The position numbers and the translations under genes are program-made. A DNA stretch of 49,728 nucleotides, taken from assembly GCA_016278505.1 (NCBI GenBank), contig JADQBQ010000042.1, positions 1 through 49,728 on the forward strand, in the 5' to 3' direction. The notes below the pieces were generated by a model. The model did no database searches, was not told the DNA's origin, and was given only the letters and a program-made list of their open reading frames with translations. Shown here piece by piece: positions 1-49,728 of the stretch (positions are counted from its first letter, which is position 1; each line of letters opens with the position of its first letter). The DNA comes from Clostridiales bacterium. GTDB taxonomy: Bacteria > Bacillota > Desulfotomaculia > Desulfotomaculales > VENG01.

Positions 1-2093
1 CTTGCTGGGTGGGATTCGCACCCACTATATGACACGCCATTTCTCGGACGCACGGCCTGTTCCAACTTTTTATTTTCTTCTTTTATTTGTAACCAATCTG
101 AGTCCGGCACAAATAAATAAATTTCATCTCCGCTGACAACCGATGCCCCTTCACTTACACACACTTTTTCAATTACACCGGACATCTCCGACACCACTGC
201 TACCTGGCAAGGTATCATTACGCCGGGATAGCTTCCTTTTAACCACTGTCCGGCAGTCTGTACATAAACGTTGGCCTCTGATCCCGGGACCAGCTCACCG
301 GCATTATCAAAGCGGACCGATACCCTTAATTCAGAATTACCATCGGACGGCTTGTTTTCCGTAGGTTGTACAGCAAACACCTTTCCTGGAATAATGTATC
401 CGGGCTCAACCTGAATTTTAGCCGGGTACCCAACTGCAATCTTAAGTCCTTCCGGAACATTAAATATAGCTGTAACATCCATTTGTTTTTCCGCGGTCAG
501 TGTAGCAATAGTTTCACCCTCTGCTATGTGCTGCGCCGTCTTAACCAATACCTCGGTAACAGTTCCGGAGTAAGGCGCATTTATCCCTCTTGCAGCATTT
601 GCATTTAATAATTTTGAGTCATGCTTAAGTTGTTCTACCCAAAGCTTCATTTCAGAAAGAGAGACTCTGGCCTCTAGGTCTTCAACAACGGCAATAACCT
701 GTCCTTTTTCTACTTTCTCACCCACCCGGATATGTAATTCTTTTAAGACACCACGGACACCACTCACAACATTATAGGTTTCTGATGGTTTTATTATCGC
801 TGATGCTGTTATGGATGAATCTTCTCTGTGTTTTTGTTGTACCACAATTAATTTATTGCTAATCAATGACGCACCGGCCAAGGCGGCACCTAACAGAAAA
901 CAAATACCAAAGATTACCCCAATTCTATGCTTACATAGATTACGTAAGAATAAAGTCTTTTCTCCTTCACCGGAAACTACTCTGACATTGGAATACGCTT
1001 TATCCTTTCCGGTAGGTAACTCCAGCCACCCGGTATAAAGCACTGAACCGTCTTCTTCTTGAGATGACCAGGCAACAGGTATCGGTGCATTTGTTTTGGG
1101 AGCAGACTCCTGTAAATTGTTGTTATTACCAACTGCATAAACGGGCAGTTTTTTATTACCCCTTGCCGAAGAAACCGGGCAACAATAAATCTCATTGCTA
1201 GATTGCCAGCATGCAAAAACAAGCCCTGAACGCCATAAAAGTAAGGGCGAAATGCGCTTGATGTTTCCCGTTAATAATTTAAGTTCGGGGTACCATGTTG
1301 TCCCTTTCATCTTATAGCTTAAGGCTACCTGCTTACCATGGTGAACAGACCACATACAGTGAAGGTTTCCATCCGGATCTATCAAAAGCGCCGGAGTGGC
1401 GGCAGCACCGGAAGTCTCCGACAGTTTTTGGGGTACCCCCCACATCCCTGTTTTTTTAAAATCAGACCGTATATAATTTATTTCTGAACTAGCATCGCCG
1501 GAAAAACAATACACCAGGTGCAAATTTCCCTGTTGATCACAAACCCCGGATGCCATCCAATCTGTTTCCCAGCCTGATAACTCTTTTGCTCTACCGGGAA
1601 ACGGCAGATTAATAATTAGCGGCTTTAACCACCCGTCGATATGATTACGCCTGTGGTGCCTTAACACCCATTTTCCCGTAGTAACTTCACGCAATGCATG
1701 AATCACGTGAACTGTATTGCTCCACCGGTCGGCAATCACCACCGGTGCTCCGGCAACAACCTGCCCCTCACGGTACGCCCACAGGGTTTTCCGGCTCCAT
1801 TTCCCACCTTCTCTACAAACATAATCTACCGAAGGATTAAACCTATTTCTATAAGTCAAATGAATACGGTTATCCTCACTAAGAGCCAAACTAAAAGGAG
1901 TCTTGGCATCAGGACTCAATTCTTCCCCTTCCAGCCATGTCTTTCCATTATCCTGGGAAATACCACATTTAAGTGATTGATTATGGTCGATAAGAAAAAG
2001 CCACATTTTGCCGTTGTAATCATTAATTAACCGATAAGTCGGCCAAAAGGTATTTTTCTCCTGCAGCACCGGATAGCCTGTTCTTACACTCAT
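1..2093 (-). CDS. Sialidase-like N-terminus / membrane helix / HlyD-type adaptor fusion (3' end cut by window edge)
   Basis: I translated the reverse strand from the ATG at 2093 and found one uninterrupted frame of 697 codons running off position 1, so the C-terminus is missing. Residues 1 to about 385 look like a beta-propeller of the sialidase/BNR type: an exact Asp-box (SQDNGKTW, residues 46-53) and further W- and G-rich repeats resembling blades. A single hydrophobic segment follows at about 388-410. Then come biotinyl-lipoyl-like halves typical of HlyD/RND membrane-fusion proteins (about 430-560, with VRVGE-like and APYSGTV motifs around a short helical hairpin) and a further lipoyl-like part at about 630-680. 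The adaptor part would normally bridge an exporter and the outside. In-frame GTG and TTG codons lie just upstream of the ATG. The neighbours are SPOCS-like and glycan genes. The catalytic residues of true sialidases cannot be confirmed, so a non-enzymatic glycan-binding propeller is equally possible. Confidence 0.75.
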   Translation of the reverse strand, partial: MSVRTGYPVLQEKNTFWPTYRLINDYNGKMWLFLIDHNQSLKCGISQDNGKTWLEGEELSPDAKTPFSLALSEDNRIHLTYRNRFNPSVDYVCREGGKWSRKTLWAYREGQVVAGAPVVIADRWSNTVHVIHALREVTTGKWVLRHHRRNHIDGWLKPLIINLPFPGRAKELSGWETDWMASGVCDQQGNLHLVYCFSGDASSEINYIRSDFKKTGMWGVPQKLSETSGAAATPALLIDPDGNLHCMWSVHHGKQVALSYKMKGTTWYPELKLLTGNIKRISPLLLWRSGLVFACWQSSNEIYCCPVSSARGNKKLPVYAVGNNNNLQESAPKTNAPIPVAWSSQEEDGSVLYTGWLELPTGKDKAYSNVRVVSGEGEKTLFLRNLCKHRIGVIFGICFLLGAALAGASLISNKLIVVQQKHREDSSITASAIIKPSETYNVVSGVRGVLKELHIRVGEKVEKGQVIAVVEDLEARVSLSEMKLWVEQLKHDSKLLNANAARGINAPYSGTVTEVLVKTAQHIAEGETIATLTAEKQMDVTAIFNVPEGLKIAVGYPAKIQVEPGYIIPGKVFAVQPTENKPSDGNSELRVSVRFDNAGELVPGSEANVYVQTAGQWLKGSYPGVMIPCQVAVVSEMSGVIEKVCVSEGASVVSGDEIYLFVPDSDWLQIKEENKKLEQAVRPRNGVSYSGCESHPA

Positions 2094-2128
2094 ACACTTC
2101 ACGCCCTTGTTCAATCTAAATTAAGCAA

Positions 2129-2539
2129 CTATGGGAAGATTAATGTTTGCCGCTTATTAGTCTCAATACATACTCGCACCACAAATTTTTGGTGAATTCT
2201 ATAGGCCAATGAACCGTCTTGATTGAAATTTAGCAATTTCTCAACTAAAATATCCGCAATGCCGGAATCTGATACGAAAAAACTTTTCTCCTCTACAGCA
2301 TCCAGGTGTTCCAGTAAAAAGGAAAAGGGCACATCATCCATTACCTGCTGGTTAAGCCCGTTATCTCCCATATAATTGACAGTTAATCTCACATAACCCT
2401 CTACAAATACCTTCTTTTCTAAAACCTTCAAAAAGCAAATATTTACCACCCGTTCCACCTTGACCTGGTCCTGCAAGTCAACCCTGGCCGGAGGTATTAA
2501 TTCCAAGTTGTGTTCCAACAGAATTTCTTCAATTCCCAT
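2129..2539 (-). CDS. SPOCS/DUF3794-like protein A
   Basis: Small 136-residue protein. I chose the ATG at 2539 because AGGAG sits seven bases upstream; a GTG at 2554 is also in frame. The sequence has the pattern of SipL-type SPOCS (DUF3794) domains: a V-F-V-E-G-Y-V strand, a second strand ending in N-Y, then D-D-V-P-F and a late V-V-R-V-C-I strand. It can be aligned by eye with the protein at 2799-3224 and with the C-terminus of the glycosyltransferase at 3254-4840, sharing (V/I)(E/D)G(F/Y), (D/E)xPF and a V-x-x-C-I ending. In clostridia the SPOCS domain of SipL binds the spore coat base protein SpoIVA (family knowledge). It ends 36 bases before the start of the sialidase-like/HlyD gene and is probably co-transcribed with it. 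No signal peptide or membrane segment is visible. A role in the spore envelope is inference. Confidence 0.75.
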   Translation of the reverse strand: MGIEEILLEHNLELIPPARVDLQDQVKVERVVNICFLKVLEKKVFVEGYVRLTVNYMGDNGLNQQVMDDVPFSFLLEHLDAVEEKSFFVSDSGIADILVEKLLNFNQDGSLAYRIHQKFVVRVCIETNKRQTLIFP

Positions 2540-2798
2540 AACCTTACTCCTCACCCATAGTTTAATTATTCTATTCTTATTATTTAACTAATAGCAAGAA
2601 TACCAATAAACCGTATTCTTTTTCATTTAAAATCAAACGGAGCATGACAAACATATAATATAAGAGTTTAAAATTGCCAAAGCTTGCAGCAAATTAAGTA
2701 AACTGGTTCATCTCAACATCTAAGGTAAGAAGATAAGCTCCCACCTGTAAAAGTGCGAGTCTTAAAAATTAGATAAAATTTTTAGGGAGGTTTTATAA

Positions 2799-3224
2799 AT
2801 GTTTTATAACCCGCAAACATGTTGTCAAATTTTTATCGAGAACAGTATCCACCTAGCTCCGGCGGCCCAAAGAGGCACTGTGAAATGCCTGCCAGAGGAT
2901 TCAATCCAAGTTACACAAGTTAAAAGTTATCCAGGCACAGTATTTATCGATGGCTTTGTTCGCGTAACCATTGAATATACCGACAAAAAAGACAACCTAC
3001 AAAAAAGAACGGATGATATCCCTTTCCAATGCAGCATGAGCCGTAAGGACGCCAATGAGGGAGATCCGTTTTATGTTACAGGCAGCACAGTATTAACTCA
3101 ATTATCTGCGGAAGAGAGTACTTTCGGCGGACCATTCAACCCGGAAATTGCTGAGCCGTCACTTGCTTTTCAATTCAACGAACAAAAAATAATAATGATA
3201 TGTATTAGAAAAAAAACCGCCTAA
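2799..3224 (+). CDS. SPOCS/DUF3794-like protein B
   Basis: 141-residue protein with a strong ribosome-binding site (AGGGAGG) before the ATG. It opens with NPQTCCQ, almost the same as the NPRTCCQ that begins the SPOCS-like extension of the neighbouring glycosyltransferase. The core has VFIDGFVRVTIEY, DDIPF and DANEGDPF, each with a counterpart in that extension. It is the only plus-strand gene in the first 12 kb and converges on the glycosyltransferase gene. The close resemblance suggests it arose by duplication, with one copy staying free and the other fused. No transmembrane segment or signal peptide is visible. The paired cysteines near the N-terminus could form disulfides or bind metal. 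A spore-coat or spore-glycan role is inferred from the family only. Confidence 0.75.
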   Translation: MFYNPQTCCQIFIENSIHLAPAAQRGTVKCLPEDSIQVTQVKSYPGTVFIDGFVRVTIEYTDKKDNLQKRTDDIPFQCSMSRKDANEGDPFYVTGSTVLTQLSAEESTFGGPFNPEIAEPSLAFQFNEQKIIMICIRKKTA

Positions 3225-3253
3225 AAAGCGGCTGCAACAAAAGAAATCATAAA

Positions 3254-4840
3254 TTATGGATGAACTGCTTGCATTAATACCTGTTTTTTAACACAGATGT
3301 TAACAACCAATCTTTCTCTTAGTTCGGAAGCTAAGGTACCATCCTTATTATAATTGTTCAGCTCTCCGGAAATTAATGCAAGTACCTCCATACCATCCGG
3401 CACGAAGACATCTCCTTCATTAGCGTCGTCCCGCTGGATTACACCTTGAAATGGGAATTCATCTACTATTACTTCTTCAGCATCATCCGTGCAGCAATTT
3501 AAACTTTTATAAACAATAGTCTTACTAATAAACCCTTCTATTACCACTATTCCCGGCCCCGACCTAATTGTTTCTTTAAGGCAAATTTCCCTTTTCACCA
3601 GTGGTTCAAAATGGATTAAAACTGGAGGAATAAGTTGTGTTTTTTGTTCCAATATTATTTGGCAGCAAGTTCGGGGGTTCAGGGGATATATGGGAAAACA
3701 AGAGGCCTGATGTGGTTGATAAGGCTCATATCCTATTCCACCCAGATTACCGTATAGTGCTAGAAGCTTTTTTTCTTCCCTTACCCAATTATATTGTGCA
3801 GCCCAGGCTTTTCGCCCGTTTTTCCCCAGTCGACGGCATAAATCAGGGGCGGCGGCAAGTTTTTGCAGTGCCCCGGCAATGGCCCGGCAGTCCCCGGGCT
3901 GAACGGTAACTCCACAGCCATTACCCAGCACAATGTCCTCCCATAAAGGGAAGGATGATACCAACACTGGTAACCCCGCTGCCATATACTCGAACATTTT
4001 TAAAGGCAATGAGGATAAGTGATTCGGGAGCGGATGTAAACAAGCCAACCCAGCGTCAACCGAATCCAATAAACCTGGTATTTCCTCCGGGGGCAGTACT
4101 CCCAAGTAGATTAAATTGTCATTCCGGCCGGCTTGCTCTAACACTATACGTTCCAATGCAGAGTCTGCAAAATGGCCGGCCAAGACCAGCCTAACCCCCC
4201 GGGTTAATTTTAGTGCCTCCAGCAGGTCTACAATCCCCCGGGCTTCAGAAAGCACTCCTATATATGCAGCAGTAAATGTACTATCCCGGTGGAAATAATC
4301 TTTTATAACCTTTGGTTGAATGACATCCGGCGGCGGGAAATTACATACGGAAACGATTGTAGTATTAGTAAAATTTTTTGCAATGGCGGGTGTTGCTGCT
4401 ACAACCGCGTCCAATCTTCCCGCCATGAACTTTTCCATCCACCCAAATATTCTCGCTATCGGTAGCCGAAACCGGGCGGGCAACCACTGCTTGTGCCTCA
4501 GAGTTAGGCTATAATCCTCGTGAACATCATATATTACCTGCTTATTAGTAATGTACTTAATGATTAATCCTATGAAAATCAATTCAGGGTCATGAAAATG
4601 AACAAATTCAGCACGAGAGCGAAGTCCCCGCCATAACAAACGCAACCATAGTAAAGGCCGGCCTGTACGCCGACCTTTGGGTAAACCTACTACAGTTATA
4701 CCTTCCACATTTTTAACACCGGACAGTCCTAAAGCATGTATCTCCACCTGGTATTGACGGACAAGAGAACGAGCCTGCCGGTAAAAAATACGGTTGTCAT
4801 ACCAAAAGTGAACCGAAGACATAATAAATATTTTTGACAT
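3254..4840 (-). CDS. GT4-type glycosyltransferase fused to a C-terminal SPOCS-like domain
   Basis: 528 residues, start ATG at 4840 behind TTAGGTGAT. Residues 1 to about 370 are a GT-B glycosyltransferase of the GT4 kind: an N-terminal Rossmann half with HFHDPE and YDVHEDY, then AAYIGVLSEARGI, a sugar-nucleotide region (PLKMFEYMAAGLPVLVS) and the closing NWVREEKKLLALY. Family enzymes transfer a sugar from a nucleotide donor to a growing glycan. A short linker rich in P, Y and Q follows. From NPRTCCQ (about residue 390) to the end the protein is a SPOCS/DUF3794-like domain resembling the free protein at 2799-3224. The frame is continuous across the junction. The gene is last in a leftward string of glycan genes, 32 bases after the PIG-L gene. 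I infer that the SPOCS part tethers the enzyme or its product to a spore layer. I know of no described protein with this layout. Confidence 0.85.
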   Translation of the reverse strand: MSKIFIMSSVHFWYDNRIFYRQARSLVRQYQVEIHALGLSGVKNVEGITVVGLPKGRRTGRPLLWLRLLWRGLRSRAEFVHFHDPELIFIGLIIKYITNKQVIYDVHEDYSLTLRHKQWLPARFRLPIARIFGWMEKFMAGRLDAVVAATPAIAKNFTNTTIVSVCNFPPPDVIQPKVIKDYFHRDSTFTAAYIGVLSEARGIVDLLEALKLTRGVRLVLAGHFADSALERIVLEQAGRNDNLIYLGVLPPEEIPGLLDSVDAGLACLHPLPNHLSSLPLKMFEYMAAGLPVLVSSFPLWEDIVLGNGCGVTVQPGDCRAIAGALQKLAAAPDLCRRLGKNGRKAWAAQYNWVREEKKLLALYGNLGGIGYEPYQPHQASCFPIYPLNPRTCCQIILEQKTQLIPPVLIHFEPLVKREICLKETIRSGPGIVVIEGFISKTIVYKSLNCCTDDAEEVIVDEFPFQGVIQRDDANEGDVFVPDGMEVLALISGELNNYNKDGTLASELRERLVVNICVKKQVLMQAVHP

Positions 4841-4872
4841 CAGATCACCTAACTTTATTGTTTTTAAGGCAA

Positions 4873-5502
4873 CTAATCAATAAATAACCTTATTGTTTCA
4901 AAAGCTTCAGCATAAGGCACCCCAATTTGGGTCCCCCGCGTTGTAGCCAGAGAACGTATAAATTCCTCGTTGGCATAGGGGCGTCTGGCTTGTGACTCGT
5001 AACAGGCCAGGGCTGCTAATTTATCCTTAATATTGATCTCGTCTAAAGCTATAAAACAACTAGTAGAAAAAGCCAGGTTATTCCAGGGCTCTTCATATCC
5101 CAGTAAAGTAGCATTTCTAAAAGCCCGAACTCCCTCCATGGCCACCGTTTGATGATCCTGATGGAGATCTCCCAGGGATGGAAGAAAGACTAAATCCGGT
5201 TTTAAATCCTTTTTGAGCTCTACCATTATCTCTAATATATGTTGGCGGTAAGCCGGCAATTCCCGTACGGTAAAGTCGTAAAGCAGCAAATTCGACGGTG
5301 AAATACCAAGCTTAGACGTTGCCAAAGTTACTTCTTTTTTTAGAATATCTTTAGGAAATCCTTCCGGCACTGATTTTTCCGCCGTGGAAAAAGCAACATA
5401 GAAAACATCTGTCCCCTTAGCCAGGAACTTGCTTATGGCACCCCCACACCCAAATTCGCCGTCGTCTGTATGGGGTGCCAGTATCAATACCCTTTTTATC
5501 AT
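4873..5502 (-). CDS. PIG-L/LmbE-family deacetylase
   Basis: 209 residues, ATG preceded by GGGGGTGGG. The N-terminus has the family's metal-binding motif as APHTDDGEFGCGG (the usual form is PHPDDE) and later LHQDHQ, the HxxH pair that completes the zinc site. Family members remove the acetyl group from N-acetylglucosamine-type sugars on small molecules, lipids or nucleotides. The change from PDDE to TDDGE is seen in other family members and need not mean loss of activity. It lies 35 bases downstream of the DegT aminotransferase and 32 bases upstream of the glycosyltransferase, so it probably acts on the amino sugar made by this operon. No signal peptide, so cytoplasmic. Length is normal for the family. 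Confidence 0.85.
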   Translation of the reverse strand: MIKRVLILAPHTDDGEFGCGGAISKFLAKGTDVFYVAFSTAEKSVPEGFPKDILKKEVTLATSKLGISPSNLLLYDFTVRELPAYRQHILEIMVELKKDLKPDLVFLPSLGDLHQDHQTVAMEGVRAFRNATLLGYEEPWNNLAFSTSCFIALDEINIKDKLAALACYESQARRPYANEEFIRSLATTRGTQIGVPYAEAFETIRLFID

Positions 5503-5537
5503 TTTTTACCCACCCCCGTCCCTTGGTTCTTTTATAT

Positions 5538-6644
5538 TTAGGATTTAAGCACATCCACTACACGTTTCACTATGCTATCATCTAACCCGGCATAAAGCGG
5601 CAGAGACAGCACTTCACGAGAGGCCAGTTCCGCCTCCGGCAAATCTCCCTTCCTATACCCCAAATAATTAAAAGCTTCTTGTAAATGCAAAGGCAGAGGA
5701 TAATAAACACCTGCCGCTATATTATTACGAGTAAGTTCCTTTAAAATTTTGTCTCGATGGGAACACCTTACTGTATACAAATGATAGACATGATGATTAA
5801 TTGATTCCTCCTTGGGCAGCCTCAATGTAAATCCTTCAAATGTAAGGTCGTCACATAATTTTGCGTATTGCGCAGACAATCTCCTTCGTTCTTGATTCCA
5901 TTTATCTAAGTGTCTTAATTTAACACGAATTATCGCCGCCTGTATTTCATCCAGGCGGCTGTTATAACCGATTACCCGGTGGTAATATTTTTTTGTGCTG
6001 CCGTGTACCCGCAGCATACGAATTTTTTCTGCCAGTACGCCATCATTAGTAACCACCATACCCCCGTCACCGTATCCACCAAGGTTCTTGGTAGGAAAGA
6101 AGCTAAAACATCCCGCTGATCCCAGTGAGCCGGCCTTTTGGCCTTTGTACAATGCTCCTATAGCCTGGCAGGCATCTTCTATCACCGTTAAGTTAAATTG
6201 TTTGGCTAGTTCATTAATTACCTCCATATTTGCCGTTTGCCCAAAAATATGAACAGGTACTATAGCCTTGGTTCGAGGGGTGATTTTATTACATATATGT
6301 TGCGGACTAATATTGAAGGTATCCGGTTCTATATCGACAAATACAGGTTTTGCACCTACCCTGGCAATTGCTCCCGCTGTGGCAAAAAATGAAAAAGGGG
6401 TGGTAATTACTTCGTCACCGGCACCAATACCGGCTGCCAATAATGAAAGAATCAGGGCATCAGTTCCACTGGCTACCCCGATTCCGTAACTTGTCCCGCA
6501 ATATCCAGCTATTTCTGCCTCCAGTGCTGTCACATTGGAGCCCAGAATGTACTCTCCACCCGCAAGCACATCCTGGATGGCTTGCATTATTTCCTCTCTG
6601 AGTTCCTTATATTGAACCTTTATATCTATAAGTGGAATGGCCAT
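5538..6644 (-). CDS. DegT/DnrJ/EryC1/StrS-family sugar aminotransferase
   Basis: 368 residues from the ATG at 6644, which has AGGAGG upstream and lies one base after the stop of the preceding acetyltransferase; a longer frame reaching 6752 is less likely. The protein is a PLP-dependent aminotransferase of the type that aminates keto-nucleotide sugars: N-terminal PLIDIKVQYKEL, GVASGTDAL, TTPFSFFATAGAI, VPVHIFGQ, EDACQAIGA, and the PLP lysine in FFPTKNLGGYGDGG, followed by NSRLDEIQAAI. With the neighbouring UDP-sugar dehydrogenase and acetyltransferase it resembles the WbpA-WbpE-WbpD route to 2,3-diacetamido-glucuronic acid. The matching 3-dehydrogenase (WbpB) is not in the window, so the end product is uncertain. 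Confidence 0.9.
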   Translation of the reverse strand: MAIPLIDIKVQYKELREEIMQAIQDVLAGGEYILGSNVTALEAEIAGYCGTSYGIGVASGTDALILSLLAAGIGAGDEVITTPFSFFATAGAIARVGAKPVFVDIEPDTFNISPQHICNKITPRTKAIVPVHIFGQTANMEVINELAKQFNLTVIEDACQAIGALYKGQKAGSLGSAGCFSFFPTKNLGGYGDGGMVVTNDGVLAEKIRMLRVHGSTKKYYHRVIGYNSRLDEIQAAIIRVKLRHLDKWNQERRRLSAQYAKLCDDLTFEGFTLRLPKEESINHHVYHLYTVRCSHRDKILKELTRNNIAAGVYYPLPLHLQEAFNYLGYRKGDLPEAELASREVLSLPLYAGLDDSIVKRVVDVLKS

Positions 6645-6645
6645 C

Positions 6646-7389
6646 TTAATCCTCCTGCTTGATAAATTCTTTTTGCGGTACCGCTCTTTTAACCCGGCTG
6701 GGTACGCCCATATAAACTTTCCCCTGCTCTGTATTTTTAGTAACAACGGCACCGGCTGCTACAAATGTCTCTTCTGCCACAGTTATCCCCGGTAACAAAA
6801 GTGCTCCTCCTCCCACCCGGGCAGCGTATTTGATTATAGGGCCTTGTTTAGCAGCTAGGCGTGCTTCGGTACGCCCCATATAATTGTCGTTAGTAGTAAT
6901 CACCATGGGAGCAATGAATACATTATCCTCAAGTACAGTATGAGCTGTTATGTAAGCACCACTTTGAACTTTACAGTTTTTACCTATCGCAGCCTCATTT
7001 TCAACAATAACCCCCGTCCCTATCATGGTTCGTTCTCCTATCAGGCAATTTTCCCTGACCAGCGCTCTGTCCCCCATAAAACATTCCTGCCCCAGCTCGC
7101 AGCCCGCGTATATTATAGCCATTGTACCGATAATGCTGTTATCAGCAATGGAAACAGCATTTAGCGGCCTGTTTTTTACCGTGCTGGTCACGGCGAAAAC
7201 TGGTTTTTTACCGACCACTGCACCGTCTCCTATGGTAACTCCGCTGCCAATCCGGGTCCCCTTAAATATTTTCACATTGTCCCCTATACAAACACCGTTG
7301 CCAACTTTTACATCTGATTCAATTATAGAAAATCTTCCTACTTTTACTCCCTGCCCCAGTGAAGCGTTATCGTCAATATATCTCTCCAT
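6646..7389 (-). CDS. Left-handed beta-helix (hexapeptide-repeat) acyltransferase
   Basis: 247 residues, built almost entirely of hexapeptide repeats of the form (I/V)GxGxx (for example GSGVTIGDGAVVG and the run around ENEAAIGKN), ending with GGGALLLPGITVAEETFVAAG and the closing MGVPSRV motif. Such proteins are trimeric sugar-nucleotide N- or O-acetyltransferases (WbpD/WlbB-like). The repeat number is higher than in the shortest family members, giving a long helix. One base separates its stop from the start of the aminotransferase, which suggests translational coupling: aminate, then acetylate. The start ATG is 26 bases after the LCP gene's stop, so the three genes probably share a transcript. 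The acyl acceptor cannot be told from sequence. Confidence 0.88.
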   Translation of the reverse strand: MERYIDDNASLGQGVKVGRFSIIESDVKVGNGVCIGDNVKIFKGTRIGSGVTIGDGAVVGKKPVFAVTSTVKNRPLNAVSIADNSIIGTMAIIYAGCELGQECFMGDRALVRENCLIGERTMIGTGVIVENEAAIGKNCKVQSGAYITAHTVLEDNVFIAPMVITTNDNYMGRTEARLAAKQGPIIKYAARVGGGALLLPGITVAEETFVAAGAVVTKNTEQGKVYMGVPSRVKRAVPQKEFIKQED

Positions 7390-7415
7390 ATTCTCATCTC
7401 CTATATAAGATCTTG

Positions 7416-8387
7416 TTAATGCGTTACAGCAAATTGTTCCTGTATTTGCTTAATTGCACTAGAATCTGGAATCCAGTAACTAATTCCTTCAATGTATTTG
7501 GGTGTTCCAGCCAGTGTTTGTAACTGCAAATCCCCCAGGTCTACTTTTCTGGCCAATAAGCCCAGCTTGATAATGTCACCAAGTGATAAAGAAGTGTTGG
7601 AATGCCTGCGAAGTTCCATATATATACTGGCTAAGTCCAGCGGCCCTACCTGCTGCCGCACCTTTTGCAGCAGTGCGCGTAAAAATTGCTGCTGCCTTTC
7701 AATTCTCCCTATATCTCCAGTGGGGCAGTTGCGGTCAAGTATATAATAGTAGGCTTGCTGACTGGTCATTGTTTGTTTACCCTTGGCAAAGTGATAGTAT
7801 TTGCCTTCCATTTCCTGAGGCACTTCAATCTCAATACCCCCTAAAATATCAACTATACGGGCAAAGACAGTGTAATCAAGCCTTAGAAAGTGATCCATTT
7901 TTATTCCGAGTAATTTTTCAACCGACTCAATGGTAAGGGGCATACCACCGTAAACATGAGCATGGGCAATCTTAGTCATATTGTGCCCCGGTACCTGGGC
8001 TCTGGTATCACGGGGTATGGATAAACACTCTACCTGTTGTCTGTCAGGGTTCACTCGCAACAGTAAAATCACATCAGCCCGGTAAGGACCGGGGCGTGCA
8101 GGTCCATCAGGGGAACCATGTTTATCTAAACCCACCATTAGTATATTCATGGATTTATTAAGGTTAGTTGATGACTCGGCGTCAATAGTAGGCTTAGTGG
8201 TTGGCTGTAGTGATTCAGTTTCTTTACTATCTAGTTTTGTTATATTTGCAGATGAATGTTGGCCATTATTTTGAGCATAGCCCAGGTATAAAACAGATGT
8301 AATTACAAAACCCACTAACAATAAACATAATGCCAGTTTATTAAAAATTCTTTTCAACCTTTCCACCCGCCTAACTTTTTGATCCAT
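7416..8387 (-). CDS. LytR-CpsA-Psr (LCP) family cell-wall glycan ligase
   Basis: About 323 residues. An ATG at 8387 has a better-spaced GTAGGTAG site than the GTG at 8393. A basic N-terminus is followed by one membrane helix (about residues 15-38), a Ser/Thr-rich linker, and the LCP domain: ILMVGLDKH, YRADVILLLRVNP, SIPRDTRAQVPGH with the conserved arginines, MTKIAHAHVYGG, LDYTVFARIVDILGGIEIEVP and the late DIGRIERQQQFL. Family members move undecaprenyl-linked polymers onto peptidoglycan on the outer face of the membrane. Its place at the head of the aminotransferase/deacetylase/glycosyltransferase string suggests that the glycan made here is attached to the wall or, during sporulation, to the cortex side. 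It follows the terminator of the dehydrogenase gene and so likely has its own promoter. Confidence 0.9.
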   Translation of the reverse strand: MDQKVRRVERLKRIFNKLALCLLLVGFVITSVLYLGYAQNNGQHSSANITKLDSKETESLQPTTKPTIDAESSTNLNKSMNILMVGLDKHGSPDGPARPGPYRADVILLLRVNPDRQQVECLSIPRDTRAQVPGHNMTKIAHAHVYGGMPLTIESVEKLLGIKMDHFLRLDYTVFARIVDILGGIEIEVPQEMEGKYYHFAKGKQTMTSQQAYYYILDRNCPTGDIGRIERQQQFLRALLQKVRQQVGPLDLASIYMELRRHSNTSLSLGDIIKLGLLARKVDLGDLQLQTLAGTPKYIEGISYWIPDSSAIKQIQEQFAVTH

Positions 8388-8443
8388 ATTCACTACCTAC
8401 TAATCTATTCAGGGTGAGTTTTTTTGTGATTGTTGGTAAAGTA

Positions 8444-8473
8444 TAAAAAACAGCATCTTCCAAGAAGATGCTG
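8444..8473 (-). terminator. Intrinsic terminator after nucleotide-sugar dehydrogenase gene
   Basis: On the minus strand a 10-bp perfect stem (CAGCATCTTC with GAAGATGCTG, loop of three) is followed directly by six U residues. It separates the dehydrogenase gene from the LCP-led operon. Confidence 0.9.
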
Positions 8474-8487
8474 CCTATGCTTACACT

Positions 8488-9825
8488 TTATATTAGAATC
8501 ACCTTTTCCTGCCCTTTCTGTAGGCTCCTTGTTACATTACGGGTATCTATAACTACCTGGGCTTGATCTACTATCCACTGATAATTAATACAAGAATGAT
8601 CCGTTGTGACTAACACACAATCAACACTGGAAAGCACTCTGGAAGTTAAGGTGCAGCAGCTAACCGATAGATCCGAAGACAATCTCACTTCCGGTACATA
8701 TGGATCAAAATATAAGACATCGGCACCCAGGGAAATGATCCTGGACATAATATTGATGGCTGGAGATTCACGGCAGTCGCCGATGTCACGCTTATAAGCT
8801 ACTCCCATTAAAAGTATCTTTGCACCCCTTAGACTCTGGTTTTTCTCTCCGAGCATCCTTTCCAGCTTTCTTACCACATACTCCACGGCTTCAATATTGA
8901 TCTGTGCCGCGATTTCAATTAACCTTGTACTGTAACCAAATTCCTTTGCTTTCCAACTCAAAAAATGAGGGTCGATGGGAATACAGTGCCCCCCTACCCC
9001 CGGTCCCGGATAAAAAGTTTGGATGCCAAATGGTTTGGTCCCTGCCGCGTCAATTATTTCCCAAACGTCAAGCCCCATCTGATCACATATAAACATCAAC
9101 TCATTTACCAGGGCAATGTTAACAGACCGATATACATTTTCAAACACCTTGGTCATTTCTGCTGCGGTAGGGGAGGAAACCATAATAGTGTAATCAACTA
9201 TTTCCTTATAAAATAAACTAGCCAGCTCTGTACATTGAGACGTAATTCCACCTACAACCTTAGTTATATTCTTTGTGTTATATGTAACATTTCCTGGGTC
9301 AACCCTTTCGGGAGAGAAGGCAAGAAAGAAGTCATCCCCCACCTGAAGGTCTGAGTTTTTTTGTAATAAGTTAAGAATCTCCCCGGCGGTGGCCCCGGGA
9401 TAGGTAGTACTTTCAAGAGTAATTAGTTGCCCACGGCGCAAATGAGAAGCACAGTGCTTTACAGCATTGATTACAAAAGATAAATCAGGCTCTTGTGTTT
9501 TGGTTAACGGTGTGGGAACGCAAATGATAATAACATCGCATGATGACAATACCGAAGTATCTTCTGTCGCGAGAAATTTCTTGTTTTTTACTACCTCTCG
9601 CAAATCAGCCCCCAGGACATCTGGAATATAACTTAACTTTTTATTTATCATGGCCACTTTACTAGCGTCCACATCAATACCCGTTACCCTAAAACCCTGT
9701 CTCGCTACCTCTACGGCTATAGGCAGACCAACATAACCAAGACCTAAAATAGCAACGTCCGCAGTGTGTGAAAGAATTTTTTGTTTTATTTCATAACCAT
9801 TGTGATACATTTTCAATACCCCCAT
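8488..9825 (-). CDS. UDP-N-acetyl-hexosamine 6-dehydrogenase (WbpA/WecC-like)
   Basis: 445 residues. The N-terminal Rossmann motif is GLGYVGLPIAVEVARQG, followed by ICVPTPLTKTQEPD, TTYPGAT, FSPERVDPGN and the catalytic cysteine region GVGGHCIPIDPHFLSWKAKE. The C-terminal UDP-binding domain has GVAYKRDIGDCRESPA and YFDPYVPE. The family oxidises C6 of a UDP-sugar twice with NAD+ to give the uronic acid. The GGHCIPIDPHFL form fits UDP-GlcNAc or UDP-ManNAc dehydrogenases better than UDP-glucose dehydrogenase. Two starts are possible, ATG 9825 and ATG 9810; both have G-rich sites upstream. It is followed by its own terminator and preceded by galE, and supplies the uronic-acid precursor for the glycan genes downstream. 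Confidence 0.9.
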   Translation of the reverse strand: MGVLKMYHNGYEIKQKILSHTADVAILGLGYVGLPIAVEVARQGFRVTGIDVDASKVAMINKKLSYIPDVLGADLREVVKNKKFLATEDTSVLSSCDVIIICVPTPLTKTQEPDLSFVINAVKHCASHLRRGQLITLESTTYPGATAGEILNLLQKNSDLQVGDDFFLAFSPERVDPGNVTYNTKNITKVVGGITSQCTELASLFYKEIVDYTIMVSSPTAAEMTKVFENVYRSVNIALVNELMFICDQMGLDVWEIIDAAGTKPFGIQTFYPGPGVGGHCIPIDPHFLSWKAKEFGYSTRLIEIAAQINIEAVEYVVRKLERMLGEKNQSLRGAKILLMGVAYKRDIGDCRESPAINIMSRIISLGADVLYFDPYVPEVRLSSDLSVSCCTLTSRVLSSVDCVLVTTDHSCINYQWIVDQAQVVIDTRNVTRSLQKGQEKVILI

Positions 9826-9942
9826 ACACTCTCACCAGGACTGTTTATTTAATCCTTTTCATCATATTCTTTTGAGGAAAAGAGTGTTACCAAGTATTGT
9901 ATATAAAAGTTATATATTGGCGTTTTTTACTTTAACACTGTT

Positions 9943-10923
9943 TCAATATCCGCCAGGATTTTCTCTGTGCCATTCCCAGGCAGTGTAAATTAGAGTTTCA
10001 AGCCGGCTGCATTCAGGCTTCCAACCCAATTCCCGCTCTGCTTTTTCCGCCGAGGCAACCAGAACAGCGGGATCACCCATCCTGCGATCTCCTTCAATTG
10101 TCCTTACCATTCTTCCGGTAACCTCCTCTGCCGTTTTAATTACTTCTCTTACCGAATAACCCTCCCCACTGCCAAGGTTATAAACAGCAGACCGGCCTTC
10201 GCCAAGAAGCATTTTTAAAGCTAAAACATGAGCATCAGCCAAATCAAGTACATGAATATAGTCTCGAATACAAGTACCGTCACGGGTCAGATAGTCTGTG
10301 CCTAAAATCTTTACGTGTGGTATGAGTCCCAAGGCAGCCTTTATCACTACAGGGATCAAATGGGTTTCCGGGTCATGATCTTCACCGATGTCACCTGCAG
10401 GGTCTGCCCCGGCAGCATTAAAAAAACGCAAAGAAGTGTATTTTAGACCAAATGCCTGCCCAAACCACCTTAGCATCTCTTCTACTGCTAACTTGGTGGC
10501 ACCGTAGGCATTAGTAGGGACAGTCCGGTGATCTTCGGAAATAGGTAATTGCAACGGATCACCGTAAACGGCCGCCGTTGACGAAAAAACCATATGTTTA
10601 ACGCCGGTACTCAGCATTGATTCAAGGAGGTTAAGAGTTCCAACAACATTATTGCGGTAATATATATCCGGTTGGCCCATGGATTCCCCTACCAGTGCAT
10701 ACGCAGCAAAATGGATAACCGCATCAATTTTGTGATCATGAAAGACCTGCTTAAGTGCCGACTGATCACATAAATCGGCGTTAACAAAAGGAATTCCTGC
10801 GATTGCCGACATGTGTCCGTTACACAAATTATCTAATACCAACACTTCATAACCTTCCTTGATTAAGCGTCTCACCGTGTGACTGCCGATATATCCGGCA
10901 CCACCGCAAACCAGGATATTCAT
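9943..10923 (-). CDS. galE: UDP-glucose 4-epimerase
   Basis: 326 residues, ATG behind GGGGGAGG. Extended SDR with GGAGYIGSHTVRRL at the N-terminus, HFAAYALVGESM, SSTAAVYGDP, the catalytic YGATK (YxxxK), RFFNAAGADP, and the late GTCIRDYIHVLDLADAH that marks GalE. It interconverts UDP-glucose/UDP-galactose, or the N-acetyl forms in some members, in the cytoplasm. It begins 33 bases after the stop of the SLH amidase, so the two may share a transcript. A gap of 117 bases precedes the dehydrogenase gene. Confidence 0.95.
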   Translation of the reverse strand: MNILVCGGAGYIGSHTVRRLIKEGYEVLVLDNLCNGHMSAIAGIPFVNADLCDQSALKQVFHDHKIDAVIHFAAYALVGESMGQPDIYYRNNVVGTLNLLESMLSTGVKHMVFSSTAAVYGDPLQLPISEDHRTVPTNAYGATKLAVEEMLRWFGQAFGLKYTSLRFFNAAGADPAGDIGEDHDPETHLIPVVIKAALGLIPHVKILGTDYLTRDGTCIRDYIHVLDLADAHVLALKMLLGEGRSAVYNLGSGEGYSVREVIKTAEEVTGRMVRTIEGDRRMGDPAVLVASAEKAERELGWKPECSRLETLIYTAWEWHRENPGGY

Positions 10924-10956
10924 CCTGCTACCTCCCCCTGGGATTTATCCGCGAGC

Positions 10957-11688
10957 TTATCCTTTTTTTAATAAATCATATAACCTCATAATCATAACAA
11001 CCGCCTCGGCACGTGTACACTTTTCATCAGGGGCAAATTTATTTTCACTTTTTCCGCTCACCAGCCCCAGTTCATGCGCCCTTTCCACTGCCTCTTTTGC
11101 CCAGTGTCCCTCCATATCAATAAATTGCCCCACATCTGCTCCCCCTTGCGAAACATCCTTTTTAAATTTTTCCCATCCGGCTGCCGCAGACTCAAACCCG
11201 TAATGCTTAGCACTGTCATCATCGACAAAGAACCTGGGGCCCATTTTTCCCGTAATATCATAGTGCCTCCACAGATTACCTGCACCCCAGCCGTAACGCC
11301 TAAGGATATCGGAAGCCAAAGCTATGGTATTCCGGTAAGTCTTTGAGAAAATACCATCTTTATTTACGCACATTTCAATTCCAATTGTGCAGTCATTTGG
11401 GTAGGTTGACAATAGCCTTAATGCCCTTGGTTTATACTGATCTGCCCCCACATGATAAGCCATTTCCTCCTCAGGCAGGCACTGAACAATCTGGTGATCG
11501 TCCACAATATAGTGAGCGCTTACTGCCATTTCTGTACTATTAAAGTAATTGCGGTTAGCCACTGCATCTGCACCTGTGTTGGTATTGGCCGTCCAGTGGA
11601 TCACTAAAGCTTTTGGTATAATTTTCTCCCCCGGCCTCCCGCTGGCGGAACTATCCAACAACATCTTTCTAAATTGATATTGAGCCAC
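10957..11688 (-). CDS. N-acetylmuramoyl-L-alanine amidase with SLH domain
   Basis: 243 residues from the GTG at 11688, chosen because AGGAGGGGGTGA lies just upstream; an in-frame ATG at 11763 would start within the preceding terminator. The Amidase_2 domain occupies about residues 20-180, with probable zinc ligands in VIHWTANTN (His), MAYHVGA (His) and the closing HYDITGK. A single S-layer-homology module covers the last 55 residues (FIDMEGHWAKEAVERA, GKSENKFAPDEKCTRAEAV). The SLH module should bind secondary wall polymer, and the amidase domain cuts the stem peptide from MurNAc. No signal peptide is evident at the chosen start, which is unusual for a wall enzyme and could mean release on mother-cell lysis. 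One SLH module is fewer than the usual three. Confidence 0.88.
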   Translation of the reverse strand: MAQYQFRKMLLDSSASGRPGEKIIPKALVIHWTANTNTGADAVANRNYFNSTEMAVSAHYIVDDHQIVQCLPEEEMAYHVGADQYKPRALRLLSTYPNDCTIGIEMCVNKDGIFSKTYRNTIALASDILRRYGWGAGNLWRHYDITGKMGPRFFVDDDSAKHYGFESAAAGWEKFKKDVSQGGADVGQFIDMEGHWAKEAVERAHELGLVSGKSENKFAPDEKCTRAEAVVMIMRLYDLLKKG

Positions 11689-11767
11689 GCCTTCACCCCC
11701 TCCTGATGCTTTTATACTCTTCCAATATATGCATACTTTGTATGCTTGGGGATGAATCTTCACACAA

Positions 11768-11795
11768 AAAAAAGGGGGACAGTCCCCCTTTTTCC
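11768..11795. terminator. Intrinsic terminator (palindrome with A- and T-runs)
   Basis: The palindrome AAAGGGGGAC/GTCCCCCTTT is flanked by an A-run and a T-run, so it can end transcription in either direction. It lies between the nitroreductase and amidase genes, both leftward, and should end the nitroreductase transcript. Its core GGGGGACAGTCCCCC resembles other GGGGAC-type repeats in this window. Confidence 0.8.
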
Positions 11796-11805
11796 TTGTT
11801 GTGGT

Positions 11806-12420
11806 TTATACTCTTTTTACAACAATATCCTCCAAAGGCAGCCGTGGACGCGCTTCTGGATTCTGATCAGGATAACCGATGGGCAGCAGCACTATAGGAT
11901 TAATCTCTTCAGGCAATTCTAAAACTTCTTTCACTTTATCGCGGCTAAACATCATTACCCAACAGCTACCCAGGCCCAAGTCAGCAGCACGCAGCACTAT
12001 GTGTTCAATGCTGATGGCTGTATTCATAGTTAAATATGCCTGTACGGCAGCGTCACTGTCCATGGCCCGCCGAAACTTTTTGTACTCTCCCGGGGGCATG
12101 TTTTCCAGGTCTGTACCGGTAAATGCACCGGCTTCGTTGAGCTCCGCCACCCGGCTGCCGGTTGTTTTCATGGCACCGGCGTTAACGCAGCAAACCATGA
12201 TCAACGGGGCACGCCCCACAAATTTAAGCGGTGTACAGCTCCCTACCTTTTCCCTCATCTCCTGTCCGGTTACTACCACAAACCGCCAGGGTTGTAGATT
12301 TGTACCGGACGGAGCAAAGCGCGCCGCTTCCAACAGCTCCGTGATGTAATTTTCGGGAACCGGGTCAGATTTAAATTTTCTGATACTCCTTCTCTCCTCA
12401 ATGGCCTGTTTAAATTCCAT
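11806..12420 (-). CDS. Nitroreductase-family flavoprotein
   Basis: 204 residues, ATG behind AGAGGTGAT. Family marks: EERRSIRKFKSDPVPENYI at the N-terminus, AARFAPSGTNLQPWRFVVV (the FMN phosphate-binding S-G-T-N-x-Q-P-W-R stretch), AISIEHIVLRAADLGLGSCWVM, and the late PIGYPDQNPEARPRLPLEDI. Members are FMN-dependent, usually dimeric, NAD(P)H oxidoreductases acting on quinones, nitro compounds or similar acceptors. The substrate cannot be read from sequence. The middle (about residues 75-110) carries an insertion relative to minimal members. It is a single-gene unit with a terminator behind it and a divergent kinase gene in front. Confidence 0.92.
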   Translation of the reverse strand: MEFKQAIEERRSIRKFKSDPVPENYITELLEAARFAPSGTNLQPWRFVVVTGQEMREKVGSCTPLKFVGRAPLIMVCCVNAGAMKTTGSRVAELNEAGAFTGTDLENMPPGEYKKFRRAMDSDAAVQAYLTMNTAISIEHIVLRAADLGLGSCWVMMFSRDKVKEVLELPEEINPIVLLPIGYPDQNPEARPRLPLEDIVVKRV

Positions 12421-12577
12421 AATTCCATATCACCTCTTCACTATAATTTACATTTTGATTACGTGGCAAACCTGTTTTTTCAGCATCGTCATTAACCTTT
12501 GGCCTGCAGGAACACCACCAGATAATATTGAATATTATATATGATCGTCTTTTCAACACATTAGGGAGTGAATACTC

Positions 12578-14236
12578 TTGACTAGTAACAATACTATAAA
12601 AGTAACCATCTTACCTTCCGGCCTGGCAAAAGAAGTTCCCCGGGGAACTCAAGCTATGGAGCTTACCGGAGAGATTGAATTTAAATGGCCTGTGGTTGCA
12701 GCAAGAATCAATAACGCAGTCAAAGACTTGCGCACCCCCCTGGAGCAGGATTGCAACCTGCAGTTTGTCGATTTAAGCACCAGCGACGGCATGCGCGTAT
12801 ACCGGCGCAGCCTGGTTATGGTTTTGATCAGGGCCACCTGCGAAGTGCTTCCCGGGAGTTCTGTTACTGTGAAACACACATTAGGTAACGGTGTATACGG
12901 TGAGATAGATTTTCAGCGTGCCGTTAAGGATACCGACATTCAGGCGATAGAAAGAAAAATGCATGAGATTGTAGAAACAGATGAACCGGTTATCCACCGG
13001 CGTCTAAAAAAAGAAGAAGTTGAGCAATTGTTTAAAGATACAGGTGAACTGGATAAAATAGGTCTTTTAAAATACAGGCAGTCAGCAACAATGGATGTTC
13101 ATACCTGCGGGTGGTTTCACGACTATTCATACGGCAATATGGTTCCATCAACCGGTTACTTAAAAAACTTCCGCCTCCAGTATTACCTGCCGGGTTTCAT
13201 CCTTGAACTGCCCGTAAAAGATAACCCGACCGTCATTCCTGAATACAAAGAACAGGGTAAGCTTGCCAATATTTATTACGAAGCGGACAAATGGGGAGAG
13301 ATACTAGGCGTACGGGATGTGGTATCTCTTAACGACCAAATTGTTGCTGGTAAGGCAGGCAACCTGGTCAGGGTAGCAGAAGCATTTCATGAAAAGAAAA
13401 TCAGCCAAATTGCAGATCTGATTACAGAAAACATTGACCGCATCCGTATTGTGCTTATTGCCGGTCCCTCATCTTCAGGAAAAACCACTTTTGCCCAAAG
13501 GCTATCTATTCAACTTAAAGTTAACGGCATTAGGCCGGTGGCAATCTCCCTGGATGACTACTTCGTTAACCGGTGCGACACCCCTTTGGATGAAAGTGGA
13601 AATTATGATTTTGAATGCCTGGGCGCCCTTGATTATGCCTTGTTCAATGAACATCTAATCCAGCTTATCCAAGGTGAAGAAGTACAAGTGCCCTGTTACA
13701 ATTTCCATACAGGTGAGCGCGAATGCAGCGCGAACACGCTCAAATTACAATCTTCCGACTTAATTATCGTTGAAGGAATACACGGTTTAAATGATATACT
13801 TACCAGTTCCATACCAAAGGGCCTTAAATTTAAGATTTATGTAAGCGCCCTTACCCAGTTAAACCTTGATAAGCATAACCGTATTCCCACCACCGACCTG
13901 CGCATTTTAAGGCGTATAGTCAGGGACAGTAACTTCCGCGGTTATTCTGCCCGCGACACAATCTCCCGTTGGCCGTCGGTACGACGAGGGGAAGAAGAAC
14001 ATATCTTCCCGTTCCAGGAAGAGGCCGATATTATGTTTAACTCTGCACTTGTTTATGAACTGGCAGTGTTAAAACAATATGCCGAGCCGCTTTTATCGCA
14101 GATAAGCCAGGATTGCCATGAACATTCAGAAGCTCGCCGCCTGAGAAAGTTTCTCAGTTATTTCACTACCATTGATACTTGTGATATTCCGGCTAATTCT
14201 ATCATTAGAGAGTTCATCGGCGGAACGTGTTTTTAA
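12578..14236 (+). CDS. Uridine-kinase-like nucleoside kinase with ThrRS-like N-terminal domains
   Basis: 552 residues, TTG start behind AGGGAGTGA. Residues 1-65 resemble a TGS domain (KVTILPSGLAKEVPRGT) and about 70-230 the second additional domain of threonyl/alanyl-tRNA synthetases (VHTCGWFHDYSYGNMVPSTG). Then a P-loop kinase of the phosphoribulokinase/uridine kinase type follows, with Walker A GPSSSGKTTFA near residue 295, ISLDDYFVN, and LIIVEGIHGLND. This three-part layout is a known but poorly studied Firmicute protein type often annotated as nucleoside kinase. The function of the synthetase-like part is unknown. It stands alone, divergent from the nitroreductase gene, and is followed by three stacked hairpins. 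Confidence 0.9.
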   Translation: MTSNNTIKVTILPSGLAKEVPRGTQAMELTGEIEFKWPVVAARINNAVKDLRTPLEQDCNLQFVDLSTSDGMRVYRRSLVMVLIRATCEVLPGSSVTVKHTLGNGVYGEIDFQRAVKDTDIQAIERKMHEIVETDEPVIHRRLKKEEVEQLFKDTGELDKIGLLKYRQSATMDVHTCGWFHDYSYGNMVPSTGYLKNFRLQYYLPGFILELPVKDNPTVIPEYKEQGKLANIYYEADKWGEILGVRDVVSLNDQIVAGKAGNLVRVAEAFHEKKISQIADLITENIDRIRIVLIAGPSSSGKTTFAQRLSIQLKVNGIRPVAISLDDYFVNRCDTPLDESGNYDFECLGALDYALFNEHLIQLIQGEEVQVPCYNFHTGERECSANTLKLQSSDLIIVEGIHGLNDILTSSIPKGLKFKIYVSALTQLNLDKHNRIPTTDLRILRRIVRDSNFRGYSARDTISRWPSVRRGEEEHIFPFQEEADIMFNSALVYELAVLKQYAEPLLSQISQDCHEHSEARRLRKFLSYFTTIDTCDIPANSIIREFIGGTCF

Positions 14237-14250
14237 AATAATATTAAGCC

Positions 14251-14293
14251 CTTTATCAAAAACAGCCCGCATTGCGGGCTGTTTTTGATAAAG
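14251..14293. terminator. Long perfect inverted repeat, terminator-like
   Basis: About 21-bp near-perfect arms (CTTTATCAAAAACAGCCCGCA and its complement) directly abut, with the inner stem CAGCCCGC/GCGGGCTG followed by TTTTT. It lies 15 bases after the kinase stop codon and is the likely terminator for that gene; the flanking A/T runs let it work on both strands. Confidence 0.8.
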
Positions 14294-14303
14294 CTGTGTG
14301 GAT

Positions 14304-14360
14304 AACCTGTCTTTTGCGCCCGCTCATGCGGTGAATCTCGCTATGCTTAAAAGACAGGTT
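14304..14360. repeat. 12-bp perfect inverted repeat enclosing an inner hairpin
   Basis: AACCTGTCTTTT at 14304-14315 is repeated in inverted form as AAAAGACAGGTT at 14349-14360. The 33-base spacer contains CCGCTCATGCGG, which can form its own small hairpin. With the hairpins on either side this makes three consecutive structured elements in 145 bases. No ORF is present. It could be a remnant mobile repeat or part of a small structured RNA. Confidence 0.6.
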
Positions 14361-14373
14361 TGTCATAAGCCTG

Positions 14374-14395
14374 ATCCCGCTTTGCGGGCTTTTTT
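14374..14395 (+). terminator. Third hairpin after the kinase, intrinsic terminator
   Basis: CCCGC-TTT-GCGGG followed by a run of six T (CTTTTTT) on the plus strand. A second terminator behind the one at 14251 raises the possibility of a short RNA between them. Confidence 0.75.
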
Positions 14396-14460
14396 CTATA
14401 AATCAGCCTTTCCGACTAACCAACTTTCCAACTGTCAACCTTACTAACCTTCCAACCAAC

Positions 14461-15057
14461 CTATATCCTTTGTGCGTACTCCTTGTAGGTGTTAACCACC
14501 CTAGGTACATAGGCCTGTGTTTCCGGATACGGGGGAATGCCACCGTATTTAAGCACCGCACCCGGACCGGCATTATACGCCGCCACTGCCAGTGGAACCG
14601 ACCCAAACTTGTCCATCATAAGCCCCAAATACTTTGTACCTTTTTTGATATTCACACGCGGGCTAAAAGGGTCTTCACCCGGCCCGAATTTATCGGGCAT
14701 ACACTGCATTAAACCTAAAGCGCCGGCCCTGCTTACCAGCCTGGCATTTCCCTCCGATTCATGCCACATAACAGCGCGAACTAACGCCGGCTCAACTCCG
14801 TAACGGACTGCGAATTCCTTAACCAGTGGTTCATATTCGGCCAGTTTGCCCCAATCTTCATTTACCTGCGCCCTGGTTACGACAGTCTGACTAGTTTTAA
14901 CATTTATGCCTTGCGCTAATTTCTCAGTCTCATGTAAATAAAATGATAGTATAATTCCCCAAATAACAACTAACACACTAACTATAACCGGAAAAAGTTC
15001 ATTTAACCACTTTCTATTTAAGATTGCTCCTGAAGATAAACGCATGGAAATGTTCAC
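14461..15057 (-). CDS. Lytic transglycosylase (SLT domain)
   Basis: 198 residues, GTG start behind AAGGAGGTGAGTCA. An N-terminal membrane helix (about residues 20-42) anchors the protein with its body outside. The SLT domain has the catalytic glutamate in VMWHESEGNARLVS, then GALGLMQCMPDKFG, KKGTKYLGLMMDKFG and AVAAYNAGPGAV, ending in ETQAYVPRVVNTYKEY. It cuts the MurNAc-GlcNAc bond of peptidoglycan with formation of an anhydro end. Length is normal for the short YjbJ/CwlQ-like or Slt35-like forms. It is a single-gene unit; about 225 bases upstream contain no gene. Confidence 0.93.
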   Translation of the reverse strand: MNISMRLSSGAILNRKWLNELFPVIVSVLVVIWGIILSFYLHETEKLAQGINVKTSQTVVTRAQVNEDWGKLAEYEPLVKEFAVRYGVEPALVRAVMWHESEGNARLVSRAGALGLMQCMPDKFGPGEDPFSPRVNIKKGTKYLGLMMDKFGSVPLAVAAYNAGPGAVLKYGGIPPYPETQAYVPRVVNTYKEYAQRI

Positions 15058-15238
15058 ATTGACTCACCTCCTTTATTTTTAGGACCAGGTACTATTGGCA
15101 AATTTTAACTTATAAATGACCAACAGACAATAACCACTTTATACCATAGGGGGCGTTTAGCACTCAAATAAGAGCAATTACTCCAATAGACAGCCTATTT
15201 TGTAATATTAAATTTTTTCTCTAACTAACTTGTCCTCA

Positions 15239-15277
15239 TAATGGAAAAGGAAGCGACATGTCGCTTCCTTTTCCATT
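15239..15277. terminator. Perfect long palindrome, intrinsic terminator
   Basis: AATGGAAAAGGAAGCGACA and its exact complement form an 18- to 19-bp stem without a real loop, ending the leftward membrane-protein gene at 15285. The T-rich stem foot gives the U-tract. Confidence 0.85.
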
Positions 15278-15284
15278 ATTATTC

Positions 15285-15803
15285 CTACTCATGAGACACA
15301 TACAGCCCCTCAGAAGTTCCATCGTTTAGTTCCCTCCCATTGTCTCCGGCCGACAAAGATCCAAGCCCGCATAGAATTGGCATCAGAAAAACTGATAGGA
15401 TTAACATTAATTGTACTAAAAGCACATTTATATTATAGCTTTGTATCTCGGTACTGGAAAAACCTAAGCCTTCGATTAGTACCACCAACAAGGCGTTTAA
15501 AATAATTCCCCTGGCCGCAAAAAACACACCGCGGCTAAAAGAAGAATTGCTATTTGCGAAAAACCTAAAACCAAAACTGTACCAATATAAACAATATGCT
15601 ATGCTGAAACCACACAAAAGTACGGCCAACAGCATTTGGTAGACGCCTTTTAGCTGCTGCGCTCCCACTTTATCGGCATAGGTGACAATACACAGTAGTA
15701 ACACCAGTATCAACAACCAAACATAATTAACAAAAAAAAGCCTTACCCCTTCCCAAAACAGGTTTCCCGAAGACGGAAAAATAAAGGGAAAACGCTTATT
15801 CAC
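15285..15803 (-). CDS. Uncharacterised four-helix membrane protein
   Basis: 172 residues, GTG start behind AGGGAGG. Hydropathy by eye shows four membrane segments (about residues 22-42, 52-75, 92-112 and 125-148) with a hydrophilic, acidic tail. Motifs such as SSGNLFWEGVRLFF and YWYSFGFRFFANSNSSFSRGVFFAARG do not place it in a family I recognise. It is a single gene between two terminators, with no partner on the same transcript. Confidence 0.75.
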   Translation of the reverse strand: MNKRFPFIFPSSGNLFWEGVRLFFVNYVWLLILVLLLCIVTYADKVGAQQLKGVYQMLLAVLLCGFSIAYCLYWYSFGFRFFANSNSSFSRGVFFAARGIILNALLVVLIEGLGFSSTEIQSYNINVLLVQLMLILSVFLMPILCGLGSLSAGDNGRELNDGTSEGLYVSHE

Positions 15804-15885
15804 AACTTTTCCTCCCTGACCTAACTTTTGTTAAAATATATTGTCGAGGGATGCCAAAAAGGCATGGAAATAGTTGGATGAAAGT

Positions 15886-15910
15886 AAAAAGCGCCTTAAC
15901 GGCGCTTTTT
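15886..15910. terminator. Intrinsic terminator of the Fe-S flavoprotein gene
   Basis: AAAAAGCGCC/GGCGCTTTTT stem with a short TTAA loop. It overlaps the stop codon of the leftward flavoprotein gene at 15909 and is symmetric, so it can also face the other way. A smaller ATGCC/GGCAT hairpin lies 30 bases further left. Confidence 0.8.
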
Positions 15911-16583
15911 AAAATTCCTTAACCATTTTCTCTCCCACCTCATATGCACTGTGTAAAAAGTCCTGGTTTATTTTTTCTGACTGGACAGCCATCATACCGG
16001 GATTCTCCATACCCATGGCCTCCAGTCTTTTTTCCAAGTCATCGGAATCCATCCTGACCTGTCCGTATTCACCAAGCCCCGGTGCCCTTATTTCTCTTAT
16101 ATCTCCACCGTTACCGTGCAACTGTAGAAAGTGGTTTAAAAAAATAATATTAGCCTCAGTCATTTCTTTAGCCGGAGATGCACATGCTGCTATACTAATG
16201 CCATTACGCTTCTTCCAGGGTAAGCGACTTATAACCTGAACACCTTCAGCCGATGGCTGAATGCTCATTACCGCTCCCACTAAGCGGTCAAAAAGCATCT
16301 TAAATTGTCCGGGAACAAACCCGCCCCAAACCGGGGCACCCAGCACCAAACCATCAGCCTCACCCAGTTCTGTCACTAAGTTTGCTAGATCATCATCATA
16401 GTGCTTACAAATTCCGGTCTCCCGGCAGGACATACACCCCTGGCAAGGAGAAATGTTTAGGTCCCAAACTTTAAATTTTTTAGTTTCCGCGCCGGCTTCC
16501 CGCGCACCCTCTAAAACCTTATCCATTATTGTGTCGGTATTGCTTCCCTCCCGGGGACTTCCCATCAACGCTACTATTTTCAT
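15909..16583 (-). CDS. NADPH-dependent FMN reductase / iron-sulfur flavoprotein
   Basis: 224 residues, ATG behind AGGGAGGGGGAG. The flavodoxin-like fold starts with VALMGSPREGSNTDTIMDKVLEGA, the FMN phosphate loop. Next comes a cysteine motif CQGCMSCRETGICKHYDD (C-x2-C-x2-C-x5-C), as in iron-sulfur flavoproteins (Isf) of anaerobes, then GLVLGAPVWGGFVPGQFKMLFDRL. Isf proteins move electrons from ferredoxin to O2 or peroxide and other acceptors in strict anaerobes (family knowledge). The gene starts about 50 bases downstream of an ArsR-type regulator and is likely its target. The cysteine spacing differs slightly from archaeal Isf, so cluster binding is probable but not certain. Confidence 0.9.
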   Translation of the reverse strand: MKIVALMGSPREGSNTDTIMDKVLEGAREAGAETKKFKVWDLNISPCQGCMSCRETGICKHYDDDLANLVTELGEADGLVLGAPVWGGFVPGQFKMLFDRLVGAVMSIQPSAEGVQVISRLPWKKRNGISIAACASPAKEMTEANIIFLNHFLQLHGNGGDIREIRAPGLGEYGQVRMDSDDLEKRLEAMGMENPGMMAVQSEKINQDFLHSAYEVGEKMVKEF

Positions 16584-16633
16584 CTGTCTGACTCCCCCTC
16601 CCTGGATACTAACTTCATATAAGACTAACGCTG

Positions 16634-16921
16634 CTATCCTTGCTGATCATATTTATTTAGAAGCTTAACAATTTCCTTGACCCTTTCGTCAACTACTTTA
16701 TAGCAGACTTCCAAACCCTTACGTTCCCCCTTTACTATTCCCTTTGACCTTAACACAGACAGCTGCTGTGATACAGTAGATTGGGGCAGATGCATACACT
16801 CGCGGATGGTGGTGACATTACATTGCTCCCGATCTAGCAGACCATTTACTATACATAGGCGTGTAGGATGTGCCAGCGCCTTCAAAAGTTCAGCTTGGTG
16901 TTCAAATTTCTTTATTTCCAC
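16634..16921 (-). CDS. ArsR-family winged-helix repressor
   Basis: 95 residues from GTG 16921 (AGGGG nine bases upstream); a TTG at 16930 would add three residues. Typical ArsR core: LLKALAHPTRLCIVNGLL, then the recognition helix QSTVSQQLSVLRSKGIVKGERKG and a VCYKVVDERV wing. Cysteines at CNVTTIREC and near the C-terminus (EVCYKV) could sense metal or redox state, but the classical ELCVCDL site is not present. It heads a probable operon with the Fe-S flavoprotein gene and may repress it. The AT-rich stretch just upstream (16931-17000) holds the likely promoter/operator. Confidence 0.9.
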   Translation of the reverse strand: MEIKKFEHQAELLKALAHPTRLCIVNGLLDREQCNVTTIRECMHLPQSTVSQQLSVLRSKGIVKGERKGLEVCYKVVDERVKEIVKLLNKYDQQG

Positions 16922-17007
16922 AATACACAACCCCTAACCAAGTTGATATCTATATAATTTATATTTGTATATTATAATATAATGTATCTAAAATCAACAA
17001 AAAAAGC

Positions 17008-17057
17008 AAAAAGGGGACAGGCACCTTTTTTAAATTCAAAAAAAGAGTCCCCTTTTT
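17008..17057. repeat. GGGGAC-type inverted repeat
   Basis: AAAAAGGGGAC at 17008 is matched in inverted form by GTCCCCTTTTT near 17047, around a spacer that includes GGGGACAGGCACC. It can act as a terminator for the LysR gene at 17083, but the same core appears in other intergenic places in the window. Confidence 0.6.
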
Positions 17058-17082
17058 GCTGTTAAGGGCATATTGCCAACTA

Positions 17083-17984
17083 TCATCTTAAATGCTGCAT
17101 TATATCATCAGCAAGAATAAATCTCTCAAATTCCGCACAGGCCTTGGATTCAAATTTACCCTTGTTCCTAATCAAATAAAATCCCCTGGTGACATTACAC
17201 CCTTTTACCCGTAAAGGCTTTAAACTACTAAGTTGCAGTTCTTTCCGCAGAGTCCATTTTGACATACAGCTGATACCCAAACCGGCTTCCACCGCCTCTT
17301 TGATGGCCTGAGTGCTGCCCAAAACGATTTGCCTTGAGGGGGTAAAAGATAACTTTTGCAAAGCTTTTTCCATAGCCAGCCTGGTGCCCGATCCCTCTTC
17401 ACGTAGAATAAATGTGTTTTCGGCAAGTTCTTTTTCGTCCACCATATTCCTTTTGGCCATGGGATGCTGCCTGGGCACCACAAAAACAAGCTCGTCCTGC
17501 AAAAATTCAGTGATTTCCAGGTGAGGGTCCTCTAACTCACCCTCAACTAACCCTATATCAATGCTTCCATCAAGGGTTTGTTCATGCATTTCCTCGGTGT
17601 TACCTATAACTACTGAAAGCTTTACTTCGGAATACTTTCTGGAAAAGGCAGCCAATAGGTGAGGCAATATATATTCGCCAATGGTCAGGCTCGCCCCTAT
17701 GGTTAGCTTTCCGGTCACTAGTTCCACTAAGTCTGCCACCGCGCGCTTGGCCACACCATGCATTTCCATTATTTCTCTGGCATATTTATACAATGTTGAA
17801 CCGGCCTGGGTTAATTCTACACGTTTACTTGAACGTTCAAATAACTTTGCCCCGTAATAAGCTTCCAGGCTGTGAATATGTTGGCTAATAGCCGGTTGAG
17901 ACAGGTTTAGTGCCTCAGCCGCCCGGGAAAAGTTTTTTTTTCTGCAACTGTGACAAAAATGTGCAGCTGGTTATCAATGGTCAA
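17083..17984 (-). pseudogene. LysR-family regulator with a one-base frameshift in an A9 run
   Basis: Reading from a TTG at 17984 behind AGGAGGAAATAAA gives a normal LysR helix-turn-helix start (IDNQLHIFVTVAE) that runs into nine A residues (17933-17941 on the complementary strand). As given, the frame then shifts and stops within nine codons. If one A is added, the reading continues as KNFSRAAEALNLSQPAISQ and on through FERSSKRVELTQAG into the long frame at 17793-17083, which holds the ligand-binding domain (GKLTIGASLTIGEYILPHLL, VEAGLGISCMSKW). The total of about 300 residues is normal for LysR. The break may be a sequencing error, a phase-variable tract, or a site corrected by slippage. The gene lies next to mtaB on the same strand; the ligand is unknown (the domain resembles CysB/CysL-type regulators). 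Confidence 0.85.
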
Positions 17985-18091
17985 TTTATTTCCTCCTGCA
18001 TTTCATTATCTTTTTCTTATTTTAACACTGGTGGTGTGCTTTAAACAATAACTTGATCACTACTTGAAAAAATTTTGTCGACTTTTAAGGA

Positions 18092-19417
18092 CTACCTTTC
18101 CATTTTTCCTGCAACACCCCGGTGGTCATACCCGCCGCATACCTTTACCTGCACTATTTCTCCCACTAAACTATCATCTTGAAGAGGAATGGTTACCCGC
18201 ACATTGTTACCGGATAGACCTTCTCCCTCAACTTGTCCGCCCACACTAACCAGGCGCTCAATCAATACGTCTAATGATCTACCCTGCATCTGAGCATAAA
18301 AATTACGGGCCAGCTTGGTATCCAGTGCCCACAGTTCTTCTAATCTTTGTTTTTTAATATCAGGGCGCACGGTTTCTTTAAACTCTACAGCAGGCGTACC
18401 GGGTCTGGGGGAATAAGGAAAAATATGCAGGCGGCTGAGCCGAAGGTTTTCAACTATATCCACTGTAGCCTGGTGGTCAATTTCTGTCTCTCCGGGAAAA
18501 CCCACGATAATGTCCGTATATACCGATAAATCCGGCATTAGCTCCTGTGCCTTTTTTACCACAGCGCAGAAATCTTCCCTTGCATATCTCCTGCCCATTC
18601 TCTTAAGCACTTTATTTGAACCGCTTTGCAGTGGAAGATATAAATGATGGCATACCCGTTTGCTTTGAGCTATTGTTTCCAAGAAGTTCTCATTTATGTC
18701 CATTGGTTCTATATAATTAAGCCGTACCCTAAAACGGCCCGGGAGTTTATCCAATACCTTGATTATTTTCACCAGATTCCAACCGGGGATGTCTTTTCCG
18801 TATATACCCAAATGGTTTCCGGCTAAAATGATTTCCCGGTGTCCCAGGTCAACAAAGTGCCGTACTTGCTTCAAGATTCTATCCGGGCTCATACTCCTAG
18901 GTTTGCCCCGGGCCCTGGCTACAATGCAGTAAGTGCAGAATTCGTCACAGCCCTCTTGAATTTTCACCACCGGCCTGGCCCGGCTGTAACGGGTCTCCAC
19001 CGGCATATCCTCAAATATTTCTTTTCCCCCGTGCTCCCTAACAAAATCCTCGGCTCCCTGCCGGCTTTTCCCCAATATTTGCCTGATCAACTGCGGCAGT
19101 TTTTTCCTGCCTGTAGTACCAATCAGCATATCTGCCTCCGGAAGTTCCTCTTTCAACTGACGGTGGTACACCTGGGGATAGCAGCCGGCCATAACCGTAA
19201 GACCTACCGGGTTTTCCCGCTTAGCTTTTCTTATGACCCTTCTCGCCTCTGCCGCAGCCGGGCCGGTAACCACGCAGCTATTAACAATGATGATCTCCGC
19301 CGGGCCCGATGTCTCTATAAAACCTGCTTTTTTCATGGACGAACTTATGGCTTCAGACTCGTACTGGCTTACAGGACATCCAAAGTTTATTACTTTAAAC
19401 GTTACGTTCAATTCCAT
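18092..19417 (-). CDS. mtaB: tRNA (t6A37) methylthiotransferase MtaB
   Basis: 441 residues, ATG behind AGGAGTTAAG. The N-terminal UPF0004 domain has three conserved cysteines (NFGCPVSQYES, NSCVVTGPA, AGCYPQV). The radical-SAM domain has CDEFCTYC (CxxxCxxC) followed by ARGKPRS and the LPLQSGSNKVLKRMGRRY block, then YTDIIVGFPGETE. A C-terminal TRAM-like domain contains VGEIVQVKV. The ARARGKPRS stretch and the start of the first motif fit MtaB rather than MiaB or RimO. It adds a methylthio group to t6A at position 37 of tRNAs that read ANN codons, using two [4Fe-4S] clusters. Single gene; the broken LysR gene begins 107 bases downstream. Confidence 0.92.
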   Translation of the reverse strand: MELNVTFKVINFGCPVSQYESEAISSSMKKAGFIETSGPAEIIIVNSCVVTGPAAAEARRVIRKAKRENPVGLTVMAGCYPQVYHRQLKEELPEADMLIGTTGRKKLPQLIRQILGKSRQGAEDFVREHGGKEIFEDMPVETRYSRARPVVKIQEGCDEFCTYCIVARARGKPRSMSPDRILKQVRHFVDLGHREIILAGNHLGIYGKDIPGWNLVKIIKVLDKLPGRFRVRLNYIEPMDINENFLETIAQSKRVCHHLYLPLQSGSNKVLKRMGRRYAREDFCAVVKKAQELMPDLSVYTDIIVGFPGETEIDHQATVDIVENLRLSRLHIFPYSPRPGTPAVEFKETVRPDIKKQRLEELWALDTKLARNFYAQMQGRSLDVLIERLVSVGGQVEGEGLSGNNVRVTIPLQDDSLVGEIVQVKVCGGYDHRGVAGKMER

Positions 19418-19465
19418 TGAACTTAACTCCTAAAAAAAATAACTGACAGCATATATTTTAACATA

Positions 19466-19492
19466 AGAAAACCTTGCGGGAATACAAGGTTT
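19466..19492 (-). terminator. Weak intrinsic terminator after the DUF3231-like gene
   Basis: An 8-bp stem AAACCTTG/CAAGGTTT with an 8-base loop lies 11 bases past the stop of the leftward gene at 19503; the following U-tract is short (TTCTTA). Confidence 0.55.
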
Positions 19493-19502
19493 AATGTCTT
19501 AC

Positions 19503-20477
19503 CTAAGTTTTATAAGCCGGTGCTGGATTGAGCCATCCCTTAAGCTTACCTAATTTAATATACCTGCCTAGAATATCAATTTCTTCCATAAGTAGATTTT
19601 TGAAAATCTTTCGAATCCTTCCGTTATACGTACATTGTTTGAGTGATGCTACATGTACTACAGATGCCCCTTGTAATCCGATCAAAATCATGCGGTACAT
19701 GTAATTGTCCTCAAACAAGTCGGTTCTGTCAGGGGCAATAATAGCATCTGGCATTTTAGGGGGAGCCACAATGCCAAAATGTTTGATTTCATTTTCCAGC
19801 ATTTTTGCCTGTGATGTCAGGGTAAGAAGACCCTTTTCCAGAACAAGCTTAAAATCCACATCGTGGGCATAGGCATGGTATAACCTTGTTTGTTCTATAT
19901 TATCGTAGCGTAGACATAGGTGATCCCACAGGTGATAAGCCTCTGCGGCACTAATCTTTTCTTTGACCGTTATAGGTACACTAAGGTAACGGGGACATTT
20001 TTTTATCCACCCTTTAAGAGTCATATAATCAACAACCCTTGTTTCTCTGTCTATTGCTTCCTTTGTCATCTTGCTAACCACAGTGCGCACCTCATCGTTA
20101 GTCATGCAACTCCTCAACATTCTTAAAAGGTTTTCAAGGTGCTCCTGCATATATAAGAGAATCTCACCGGCAATGAACTGGTCGGTAAACATTTCAATAT
20201 TGCATGGCGGAGGACCAATCTCTCTGTTCGGATCAGGGGCTTGGACCTGATATTTATTCATTATTTTTTTTAATATCGAAACATTTTCATTAAGCTCACC
20301 GATAAAGTGTTTTATAAGTAGCTTTAAGTCTGTATCATGAGTAAAATGCTGCAAAATTAATAAACGTTCAATTTCGTGGTACTTAGAATTCAAAATATCC
20401 CACAAATTAAACGCTTCCTGGGCATCTATCAGTGCAGGTTGTTTTTGCAATTTATCCTTTATTATTTCTAGCACCAT
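19503..20477 (-). CDS. DUF3231-like tandem ferritin-fold protein (coat-protein-like)
   Basis: 324 residues, ATG behind GGGAGG. The protein consists of two similar halves (about 1-160 and 165-324). Each starts with a conserved block: EAFNLWDILNSKYHEIERL then HFTHDTDLKLLI in the first, EAYHLWDHLCLRYDNIEQT then YAHDVDFKLVLE in the second. Each continues with P-P-x-x-x-D and F-T/E-D-x-(F/Y) helices. The pattern fits DUF3231, a CotF-related four-helix family found in spore formers. The H/D/E positions resemble a ferritin-like arrangement, but metal binding is not proven. It is alone between terminators. A role in the spore coat is suggested by the family only. Confidence 0.75.
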   Translation of the reverse strand: MVLEIIKDKLQKQPALIDAQEAFNLWDILNSKYHEIERLLILQHFTHDTDLKLLIKHFIGELNENVSILKKIMNKYQVQAPDPNREIGPPPCNIEMFTDQFIAGEILLYMQEHLENLLRMLRSCMTNDEVRTVVSKMTKEAIDRETRVVDYMTLKGWIKKCPRYLSVPITVKEKISAAEAYHLWDHLCLRYDNIEQTRLYHAYAHDVDFKLVLEKGLLTLTSQAKMLENEIKHFGIVAPPKMPDAIIAPDRTDLFEDNYMYRMILIGLQGASVVHVASLKQCTYNGRIRKIFKNLLMEEIDILGRYIKLGKLKGWLNPAPAYKT

Positions 20478-20566
20478 TTTTAAGGGAAACCTCCCAATAA
20501 ATTATCAAAAATAGTTTACCCAAGGGGCATAAGCTTTATTAACAGGCTATGGGGTCAGGTGGCAAG

Positions 20567-20590
20567 CGGGGACGGTTCTTGCTTGCCCTT
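20567..20590. repeat. REP-like GGGGACGGTTCT motif
   Basis: GGCAAGCGGGGACGGTTCTTGCTTGCC contains GGCAAGC at one end and GCTTGCC at the other, forming a small hairpin around GGGGACGGTTCT. Such motifs recur in intergenic DNA of many Firmicutes. No gene covers it. Confidence 0.5.
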
Positions 20591-20620
20591 TTAAATCCTT
20601 TTCATAAAAAAACAAACTAA

Positions 20621-20649
20621 AAAACCGGTGCCTTTTCAGGTCACCGGTC
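20621..20649 (-). terminator. Intrinsic terminator after the 331-residue unknown gene
   Basis: Minus-strand stem ACCGGTGACCT/AGGCACCGGT (one bulge) with a short A-rich loop, followed by TTTTTT. It lies 15 bases past the stop at 20664. Confidence 0.8.
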
Positions 20650-20663
20650 GGTGAAAGACTGGG

Positions 20664-21659
20664 TTAACTGTTCTTCCCCTCTTCCAGCTGTGAAATCTTT
20701 TCCCCGCATTCTTTGGATAAGCGGGAAAAAAGCTGTTCCCGGAAATACATGCCATAACCGCGCACATCTTTGGGCAGGTTTTTGATAATATCTCCCCGTT
20801 CCACCTTTCGCCGCCGGTAATATAAATCCAGATCTACAAATCTAAATCCCTGGGCGTTATACTCCAGGCCCAGCAAAACCTGTTTCAACTCCAGTGGCTC
20901 CAGGGTAGTGAAAAGCCTTACCTGGTAGGCAACCACCGAAAAAAGAGCAAGGGCGTGATCTCTGGTCCAGGTTTCTCCCAGAATCAGCCCTGCTTCCAGA
21001 TCCTCCAGGGCCTGAACCAGACGGCGGTAATGAATTTCGTACTGTTCATCAACATCGTAGATATTTATTCTTACCTCGTGCCACTGACCGCTTTCTAACC
21101 CTACAGTAAAATAGCGGACCGCTTCCTGCCGCAACTCCCTGTACATTTCCGGCACCTGCCGCTTAACCAGTAACACGGAAAGAACTTCATCCACCCGGAT
21201 AGGCCTGCTTACCGGGCGGTCGGTAAACACTATTACAGTATCATCAGCCTCTCCCTGACTAACGGCATTACCCAGTTCAAGTTTCTCCGCCCCGTAATAA
21301 TCCTGTACCGTTTCAATAACCTTTTGGCCATCACGGGGCACCCGCTGCACCAGCATCCCGGGACCCAATTCGGCCCTGGAAATTATCTTACCGACTTCTG
21401 TATTAAATAAGCGAGACAAGGTAACCGAGGATCCCACAGGAAGCAAAACAACCTCCCTATCCGCGGCACTAACCTGCCGGCTGTCCGGTGGCGTTACCAA
21501 AACAATGGTATTTGCTTCTCCTGCAATCTCCATGGCTTCAGTAAAAGACATAATTTTGCCTTGTAATACTTCAACCAGTTTCTCCCTTAATTTGGCCTCA
21601 GCTTCAGTACGCAAAAATAAAAAGCGCGGCCCGGTACGAACAAAAATCACCTTATTCAC
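20664..21659 (-). CDS. Uncharacterised protein paired with a metallophosphoesterase
   Basis: 331 residues, GTG at 21659; a second in-frame GTG three codons on has GGGGGTGA in better position. No signal peptide or membrane helix, no cysteine motif. The middle (IRVDEVLSVLLVKRQVPEMYRELRQ, VRINIYDVDEQYEIHYRRLVQALEDL) is charged and probably alpha/beta. The C-terminus is rich in E and K (LSKECGEKISQLEEG) and may be helical. It starts six bases after the phosphoesterase stop, so the two are co-translated and probably work together. I do not recognise the family. Confidence 0.75.
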   Translation of the reverse strand: MNKVIFVRTGPRFLFLRTEAEAKLREKLVEVLQGKIMSFTEAMEIAGEANTIVLVTPPDSRQVSAADREVVLLPVGSSVTLSRLFNTEVGKIISRAELGPGMLVQRVPRDGQKVIETVQDYYGAEKLELGNAVSQGEADDTVIVFTDRPVSRPIRVDEVLSVLLVKRQVPEMYRELRQEAVRYFTVGLESGQWHEVRINIYDVDEQYEIHYRRLVQALEDLEAGLILGETWTRDHALALFSVVAYQVRLFTTLEPLELKQVLLGLEYNAQGFRFVDLDLYYRRRKVERGDIIKNLPKDVRGYGMYFREQLFSRLSKECGEKISQLEEGKNS

Positions 21660-21665
21660 CCCCGG

Positions 21666-22295
21666 TTAAACCGTCCTGGGAATTCCATAGCCGTTATGCA
21701 ATTTTCGGTCATAATTAACGGTTAAAGGATAAGAAATCTTTTCTACCCGCCCCGAAGGGCAAAGAATAACGTTTACATTCTTTAAACCATTTAAATAAAC
21801 TGCGTTACCGCCGGAACCACCGGAAAAGTTGTGTCCGTACAATCTGTACCCGGCTGTATCAGGCAGCCGTGATTTAGTATGGGCCAACCCCAAAGACACT
21901 CCTTTAACCGACAGTACATCTCCCTCTGATAACAGTCGAGTTTTTTCCGTGTTGTGGCTGACCACTTGAAAGCAGTCATGGTTACCCGGCACAATATAAA
22001 CCTCACCGGCCGGTGACCCTTCCATCATGTGCAGGAAAGGGATTACTGCCTCACTATACGCATCTAAATAACCCGGATCAATCTCCAGCTTAATATCATC
22101 AGCCAGGTCACCCGTGTGCACAAGTATATCCGGCTTTAAAACATCCAAAAGGATTTCAATAGCCGGGTATAATGTTGTGGGAGTATCACTGATGTGTAAA
22201 ATCTTGGTTTCACTGCTATACAAAAGTCCTGACGGGACATGAAACCGCCCGGTCAGCCGGTTTAAAACATATTTTACGTTATTCAGTACGGACAT
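21666..22295 (-). CDS. Calcineurin-like metallophosphoesterase with altered first motif
   Basis: 209 residues from ATG 22295, chosen because GGAGGTGA precedes it; a longer frame starts at 22322. Metallophosphoesterase motifs are present in order: ILHISDTPTT, DILVHTGDLADD (GD), EVYIVPGNHD (GNHD), GLAHTKS (H), LYGHNFSG (GH). The first motif, normally D-x-H, reads D-T-P, so one metal ligand is replaced. The basic N-terminus (NNVKYVLNRLTGRFHV) is not a signal peptide. Substrate unknown. It is the first gene of a two-gene unit with the uncharacterised 331-residue protein. Confidence 0.85.
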   Translation of the reverse strand: MSVLNNVKYVLNRLTGRFHVPSGLLYSSETKILHISDTPTTLYPAIEILLDVLKPDILVHTGDLADDIKLEIDPGYLDAYSEAVIPFLHMMEGSPAGEVYIVPGNHDCFQVVSHNTEKTRLLSEGDVLSVKGVSLGLAHTKSRLPDTAGYRLYGHNFSGGSGGNAVYLNGLKNVNVILCPSGRVEKISYPLTVNYDRKLHNGYGIPRTV

Positions 22296-22375
22296 GGCGA
22301 TTTCACCTCCCACCACAATCATTTAGTTATAATAAATATAATGGCCGTTACATGTCCGGGTCAACTATAATTTCT

Positions 22376-24835
22376 CTAGATAAACAGATTAACATTGGAT
22401 TGTTCCGCCTCACCAAGGTAAGCCGCCACTCCGCCAATTTCAACTCCTTCTATTAGCTCTTCCTCTTTGATGCCCATTACGTCCATGGACATTGAACAAG
22501 CAACCAGCTTTACACCGGCTTCCCTGGCCTGTACTATTAATTCTTCCAGAGAGGACACATTTTTCTTTTTCATAACACCCCTAATCATACCGGGACCCAT
22601 TCCGAACATGTTCATATTGGATAATTGAAGCTTTTTACTGCCCCTGGGCATCATCATGCCAAACATTTTTTCCATAAATGTTTTATTAACCTTGGGCGGA
22701 GAATCCTTTCTCAATATATTAAGCCCCCAGAAGGTAAAAAACATAGTAACCGGCCGTCCCATTGCCGCTGCACCATTGGCAATAATGAAAGAGGCAATAG
22801 CCTTATCCAGCTCACCGTCAAAAACTATAATTGATTTACCCTGGGGAAGCTGGGCCGCCGGTGCCGCACAGCAGGAATCGGCCGCACCGGTTTTGGTTCC
22901 TTTCATTATATAGGCAACAAAAGCTCGCTCTGCCTTTTCTGCACCTAATAAAGTATTTCCCGTCCTTTGACACCATGCCTTTATATCTGTGCTAAAAGCC
23001 GGGTCAGTCACATGAACCTCCAATACTTCTCCCTCTTCAATATTCTCTATTTCCTTATAAACCCGCATTACTGGACCCGGGCACTGTAGACCGCAGGCAT
23101 CAATTTTCACATTTTTGGCGTTTTCCCTTACCTTATCAAGATTCGGCTCTTCCTGGTCGGTCATTTGCTCGTTCATTGGCACTCCCTCACCATACCGATT
23201 ATTTTTAGCCAGGTGGACATCATAACCGCCGCTCAAGTTACAAGCGTCAAAACCTTTTTGATGCAATATACGGTAAGCAATATATCCCCTCAGACCTATT
23301 TTACAATAAATAACAACCTTTTTGTCTTTAGGCACTTCATTTATTCTGGCCCGCAGATCATCCACGGGTATATTTACCGCGCCCTCCATGTAACCATTTT
23401 CGTATTCTTCCCTGGTACGCACATCCAGCAAAAAGAAATTGTCCTTGTTAAGGGCCTCTAATTCCTCCAGGTGAATAACTTTTACATCACCTTTTAAAAT
23501 ATTGGCCGCAGTAAAACCGGCCATATTCACCGGGTCCTTTGCCGATGAGTAGGGCGGGGCATAGGCAAGTTCCAGTTCCTCCAGGTCGTACACTGTCAGG
23601 CCATGCCTTACGGCTGCTGCTAAAACGTCGATTCTTTTATCCACGCCTTCCCGTCCCACTATCTGGGCTCCTAATATCTTGCCGTCATTTGGCTGGAAAA
23701 TTAACTTAATGGTTAATACAAAGGAACCCGGGTAATATCCCGCGTTAGAAGGGGAATGGGTGTAAGACTTTTGATAAGGTATATTTAATCTCTGCAGCGT
23801 TTTTTCATTATTTCCCGTAGCGGCACCGGTTAAATCAAAGACTTTAATAATCGATGTGCCCTGTGAACCTGCAAAGCTAACTTCTCTCCCACAAAGATTA
23901 TCCGCGGCTATCCTGCCCTGCTTATTTGCCGGCCCCGCAAGGGGGATCAAGGTAGAATATTCATTTACAATATCCTTTACTTCCACTGCATCACCAACTG
24001 CATATATGAAGGGGTCCGACGTCCTTAAATATTCATCGACCTTGATGCCGCCCCTTTCACCCAAGTCCAGTCCTGCCTCTTGTGCCAGCTTGGTCTCAGG
24101 CTTAACGCCGATGGCCATAATAACCATGTCCGCTGCTACTTTATCTCCGCTCCGCAACACAACTTCTATGTTTTCCCGCCCTTTGAATTCAGACACGCCA
24201 TCGCCGGTTATTACTTTTACACCATTATCCACTAAATGTTTTTCCAACATCCTGGCCATTTCCAGGTCCAAGGGAGCAGTAATCTGGTCCGCCGCTTCAA
24301 TCACAACTACATCCGAGCCCACTTCTTTTAGATTCTCAGCCATTTCAACGCCTATAAACCCGCCACCGATTACTGCCGCCTGCTTAGGCTTTTCCTGATC
24401 TACGTGGCCTTTTATTCTATCCACATCAGCCATGTTTCTTAGAGTATAAATACCGTCCATATCTATACCCGGTATAGGAGGAACAACAGGAGCCGCTCCC
24501 GGAGACAGTATCAGGTAGTCATAACTCTCCCGGTAGGTTTCACCATTGGTAATAATTTCTACTTCTTTTTTGACCCTATCAATTCTGGTAACTTCACTTT
24601 GGACCCTGATATCAATGTTAAACCTTGCTTCCATACCTTCTTCCGTCTGCACTAAAAGCTTATCTCTTTCCGTAATCACACCGCCTACGTAATAAGGTAG
24701 ACCGCAGTTGGCAAAGGAGACATAGTCTCCCCTTTCCAACATAATTATTTGGGCATCTTCGTCAAGCCGTCTAAGCCTTGCCGCCGCGCTTGCCCCACCG
24801 GCAACACCGCCTATAATTAAAACCTTCTTGGGCAT
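22376..24835 (-). CDS. CoA-disulfide reductase / rhodanese / TusA / DsrE four-domain fusion
   Basis: 819 residues, ATG behind AAGGAG. Domains in order: a FAD/NAD(P)H-dependent CoA-disulfide (persulfide) reductase at 1-450, with IIGGVAGGASAAARLRR and the single redox cysteine C44 in SFANCGLPYY; a rhodanese at about 455-550 with the active cysteine in VIYCKIGLRGY; a TusA-like sulfur carrier at about 575-645 (DACGLQCPGPVMR); and a DsrE-like domain at 660-819 (KSIIVFDGELDKAIASF, then CSMSMDVMGI). All expected cysteines are present. Such fusions pass persulfide sulfur from a carrier to CoA and are common in anaerobic sulfur metabolisers. The gene is alone, with an AT-rich promoter region in front. 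Confidence 0.95.
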   Translation of the reverse strand: MPKKVLIIGGVAGGASAAARLRRLDEDAQIIMLERGDYVSFANCGLPYYVGGVITERDKLLVQTEEGMEARFNIDIRVQSEVTRIDRVKKEVEIITNGETYRESYDYLILSPGAAPVVPPIPGIDMDGIYTLRNMADVDRIKGHVDQEKPKQAAVIGGGFIGVEMAENLKEVGSDVVVIEAADQITAPLDLEMARMLEKHLVDNGVKVITGDGVSEFKGRENIEVVLRSGDKVAADMVIMAIGVKPETKLAQEAGLDLGERGGIKVDEYLRTSDPFIYAVGDAVEVKDIVNEYSTLIPLAGPANKQGRIAADNLCGREVSFAGSQGTSIIKVFDLTGAATGNNEKTLQRLNIPYQKSYTHSPSNAGYYPGSFVLTIKLIFQPNDGKILGAQIVGREGVDKRIDVLAAAVRHGLTVYDLEELELAYAPPYSSAKDPVNMAGFTAANILKGDVKVIHLEELEALNKDNFFLLDVRTREEYENGYMEGAVNIPVDDLRARINEVPKDKKVVIYCKIGLRGYIAYRILHQKGFDACNLSGGYDVHLAKNNRYGEGVPMNEQMTDQEEPNLDKVRENAKNVKIDACGLQCPGPVMRVYKEIENIEEGEVLEVHVTDPAFSTDIKAWCQRTGNTLLGAEKAERAFVAYIMKGTKTGAADSCCAAPAAQLPQGKSIIVFDGELDKAIASFIIANGAAAMGRPVTMFFTFWGLNILRKDSPPKVNKTFMEKMFGMMMPRGSKKLQLSNMNMFGMGPGMIRGVMKKKNVSSLEELIVQAREAGVKLVACSMSMDVMGIKEEELIEGVEIGGVAAYLGEAEQSNVNLFI

Positions 24836-25012
24836 TATTTAACACTCCTTACATCCAGCTATTTATATATTACAGTTACTCTATATTAGAATATACAAAC
24901 ATAATAGCACTGTCAATACCTATCTCAATCCTGTCCCGCGGATGACAGTCTAAACTTGGTGAATATTATAAAATCTATAATATATAGAATTGATCAGCAG
25001 GAGGTTAAGTCA

Positions 25013-25276
25013 ATGAAACATCCTACAAACACCCATATAATCTTTGCTAGCTCCTTTCAAGAAGCTAAGAAGAAGTACCAAAGTATGGACATTAAAACAA
25101 AAGATCCCAAACCAAACCTAGAATGCTTTAAAGTAACAGAGTTGGATGATTTTGACCTTTCCGAGGACTTTAATTTTGTGGGAGAAATCTCGGTATCCCC
25201 GCCGATTATGGAAACTATACGTAAAGACCCATCTAAAGCCTTCGTTTTGTACTGCATGGAGAATGTGGCACATTAG
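25013..25276 (+). CDS. Small uncharacterised protein (87 aa)
   Basis: 87 residues from the ATG at 25013, which follows AGGAGGTTAAGTCA; the same frame continues up to 24956 but without a ribosome-binding site. The sequence has no membrane segment, is mixed charged, and contains FASSFQEAKKKYQSMDI and KDPSKAFVLYCMENVAH. It may form a small alpha/beta fold. It is divergent from the CoA-disulfide reductase fusion and ends just before a strong bidirectional terminator. I do not recognise a family. Confidence 0.7.
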   Translation: MKHPTNTHIIFASSFQEAKKKYQSMDIKTKDPKPNLECFKVTELDDFDLSEDFNFVGEISVSPPIMETIRKDPSKAFVLYCMENVAH

Positions 25277-25293
25277 GGAAAGCGCCCAGTATA

Positions 25294-25342
25294 TAAAAAG
25301 AGAAGGGACAGCCCTTTTTCAAAAGGGCTGTCCCTTCTCTTT
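25294..25342. terminator. Strong bidirectional terminator
   Basis: Perfect stem of about 20 bp (GAGAAGGGACAGCCCTTTT and complement, loop TCA) flanked by A- and T-runs. It serves the small plus-strand gene and the leftward ABC operon, which converge here. Confidence 0.9.
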
Positions 25343-26136
25343 CACGCCAACAGCACCCGGTCGTCATTAAAAGCTGAGCCGCTGCTGGCCGTAAATTTGG
25401 CGATAAGATCGGGTACCGATAGTTTTTTCTTTTCCTCTTCACTTATATCAAGTATAATTTTTCCCCTGTGCATCATTATCAACCGGTTACCGTATTTCAA
25501 TGCCTGTTCCATATTATGCGTAATCATCAGCGTAGTAAGACCGTGAGATTCAACAAGACGCCGGGTAATACTCATCACCAACCCGGCAGCTTTGGGATCG
25601 AGGGCCGCTGTATGCTCATCCAAAAGTAAAAGCTTAGGACGGGCAATGGTGGCCATAACCAGTGCCAGCGCCTGCCGCTGACCCCCGGAAAGAGTTCCCA
25701 CCGGCACCTCCAGGCGATTCTCCAGCCCCAGACCGAGGTCTTTAAGTACCTCGGCAAATCTTTCGGTTCTTTTCCTGTTTACCGCGCAGGATAGCCCGCG
25801 TTTTTGACCACGCAAATAAGCCATGGCCAGATTCTCCTCAATGGTCATTTCTCCTGCGGTACTGGCCATTGGATCCTGGTCTATACGCCCTATCTCCCGT
25901 GCTCGCTTGTGTTCAGGAAGATTAGTAACATCAGTGCCCTCCAACTTAATACTTCCTGAATCCACCGGAACCACCCCGGTTATGGCTTTTAATAAGGTGG
26001 ATTTTCCCGCACCGTTACTTCCTATGATGGTGACAAAATGGCCTCTTTTTGCTTTAAAATTTATATTATCAATGGCTTTAACCTCATTGGGTGTACCTGC
26101 AAAAAAAAGTTTTGTGATCTGCTGCAGTTCAATCAT
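25342..26136 (-). CDS. ABC transporter ATPase (TrpZ-like)
   Basis: 264 residues. Walker A GSNGAGKSTLL, Q-loop GRIDQDP, signature LSGGQRQALAL, Walker B KLLLLDEHTAALDP and the H-loop MITHNME are all present. It is the last gene of a substrate-binding protein/permease/ATPase operon; its ATG overlaps the permease stop (TAATG). The set matches the TrpXYZ-type ABC group (often annotated as 'uncharacterised ABC system'). The tryptophan assignment comes from the TRAP-like leader upstream, not from the protein itself. Cytoplasmic, peripheral to the membrane. Confidence 0.93.
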   Translation of the reverse strand: MIELQQITKLFFAGTPNEVKAIDNINFKAKRGHFVTIIGSNGAGKSTLLKAITGVVPVDSGSIKLEGTDVTNLPEHKRAREIGRIDQDPMASTAGEMTIEENLAMAYLRGQKRGLSCAVNRKRTERFAEVLKDLGLGLENRLEVPVGTLSGGQRQALALVMATIARPKLLLLDEHTAALDPKAAGLVMSITRRLVESHGLTTLMITHNMEQALKYGNRLIMMHRGKIILDISEEEKKKLSVPDLIAKFTASSGSAFNDDRVLLA

Positions 26137-27113
26137 TACCTATCCACCTCTTGCCTGCCCATATCGGCCACGCTCTCAGGCCGGTAGCCGGATTTAGCGT
26201 TATTTCCGTTTATCCCCTTCAATAAGCCCGGCATAAGGCTGTCAACCCGCCCCTTTAAAGCAATATTAGGCAATGTAAGGGCAAGGAGCACCAGTACGGC
26301 AGTAATCATCTTAAAGTCTTCAGCAGGAAGACCCACCCGCAAAGCCGTGGCGAGAACGGCGCGATAAACAATGGAACCTAATATTACACCGGTTAATACA
26401 ATGCTCAGCTTGCTTTTTCCGAATAGGGTTTGCCCTATTATGACCGAGGCAATGGCGGCAACCAGCACGCCCATACCCATGCCCACATCGGCAAATCCCT
26501 GCGCCTGACAGGCCAGGGCGCCGGAAAGGCCGACCAGGAAGTTGGATATGATGAGAGCCAGCATTTTTGTGGTATCAGTGCTTACTCCCAAAGCTCTGAT
26601 CATTCTCTCGTTGCTGCCCGTTGCCCGAACTGCAAGCCCTAAATCAGTGGACAAGAACCATCCCATCAACACCCTGGCAGCCATAACTATTACCGCTAGA
26701 ATAAGTATAATACTAGCCTGGCTTTCAGCCTGACCGAACCATCCCAACACCTGGCCGAAGACATTGTCATAAGCCAGAAGCGGCGTATTCGGACGGCCCA
26801 TGGTCCGAAGCATAACGGTATAAATGGCTGTCGCTGTAAGAATCCCCGCTAAAATATTGTTCACCTTTAGCTTGGTATGCATTATACCCGTAGCTGCCCC
26901 GGCAATACCACCGGCTACGGCACCCATAAATACTGCCGCTAAAGGATCTACGCCTTCCACCACGGCCCGGGCGGTTACTGCGGCACCCAGGGGGAAAGTC
27001 CCTTCCACGCTGAGGTCGGGAAAACCCAGCAGCTCAAAGGTCAAAAGAACCCCCAGAGCCATAAAGCCATATATTAACCCTTGCTGTAAACCACTAATGA
27101 TTACGCTTTCCAA
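26136..27113 (-). CDS. ABC transporter permease (TrpY-like)
   Basis: 325 residues, eight to nine hydrophobic helices starting at GLQQGLIYGFMALGVLLTF and a conserved EGTFPLGAAVTA segment. This is the branched-chain-amino-acid/ribose type permease fold (BPD_transp_2). ALGVSTDTTKMLALIISN is the cytoplasmic coupling loop that touches the ATPase. The hydrophilic C-terminal tail ends with the stop overlapping the ATPase start. Downstream of the substrate-binding protein by 73 bases. Confidence 0.92.
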   Translation of the reverse strand: MESVIISGLQQGLIYGFMALGVLLTFELLGFPDLSVEGTFPLGAAVTARAVVEGVDPLAAVFMGAVAGGIAGAATGIMHTKLKVNNILAGILTATAIYTVMLRTMGRPNTPLLAYDNVFGQVLGWFGQAESQASIILILAVIVMAARVLMGWFLSTDLGLAVRATGSNERMIRALGVSTDTTKMLALIISNFLVGLSGALACQAQGFADVGMGMGVLVAAIASVIIGQTLFGKSKLSIVLTGVILGSIVYRAVLATALRVGLPAEDFKMITAVLVLLALTLPNIALKGRVDSLMPGLLKGINGNNAKSGYRPESVADMGRQEVDR

Positions 27114-27186
27114 GGCATTTCACTTCTTTCAAAGGGTAAATAGTGCCGCTTTACTCCAACACCTTTAGCCCCTGATGTTTTTGAAA

Positions 27187-28176
27187 TTACTCCACCACTG
27201 CGTCCGCCCGGTCAAGTACGGATTGTGGAATCTCAAGGCCAATTTTTTCAGCCGCGGTTTTGTTAACCATGGTGGTGCGTTTACGAATTTCTTCCGGTAC
27301 TATCGCGCCGGCCTTTTCGCCGTTTAGAACCCTGGCCACCATCTCCGCACCCTGTCTACCGCAGTCATACTCATCGTTGCCTATGGTGGCTATGGCTCCC
27401 CGCTTGACTGATTCTGTATCTCCGGCGAAGAAAGGAATATTATTATCCTGCATTACTTTCAACAATGCCTCCAGGGCTGAAATTACTGTATTATCCTGAG
27501 GAACAAAGACTGCGTCTACCTTTCCTACCAGTGACTGTGCAGCAATCTGCACATCGTTGGTACTGGCGACCGGAGCCTCTACAACTTCCCAATCTTTACC
27601 GGATACATATTTCTCAATCCTGTCTTTGTTGCTTACCGAATTAGCCTCACCGGCATTATAAACAATGCCCAACCGGGACATATCCGGCACAGTTTCTTCT
27701 ATTAAATCCATCTGCTGTGCCACCGGATCAGCACTGTACACACCGGTAACATTTGTACCCGTAGGTTGGTCAAGTGACTGAATAAGACCGGCTCCCACAG
27801 CATCGGAAACGGCAATAAATACTACCGGAATACCGGTCCCTTTGGTACCCTGCACTGCTGCCTGGGCAACCGGTGTAGTTATAGCCAGGATTATATCCAC
27901 TTTATCAGCCACAAACTTATCAATAATAGTCTTGGCCAGGTTGGGGTCACCTTGAGCATTTTGTATGTCGATCTCAACGTTTTCCCCATCAACAAAACCT
28001 TCCTCTTTTATTTGGTCCAAAAAGCCCTGCTGGTCCAACTCCAACGCCGGGTGGGACATAAATTGGGCGACTCCTATCTTCAACACATCATCACCGGCAC
28101 TGTCCTGATTACCACCACATCCTGTTACCGCTAAAGCCAATACCACCAGTGCTACAACAGCTACAACTTTTCTCAT
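27187..28176 (-). CDS. ABC substrate-binding lipoprotein (TrpX-like)
   Basis: 329 residues, ATG behind CAGGAGGTAAATGAG. A lipoprotein signal peptide (VALVVLALAVTGCGG) puts a lipid-anchored cysteine near residue 21. The body is a periplasmic-binding-protein type I fold (ABC_sub_bind family): KIGVAQFMSHPALE, IAVSDAVGAGL, GVYSADPVAQQMDLI, SKLVGIVYNAGE-like PDMSRLGIVYNAGEAN, PFFAGDTESVKRGAIATIG and YDCGRQGAEM. The family binds aromatic or other small ligands in the cleft. As the first gene of the operon it lies directly behind the attenuator leader. Confidence 0.93.
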   Translation of the reverse strand: MRKVVAVVALVVLALAVTGCGGNQDSAGDDVLKIGVAQFMSHPALELDQQGFLDQIKEEGFVDGENVEIDIQNAQGDPNLAKTIIDKFVADKVDIILAITTPVAQAAVQGTKGTGIPVVFIAVSDAVGAGLIQSLDQPTGTNVTGVYSADPVAQQMDLIEETVPDMSRLGIVYNAGEANSVSNKDRIEKYVSGKDWEVVEAPVASTNDVQIAAQSLVGKVDAVFVPQDNTVISALEALLKVMQDNNIPFFAGDTESVKRGAIATIGNDEYDCGRQGAEMVARVLNGEKAGAIVPEEIRKRTTMVNKTAAEKIGLEIPQSVLDRADAVVE

Positions 28177-28237
28177 CTCATTTACCTCCTGATTAATCTA
28201 GCCGGTCAACAAATTACTCCGCTGTACTTAAGGAGAA

Positions 28238-28346
28238 TAAAAAACCGGCACTCAAGTGAGTACCGGTTATTGGCAAGACTCCGGCTCATCTCAGCTCTTC
28301 TCCTCTTAACTATACTCTTCTCAGCTCTAAACTACTAACTGCGCTC
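28238..28346 (-). promoter_or_regulatory. Putative TRAP-binding leader with antiterminator/terminator switch
   Basis: The leader RNA (minus strand) has 13-14 (G/U)AG triplets between 28346 and 28279. Ten of them at 28327, 28322, 28317, 28312, (28307, AAG), 28302, 28297, 28292, 28287 and 28281 (5' base given) lie in a 5-base rhythm with two- to three-base spacers; UAG at 28334 makes eleven. That number and spacing match the target of the 11-subunit tryptophan-sensing protein TRAP. Directly after comes a 10-bp terminator stem (ACCGGTACTC/GAGTGCCGGT, loop ACTT, 28244-28267) with a TTTTTT tract. GAGCCGG of the last triplets can pair instead with CCGGTACTC, forming an antiterminator that excludes the terminator. 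No T-box sequence (GGTGGNACC) is present. Confidence 0.8.
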
Positions 28347-28360
28347 AAAAACTTAACTTA

Positions 28361-28389
28361 ATCTTACAATCTAATCAAGAACCTGTCAA
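28361..28389 (-). promoter_or_regulatory. Sigma-A promoter of the ABC operon
   Basis: On the minus strand TTGACA (28389-28384) is followed after exactly 17 bases by TAAGAT (28366-28361). Transcription would start near 28354, just in front of the first (G/U)AG triplet at 28346. Confidence 0.85.
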
Positions 28390-28402
28390 TGGTGAACAAT
28401 TA

Positions 28403-29113
28403 TTACTTCATTTCATCCATAATCTCCATAGTTAAATCCTCTTCAAAATCGTTTAACAACCAGTGGAAAGAAAATTGGAGCAGTGCCTCATCATCTTCCC
28501 GAATTTTATCTAATTGCTCCGGGTTAACCCAAAAATAACTTAGGAAACCGGTGTCAAAGATAAATTTTTTAAATTTATCTAAATCGTAACAGGCCATAAA
28601 AACAACATCTTTTATGTGCTTATCTAAATTCTTCATGCCGGTAAAGTGAAAGTGAAGAGGAATTCTATTAAATGACTTTTCCTTTTGCTCGTATATTTCC
28701 AGCCCCTGATTCTGCATCCATTCTTCCACGGTCCACTCCTTGTCCTCATTGAGACCATGACAAAATGTGCTGTCAAAAATAAAGCCGTAGCCCCTTTCAA
28801 TAACATCCACCGGGGCAATTCGGCAGGCCCAGCTTCGCACGTCATAAACCTGACATCCACCCGGGGTGAGAAAGGGGCATTTAAGATTATCATCTTCATT
28901 CATCTTTATCAGCACAGCGGGGAAACCACCATTATCCTGCTGGGTGGTATAGTTTTCAAGAAAGTCACCCGACTTAATACCCAGCTTGTTTTTCATCCTT
29001 AAAACATCATAAGGGGTAAGATAGATGTTGATATCACGGCAACAGTTATTAAAACAATCCAAGCCATGGTGGCAGGAGAACCTAAATTTCTTATCACGCG
29101 GGTAAACTGTCAT
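28403..29113 (-). CDS. YkgJ-family cysteine-cluster protein
   Basis: About 236 residues from ATG 29113; a TTG at 29143 has AAAGGG close by and would add ten residues. The N-terminus has the family's cysteine set: FSCHHGLDCFNNCCRDI (C..C...CC) and later CPFLTPGGCQVYDVRSWACR. These cysteines bind zinc or an Fe-S cluster in this family, whose function is unknown. The C-terminal half is helical and acidic with no recognised domain. It is a single gene upstream of the ABC promoter, facing the same way, and its end overlaps the region just before that promoter. Confidence 0.88.
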   Translation of the reverse strand: MTVYPRDKKFRFSCHHGLDCFNNCCRDINIYLTPYDVLRMKNKLGIKSGDFLENYTTQQDNGGFPAVLIKMNEDDNLKCPFLTPGGCQVYDVRSWACRIAPVDVIERGYGFIFDSTFCHGLNEDKEWTVEEWMQNQGLEIYEQKEKSFNRIPLHFHFTGMKNLDKHIKDVVFMACYDLDKFKKFIFDTGFLSYFWVNPEQLDKIREDDEALLQFSFHWLLNDFEEDLTMEIMDEMK

Positions 29114-29321
29114 ATTGTTGCTCTGCTTTTCCAATAGTAACAAACCCTTTCTAACGATATATTTCTATTTCTTATACAGTCAATTATAAAGATATATTAT
29201 TTAACAGTAAAGCGCAAAAATAATACTAATGCGGATATAAAGTTTTTAACTAGGGGAAGGCTTCTAATAATTCATTAGAGAAAAGGTTATTTAGAATAAT
29301 TTTTAGGAAAGGATGTCTGAC

Positions 29322-29585
29322 ATGTCGGAAGAAACAGCCAACCAAGAAGGACAAGGATTTGAACTTCAACTCTCTGAAGACACAAATAAAGTATTGGAAG
29401 AATATGCTGCCCAAACGGGGCAGTCCGAAGACCAGATAATTGAATTTATTATAACCGAGTTCTTACAATACCAACTGCCGGTGGTACAGAAAAAAAGTGA
29501 AGAAACCGGCGTACCCATTAATGAACTTTTGAACAAACAATTTGCCAAGCTACTGGAAATGATCTCGACCAAAGAGCTCAAGTAA
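29322..29585 (+). CDS. Small protein with a ribbon-helix-helix-like N-terminal half
   Basis: 87 residues from ATG 29322, nine bases behind AGGAAAGG; ATG 29313 is also possible and would add MSD. Residues 12-50 read as a strand followed by two helices (FELQLSEDTNKVLEEYAAQ, then SEDQIIEFIITEFLQYQ), which resembles a ribbon-helix-helix DNA-binding or antitoxin fold. The rest is helical and acidic. No toxin gene lies next to it, so it is not an obvious antitoxin. It ends 10 bases before a strong bidirectional terminator shared with the chemoreceptor gene. Confidence 0.75.
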   Translation: MSEETANQEGQGFELQLSEDTNKVLEEYAAQTGQSEDQIIEFIITEFLQYQLPVVQKKSEETGVPINELLNKQFAKLLEMISTKELK

Positions 29586-29594
29586 ATACTGGCC

Positions 29595-29636
29595 AACAAA
29601 AAAGTTGTTACCGTATGCGGTAACAACTTTTTTGTT
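29595..29636. terminator. Bidirectional terminator
   Basis: Perfect 19-bp stem (CAACAAAAAAGTTGTTACCG and complement) around TATG. It ends the small plus-strand gene and the leftward chemoreceptor gene, which converge. Confidence 0.9.
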
Positions 29637-29651
29637 GCTCTAAATTTAAGG

Positions 29652-31517
29652 TTAGGCATCATTACGTATGTCCTCACTATCTTCCTTTAACTTAAACCAA
29701 GTTAATTGCTGCTTTAAATCCCCGGCCAGACTGTCCAGGGTTTCGCTGACAGCCCCTATTTCCTGAGTAGCCGAAGTTTGCTCTTGAACCACCGCAGCCA
29801 CCTGTTGGCTGGAGCTGTTTACCTGCTTTACCCCTTCCAGAGATGCTTTAACCCGCTCTGACATATCATTTAAAGCTTCTGCAATATGTGCAAAACTTCG
29901 CTCAGTTTCATTAACCGTTTGTGTTGCGGACTCCATTTCACCCGCGCTGCTTTGGACCGCCGTAACCACGGACTGTACTTGCGTGCGCACTTCTTCTACC
30001 ATGGAGGAAACCTCACCGGCAGCCTCGGTAGTCTGAGCGGCCAACTTACGGACTTCCTCTGCTACTACTGCAAATCCCTTGCCCTGTTCGCCGGCACGGG
30101 CAGCCTCAATGGCTGCGTTCAGGGCCAAAAGATTAGTTTGGTCGGCAATACTATTAATCAGTTCAACGATACGCCCTATTGCCTCTGATTTATGATCAAG
30201 ATCACTGGCAGTATCCCCGAGGCCTTTAATGCTTGTATTTATTGAATTAATACCGCCTGCTGCTTTCTGGCTGGTGCGACTGCCCTCGGCAGCTGTTTCG
30301 GTAACAATTTCAGCCTCCTTGGCCACTGCTGACATATTATCATCCATATGACTGGAGGTTGAAGCCAGCTCATTGGCTGCTACAGCAGCCTCCTGCATAG
30401 AACTGTTGGTTTGCTCTATAAAGGAGTGCATAGTACTTTCGGTTTCACTGAGTTTACTCATTGCATCTTTGGTACGGAATGCAAAACTTGTCACACCCTG
30501 CAGCATCTGTTTAAAGCTGTTAGCAAGCCTTTCCATTTCGTCCCGAGAATCAATGGTGAAATCAACCGTCAAGTCCCCTTTTCCTACCCTGGCCATTCCA
30601 GCCTCCAGTATGGCAAGAGGAGCCAGCAGCTTAGAAACAATTAGGAAAGTAAGGACCGTAAGGATGGATATACAGATCAAAAAAATGATGATAACCAACC
30701 GCAAAGTAGCCTGCAGCTTTTCTAAAACTTCGCCGCGGTCCTGAACATTTTTAATGTATCCTATTGTTTTGCCCTGGTAGTCTTGAAATGGAATTATTAC
30801 TGCCGCCTTTGTATCATGGTCAGCTAAAAACACATCCGACTGGCTGGTTTTCATAACTTTTTCGATTATACCTTCTGGAACCGTAGCTAAATCTTCTTCA
30901 ACGGTTTTTGCCAGCAGGCCACTGTTATCTTCAGAATCCCATGCCACTCCACTGGTATTATTACAGTAAAGAAAGAATTCTCCGCCGACACTTTCTTTCC
31001 AGTTTTCAAGCAAAGATTGTCCAAAACCCATCCCATACTCCACGCTACCCACATGGCTACCCTGATAAAAGACAGGTGTGACAACTCTAAAACCTATGCC
31101 GCCCCTGCCTTCCTCAAGCCCGGATACAGTTTTTTTAGTTTTATTAGCCTTAATTACTGTAGCTCTAAAAGAAGATAAATCATCTCCATGCTTGTCCGGC
31201 TTATGCAAACGCAAAAAGGAGGTTGCAGGCGGTAAATGAAAATGAAACTGCTGCATTCCCTGTTTACTTACCTGATCCCAAATAGGGCTCGTCAATTGGG
31301 TTAACCTTTCCCTGTCGCGCTCAGCAAAGGCCTTTTGAATTGCAGGGTTATTGGCCACACCACTTATTCCGAGCTGGGTCCTTTTGAAAATGCTCTCCAA
31401 ATCATTTTGGACCTTGGTTTGAATTAGCTGGTGCCGATTTTTCTCCTGCTCCAAAACGGTTTCCTTCATTTGGAGGAAACCACTTGAAATTATCACAGCA
31501 AAGCCCAGACCAACCAA
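29652..31517 (-). CDS. Methyl-accepting chemotaxis protein with Cache-type sensor
   Basis: At least 621 residues. An extracellular Cache-like sensor fills about 30-270, including [21 protein letters not shown] and [16 protein letters not shown] as in double-Cache receptors. A second membrane helix follows (about 272-298), then HAMP and a long signalling coiled coil with the hairpin tip [19 protein letters not shown] near residue 470. The start is odd: the frame can be read upstream of the TTG at 31517 as [20 protein letters not shown], a typical first membrane helix just behind AAGGGGGG. However, no ATG, GTG or TTG is found there, so the true start is either non-canonical or affected by a base error. 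The ligand is unknown; there are no che genes nearby. Confidence 0.9.
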
Positions 31518-31693
31518 AACAATTAACGGTAACCAAATCTTTATTTTTAAGCTCTTAAAGGTGACTGCCCCCCTTCTTAAATTGTTTTAATAAAGTTAAC
31601 AATTTCCAGTGGGGAAGTCTGTCACCTATATGACAAATGTAACAATTTTGAATCTTTTTCGACACTTTACAGGCAAGAAAAGACAAACACATT

Positions 31694-31720
31694 AGACAGG
31701 ATTACAGGATTTGCAGGATA
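31694..31720 (+). repeat. Direct repeat, copy 1
   Basis: AGACAGGATTACAGGATT followed by TGCAGGATA; the GGAT(T/A) step recurs three times inside, so the element is itself quasi-tandem. Confidence 0.8.
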
Positions 31721-31846
31721 AGGGATTTAAAGATAGCGTTTAAAATAGTCAATTGGTTATAAGATTAAGCTTAAAAGAGTTAACTAAGAGCTATCTCATA
31801 TATGCCTTGCACTAAATATTAAGAAACAAAAAAGCGAAGAACATTT

Positions 31847-31872
31847 AGACAGGATTACAGGATTGCAGGATA
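31847..31872 (+). repeat. Direct repeat, copy 2
   Basis: Same as the copy at 31694 except for one missing T; 127 bases separate the two copies. Confidence 0.8.
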
Positions 31873-32079
31873 AAGATTAAAACAATTATTTAAAAAATTA
31901 AAGAAAATATATCTACAAATACCTTAAATTAGACAAGTATCCTATACAAAGAAGCAACAAAGGAACCCAAGCAAAACAAAAAATCCCATATATCCCTTTA
32001 ATCCCGTAAAAAAAATTGTTTACCGCAAAGCCCCACATGCAAAGCCCTTTATCCCGCTTATCCCGTCAAAACTGCAGGA

Positions 32080-34167
32080 CTATCCCACAGCTTCTAATTT
32101 TTCATCCGCATCACCATCTTCTTTTTTCTCACCTTCAGAAGATTTTATGGCCCTGACCACAATCTCGGCTACATCCAGCGCGGCCACATTTTCATTTACT
32201 TCCTTTGCTTTCAAACCATCTTCAATCATGGTCAGACAGAAGGGACAGTTGGCCCCAACGGCTTGAGGGTTAGTTTCCAGTGCCTGGTCTACACGCATCT
32301 GATTTATCTGCTCGCCCAAGTGCTCTTCCATCCACATACGGCCGCCGCCGGCACCGCAGCAGAAACTACGTTCCTTACTGCGTTCCATTTCCAATACCTT
32401 AACTCCCGGTATAGATTGTAAAATTTCTCTCGGTGCACTATACTCTCCGTTATATCTTCCCAGGTAACAGGAATCATGGTAGGCAATGTCCATTGCCGGC
32501 ATGTCGCTCCGCAGGTTGATTTTACCCTCATCAATCAATTGGGCAATAAACTGCGTATGGTGAATAACCTCGTATTGGCCACCGAACTCCGGGTATTCAT
32601 TAGCCAGGGTATTTAAACAGTGCGGGCAGGTAGTTACTATCTTGGTGACACCGTACTCATTGATAGTTTCGATGTTTTCTTCAGCAACCATTTGGAAAAG
32701 GTACTCATTACCAATACGGCGGGCAAAATCACCACAGCATTTTTCCTCGGTACCCAGAATGCCAAAGTTAACCCCTGCTTCCTGCAGTATCTTTACAAAA
32801 GATGCAGCAACCTTTTGGCTCCGGTCGTCAAATGCACCGGCGCACCCGGGCCAGTATAATATGTCCACATTACTGTCATCTTCCATTAGTTTTACTCCCA
32901 GGGCCTCGGCCCAATCGGCCCTGTCGCTCCAACCGATGCCCCAAGGATTAAAGTTATTTTCTACATTTCTACAGGCGGTTTGAGCTTCCTGTGGGAAATT
33001 ACTTTCCTCCAGCACTAAACTGCGCCGCACGTCAATAAACTTGTTTATATGCTCGTTCAGCACCGGGCACTGTTCTTGGCAGGAGTAACAGGTGGTACAG
33101 GACCAGATTTCATCCTCGGTGAGCACATCACCGATCAACTCTTTATTCAGCACTTTTGTGGCGGCTTCATCTGAAACTGCCCCGGCCTTTTCCAATGCCT
33201 CTTCCGTAGAGTTAGTGCCTAAACGAGTTAAAACCTCTCCCTTTTCCAGTACATGATCCTTAATCTTATGTATCATATCCTTAGGAGAGATGGGCTTGCC
33301 GCTCAGATAAGCCGGACAATTATCCTGACACCTTCCACATTCAGCACAGGCATAAGAATCTAAAAGCTGCTTCCATGTATACAGCTCCACCCGGCTTACA
33401 CCGAAATCCTCCATATCTTCATCTTCCAGGTCCATGGGTTTGATTTCCCCCCCCCTGGGCTTTAGGCTGCGAAAGAAAACATTAAAAGGAGCTGCCATCA
33501 GATGCATATGCTTAGAATGGGGTAGGAATACCAGGAAAGCAAGCAGCAGTAAGACGTGTGCCCACCAGAGAACAACGTAAGCAGTAACCAGCGAAGAAGC
33601 TGCCGCACCGATCCCACTGATATAACCAGCTACTGCATTGTACACCGGTGCCAACTCTGTATGCGGGGAAGGATGGAGTGCTGTCCTGATACCGCTGGCG
33701 GCAAATTCTGTTAGGATAAGTCCGGCAATAAAAAGATAAATGATGCCGGCGTCCAAATTAGCCTCAATTCTTGCAGGGCGAATTACATACCGCCGGTAAG
33801 CGGCAACCCCAAGCGCTGCCAAAACCAGTACACTAAAGATATCCTTAATCAGATAGAAATAAGGGTTACTTCCAATGAGCGGGAAGATAAAACCTTCCGA
33901 TAGCCCTTCACCTATAAACTGAAGAGTTCCCAAGGATATGATGACAAAACCCCAAAATATAAAGAAGTGAATAATTCCAAACCTTTCTTTCAACAACTTT
34001 CTTTGGCCGAAAACATAAATCAGTATTCCCTTTATCCTCTCACCTACCTTATCACTCCGGTTTTCTTCCTGTCCTATACGAAGGTAACTAACACGTTTAT
34101 TTACGTTAAACCCAAACCATGCTAGAGCAGCAATAAGCACGGTAAAAAAAGCTAAAACCATTGCCAT
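32080..34167 (-). CDS. HdrD-like membrane (Fe-S) oxidoreductase (EtfAB:quinone-type)
   Basis: 695 residues from ATG 34167, chosen for AAGGAGAGA upstream; a longer frame begins at 34275. The N-terminal part (about 1-260) has six membrane helices of the NarI/cytochrome-b-like type. Then come two [4Fe-4S] motifs, CAECGRCQDNCP and CTTCYSCQEQCP, and two CCG domains (EEKCCGDFARR and FCCGAGGGRMW with upstream CPHC). This matches the membrane DUF224 protein that passes electrons from EtfAB to menaquinone during acyl-CoA oxidation in syntrophs and sulfate reducers (family knowledge). No etf genes are in the window, but an enoyl-CoA hydratase gene is next upstream on the same strand. The 3' end is E/D/K rich. 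Confidence 0.92.
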   Translation of the reverse strand: MAMVLAFFTVLIAALAWFGFNVNKRVSYLRIGQEENRSDKVGERIKGILIYVFGQRKLLKERFGIIHFFIFWGFVIISLGTLQFIGEGLSEGFIFPLIGSNPYFYLIKDIFSVLVLAALGVAAYRRYVIRPARIEANLDAGIIYLFIAGLILTEFAASGIRTALHPSPHTELAPVYNAVAGYISGIGAAASSLVTAYVVLWWAHVLLLLAFLVFLPHSKHMHLMAAPFNVFFRSLKPRGGEIKPMDLEDEDMEDFGVSRVELYTWKQLLDSYACAECGRCQDNCPAYLSGKPISPKDMIHKIKDHVLEKGEVLTRLGTNSTEEALEKAGAVSDEAATKVLNKELIGDVLTEDEIWSCTTCYSCQEQCPVLNEHINKFIDVRRSLVLEESNFPQEAQTACRNVENNFNPWGIGWSDRADWAEALGVKLMEDDSNVDILYWPGCAGAFDDRSQKVAASFVKILQEAGVNFGILGTEEKCCGDFARRIGNEYLFQMVAEENIETINEYGVTKIVTTCPHCLNTLANEYPEFGGQYEVIHHTQFIAQLIDEGKINLRSDMPAMDIAYHDSCYLGRYNGEYSAPREILQSIPGVKVLEMERSKERSFCCGAGGGRMWMEEHLGEQINQMRVDQALETNPQAVGANCPFCLTMIEDGLKAKEVNENVAALDVAEIVVRAIKSSEGEKKEDGDADEKLEAVG

Positions 34168-34329
34168 GTAAATCTCTCCTTCCCAATTTGCACCTAAATA
34201 ATTTTGCATACTATTTACGTAATTAGAGTTAGTGTACCTGTCATCATTCGAGCTCCAATAGCAGATTGACGACAAAGTTCTATTAATTTTTTTGAATATT
34301 TATATTATTTATACTTATGGTGGTTACGC

Positions 34330-34350
34330 CTTGTCATTTATTATGGCAAG
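34330..34350. promoter_or_regulatory. Operator-like dyad upstream of the HdrD-like gene
   Basis: CTTGTCAT-TTATT-ATGGCAAG: arms CTTGxCAT and ATGxCAAG are perfectly symmetric around a 5-base centre. It lies about 165 bases before the HdrD-like start and 25 bases from the hydratase terminator. The regulator is not known to me. Confidence 0.45.
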
Positions 34351-34373
34351 GTATACTTTCCTAAAGTATAAAA

Positions 34374-34399
34374 AAAAGAACCTTTTTAGGTTCTTTTTA
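34374..34399 (-). terminator. Terminator of the enoyl-CoA hydratase gene
   Basis: Minus-strand AAAGAACCT/AGGTTCTTT stem with a short A-rich loop and a run of T after it; separates the hydratase from the HdrD-like gene. Confidence 0.85.
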
Positions 34400-34441
34400 C
34401 AGCTGCTCAAGCAAATAAAGAATATGATTTTCGACTTGGCA

Positions 34442-35266
34442 CTACTCATTTTTGAAATTGGCATCTCTTTTAGCAAAAAAGGCTTCAAGCGCCTCCCGAT
34501 GATCCGATGAAGAGCTTACCACAGCCATGTGAGAAGATACAGCTTCCAACGCAGACTGCATATCACTACTTAGCCCCTGGTATACCAGTTTCTTTATTAA
34601 ACTCGCCGCCTGGGGTGATTTTCCGGCAATTTTACCGGCAAGTTCCATACTCTCTTTTTCCAGTTTCCCCGCCGGCACAACTTTATTAACCAGTCCTATA
34701 CGCAATGCTTCTTCGGCGTCAATACTTTCACCGGTAAGCAAAAGTTCTATCGCTTTTGCCACCCCTACCAGACGCGGCAAAAAGAACGCGCCGCCATCTC
34801 CGGGCACCAGTCCCACATTAATGTAAGATTCTGCAAAAACCGCTTTATCGGAAGCAATGCGCATATCACACATTAAAGCCATATCAAGTCCCGCACCCAT
34901 GGCCGGTCCGTTCACGGCTGCTATTACCGGCTTATCCAGGCTTGCCAGAGCTAAGGGTATGCGGTGTACAATTTGCTGCAGGCTCTTTTTAAAGTCCAGT
35001 GGCGATAGTTCTCTGCCTTCTTTGCCATAACCATGCAGAAATCCCCTGCCGGCCTTCATGGACTTGATATCTCCCCCGGAGCAAAACGCCTTTCCGGCTC
35101 CGGTAATCACTATCACCCTTATGGAATCATCCCTGCGGGCCTCCAACAATGACCTGTGCCACCCGTCCAACATATCTACACTAAACGCATTATAACTATC
35201 CGGGCGGTTTAATGTAATTTTGGCAACACTATTCTTTTTCTCATAAATAATATCTTTGCATTCCAT
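34442..35266 (-). CDS. Enoyl-CoA hydratase/isomerase family protein
   Basis: 274 residues, ATG behind AGGGGGG. Crotonase fold: ITLNRPDSYNAFSVDML, GAGKAFCSGGDIKSM (oxyanion hole 1), KPVIAAVNGPAMGAGLDMALMCDMRIAS (oxyanion hole 2), and FAESYINVGLVPGDGGAFFLPRLVG. At the two usual catalytic acids the sequence has A-E-S and G-D-G, where hydratases normally have E at both; the second change (E to D) occurs in several isomerase or other crotonase members, so hydratase activity is likely but not certain. An insertion of about 12 residues (RGFLHGYGKEGRELSPL) is near the active site. Probably beta-oxidation-linked, in line with the neighbouring HdrD-like electron carrier. Confidence 0.9.
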   Translation of the reverse strand: MECKDIIYEKKNSVAKITLNRPDSYNAFSVDMLDGWHRSLLEARRDDSIRVIVITGAGKAFCSGGDIKSMKAGRGFLHGYGKEGRELSPLDFKKSLQQIVHRIPLALASLDKPVIAAVNGPAMGAGLDMALMCDMRIASDKAVFAESYINVGLVPGDGGAFFLPRLVGVAKAIELLLTGESIDAEEALRIGLVNKVVPAGKLEKESMELAGKIAGKSPQAASLIKKLVYQGLSSDMQSALEAVSSHMAVVSSSSDHREALEAFFAKRDANFKNE

Positions 35267-35344
35267 CCTATTCCCCCCTCAACTTCTGTCTTTCACAAAC
35301 AACACCCTTGAGTCCTGCAAAATAGTAATCATTTAACGTTTCCT

Positions 35345-35354
35345 ATGGTATAAT
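35345..35354 (+). promoter_or_regulatory. Extended -10 promoter for the methyltransferase gene
   Basis: TATGGTATAAT gives a perfect TATAAT (35349-35354) with the TG extension one base before it. No good -35 hexamer is seen, as is common for extended -10 promoters. Confidence 0.7.
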
Positions 35355-35388
35355 ATGGGCTGTTGACCAGTGGATAGGTGTGAACACA

Positions 35389-35430
35389 ATGGAAAAACTA
35401 TTTTATACAAAACCTGAGGTGGGAAAATAA
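35389..35430 (+). CDS. Possible 13-residue leader peptide in front of the methyltransferase
   Basis: ATG GAA AAA CTA TTT TAT ACA AAA CCT GAG GTG GGA AAA TAA encodes MEKLFYTKPEVGK. Its stop abuts the ATG of the methyltransferase and its last codons contain that gene's ribosome-binding site (GAGGTGGG). A GGATAGGTGTG sequence precedes it. Translation of the mini-ORF would couple to or control the next gene. Too short to judge from sequence alone. Confidence 0.35.
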   Translation: MEKLFYTKPEVGK

Positions 35431-36585
35431 ATGGCTAAAGTTGAACTAACAGCCACGGCCACGTTCGGCCTGGAAGCTGTAGTGGCAAGGGAAATAAATG
35501 GACTGGGGTATGAAAACCTGAAAACTGAAAACGGCAAAGTTACCTTTGTGGCCAACGAGCAGGACATCTGCAGGACCAACCTGTGGCTGCGCTCCGCCGA
35601 CCGGATACTGGTTAAAATAGGGGAATTTGAAGCCCTAAGCTTTGAAGAATTGTTCCAACAGACCAAGGCCCTCCCCTGGGACCAGTGGATCCCGGCAAAT
35701 GCCCGCTTTCCGGTTAAAGGTAAATCAATTAAATCACAACTATACAGTGTTCCTGATTGCCAGGCCATAGTTAAAAAAGCCATAGTGGAGAAAATGAAAG
35801 AAACCTACTGCCGTGATTGGTTCGAAGAAACGGGACCTACTTTTACCATAGAGGTGGCGATTCTCAAGGATATAGTAACCCTGACCATTGACACCAGCGG
35901 GCCGGGGTTACATAAAAGAGGCTATAGAAAACTGTCTGCCGAGGCTCCTTTAAAAGAGACTCTGGCCGCAGCCATGATTTCTTTGAGCAGGTGGCAACCG
36001 GAAAGAACACTTATTGACCCCTTTTGCGGGTCCGGTACCATCCCCATCGAAGCAGCTTTAATGGGGCAGAACATAGCCCCCGGGCTGAACCGAAAATTTG
36101 CGGCAGAAGAATGGCCTAACATTCCCACTCAATACTGGGATCAGGCCAGGGAAGAGGCCCTGGATTTAGCTAAGCGCGATAAGCCCCTGCGCATCATAGG
36201 CTCAGATATCGACAAAAAGGTTCTCGACCTGGCCCGTTACCATGCCCGCCAGGCAGGGGTAGAAAAGCAGATACACTTTCAACAACAGTCCGCGGTAGAC
36301 TTAAGTTCCAAATTTAAATACGGCTACATCATATGCAACCCGCCTTACGGCGAAAGAAGCGGGGAGAAAAAAGAAGTTGAACACCTCTACCGGGAAATAG
36401 GTAAGACATTTAAAGGATTGGATACCTGGTCCATATATTTGCTCACAGCTAATGAAAATTTCGAAGCACTTTTCGGGCGTCAGGCGAATAAGAAGCGAAA
36501 GCTCTATAACGGCCGTATCAAGGTGGACTTTTACCAGTTTTTCGGTCCCCGCCCGCCCAGGGGATTAATAATCGATCACACTTAA
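35431..36585 (+). CDS. THUMP-domain 23S rRNA methyltransferase (RlmL/YpsC-like)
   Basis: 384 residues, the length of the Bacillus YpsC type. The N-terminal ferredoxin-like and THUMP parts (1-160) bind RNA, including GFLEAVVAREI-like TFGLEAVVAREINGLG and GLHKRGYRK. The methyltransferase domain has DPFCGSGTIPIEAAL (motif I, near 192), GSDIDKKVLDLARYHA and the catalytic NPPYGERSG (motif IV, near 303). It should make N2-methylguanosine in 23S rRNA with S-adenosylmethionine. Single gene with its own promoter and terminator; divergent from the hydratase gene. Confidence 0.93.
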   Translation: MAKVELTATATFGLEAVVAREINGLGYENLKTENGKVTFVANEQDICRTNLWLRSADRILVKIGEFEALSFEELFQQTKALPWDQWIPANARFPVKGKSIKSQLYSVPDCQAIVKKAIVEKMKETYCRDWFEETGPTFTIEVAILKDIVTLTIDTSGPGLHKRGYRKLSAEAPLKETLAAAMISLSRWQPERTLIDPFCGSGTIPIEAALMGQNIAPGLNRKFAAEEWPNIPTQYWDQAREEALDLAKRDKPLRIIGSDIDKKVLDLARYHARQAGVEKQIHFQQQSAVDLSSKFKYGYIICNPPYGERSGEKKEVEHLYREIGKTFKGLDTWSIYLLTANENFEALFGRQANKKRKLYNGRIKVDFYQFFGPRPPRGLIIDHT

Positions 36586-36612
36586 AAAAGGGGGATAATC
36601 CCCCTTTTTTAA
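36584..36612. terminator. Bidirectional terminator
   Basis: AAAAAAGGGGGAT/AATCCCCCTTTTTT palindrome just after the methyltransferase stop. It overlaps the end of the opposing DUF4870 gene, whose stop codon is inside the T-run. Confidence 0.9.
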
Positions 36613-36953
36613 TCTTTGAACCAGGACACTGCGAATTTGCTAGTAATGGGATAATGGTAATACTCGCCGGAAAGGCACTTTATTATCGCTATAATAGCAA
36701 AAATACTATAAATAAGACCTAGAATAACCAATGGAATAATCAATAAAAAACCTATCAGGATAGCGCAAGATATTCCCACCACCACACCCAATATAAGGCC
36801 AATAATGTGCATGACCAGGGACTCTCTGGCATGGTGATTTACAAACTGATCATCCTTTTTTATTAGATAAACTAACAATGGTACCACAATGGGTAAGCCG
36901 ATAAACATGGACCCGTGGCACAAAGCCCCTAAAAGTTTGCTCTCCGAAGACAC
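36609..36953 (-). CDS. DUF4870-family membrane protein
   Basis: 114 residues from the GTG at 36953, which has GGGGAGGTGG upstream; the ATG at 36980 would be read through that site. After SSESKLLGALCHGSMF come three membrane helices (about 12-32, 48-72 and 74-95). The QFVNHHARESLVMHI stretch matches the Q-x-x-x-H-A-R/K-E/Q-S/A-L block of DUF4870 (Tic20-like fold). Function unknown; short, stand-alone gene that converges on the methyltransferase. Confidence 0.85.
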   Translation of the reverse strand: MSSESKLLGALCHGSMFIGLPIVVPLLVYLIKKDDQFVNHHARESLVMHIIGLILGVVVGISCAILIGFLLIIPLVILGLIYSIFAIIAIIKCLSGEYYHYPITSKFAVSWFKD

Positions 36954-37068
36954 CAAAATTCCACCTCCCCTCCATTTCAAATTATTCGACTGCTCCTGAC
37001 AAATCCCCTCTTAACCGGCATTTATTTTTGCTTTCCGGGACATGTTACGCACCCTTTTTAAATTACCC

Positions 37069-37097
37069 TTGACACGAAGGCTATTTACCTGTAATTT
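37069..37097 (+). promoter_or_regulatory. Sigma-A promoter of the T-box leader
   Basis: TTGACA (37069-37074), 17-base spacer, TAATTT (37092-37097). Transcription would begin near 37104, about 30 bases before the foot of T-box stem I. Confidence 0.75.
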
Positions 37098-37103
37098 ATA
37101 GTT

Positions 37104-37511
37104 AACTGAAAACTATATCAAAAAGCCATGACGGGGAAAAGTAGCCGGACCCCATCTCTTCAGGGAGGAAGCGCCGTGACTGGAAGCGTTTCCAGAGAAT
37201 GATCCGTTGAAGTTCTCCCCCGAGTTGCCGGGCTGAAACCGCGCGTGCAAGTAGGTTCGGACGGAAATTTCCACCGTTAAAAGGAAAGGGGTATTAGGAG
37301 CTTTTCCCGTACCCTTTTAAAGAGTGGGTTTATATAACCAACTAGGGTGGTACCGCGAGCTTTTCGTCCCTTCGGATGAAAAGCTTTTTTTAATGGGATT
37401 TACCCTTTAGAAACGGTTCCCTTATCCTAGAGTGGGTTATGATATTACCAATCAAGGTGGTACCGCGGAAGTCCGTCCTTTCGTCCTTGTCAGGACTTGC
37501 GGGCTTTTTTT
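37104..37511 (+). promoter_or_regulatory. Phe-type T-box riboswitch with two antiterminator/terminator modules
   Basis: Stem I foot CGGGGA (37132) pairs with TCCCCCG (37216). The specifier loop has AGTA (37140-37143) on the 5' side and GAA-G-TTC on the 3' side, so the specifier codon is TTC (37213-37215), phenylalanine. Loop motifs (GGAAGCG, CCAGAGAATG) lie between. The first T-box AGGGTGGTACCGCG is at 37344-37357, with terminator GAGCTTTTCGTCC...GAAAAGCTTTTTTT at 37357-37391. A second copy, AAGGTGGTACCGCGG at 37454-37468, has its own terminator ending in seven T at 37511. Each is preceded by a similar AGAGTGGGTTATxATATxACCAA stretch, so stem III plus antiterminator was duplicated. UGGU pairs with an A at tRNA position 73, which fits tRNA-Phe. 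The 3' module ends 30 bases before the ligase start. Confidence 0.93.
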
Positions 37512-37540
37512 AGTTTAAGAAAATTAAGGAGTGGGATAGG

Positions 37541-38851
37541 ATGGGATTACTAAAGTATTGGGATGAAAAACATGAAACCATGTCCAGGCAGGATATCGAA
37601 CAATTACAATTAAGTCGTCTGCAAGAGACTGTCAACAAGGTAAATAAAACTGTACCTTTCTACCAAAAAGCATTTAAAGACAAAGGCATTGAACCGGGTG
37701 ACATTAAAAGTCTGGATGACCTGAAGCACCTACCGTTCACCTCCAAGCAGGACCTGCGGGACCAGTATCCCTATGGCCTGTTCGCTGTACCCATGGATGA
37801 TGTAGTAAGACTGCACGCATCATCAGGTACCACAGGAAAACCTACGGTAGTTGGTTATACCGCGGGAGATATCCAGAGGTGGTCCAACCTCATTGCACGG
37901 TGCCTGGTTATTGGCGGCGGTGATAGAAAAAGCGTGGTCCAAAATGCTTACGGCTATGGCTTATTCACCGGCGGTATGGGTGTACATTACGGTGCTGAGT
38001 GTCTGGGCGCCACTGTTGTCCCCATCTCCGGCGGCAATACCGGGAGGCAGCTGATGCTGATGCAGGATTTTGCCACCACTATTCTTACCTGCACCCCGTC
38101 TTACGCCTTGTACCTGGGCGACTCCGGTGCCGAGGCCGGATTGGACTTTCGATCCTTACCCCTTAGAACCGGCATATTCGGCGCGGAACCCTGGTCCGAA
38201 AACATGCGCAAACAGCTTGAGGAAAAATTAAACATAACCGCCCTGGACATATACGGCCTCAGTGAAGTAATGGGCCCGGGGGTAGCCATGGAATGCCCGG
38301 TTAAACAGGGCTCACATATTTTTGAAGATCATTTCATAGCCGAAGTTATTGATCCTGATACCGGAGAACATCTACCCCCCGGCGAACAAGGAGAACTTGT
38401 CCTCACAACCATAACCAAGGAAGCTCTTCCTGTTATTCGCTACCGCACCCGGGACATTACCGTACTGGATTACGAAAAATGTGAGTGCGGCAGGACCCAC
38501 GTACGCATGAAGCGGGTAACCGGCAGGACCGATGATATGCTGATCATCCGCGGCGTAAATGTATTCCCCTCCCAGGTAGAAAGCGTACTGTTGGAGTTCG
38601 GGGAGGCGGAACCACACTACATGATCGAGGTCTACCGCAAGGGCGAGCTGGACACCATGGAAATCCAGGTGGAACTTTCCGAGAAAATGTTTTCGGATAC
38701 CATTCGCAACCTGGAAGGTTTGGAACACCGCATCAGGTCCAGGATATTAAGTGTATTAAATATAAGCGCCCGGGTTAAGTTTGTAGAATCAAAATCCCTG
38801 CCCAGGAGTGAAGGTAAAGCAAAACGCGTAATCGACCACCGCAAGCTTTAA
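37541..38851 (+). CDS. paaK: Phenylacetate-CoA ligase
   Basis: 436 residues, ATG behind AAGGAGTGGG. ANL-superfamily adenylating enzyme: [19 protein letters not shown] (P-loop), [54 protein letters not shown], and the C-terminal hinge [21 protein letters not shown] with [34 protein letters not shown]. It makes phenylacetyl-CoA (or a related aryl-acetyl-CoA) from the acid, CoA and ATP. The leader is a Phe T-box, so expression should rise when tRNA-Phe is uncharged; this points to aryl-acid salvage into phenylalanine rather than breakdown (inference). No indolepyruvate oxidoreductase gene is in the window. Confidence 0.95.
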
Positions 38852-38929
38852 ATGAACGTGAAAAAATCTGTTCTTTATAACAGGATTTTAAATATGGTTG
38901 GATAATTGGTAAAAAGAGAGGCTACAACA

Positions 38930-38968
38930 ATGGTATTCAAACTAGCATCGGAGGGATATTATGTCTAA
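38930..38968 (+). CDS. Possible 12-residue leader peptide overlapping the next start
   Basis: ATG at 38930, preceded by AGAGAGG, encodes MVFKLASEGYYV and stops at 38968, overlapping by eight bases the ATG (38961) of the FMN-binding gene. Its codons include that gene's ribosome-binding site (GGAGGG). It could couple the two by re-initiation. Too short to be sure. Confidence 0.3.
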   Translation: MVFKLASEGYYV

Positions 38969-39422
38969 GATTCTTGGCAACACGCTACCACCGGAGGTTA
39001 AGGATTTATTTAACCAGGAATCAACCACCGTGGTGTTATCCACCGTTACATCCGAGGGTTATCCCCACGCCATGCCGGTACATCTTCTTTGTGCGCCGGA
39101 CGAAAAAACAATACTAATCAGCCTGGTTAAAAATCACCAAACCACCTTAAATATTAAAGACAACGGCAAAGTTATGGTCACTGTTTTAGAAGGAGAAGAC
39201 ATAGCGGTAGGCATTAAAGGAACGGCCAAGATTATAAAGGAACCCATGGAAACTAATAAGGCCATGGCGGCCATTGAAATTAAGGTAACTGAGGTCAAGA
39301 GCGACACCACCCCCACCGTTATAGTTACGGACAGTGTAAGTTTCAAACACCGCTCCGATAAAACTGCAGCATTCTTCAGAACTTGTTTTGACGAACTATA
39401 TAATATCGGTGGCATAAATTAA
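38961..39422 (+). CDS. Pyridoxamine 5'-phosphate oxidase-like FMN-binding protein
   Basis: 153 residues, ATG behind CGGAGGGATATT. Split-barrel flavin fold: N-terminal LPPEVKDLFNQESTTVVLSTVTSEGYPHAMPVHLL, then KTILISLVKNHQTTLNIKDNGKVMVTVLEG and GIKGTAKIIKEPME. Members bind FMN, heme or F420 and have varied reductase roles; the substrate is unknown. It lies about 110 bases after paaK and may share its transcript, although a gap of this size could hold a promoter. A strong terminator follows. Confidence 0.88.
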   Translation: MSKILGNTLPPEVKDLFNQESTTVVLSTVTSEGYPHAMPVHLLCAPDEKTILISLVKNHQTTLNIKDNGKVMVTVLEGEDIAVGIKGTAKIIKEPMETNKAMAAIEIKVTEVKSDTTPTVIVTDSVSFKHRSDKTAAFFRTCFDELYNIGGIN

Positions 39423-39437
39423 AAATTAGGGATGTAA

Positions 39438-39468
39438 AGAGGCGCGGATTGTACCGCGCCTCTTTTTA
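39438..39468 (+). terminator. Intrinsic terminator after the FMN-binding gene
   Basis: AAGAGGCGCGG/CCGCGCCTCTT stem (loop ATTGTA) followed by TTT. Confidence 0.9.
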
Positions 39469-39595
39469 TTTAACAACTTGACCCTGATAAGCTAGTATAT
39501 CAACGCATAGCAAAAGAGATTAGCGTGTTAATAATTTGTACCGGTCACATAAACGCCAATGCACACATGTACGAGACTGTGCACATTCTACCGGT

Positions 39596-39624
39596 TTGCT
39601 TGTAACACCCACGGATAGTATGAT
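39596..39624 (+). promoter_or_regulatory. Sigma-A promoter for the acetyltransferase gene
   Basis: TTGCTT (39596-39601), 17-base spacer, TATGAT (39619-39624), 57 bases before the ATG. Confidence 0.65.
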
Positions 39625-39680
39625 AAAGATGTGAAGTAACTGATCACCAAATCAACGGAATTGCAGGAGGTTTGAAATTC

Positions 39681-40289
39681 ATGCTCGCTAATGCGGGAGA
39701 AACAGGCGAATGTGACCGACGGTGTAGCTTGGAAACAGATTTTAAAATTCACAAACTCAACCAACCCGGTACCCAAATAACAGAGATGGCGAATGTGTAT
39801 AAAAAAGCGTACAGAAAGTATCCTGAATATGCGGATACCCTGGGCAAAGGTGTTTTTGGCTACTTAGAATCTTTTTGGGAGGAAAGTTCTCCGGAAGTGT
39901 TGATTGCTGAAAGCGAGGGAGAAATGCTCGGCTTTATAATAGTAGACCGGTGTTGGCAAATTCGAAACAAAGAATCTTTAGGGGAAGTGCACGAATTTGT
40001 CATTGATTACGAACACCGGGGCCGTCGCCTTGGTTCAACCTTGCTAACAGCGGGAATCGATTTCGTAGAAAACCACGGTACAGGAAAAATAGGCCTTTGG
40101 GTAGGCAACCATAATAAACCCGCTCTGTCTCTTTATAAAAAATTCGGTTTCAAAAAGTTGTTTAGTGAAAAGAAATGGACAAAGATGGAGAGACATGGGA
40201 TAAAGAAGAATCAGGGACCCAATAGAAGGATTCTAACTAAACGTATGTATAATGAATTTGAAATTCCAAACAGTAGAGCGGCACTTTAA
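39681..40289 (+). CDS. GNAT-family N-acetyltransferase
   Basis: 202 residues from ATG 39681, ten bases behind CAGGAGG; an in-frame TTG at 39672 lies too close to that site. GNAT fold: VLIAESEGEMLGFIIVD (beta 4), VHEFVIDYEHRGRRLGSTLL (acetyl-CoA loop, Q/R-x-x-G-x-G/A region) and LWVGNHNKPALSLYKKFGFKKL (beta 6/7 and final helix). The first 40 residues and the basic tail (GPNRRILTKRMYNEF) lie outside the core. Substrate unknown. It converges on the HTH/coiled-coil gene with a shared terminator. Confidence 0.9.
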   Translation: MLANAGETGECDRRCSLETDFKIHKLNQPGTQITEMANVYKKAYRKYPEYADTLGKGVFGYLESFWEESSPEVLIAESEGEMLGFIIVDRCWQIRNKESLGEVHEFVIDYEHRGRRLGSTLLTAGIDFVENHGTGKIGLWVGNHNKPALSLYKKFGFKKLFSEKKWTKMERHGIKKNQGPNRRILTKRMYNEFEIPNSRAAL

Positions 40290-40306
40290 TTTAAAGTGAC
40301 CGCTTT
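40274..40306. terminator. Bidirectional terminator overlapping two stop codons
   Basis: AGCGGCACTTTAA/TTAAAGTGACCGCT stem spans the stop of the acetyltransferase and the end of the opposing HTH gene (40291), with T-runs outside. The two genes are thus separated by one base and share one hairpin. Confidence 0.85.
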
Positions 40307-40875
40307 TTTGGTTCCTTAGCAAAAATAATATTAGCCCAATTTTTCCACCATGGCTTTCTTCTTTTTTTTGTGCCGGCTGCTGCATCCCTCCAAGAAGAAA
40401 TAAATTCTAACATTACCTTCTCCCTGACCTCCATGCGCTCCATCACGTCCTTTTGCTGCTGATGCAAATTATTTTCCAATTCCCTGATTCGGGCTTCGTA
40501 CCGATCCCTTTCCCGTTCTCTTTCCTCTCTCAGCCTAGAAACCTCTTCGTCTAAAAAACAAGCACGCGCTTCCGCCTGACCGGCACGGTAAATAGCACCG
40601 TGTAATTTATCCTGTACTCCCTCTACATATTGCCACGGGGTTAAATCAACCGACGTACCTTCGTTTCTCTTTCCTTTTCCAGACTGCTCCGGGTGCACAC
40701 TATTTCCCCGGCGCGCATCTACCCAAGCATCCAGTGCCCCTTGGGTCACCTGATACTTTCCCCGCGGGCCGGGATCCTTAGTAGCCGTTAGCTTTCCGGC
40801 CTGAATGGCGTTTCTGACAGTTGTAGCCGAAACGCCAACTAAGTCAGCAACTTGTGTTATAGTGTATACGCGCAC
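40291..40875 (-). CDS. HTH / coiled-coil / basic-tail protein, RacA-like layout
   Basis: 194 residues, GTG start behind AAGGGGGAAAACC. Residues 3-50 are a MerR/excisionase-type helix-turn-helix (YTITQVADLVGVSATTVRNA). A linker follows, and then a long charged coiled coil (about 95-150, SRLREERERERDRYEARIREL). The C-terminus is strongly basic with aromatic residues (TKKRRKPWWKNWANIIFAK) and could bind membrane or DNA. The layout and length match Bacillus RacA (184 residues), which anchors the chromosome to the cell pole during sporulation. The sequence itself is not clearly RacA, so this is a layout match only. Another reading is a plasmid- or phage-type regulator. Single gene. Confidence 0.75.
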   Translation of the reverse strand: MRVYTITQVADLVGVSATTVRNAIQAGKLTATKDPGPRGKYQVTQGALDAWVDARRGNSVHPEQSGKGKRNEGTSVDLTPWQYVEGVQDKLHGAIYRAGQAEARACFLDEEVSRLREERERERDRYEARIRELENNLHQQQKDVMERMEVREKVMLEFISSWRDAAAGTKKRRKPWWKNWANIIFAKEPKKRSL

Positions 40876-41004
40876 TGGTTTTCCCCCTTACAAACCACGG
40901 TATGGACATCATTTTACAATTATTCTATATCCAACCATTATTTTCCTTTAATTGGCAAATAATTATATTAAATTTACTTCCCCATACATCTTAAGGGGAG
41001 AAAA

Positions 41005-41057
41005 AAGAACCAGGCTACTTTAGGCAAGATGTAAAAAAGTAGCCTGGTTCTTTTTTT
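41005..41057. terminator. Long bidirectional hairpin after the M20 peptidase gene
   Basis: AAAGAACCAGGCTACTTT and its complement form an 18-bp stem around a 16-base loop, with A- and T-runs outside. It overlaps the stop of the leftward peptidase gene. Confidence 0.85.
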
Positions 41058-42180
41058 ATTGCTTTAATTGGTGCGACCGTGATATTAAGTTGGTAAACAC
41101 TTGCGCCGCCTTTACAACTTCCGGTAAATCAACGTACTCTTCTTCGGTATGGCTTAACGATAAATTACCAGGACCGAAAACCAAAGACTTGGTGCCGGCA
41201 TTATTAAGGTTTTCCGCGTCCGTCCAGCTGTGAATGGCACCCAGGCAGGGTTCTTCGTGCAAAGCCTCTTTATAACATGATTGCATCAAATTAACGATGG
41301 GCTCAGTCTCACTGATTTGGTAAGCACCGGATACTTCCAGCCACTTACTGTCCACCCCGTCGTATTTATTGATCAGGTTATCAACTGCAGTTTGCACATC
41401 TGCGGGCTCCTCATCCGGCAACACCCTAAAATCCATGAGTAGATCGCATTGCCTGGGAACCGCCATTTCTCTGCTGCCGGCATTTATCATCTGCAGGTTA
41501 TACCCTCCATGGCCGGCCAATCTGTGCCTACGGTTCAGTACAGGAAGTCGATCAATCTTTTCCAACATATCCATAGCCCGCAGCGCTGCATTATATCCAC
41601 TTTCAAACTCCCCACCGTGGGCTGATCGACCGTAAACGCGAAGCTGCATAATCACCGAGCCGGACTGGGCCGTACATATTTTCAAATCGGTGGGCTCAAT
41701 GACCACCGCGGCATGGCCACCCAGACGGGCTAATTCCTCTGACCCACGGCCCTCCCGCTCTTCATCCACGGTGAAGGCAAAAGTTATAGGAGGCATCCAG
41801 GAATCTTTCATGTAACTATGATGAAAAAGTTCATCCATGGCCGCCAGTAAGGCAGCCGTTCCTCCTTTTACATCTGCCGCCCCCCGGCCGTAAAACCGCT
41901 CCCCGTCGATTTCGTAACGGCAGGTACTACCGTTGATCTCGTCCGGCACGGTATCGGTATGTACAGTAATAATCAAGCCGGGTTCCGGCAAGGGATTAAC
42001 CAATAAATTATAGCGAACACCTATTACTTCTTGATGTTCCGTCCGAAAGCCCATTTCCCGGCACCTTTTCTCCAAGTAGGCGAGCATTTCCGTCTCATCG
42101 CCGCTGACACTACTAATTTCAAGAAGACGCCGCAGCTCTGTGCCTGCGACAGATGCCAAGCTATTACTCTTTATAACCAT
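41056..42180 (-). CDS. M20-family metallopeptidase (ArgE/DapE/ACY1 type)
   Basis: 374 residues, ATG behind GGAGGGTGA. Metal-site motifs in order: IITVHTDTVPD (His, Asp), GRGAADVKGG (Asp bridging two metals), TFAFTVDEEREG (catalytic Glu and ligand), VVIEPTDLKI, and the late LSHTEEEYV (His). The GRSAHGGEFESGYNA segment is the dimerisation-domain start. Such enzymes hydrolyse N-acyl amino acids, succinyl-diaminopimelate or dipeptides; the substrate is not clear. Its start overlaps the stop of the upstream histidine kinase gene (TAATG), so the two are co-translated, which is an unusual pair. Confidence 0.92.
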   Translation of the reverse strand: MVIKSNSLASVAGTELRRLLEISSVSGDETEMLAYLEKRCREMGFRTEHQEVIGVRYNLLVNPLPEPGLIITVHTDTVPDEINGSTCRYEIDGERFYGRGAADVKGGTAALLAAMDELFHHSYMKDSWMPPITFAFTVDEEREGRGSEELARLGGHAAVVIEPTDLKICTAQSGSVIMQLRVYGRSAHGGEFESGYNAALRAMDMLEKIDRLPVLNRRHRLAGHGGYNLQMINAGSREMAVPRQCDLLMDFRVLPDEEPADVQTAVDNLINKYDGVDSKWLEVSGAYQISETEPIVNLMQSCYKEALHEEPCLGAIHSWTDAENLNNAGTKSLVFGPGNLSLSHTEEEYVDLPEVVKAAQVFTNLISRSHQLKQ

Positions 42181-43241
42181 TAATTTTCACCCTCCGCTTG
42201 GTATGCCGGCAGACTAATAATAAACCTGGCCCCCTGACCTTGCTCACTTTCCACCTCTATTTTACCCTTATGGCCGTGCACTATCCCCTGCGAAATAGCC
42301 AAACCGAGGCCTGTCCCACCCTCTTTGGTGGAATAAAAAGGTGTAAAAATGTTTTCCAACACCCCAGGGAGTATCCCCGGTCCGTTATCCACAACCTGTA
42401 AATAGGCCCGGTCCCGATCAATTTTCGTTATCACCTTAAGTTCACCTTCAGGTGGAAGTACATCTATAGCATTGTTAATAAGATTTATGAGTACCTGTTT
42501 CAAGGATGCCTCTTCACCTGAAACCCAGGCATTTTTACAACAATCGAGTTGTAATCTAATCCCTTTTTGGCATACACGATGGCTGACTACTGCAGCAATT
42601 GATTCTACCAATTTATTTAGATCTAAGGGTTCCATATTCTTTGGGTTTAACCTTGCCAACTGTAAAAAGTCGTTGGTAAGGTTATTTAACCTCTCTAATT
42701 CATCCTTCATTATAGAACAGTAATCCATTATATTCTGCCCGGACAAATTTTGATTTTGGGCCTTTTGTTCCATGAATTGCAGGTATCCCTTTATAGAGGC
42801 CAGCGGATTGCGAATTTCATGGGCCATTCCCGCAGCCATTTCCCCCATCAGGGAAAGCTTGGCACCTTCCCGCAGCTGATACTCCATCTCGTGAAAGACA
42901 GTAATATCCTTAAAGATACCTGCAGCCCCAAGTACATTTCCATTATTGTCTCGTAGTAAAAGAGTATCGGTAATAATTTTTCTATTATTGAAACGCCTCT
43001 TTTTATATCCAATATCTTTAAACTCACGGCCGGTTTGCAAAGTGATGAGGGTAAAGCGTTCTTCGGGCGGCATAGGAAATGCATCTGAGTAATAAGCCCC
43101 CTTAATTTCCGCAAAGGAAACACCAAGCAGCTCTTCCCCTACCCGGTTCAAATAACTAATACACCCTTGGCTGTCAATAATGACCACCGCGGAATTCATT
43201 GAATCTAATACTGTTTTAAATAGTTTTTTTTCATTGCCCAT
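42180..43241 (-). CDS. PAS-domain histidine kinase (no membrane segment)
   Basis: 353 residues, ATG behind GGAGAGTG. A PAS domain fills about 1-115 (MNSAVVIIDSQGCISYLNRVGEELLG). It is followed by the HisKA phospho-acceptor helix with His in AAGMAHEIRNPLASIKGYLQ (about residue 140) and the HATPase_c domain with INLINNAIDVLPP (N box), VVDNGPGILP (G1), and GGTGLGLAIS (G2). No membrane helix is visible, so it is a cytoplasmic sensor like NtrB or KinA-type sporulation kinases. No response-regulator gene is adjacent, so it is an orphan kinase, translationally coupled to a peptidase. Confidence 0.93.
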   Translation of the reverse strand: MGNEKKLFKTVLDSMNSAVVIIDSQGCISYLNRVGEELLGVSFAEIKGAYYSDAFPMPPEERFTLITLQTGREFKDIGYKKRRFNNRKIITDTLLLRDNNGNVLGAAGIFKDITVFHEMEYQLREGAKLSLMGEMAAGMAHEIRNPLASIKGYLQFMEQKAQNQNLSGQNIMDYCSIMKDELERLNNLTNDFLQLARLNPKNMEPLDLNKLVESIAAVVSHRVCQKGIRLQLDCCKNAWVSGEEASLKQVLINLINNAIDVLPPEGELKVITKIDRDRAYLQVVDNGPGILPGVLENIFTPFYSTKEGGTGLGLAISQGIVHGHKGKIEVESEQGQGARFIISLPAYQAEGEN

Positions 43242-43285
43242 TTTATTACACTCTCCTGAAATGCTGCAATGCTTTTTTCGGTACT

Positions 43286-44404
43286 TTATTTATCTAAAAG
43301 TGCCCTGAACTTCTTTTTGCGTTCAACATTCCAGGCAGCACATATGGCTGGCTTTTGCTGCATTACTAGACTAAGACAGGAGTCACATTTGGTGCGGCAC
43401 AGGTTAATTTCATGATCTCTTTCTTCTTTTGCCTTGCGCGGCCATTCGGGATCAGCCAAAAGAACCCTGGACAGCCCGATCAAATCAGCCTGACCGGAAT
43501 TAATAACTCTTTCCGCCGCAGCAGGGGTGGCTATGCGTCCCGCGGCAACAACCGGTATATTCACCACTTCCTTTATGGCACCTGCGTAATCAACCATATA
43601 GTTTTCCTGCCCAGAAAGGTCTATTTTATCTTCGGTGAACATTGATTCATAAAGGCCCGCTGTTACTGACAGATATGACACTCCCACTGCGCTGAGTTTT
43701 GCGGCGTAAACTTTTGCCTCTGTTAGCTGCAATCCATCATTCATCCATTCATCTGCCATAAACCGGTATCCAACAGGATAGCCGGCACCTACAGCATCCT
43801 TCACTGCCTGTACCAGCTCCAAACCAAAACGCATCCTATTTTCCAGACTGCCTCCATACCGGTCATTGCGCTTGTTGGTGCGAGGCGAAAGAAACTGAGC
43901 AGGCAAATAACCCGTCGCCCCGTGTATTTCCACGCCGTTAAAACCGGCCCTTTTTACCCGCAGGGCAGCCTGCGCATACATTTGGATTACCTCTTTTATG
44001 TCATCCAGGGTCATTTCCCTGGGTTCGGGCCAGTCGAAGGCCCGTATGGGCGAAGGCGCAATTAGATTAGGGTTAGTGGAATAGCGACCGCCGTGGTTTA
44101 TTTGGCAGAAGGCAGCGGCCCCCCCTTCTTTAATCACACCGCTTAGCTTCGTTAAACCCGGCAGGAAATTGTCATGGTCTACGCGCAGAAGCCTGCCGAA
44201 CCATGAGCGTTCATGATCGATAATACAGTTTTCCACCACCACCATACCGGCTCCACCGGCTCCCATATCTCTGTAATGTTCGAGGGTTGCATCACTTACC
44301 GTACCGTCAAAATTATTATAAGCTACAAATGTAGGGGCCATGGTAATTCGGTTGCTTAATTGGCATCCGCCTAAATTAATGGGTTGAAAAAGAACCGATC
44401 TCAA
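43286..44404 (-). CDS. NADH:flavin oxidoreductase, old-yellow-enzyme / dienoyl-CoA-reductase type
   Basis: 372 residues, TTG start behind GGAGGCTTCAAA. TIM-barrel FMN domain: LGGCQLSNRITMAPTFV, FCQINHGGRYS, GFNGVEIHGATGYLPAQFLSPRTNKRNDRYGG-type block (HGA..YL..QF.SP..N.R.D.YGGS), and VAAGRIATP. At the C-terminus is a cysteine cluster, CRTKCDSC then CAAW, like the [4Fe-4S] site of 2,4-dienoyl-CoA reductases, but the C-terminal FAD/NADH domain of those enzymes is missing, so electrons must come from a separate partner. It follows no terminator and lies 44 bases upstream of the kinase start, so it may head the kinase/peptidase transcript. Confidence 0.92.
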   Translation of the reverse strand: MRSVLFQPINLGGCQLSNRITMAPTFVAYNNFDGTVSDATLEHYRDMGAGGAGMVVVENCIIDHERSWFGRLLRVDHDNFLPGLTKLSGVIKEGGAAAFCQINHGGRYSTNPNLIAPSPIRAFDWPEPREMTLDDIKEVIQMYAQAALRVKRAGFNGVEIHGATGYLPAQFLSPRTNKRNDRYGGSLENRMRFGLELVQAVKDAVGAGYPVGYRFMADEWMNDGLQLTEAKVYAAKLSAVGVSYLSVTAGLYESMFTEDKIDLSGQENYMVDYAGAIKEVVNIPVVAAGRIATPAAAERVINSGQADLIGLSRVLLADPEWPRKAKEERDHEINLCRTKCDSCLSLVMQQKPAICAAWNVERKKKFRALLDK

Positions 44405-44496
44405 TTTGAAGCCTCCTCAGTAACTGGAATAATTAGATTAGTTTATAATTTCAATATACTAGATAATATATTGGAAATCCTTCACTGGAGAGGAAA

Positions 44497-44524
44497 TTGT
44501 TTATGCGGTATTTTATGATATAAT
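44497..44524 (+). promoter_or_regulatory. Sigma-A promoter of the khtTU operon
   Basis: TTGTTT (44497-44502), 16-base spacer, TATAAT (44519-44524), 43 bases before the khtT start. Confidence 0.7.
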
Positions 44525-44566
44525 CGAAAAGATAAAGAGCCAGAGTACTCTATGGGAGGTTTTAAT

Positions 44567-45106
44567 ATGGCAACCATCAAAGAAGCTGAGCTGCCGGGGC
44601 TCGGGAAAAAATATGAAATCACCCTGGAAAACGGTGATATCGTGTCGGTTATTATTCATGATGAAGGCACCAGGGAAGTATATCACTTCCCTGACGCAGA
44701 GGAAGACCCCTTATCCGTAGTGACCATGACCGACATAGAGTCAAGACAATTAGGCTCCATCATCGGCGGTTCTTTTTACCAACCCAAAATGCTGGAAAAA
44801 CTGGAAGCAGCAGTGGCTGATTTACATATTGAATGGATTGCAGTAAAAGAAGGTGCTGAAGTTGCCGGCCAGAGCATAGGGGAGATGAGGCTTAGGAAAG
44901 ATCACGGCATCATAGTAATTGCGGCTATAGAAGGAAAAAAGGACGCCAGAAAGGTTCGCAGGGGGAACACACGTATTAACCCAGGGCCAAGTTATGTATT
45001 CACACCCGGTCATACGGTTGTGGCAGCAGGGACCAAAGAAAAGATGAAACTATTTGAGGATATGCTAAAAAGCAAAAAAGATCTCGAAGAGGAAAATGAA
45101 AATTGA
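44567..45106 (+). CDS. khtT: KhtT-like TrkA-C regulatory subunit of a K+/H+ antiporter
   Basis: 179 residues from ATG 44567 behind GGGAGG; the ATG at 44552 overlaps that site. The N-terminal part (1-80) is a small beta-rich domain with GLGKKYEITLENGDIVSVII and GTREVYHFPDAEEDP. The TrkA-C (RCK_C) domain follows (about 85-165: VAGQSIGEMRLRKDHGIIVIAAIEG, FTPGHTVVAAGTKEKM), which in KhtT binds c-di-AMP or nucleotides and gates the antiporter (family knowledge). The stop overlaps the TTG start of the transporter gene by four bases. Confidence 0.9.
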   Translation: MATIKEAELPGLGKKYEITLENGDIVSVIIHDEGTREVYHFPDAEEDPLSVVTMTDIESRQLGSIIGGSFYQPKMLEKLEAAVADLHIEWIAVKEGAEVAGQSIGEMRLRKDHGIIVIAAIEGKKDARKVRRGNTRINPGPSYVFTPGHTVVAAGTKEKMKLFEDMLKSKKDLEEENEN

Positions 45107-46320
45107 GCCATGATTTAATTTTCAACCTGGGTTTGGCCTTTACGTTCATCAGTGTGGCTATTTTTATGGCCGGAAAACTGAAATTCTCCTCCATTCCTTT
45201 TTTGATTCTTGTAGGCATGCTGGTGGGTCCCCATGCTCCCGACCTACAAGGAATATCGCTGTCTTTAGTCAATCAAACGGAATCCATAAAGCTGCTCGCG
45301 CGCCTGGGTGTTCTGCTGATGCTCTTTTACCTGGGCCTGGAATTTTCAGCCGGCAAACTGGCTTCGGCCGGCACCTCCCTCATAAAAGGAGGGACAGTTT
45401 ACGTAAGCCTTAATTTCCTGCGCGGACTGGCCTTTGGCTGGCTGTTTTTCCACTCCTGGCCGGAAGCATTTGTTGTGGCCGGGATAACCGGCATCTCCAG
45501 CAGCGCCATCATTACTAAACTACTGCTGGATCTTAAAAGGACCGCCAACTCGGAAACAGAATTTATATTGGGTATTCTGGTATTTGAAGATGTTTTCCTG
45601 GCGGTATATTTGTCGGTATTATCAGGCTTTCTGGCTGGGGGTGGGAACCTTAATGCCGCAGAAATTATCCCCAGTATTATAATCATTTTTGGTTTCATCC
45701 TCGCCATTATAACCTTTGGCAGGCGTATAGGCTCACTGCTTGAACCACGGCTTTCCGTAAAATCAACAGAAAGTTTTGTGGTTATCATATTTACCCTCTT
45801 GCTGTTAACAGCCATACTGGTGGAAACAATTCATATCGCCGAGGCCATAGGAGCTCTATTGCTGGGATTAATCATAGCCGAAACCGTGCACTCCAAGCGA
45901 GTGATTCAGTTTATCTCACCCATGCGGGATCTTTTCGGCGCCGTTTTCTTCTTCTCTTTCGGACTGGAAATAGATTACCGACTTTTCGGAGATGCCGTAG
46001 TCATCACACTGGCAGCCGTGGTTATGACCGTGGTGGGAAATATATTGACCGGTTTCTTGGCCTCCTGGCTGGCCGGCTACAAGGCCCGCCGGGGCTTCAA
46101 TGTTGCTTTCACCGTTATTGCCAGGGGAGAATTCGCTGTAATCGTAGCCAGCATTGCTGTGGCCGCAGGGACAAACGAACTCCTGCCGGCCTTTGCGGCT
46201 CTCTATGTATTAGTGCTGTCTTTTATCAGCCCCGTGCTGGCCAAGAATTCGCGTAATTTTTATAACCTCTATGTGAGATTCGTCAATTATATCAAAAAGC
46301 CCCGGGCAAACTCTGTTTAA
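45103..46320 (+). CDS. khtU: KhtU-like CPA2 cation/proton antiporter
   Basis: 405 residues, TTG start inside the khtT stop (TTGA). Twelve or so membrane helices with the CPA2/KefB-like marks: LGLAFTFISVAIFMAG, SSIPFLILVGMLVGPHAPDL, LARLGVLLMLFYLGLEFSAGKL, GITGISSSAIITKLLLDL (ion-binding helix), LVFEDVFLAVYL, and FFFSFGLEIDY near the C-terminal half. No C-terminal RCK domain is fused, in line with the separate KhtT subunit. It exports K+ in exchange for protons, protecting against alkaline or high-K+ stress. Stop-start overlap shows co-translation with khtT. Confidence 0.92.
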   Translation: MSHDLIFNLGLAFTFISVAIFMAGKLKFSSIPFLILVGMLVGPHAPDLQGISLSLVNQTESIKLLARLGVLLMLFYLGLEFSAGKLASAGTSLIKGGTVYVSLNFLRGLAFGWLFFHSWPEAFVVAGITGISSSAIITKLLLDLKRTANSETEFILGILVFEDVFLAVYLSVLSGFLAGGGNLNAAEIIPSIIIIFGFILAIITFGRRIGSLLEPRLSVKSTESFVVIIFTLLLLTAILVETIHIAEAIGALLLGLIIAETVHSKRVIQFISPMRDLFGAVFFFSFGLEIDYRLFGDAVVITLAAVVMTVVGNILTGFLASWLAGYKARRGFNVAFTVIARGEFAVIVASIAVAAGTNELLPAFAALYVLVLSFISPVLAKNSRNFYNLYVRFVNYIKKPRANSV

Positions 46321-46424
46321 GATTAAGTGATTTGCGCTAAAAAAGGCATTAAGAATAAAACTCCAACCATTTGCACAAAATCAATATATCTATAGAAAAT
46401 ACTAAGAGAGGTGGATCAGTCTTA

Positions 46425-46664
46425 ATGCCTATGATATATGGCTGGGGTAACGGTTGGGGCTGGAGCATTATAATGTTTCTAGCCATGATAATACCGTTGG
46501 CAATTCTAGGATTATTAATATACTATGCAGTACTTACAGGCACCAGGAATGCCGCCAGAAAAACTGACTTATCCCCCATGGAGATTCTAAAAACCAGGTA
46601 TGCCAAAGGCGAACTTGAATCTCAAGAGTACCACCGCTTGCAAGAAGAATTAAAACAGGACTAA
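46425..46664 (+). CDS. Small SHOCT-domain membrane protein
   Basis: 79 residues from ATG 46425, about 12 bases behind AGAGGTGG; a longer frame begins at 46371. A short G/W-rich stretch (YGWGNGWGWS) leads into one membrane helix (about 15-40). A SHOCT domain (PMEILKTRYAKGELESQEYHRLQEEL) closes the protein. SHOCT is a short oligomerisation domain of unclear function. It lies 104 bases after khtU and may belong to the same transcript. A terminator follows immediately. Confidence 0.85.
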   Translation: MPMIYGWGNGWGWSIIMFLAMIIPLAILGLLIYYAVLTGTRNAARKTDLSPMEILKTRYAKGELESQEYHRLQEELKQD

Positions 46665-46694
46665 ACCCCCCGCGACCAGCCGGGGGTTTTTTAT
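46665..46694 (+). terminator. Intrinsic terminator after the SHOCT gene
   Basis: AACCCCCCG/CGGGGGTT stem with a short loop (CGACCAGC) followed by TTTTTT. Confidence 0.9.
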
Positions 46695-46775
46695 GTGGCT
46701 GCAGTTACATAATTTACCTCTCAGGCAAGCAATACTAGACAGTGCCTTTAGTATCCAGAGAAAGGGGTAAGTTAA

Positions 46776-48161
46776 ATGGCAGGCAGGGATATTACCAATA
46801 GGCTCTTGCTCAGGCTTCTGGGAGGCGCAGCTATTGGCGCCGGCACCGCGCTGGCAAGCAAAGCTCTGGCAGGCAGGGTAATAAAGGGTATATCTACCCG
46901 TTTTATGACCGACCCTTACAAGGAAAATTTATGGGAGGCATTTTCTGCCGGTTCCCGCTCCACCCCCCAGGTGATTGTTGAGACCAACTTGAGATCTGAG
47001 CTGGGCAGGCAAATTAAGCGGCCGTTGGGAGGCCCTAAAAACTATCCTGATTTTAGCAGGGTGATGTTTAATCCTGCGCAACTGGAAACCTTCCCTACCC
47101 CGGAAGACAAAAATGTTAAAACCTCAGTTATACTGGGGCGGCGTGCCCAAAAGCCACTGTACCTGGACATTCCCATTTTCATATCGGGTATGGCCTATGG
47201 CTTTGCCCTCAGTGAGAAGACCAAAATTGCCCTGGCCCGAGGAGCTGCCATGGCCGGCACTGCCACCAACTCCGGGTACGGCCCTTACCTGGCTGAGGAA
47301 CGCAAAGCGGCCAAACATCTAATCATGCAATACAGTCGCGGCAAGTGGTCAAAAGAGCCGGAAATACTTAAAAATGCAGATATGATAGAGATTCAACTGG
47401 GGCAGGGCGCTATGGCCGGAACCGGTGAAGTTTTAAAGCAGGCTAACATGAATGCCAAAATGATACGTCTGTTAGGTCTAAAACCGGGTGAAAACGCTAT
47501 TCTTCACGCCAGTTTACCGGAAATTTCATCCCCTGACCAATTGGGGAATTTGGTGGCAGAAATAAGGAGTATAACCGGAGGCGTGCCGGTGGGAATAAAG
47601 ATTGCAGCGGGCAATGACCTGGAAATAGACCTAACTCGCATTTTGGAGGCAGACGTTGATTTCGTATCCATTGACGGTGCGCAAGGGGGTAGTTCGGGTG
47701 CGCTCCCCATTCTGGAGGATGATTTCGGCCTCCCTACCCTTTACGCCCTATGCCGGGCTGTAAAATTTATGGAACAAGAACAGGTGCGCGGTGACATAAG
47801 CCTCATTATAAGCGGCGGGCTTAAAACACCGGGGGATTACCTGAAGGCCTTAGCCCTGGGAGCAGATGCCGTAGCCATAGGGACTATAGCCCTGTTCGCC
47901 ATGGCTCACACCCAGGTTTTTAAAGCGTTGCCCTTTGAACCACCTATCGAGGTTGTTTTCCAGGAAGGTAAATATAAAGATAAACTTAATGTTGAAAAGG
48001 GAGCGGGAAACCTAGCCAGTTACCTGTTATCATCTGTGGAGGAAATGAAAACAGCCACCAGGGCTTTGGGAAAAGATTCCTTTAGCTCATTGAATAAAAG
48101 TGACCTTTTTGCCCTGGATAAACAAACAGCAGAAATTGCGGGTATATCCGTGGGATACTAA
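46776..48161 (+). CDS. Stand-alone glutamate-synthase-like FMN protein, copy 1
   Basis: 461 residues, ATG behind AGAAAGGGGTAAGTTA. A short basic/hydrophobic N-terminus (LLGGAAIGAGTALASK) may associate with the membrane. The rest is the central FMN domain of glutamate synthase (Glu_synthase): IFISGMAYGFALSEKTKIALARGAAMAGTATNSG, EIQLGQGAMAG, VPVGIKIAAGNDLE, VDFVSIDGAQGGSSGALPILEDDFGLP, IISGGLKTPGDYLKALALGADAVAIG. The glutaminase domain and the Fe-S cysteines of real GltB are absent, so it is not a complete glutamate synthase; such orphans have unknown substrates. It converges with a homologous gene at 48188. Confidence 0.9.
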   Translation: MAGRDITNRLLLRLLGGAAIGAGTALASKALAGRVIKGISTRFMTDPYKENLWEAFSAGSRSTPQVIVETNLRSELGRQIKRPLGGPKNYPDFSRVMFNPAQLETFPTPEDKNVKTSVILGRRAQKPLYLDIPIFISGMAYGFALSEKTKIALARGAAMAGTATNSGYGPYLAEERKAAKHLIMQYSRGKWSKEPEILKNADMIEIQLGQGAMAGTGEVLKQANMNAKMIRLLGLKPGENAILHASLPEISSPDQLGNLVAEIRSITGGVPVGIKIAAGNDLEIDLTRILEADVDFVSIDGAQGGSSGALPILEDDFGLPTLYALCRAVKFMEQEQVRGDISLIISGGLKTPGDYLKALALGADAVAIGTIALFAMAHTQVFKALPFEPPIEVVFQEGKYKDKLNVEKGAGNLASYLLSSVEEMKTATRALGKDSFSSLNKSDLFALDKQTAEIAGISVGY

Positions 48162-48187
48162 ATGAACTTATTCCCAGCCACCCCGGA

Positions 48188-49579
48188 TTAACGTTTAAGT
48201 GCATGAAACGCCAAATCTATGCCTGCAATCTCAGCAACATCTCTATTGATAGTAACAATATCCTCCTTGGAAACTTCTCTGGTTGACGTTTTACCCAGGG
48301 CTTTTACTGCCTCCTCCATTTCATAAACTGTAGCATGCAGAAAACGGGCCAGACTTTTGGCACCCTTATCGATATTAAATTTACCACTTTTCTTACCATG
48401 ATAGTAAGCTATCTGAGGTGGGGGCTCAAAAGGTACTACTTTTAAAACCTGGGTATGGGTAACTGCAAAAAGTATTGCCGTTCCCATATAAACAGCATCC
48501 GCTCCCAGGGCCAGCATTTTCAAACATTCCCCGGGCGTGGAAATGCCGCCTCCCACCAACAGACTTACTTTTCCTTTTAAACCGTGCTTGGCCCAGAACT
48601 TTGCCGCCCTTGCAGCAGCTATCATGCCGGGAAGGCCGAAATCATCTTCCAATATGGGTAACGAACCGTGGGTTCCCCCTTCTCCACCATCAACACTGAC
48701 AAAATCCGCCCCGGAATTAACTGCTATCTCCAAGTCCCCTTCCACATATTTACCGGCCCCAATCTTAACCCCAACCGGCACCCCCCCGGTGATATCCTTA
48801 AGATAATCCACCAGAGACTTTAAATCTTTTTCTGAGTTTATGCCCTCTATCCTGTTGTGTATAACGGCGTCCTGTCCCTTTCTTAAACCCATTCTTTTTC
48901 TGAGTTTCTTACCTATCTTTTTTGCTTTTTTGGTCTTGCCCACTCCTGCATTCGCTCCGTGACCAAATTGTATCTCTATAGCGTCACTTTGTTTTAAAAT
49001 ATATTCTTCTTTATTCCAGTTCACCCGAGAATACTGTAAGATTAAGTGCTTGGCCGCCTTTCTCTCGGATTCCAGCCAAGGCCCCAGACCCGTATTAGTG
49101 GCTGTACCCGCGATACTGGTTCCCTTGGCAATGGCAACCTTATAGGCTTCCGTTAATGCCAGTCCGTAGCCCATGCCACCGGCTAGAATAGGAATTGTCA
49201 GGTATAGAGGCTTTTTTGCTTGCGGACCTATAACGACACCGGTATCAATGTTTGTCTCCCTGATTGTAGGCAAAGTCTCCAGTTGTGCAATGTTGAAAAA
49301 AATATCCTGTAGGAATTTAAACCTTCTTGGCCCGCCTATGGGCCTTTCAATAAAACTTTTGGTATGGGCACGCATTTCTGTTTCCACCAAGATATTGGGA
49401 TTAAATCTCTGGATAGAAGTAGATAATTCCCATATGTTTTTACTAAATTTTTCCGTCATCACCAAATAAACAATTTTATCGGATATAAAATCAATGGCTT
49501 TTCGGGAAACAAATACACCGCCGGCTGCAGATAGGGTGCCGAGGCCCAGCATTTTAAATAAATTAAAATTATTCTTCAT
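48188..49579 (-). CDS. Stand-alone glutamate-synthase-like FMN protein, copy 2
   Basis: 463 residues from ATG 49579 behind GCGGGGTGAAAAG; the frame opens at 49600. The layout equals the copy at 46776: N-terminal hydrophobic segment (KMLGLGTLSAAGGVFVSR), then IPILAGGMGYGLALTEAYKVAIAKGTSIAGTATNTG, EIQFGHGANAG, VPVGVKIGAGKYVEGDLE, ADFVSVDGGEGGTHGSLPILEDDFGLP, LLVGGGISTPGECLKMLALGADAVYMG. The two proteins are alignable throughout but clearly diverged, especially in a K/R-rich insert here (KTKKAKKIGKKLRKRMG). Lacks glutaminase and Fe-S parts. The tail-to-tail arrangement leaves 26 bases between stops, with no clear terminator. Confidence 0.9.
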   Translation of the reverse strand: MKNNFNLFKMLGLGTLSAAGGVFVSRKAIDFISDKIVYLVMTEKFSKNIWELSTSIQRFNPNILVETEMRAHTKSFIERPIGGPRRFKFLQDIFFNIAQLETLPTIRETNIDTGVVIGPQAKKPLYLTIPILAGGMGYGLALTEAYKVAIAKGTSIAGTATNTGLGPWLESERKAAKHLILQYSRVNWNKEEYILKQSDAIEIQFGHGANAGVGKTKKAKKIGKKLRKRMGLRKGQDAVIHNRIEGINSEKDLKSLVDYLKDITGGVPVGVKIGAGKYVEGDLEIAVNSGADFVSVDGGEGGTHGSLPILEDDFGLPGMIAAARAAKFWAKHGLKGKVSLLVGGGISTPGECLKMLALGADAVYMGTAILFAVTHTQVLKVVPFEPPPQIAYYHGKKSGKFNIDKGAKSLARFLHATVYEMEEAVKALGKTSTREVSKEDIVTINRDVAEIAGIDLAFHALKR

Positions 49580-49728
49580 CTTTTCACCCCGCTTGCACAA
49601 CTACAACTAGTATGTATCAGGTATAAATAATTCTTACACTCTTCTTGTAAATCGGTCATTAGTATCAGCAGCGCGGTCGAGTAGAAACAGGCCTTTCCCA
49701 GCTTATCCACCAGTTTAGGTGCTGCCTA

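Follow-up and report, generated by a model that had tools for sequence, protein, structure and literature searches.

An in-frame fusion of a GT4 glycosyltransferase to a diverged SPOCS-type domain in a Clostridiales bacterium

Introduction

Little is known about how glycosyltransferases come to be positioned at the spore surface and which targets they have there. The GT4-type protein CotSA of Bacillus subtilis is found in spores and needs CotS for coat assembly. Like YtcC, it is a spore-associated glycosyltransferase of the ytcAB-ytdA-cotS cluster, in which genes for a UDP-glucose dehydrogenase and an epimerase accompany it (PMC2860764). A glycosyltransferase annotated as CotSA has been found in Moorella spores (PMC8745062), Clostridium difficile SgtA glycosylates the spore protein BclA3 (PMC7157674), and for the legionaminic acid of B. 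subtilis spores both the transferase and the acceptor were unidentified (PMC7439481).

The window analysed here, a stretch of 49,728 nucleotides from a Clostridiales bacterium (contig JADQBQ010000042.1), contains a gene at 3254-4840 that a preliminary description, made from the letters alone, read as a GT4-type glycosyltransferase running in a continuous frame into a SPOCS domain of the SipL/SpoIVA-binding type. This raises the question of whether a glycosyltransferase can carry its own spore-surface module, an arrangement in which placement could be tested by removing a single domain.

Results and Discussion

The fused gene

The fusion of a GT4 glycosyltransferase to a SPOCS-type domain in one frame is real. 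Positions 3254-4840 of the minus strand form one uninterrupted open reading frame of 528 codons with an ATG start, and across the junction the remaining two frames are interrupted by many stops. The coordinates and domain order of the preliminary description are correct, and strands are added here. The parts of the gene and the two free relatives of its C-terminal domain are:

3740..4840, minus strand: GT4 glycosyltransferase domain, residues 1-367 (Pfam PF00534 and PF13439)
3680..3739, minus strand: linker, residues 368-387 (from the translation and codon listing)
3254..3679, minus strand: SPOCS-type domain with the motifs NPxTCCQ...DANEGD...VNICV, residues 388-528, plus the stop codon
2799..3224, plus strand: free 141-aa protein made up of one SPOCS domain from this subfamily, encoded convergently with the glycosyltransferase gene
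2129..2554, minus strand: free single-domain SPOCS protein lacking the CC motif, 141 aa (Bacillaceae-only profile, E 3e-6)

The glycosyltransferase half

Membership of the N-terminal part in GT4, as first proposed, is upheld by matches of both Rossmann halves above the Pfam curated cut-offs, with 62.3 bits for PF00534 (cut-off 26.4; E 5e-17) and 40.4 bits for PF13439 (cut-off 28.5; E 4e-10). Among the 113 genomes of the class that were searched, 20 besides the host have relatives at 33-43% identity, and the unfused relatives in the same class are 37-40% identical. The window enzyme retains 63 of the 71 positions invariant among 12 unfused relatives, including the FEYM(A/S)-G-P segment, and by these signatures the enzyme half therefore looks intact. 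None of the 20 other genomes has a SPOCS tail on its relative. By inspection, several relatives in the same class (L050, L052, L053 and L066-L069) are joined to a second GT4 or to a GT4 plus an acetyltransferase-like C-terminus, which indicates that fusions arise readily in this GT4 family.

The exact fusion was seen in one genome. Searches for the same layout gave no second case, either in the class (113 genomes) or in samples of the phylum, Bacillales and Bacilli. None was found when 84,980 species genomes were scanned for two short peptide patterns, although distant fusions could escape such patterns. The long open reading frames with multiple SPOCS domains at the loci retrieved from the phylum sample (L020-L048) contain no glycosyltransferase domain. 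The preliminary description named no described example, in agreement with the literature searched, in which coverage of subscription journals is thin and no paper describes a fusion of this kind.

The SPOCS-type domain and its free neighbours

All three SPOCS-type domains of the window score below the PF12673 curated cut-off of 23.6 bits: the fused domain with 11.4 bits (E 0.4), 2799-3224 with 21.2 bits (E 3.5e-4) and 2129-2554 with 19.3 bits (E 1.3e-3). They clearly resemble one another, as had been noticed in the letters, with the fused domain aligning to 2799-3224 at z = 30 (39-40% identical) and to 2129-2554 at z = 24 (500 shuffles). A profile built solely from ten Bacillaceae copies (see below) matches the fused domain at E 2e-24 (88.6 bits), 2799-3224 at E 2e-22 and 2129-2554 at E 3e-6, and the host's own SipL at just E 0.017 (Z = 100,000). 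Comparison by hhalign of a 13-member subfamily alignment with six SipL-type and related SPOCS repeats gives a match probability of 95.3% (E 2.2e-8, 82 columns), and these profiles indicate that the window subfamily is homologous to the SPOCS repeats of SipL. Given this match and the sub-threshold PF12673 scores, we assign the domain to a diverged subfamily of SPOCS type, without counting it as a member under the Pfam criterion.

An AlphaFold2 model of residues 388-528 has a mean pLDDT of 89 and an all-beta fold with six long strands. Foldseek and VIA-align searches of the PDB with this model give weak matches typical of common beta folds, the best being to an alpha-crystallin domain (VIA Z 4.4, rmsd 5.6 over 85), with acetylcholine-binding protein at about Z 3.3; there is no SPOCS structure among these fold matches, and no PDB sequence match was found for the domain. 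The preliminary description had held that its reading would be refuted if PF12673 and a structure search both gave no match. The Pfam scores are indeed sub-threshold and no solved structure was matched, yet the profile-profile comparison still recovers the homology.

Two families of spore-surface proteins were also compared. The NCBIfam CsxC exosporium family NF045794 matches 2799-3224 at a sub-threshold 23.1 bits (curated cut-off 135) and does not match the fused gene. The CC motif near the N-terminus of the domain led us to consider endospore-appendage (ENA or F-ENA) subunits, and this candidate was rejected, as no window protein has a Pfam match to DUF4183, the family to which F-ENA subunits belong (PMC11952670). 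Directly downstream of 2129-2554 on the same strand is an open-ended reading frame (3-2114, minus strand) with a long N-terminal part without Pfam matches and a C-terminal HlyD/biotinyl-lipoyl-type barrel-sandwich region.

The fusion could be a functionally meaningless accident, arising by loss of the stop codon between a glycosyltransferase gene and a neighbouring SPOCS gene or from an assembly error. Its presence in a single genome, the lower GC content of the SPOCS part (38%, versus 47% in the glycosyltransferase part) and the single-domain relatives alongside would all fit such an origin. We nonetheless regard it as improbable, given that the junction is in frame with no stop, and that the subfamily motifs are preserved in the fused domain, which also has a confident fold model. 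About 60% of the positions that align between the fused domain and its closest free neighbour are different, so the fused domain is not a fresh duplicate.

Upstream genes

The GT-SPOCS gene is the last in a run of genes on the same strand that starts with an epimerase gene:

4873..5502, minus strand: PIG-L family de-N-acetylase (PF02585, E 5e-15), directly upstream, with a 32-bp gap to the glycosyltransferase gene
5538..6752, minus strand: DegT/DnrJ/EryC1 sugar aminotransferase (PF01041, E 6e-125)
6646..7389, minus strand: hexapeptide-repeat acyltransferase (PF00132, E 4e-29)
7416..8393, minus strand: LytR-CpsA-Psr (LCP) family protein, glycopolymer attachment (PF03816, E 2e-40)
8488..9825, minus strand: UDP-sugar dehydrogenase (PF03721, PF00984 and PF03720)
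9943..10923, minus strand: GalE-like NAD-dependent epimerase (PF01370, E 3e-63; GalE assignment by inspection)

Strand and spacing suggest that the run from the epimerase to the glycosyltransferase gene is co-transcribed, and the PIG-L de-N-acetylase gene is probably in the same operon as the glycosyltransferase gene. A regex search for sporulation promoters found none before the glycosyltransferase gene, the operon or the free SPOCS proteins. Elsewhere in the window, 46776-48161 and 48188-49600 encode two proteins that look related and are of similar length, with their genes convergent.

The gene content of this region bears on whether the locus is concerned with spores at all. The operon might make a vegetative cell-wall or capsule glycan, with the SPOCS-type domain serving as an interaction domain within a biosynthetic complex; the LCP-family protein and an SLH-domain amidase, both upstream on the same strand and typical of vegetative envelopes, are in keeping with this, as is the outcome of the promoter search. 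We think this unlikely, in that homologues of the domain with a named source all come from Bacillaceae and have spore-type architectures or neighbours, and two free relatives of the domain lie next door in the window.

Relatives of the domain in Bacillaceae

A scan of genome contigs for close relatives using the fused domain alone returned nothing, and an alignment of two sequences was needed. With two short peptide patterns derived from the fused domain and the first free domain, the scan of 84,980 species genomes identified ten loci in nine genomes, all of them Bacillaceae, distributed among the genera Litchfieldia, Ectobacillus, Virgibacillus, Bacillus, Pseudoneobacillus, Allobacillus, Filobacillus and Aquibacillus. 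Every homologue from a named organism is from Bacillaceae, a family of spore-formers. The preliminary description would have been undermined by homologues mainly in non-sporulating organisms; this is not what is found, and the host itself encodes SpoIVA and SipL.

Broader searches with the subfamily profile gave matches in 10 of 299 Bacillales genomes and in 7 of 398 genomes sampled from the host phylum, the latter being weak except in the host itself; with a stricter cut-off, 6 of 389 Bacilli genomes matched. A 130-domain tree places the window trio inside the group of Bacillaceae modules with support of 100/93, separate from the other SPOCS domains that were sampled in the host phylum, although long branches blur its exact place in that group. 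The host lineage may have acquired the module horizontally. Viral contigs and plasmids yielded no relatives.

The Bacillaceae copies are situated C-terminal to mucin-like Thr/Ser stretches or to other N-terminal domains, or stand alone or nearly so. Further architectures with the same C-terminal domain include collagen-like, beta-propeller-like (labelled by inspection) and multicopper oxidase proteins. The oxidase (L106:1474-3402, genome G576) is a single case, CotA-like on the basis of Pfam multicopper-oxidase matches and otherwise by inspection, and no oxidase with a SPOCS-type tail was found in the one other genome of the same genus. A CotZ gene lies within 6 kb in three of the ten loci. 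Nearby in six of the ten are members of one GT4 gene family, 69-77% identical among loci, and GT2 genes are also present near the domain loci. The window glycosyltransferase has no match among the neighbour genes of these loci at E 1e-5.

These architectures and neighbour genes support an association of the domain subfamily with the spore surface, and in this respect the preliminary description holds; the Bacillaceae proteins that end in the domain are likely to be spore-surface proteins. No characterised member of the subfamily was found in the literature searched. Four of the GT4 copies (L080:3536-4813, L072:6673-7959, L075:6773-8062 and L077:1586-2866), which are weakly recognised by Pfam and 69-76% identical, lie near mucin/collagen-SPOCS genes, and the GT4 family may glycosylate the products of those genes.

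That the module is carried mostly by non-enzymatic stalks invites another reading of the window gene, that the fused protein is a structural coat component assembled through its SPOCS tail, with a GT4 part of little or no enzymatic role. Retention of the invariant glycosyltransferase positions and the location of the gene in an apparent nucleotide-sugar operon argue against this, and we give it little credence.

A glycosyltransferase with its own docking module

The reading that we consider probable is that the fused gene encodes a spore-envelope GT4 glycosyltransferase with its own docking module, for which the upstream genes supply the nucleotide sugar. The N-terminal GT4 domain would use a nucleotide sugar that is probably the product of the upstream epimerase, UDP-sugar dehydrogenase, aminotransferase, acyltransferase and deacetylase. 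Within the mother cell, the C-terminal all-beta SPOCS-type module would dock the enzyme on the spore envelope, where a glycan could then be made or attached. The expression of the fused enzyme during sporulation, its docking and localisation, its docking partner, its sugar donor and its acceptor or substrate are all parts of this scheme that we infer. The module itself would be a portable C-terminal tail, as on the Bacillaceae stalk proteins and the CotA-like oxidase. A wider reading, plausible though put forward tentatively, is that the NPxTCCQ SPOCS-type domain serves generally as a tail for docking at the spore surface, borne by stalks, an oxidase and here a glycosyltransferase, and that the self-docking enzyme glycosylates the envelope in place.

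The nearest functional counterpart of the window gene is CotSA. Like CotSA and YtcC, the window gene encodes a GT4-type enzyme, and it has a UDP-sugar dehydrogenase gene (8488-9825) and an epimerase gene (9943-10923) linked to it on its own strand, a likeness in gene set. Whereas CotSA enters the coat via the separate CotS, the window enzyme has a docking-type domain built in. SgtA is similar to the proposed window enzyme in being a glycosyltransferase acting on a spore-surface protein, and we know of no spore-layer domain in SgtA. The Bacillaceae mucin- and collagen-like proteins (L071-L080) share the C-terminal subfamily and have glycosyltransferase genes nearby, but their N-terminal parts are stalks or other domains where that of the window gene is the glycosyltransferase. 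Another enzyme that ends in this tail subfamily is the L106 oxidase, whose family is known in spore coats; it is, however, a different enzyme, in Bacillales, and has also been seen once. We rate as new here the combination of a spore-coat-type glycosyltransferase, itself of a known kind, with a portable tail, and the tail as the more general point. If the module does target cargo to the spore surface, it would be a reusable tail of stalks and enzymes that is overlooked by the current Pfam model, and it could serve for enzyme display on spores.

The SipL/SpoIVA-binding label originally given to the domain does not fit. In C. difficile it is the LysM domain of SipL that binds SpoIVA (PMC6436350), and in SpoVID the reported binding partners of the SPOCS domain are CotE and SafA (PMC10867305), which makes SpoIVA an unlikely docking route for the fused protein. 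SipL has several SPOCS domains and a C-terminal LysM, whereas the fused protein has one domain and no LysM, and the tree groups its domain with the Bacillaceae modules.

Host sporulation genes

The host genome encodes SpoIVA (E 4.9e-117), and its SipL is a separate gene with an open frame of 536 residues, three SPOCS domains and, by inspection, a LysM-like end. CotZ is undetectable in the host genome, so that one candidate partner, encoded near some of the Bacillaceae genes, is missing. This, the single occurrence of the fusion and the lack of a recognised sporulation promoter weigh against the docking reading. Several genomes of the class (L004 in contig G000:C19, L012 and L014-L017) encode a protein of 364-390 residues in which a single SPOCS domain precedes a further domain, and in the host the gene for this protein (L004) adjoins SipL.

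Follow-up and report, generated by a model that had tools for sequence, protein, structure and literature searches.

We characterised a phenylalanine T-box leader at positions 37119-37513 of the window, by which we mean the whole 49,728-nt stretch of DNA from a Clostridiales bacterium that was analysed. The leader lies on the forward strand, as do all features given below, and consists of one stem I followed by two modules, each with its own stem III, antiterminator and terminator. We interpret it as two serial transcription checkpoints behind one tRNA-binding domain, belonging to a wider family in which a hairpin, here called P, would relay the sensor from the first module to the second, and we give this interpretation a probability of roughly 0.5. 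For the polymerase to arrive at the paaK-like gene, uncharged tRNA-Phe on stem I would have to stabilise first antiterminator 1 and afterwards antiterminator 2. With charged tRNA either terminator could act, and leak-through would therefore be multiplied down.

The leader belongs to the class I (transcriptional) T-boxes judging from its covariance-model score, a specifier which fits the pathway, and the presence of a competing antiterminator. The Rfam cmscan search resulted in a match to RF00230 at 37119-37374 with 110.7 bits (gathering threshold 93), the sole match above gathering in the window, while module 2 alone produced a sub-threshold match of 48.6 bits at 37278-37483. According to this alignment the only stem I spans 37119-37225, and the specifier position of the model falls on TTC at 37213-37215 (in GAA-G-TTC-T). 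Applying the specifier position rule, we take TTC to be a Phe codon, and the PaaK-like gene located downstream fits this pathway. The alignment further places stem II with stem IIA/B at 37226-37279 (ending CCGTTA), stem III of module 1 at 37321-37343 and antiterminator 1 at 37344-37371 with its UGGU at 37348-37351. Terminator 1 with its U tract (37357-37391) was identified by folding and a terminator scan and overlaps the antiterminator. In module 2, stem III (37429-37452) was recognised by sequence as a repeat of the first one. Antiterminator 2 (37453-37489, UGGU at 37458-37461) was recognised by its fold (-11.6 kcal/mol, z -1.9) and the weak RF00230 match, and it is overlapped in turn by terminator 2 with its U tract (37467-37511), located by folding. 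The regulated gene at 37541-38851 encodes a phenylacetate--CoA ligase-like protein of the PaaK family, which scored 591.6 bits with TIGR02155, under the curated cut-off of 646.3, and contains the Pfam domains AMP-binding and AMP-binding_C_2.

The T-box sequence GGTGGTACCGCG is present twice, at 37346-37357 and 37456-37467. The stem III stretch AGAGTGGGTT...ACCAA, which the sequence-only reading had described as duplicated too, is indeed found at 37321-37341 and again at 37429-37451. Neither inspection of the sequence nor the RF00230 scan of the window revealed a stem I between the modules, and there is no room for one, because the approximately 100 nt separating the T-box sequences are occupied by terminator 1, a short linker and stem III. 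The arrangement proposed in that reading, a single specifier stem with two complete modules and tRNA-Phe as the expected ligand, is thus confirmed by the sequence with its TTC specifier, the RF00230 scan and the folds. The first terminator, on whose function the earlier proposal depended, is plausible with -18.1 kcal/mol and a z of -5.1. The second is predicted at -16.2 kcal/mol, with a z of only -1.3 and 22 of 200 shuffles equally good; the simple terminator scan called the first and missed the second.

Having one stem I and at least two antiterminator/terminator units, the leader can be classified from its sequence as a partially tandem T-box. It is not a fully tandem T-box, as it carries no second complete sensor. 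Vitreschak et al. 2008 (RNA 14:717) reportedly described a T-box class with duplicated terminator-antiterminator elements, which resembles the window leader, as partially tandem T-boxes do, in having one stem I and more than one antiterminator/terminator. Their work is cited in PMC2965389. Partially tandem T-boxes are acknowledged in a 2020 review, where their mode of action is given as unknown (PMC7583486), and the layout is therefore not the novelty for which it had been taken. The idea of a sharper response had likewise been put forward before, as PMC9413887 says of double T-boxes that they 'might function cooperatively leading to a sharper response'. Fully tandem T-boxes, in which complete sensing and regulatory domains are repeated according to PMC12452182, are similar to the window leader in their serial checkpoints and in the steeper response expected from them, but they repeat the sensor, whereas the window family has a single one.

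The same partial duplication, which had been suggested as something to look for in relatives, turned out to be widespread. Using a pattern of two modules about 100-150 nt apart, we recovered it in 63 of the 113 genomes of the order, a count that leaves out modules matched to tRNAs whose discriminator base differs, because the pattern demands GGTGGTAMC, a near-consensus T-box sequence. The reversed control pattern was found in 0 genomes, and a class-level search gave the same 113 genomes. The pattern was also present in 37 of 398 genomes of a phylum sample, namely 11 of 15 from the own order and 26 of 383 others (split counted by hand). Judged by these motif counts, the two-module layout appears commoner than chance. 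A DNA search matched 87 of 100 relatives, and most of the 30 loci taken from relatives (L019 to L048, window included) display two modules; L029, L031 and L045 have one by the motif used. In L037 (G099:C30) the modules are 253 nt apart, compared with the usual distance of about 120, with an insert of about 130 nt between terminator 1 and R2 (see below). By eye this insert seems to be rich in inverted repeats and is perhaps a small mobile insertion.

Altogether we collected 115 distinct two-module leaders, and GAANTTC is located upstream in 113 of them (by a regular expression not tied to the specifier position). The downstream genes were grouped by BLAST clusters, which we named from our own reading of the cluster representatives: 69 DAHP synthase, 17 Liv-type ABC binding protein, 11 sodium/solute symporter, 10 paaK, 4 another ABC binding protein and 4 singletons. 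This set bears on the notion that module 2, being either a duplicate in decay or nothing more than a back-up terminator, takes no separate regulatory decision. Such a notion would suit the window, where terminator 2 barely beats shuffles and the R2 strand described below is diverged. Across the 115 leaders, in the order and beyond it, stem III, the T-box sequence and the competing antiterminator are nevertheless kept, with the reservation that the search pattern itself demanded a near-consensus T-box sequence. This argues against a plain terminator, which would not need these parts, and we consider the notion improbable.

Hairpin P (37285-37318) sits between stem IIA/B and stem III and joins the sensor to module 1. 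Its 5′ strand, L1, lies at about 37285-37299 and its 3′ strand, R1, at about 37305-37318; the fold in the window has -14.1 kcal/mol with a z of -1.8. Relatives share the hairpin as GTATCGG/GTATAAGG...CCGTAY, with L1 in the family form GGGTATCGGAA or GGGTATAAGGAA and R1 in the form TTCCCGTACC. Module 2 is preceded by a copy of the 3′ strand only, called R2, and L1 stays single. Comparison with relatives shows that R2 of the window (37417-37427) is a diverged copy, TTCCCTTATCC in place of the family form TTCCCGTACC. In the relatives, R2 ranks with the best-kept parts of module 2. The distance between the P strand and the T-box sequence is similar in both modules, with medians of 38 and 35 nt.

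To relate R2 to the second module, we used the 55 loci with hairpin P and module 1 that were returned from approximately 118 matches (our own count). A second module is present in 45 of them and absent from 10, as counted by hand: L175 and L180 were called single by the script and proved to be two-module on inspection, and a distant second match in L157 was not taken as a module. The R2 motif (CCCGTA, CCTGTA or CCCATA) occurs in 35 of the 45 two-module loci versus 0 of the 10 single-module loci, and by this motif R2 seems to be tied to the second module. Three single-module T-boxes (L149, L151 and L160) display a GCC specifier, Ala-like by a loose match, together with the same hairpin P, which is thus not confined to Phe leaders.

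The strands of hairpin P and of module 2 fit each other in a leader-specific manner. We managed to segment 97 of the 115 leaders, the other 18 being dropped because the F-box, R1, R2 or terminator was missed by the regular expressions or the spacer was over-long. Two further leaders were dropped for a weak R2, and 95 entered the tests of complementarity, energy and R1/R2 likeness; free folding was done on 114. Own and swapped strands were compared using double-centred duplex energies in 33 clusters at 80 % identity with 20,000 permutations. The upper strand of L1 paired with R2 gave z -10.9 and the L1 loop paired with the extension of R2 gave z -6.6, both with 0 permutations as extreme, and the tail of R1 paired with X, the strand after terminator 1, gave z -4.8 with 1 as extreme. 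Controls had z of -1.1, -1.1 and -3.1 with the 33 clusters and -3.4, -0.5 and -2.5 with 17 clusters, so part of the signal may reflect shared ancestry, at a level far below the observed values. The naive permutation (n=95) resulted in z -15.7 for L1 with R2 and z -8.5 for the tail with X. Fixed-register column covariation of L1:R2 gave moderate support only, because bulges shift the register. Among 8 two-module leaders outside the set used for building the tests, the pairing was clearly own-specific in only 2, one of the eight (L150) having a segment badly cut by the rule.

Complementarity between L1 and R2 could also have arisen with no selection for pairing, if R1 had been duplicated independently several times or copied into R2, and the core of R2 is clearly akin to R1 (TTCCCGTACC). 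However, the flanks of R1 and R2 show no unusual likeness within a leader (z 1.6), which leaves copying from R1 to R2 unsupported. Many R2 strands reach past R1 to match the hairpin loop of their own L1, that is, bases out of the reach of R1, with 10 extra pairs after GG:CC in L081-L083, 9 in L130 and 8 in L069. Moreover, the tail is also matched by X, although module 1 contains nothing equivalent to X. Repeated duplication or copying thus has little probability in our estimation.

The predicted energies point in the same direction; they describe equilibrium folding of the RNA without tRNA. We compared the exchanged state, in which L1:R2 and tail:X could form while L1:R1 and local pairs were excluded, with the reverse. 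The prediction favoured the exchanged state in 86 of the 95 leaders, with a median of -5.9 kcal/mol. Mean numbers of expected pairs were 10.1 for L1:R2, 2.2 for L1:R1 and 0.6 for R2 with a local partner. The last value rules out a local hairpin for R2 as a general rule, although such a hairpin is favoured in some leaders (e.g. L053, L078, L097 and L122). In free folding, 92 of the 114 leaders reached 10 or more expected pairs joining the P region to the linker that follows terminator 1 (DAHP synthase 53/69, Liv-type 15/17, symporter 10/11, paaK 7/10, the other ABC group 4/4, others 3/3). Swapped linkers gave group means of 7 to 10 pairs, and own pairings were higher. The consensus fold of 59 GTATCGG-type leaders has L1 with R2, and in that of 14 GTATAAGG-type leaders L1 stays with R1. 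The MAFFT-based consensus folds therefore contain L1:R2 in one type only, and tail:X was never seen in them.

These pairings are nested, L1:R2 enclosing tail:X and tail:X enclosing module 1. As the polymerase makes X and R2 only once it has gone through terminator 1, these pairings are most simply read as an exchange that runs in one direction and follows the first checkpoint. In the wider family, L1 would pair with R1 while module 1 alone is transcribed. Once the polymerase has passed terminator 1, X would pair with the R1 tail and R2 with L1, and this cotranscriptional exchange would loop out module 1 and bring the second stem III with antiterminator 2 into place behind the same tRNA-bound sensor. 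Hairpin P is probably what makes serial use of one sensor possible in the wider family. The tRNA would then have to stay bound and be read again by module 2. Somewhat more tentatively than the interpretation as a whole, we suggest that the relay hands one tRNA-bound sensor over to the second antiterminator, and that charging would be checked twice at the same site in a proofreading-like manner.

Regarding the window leader itself, the exchange is disfavoured by 7.8 kcal/mol, the worst value of the 95, and only 0.3 long-range pairs are expected, the worst of the 114. The relay pairing predicted for two other leaders of the same genome, L004 (-10.2) and L010 (-5.5), was not found here. According to these predictions the exchange pairing of the window has largely decayed, so that this leader shares the layout but illustrates the relay poorly, and its module 2 would therefore dock more loosely or be a weaker checkpoint. 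The loss may indicate a decaying relay, or re-docking may be a refinement rather than a need. The window could even be taken to show two independent checkpoints with no relay, module 2 reaching the tRNA on stem I by flexibility and R2 being a leftover of the duplication, for its R2 is diverged and its exchange unfavourable, yet stem III, the T-box sequence and terminator 2 are intact. In the relatives, by contrast, R2 is well kept, finds almost no partner locally and matches the L1 of its own leader, loop bases included; we find independent checkpoints unlikely, albeit worth serious consideration.

The sequence-only reading had left open whether one tRNA acts twice or two tRNAs act in turn. 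The sequence does not decide this; the comparative evidence from relatives favours one sensor position used twice, and the window copy gives no such support. A second uncharged tRNA might place its 3′ end on antiterminator 2 while the first holds antiterminator 1, or module 2 might sense a different state. Both modules have the full UGGU bulge, and isolated antiterminators can bind tRNA weakly. However, there is a single anticodon-binding domain, and any second tRNA would therefore be bound unspecifically; we regard its involvement as very improbable compared with repeated use of one sensor.

The proposed relay has a likely parallel in the yxjA purine riboswitch, whose exchange reportedly sets one terminator, whereas the relay would move a sensor between expression modules. 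The riboswitch study describes cotranscriptional strand exchange, and in both cases a later strand displaces an earlier pairing (PMC9756952). No description of hairpin P, the R2:L1 pairing or the relay was found in the full-text literature on duplicated or tandem T-boxes and T-box strand exchange, a body of text with subscription papers mostly outside it. The passage on partially tandem T-boxes in PMC7583486 gives no mode of action, whereas here we have a duplicated P strand and leader-specific pairing with L1. As far as we searched, a half-duplicated hairpin that pairs in a leader-specific way has not been described, and the partially tandem class was already known.

The assembly to which the window belongs contains 18 matches to RF00230. 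Three of its leaders combine one stem I, two modules and the specifier TTC: the window leader, L004 and L010. L004 precedes a gene presumably encoding a Liv-type ABC binding protein and L010 one presumably encoding DAHP synthase, names which we assigned from the protein sequences, the PaaK-like protein alone having been scanned with profiles. A tRNA-Phe gene was not detected in the 56-contig draft, either among its 48 tRNA matches, inspected directly or within neighbouring loci, or by two pattern searches. Another T-box of this genome, L003 (C18 51635-51927), carries within its stem III loop a tRNA-Ala gene with the anticodon GGC (L003:1664-1739), the sole tRNA-Ala among the 48 matches of the draft assembly; the gene behind this T-box starts like an acyl-CoA ligase. 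A weak RF00230 match of 30.4 bits at C19:106639-106752 (L018:1501-1614) has no recognisable T-box sequence and could be either a chance match or a remnant of stem I.

Together, the window leader, L004 and L010 control paaK-like, Liv-type transporter and DAHP synthase genes, a hint that phenylalanine might be made from imported phenylacetate. The DAHP synthase, paaK and Liv-type transporter genes suggest a Phe regulon that includes phenylalanine synthesis from phenylacetate. On the comparative evidence, the way in which partially tandem T-boxes act can be put as a definite structure whose strands are named and which can be tested. If our interpretation is true, the family would represent a natural RNA device in which one sensor is shifted from one expression platform to another and tRNA charge is checked multiplicatively.
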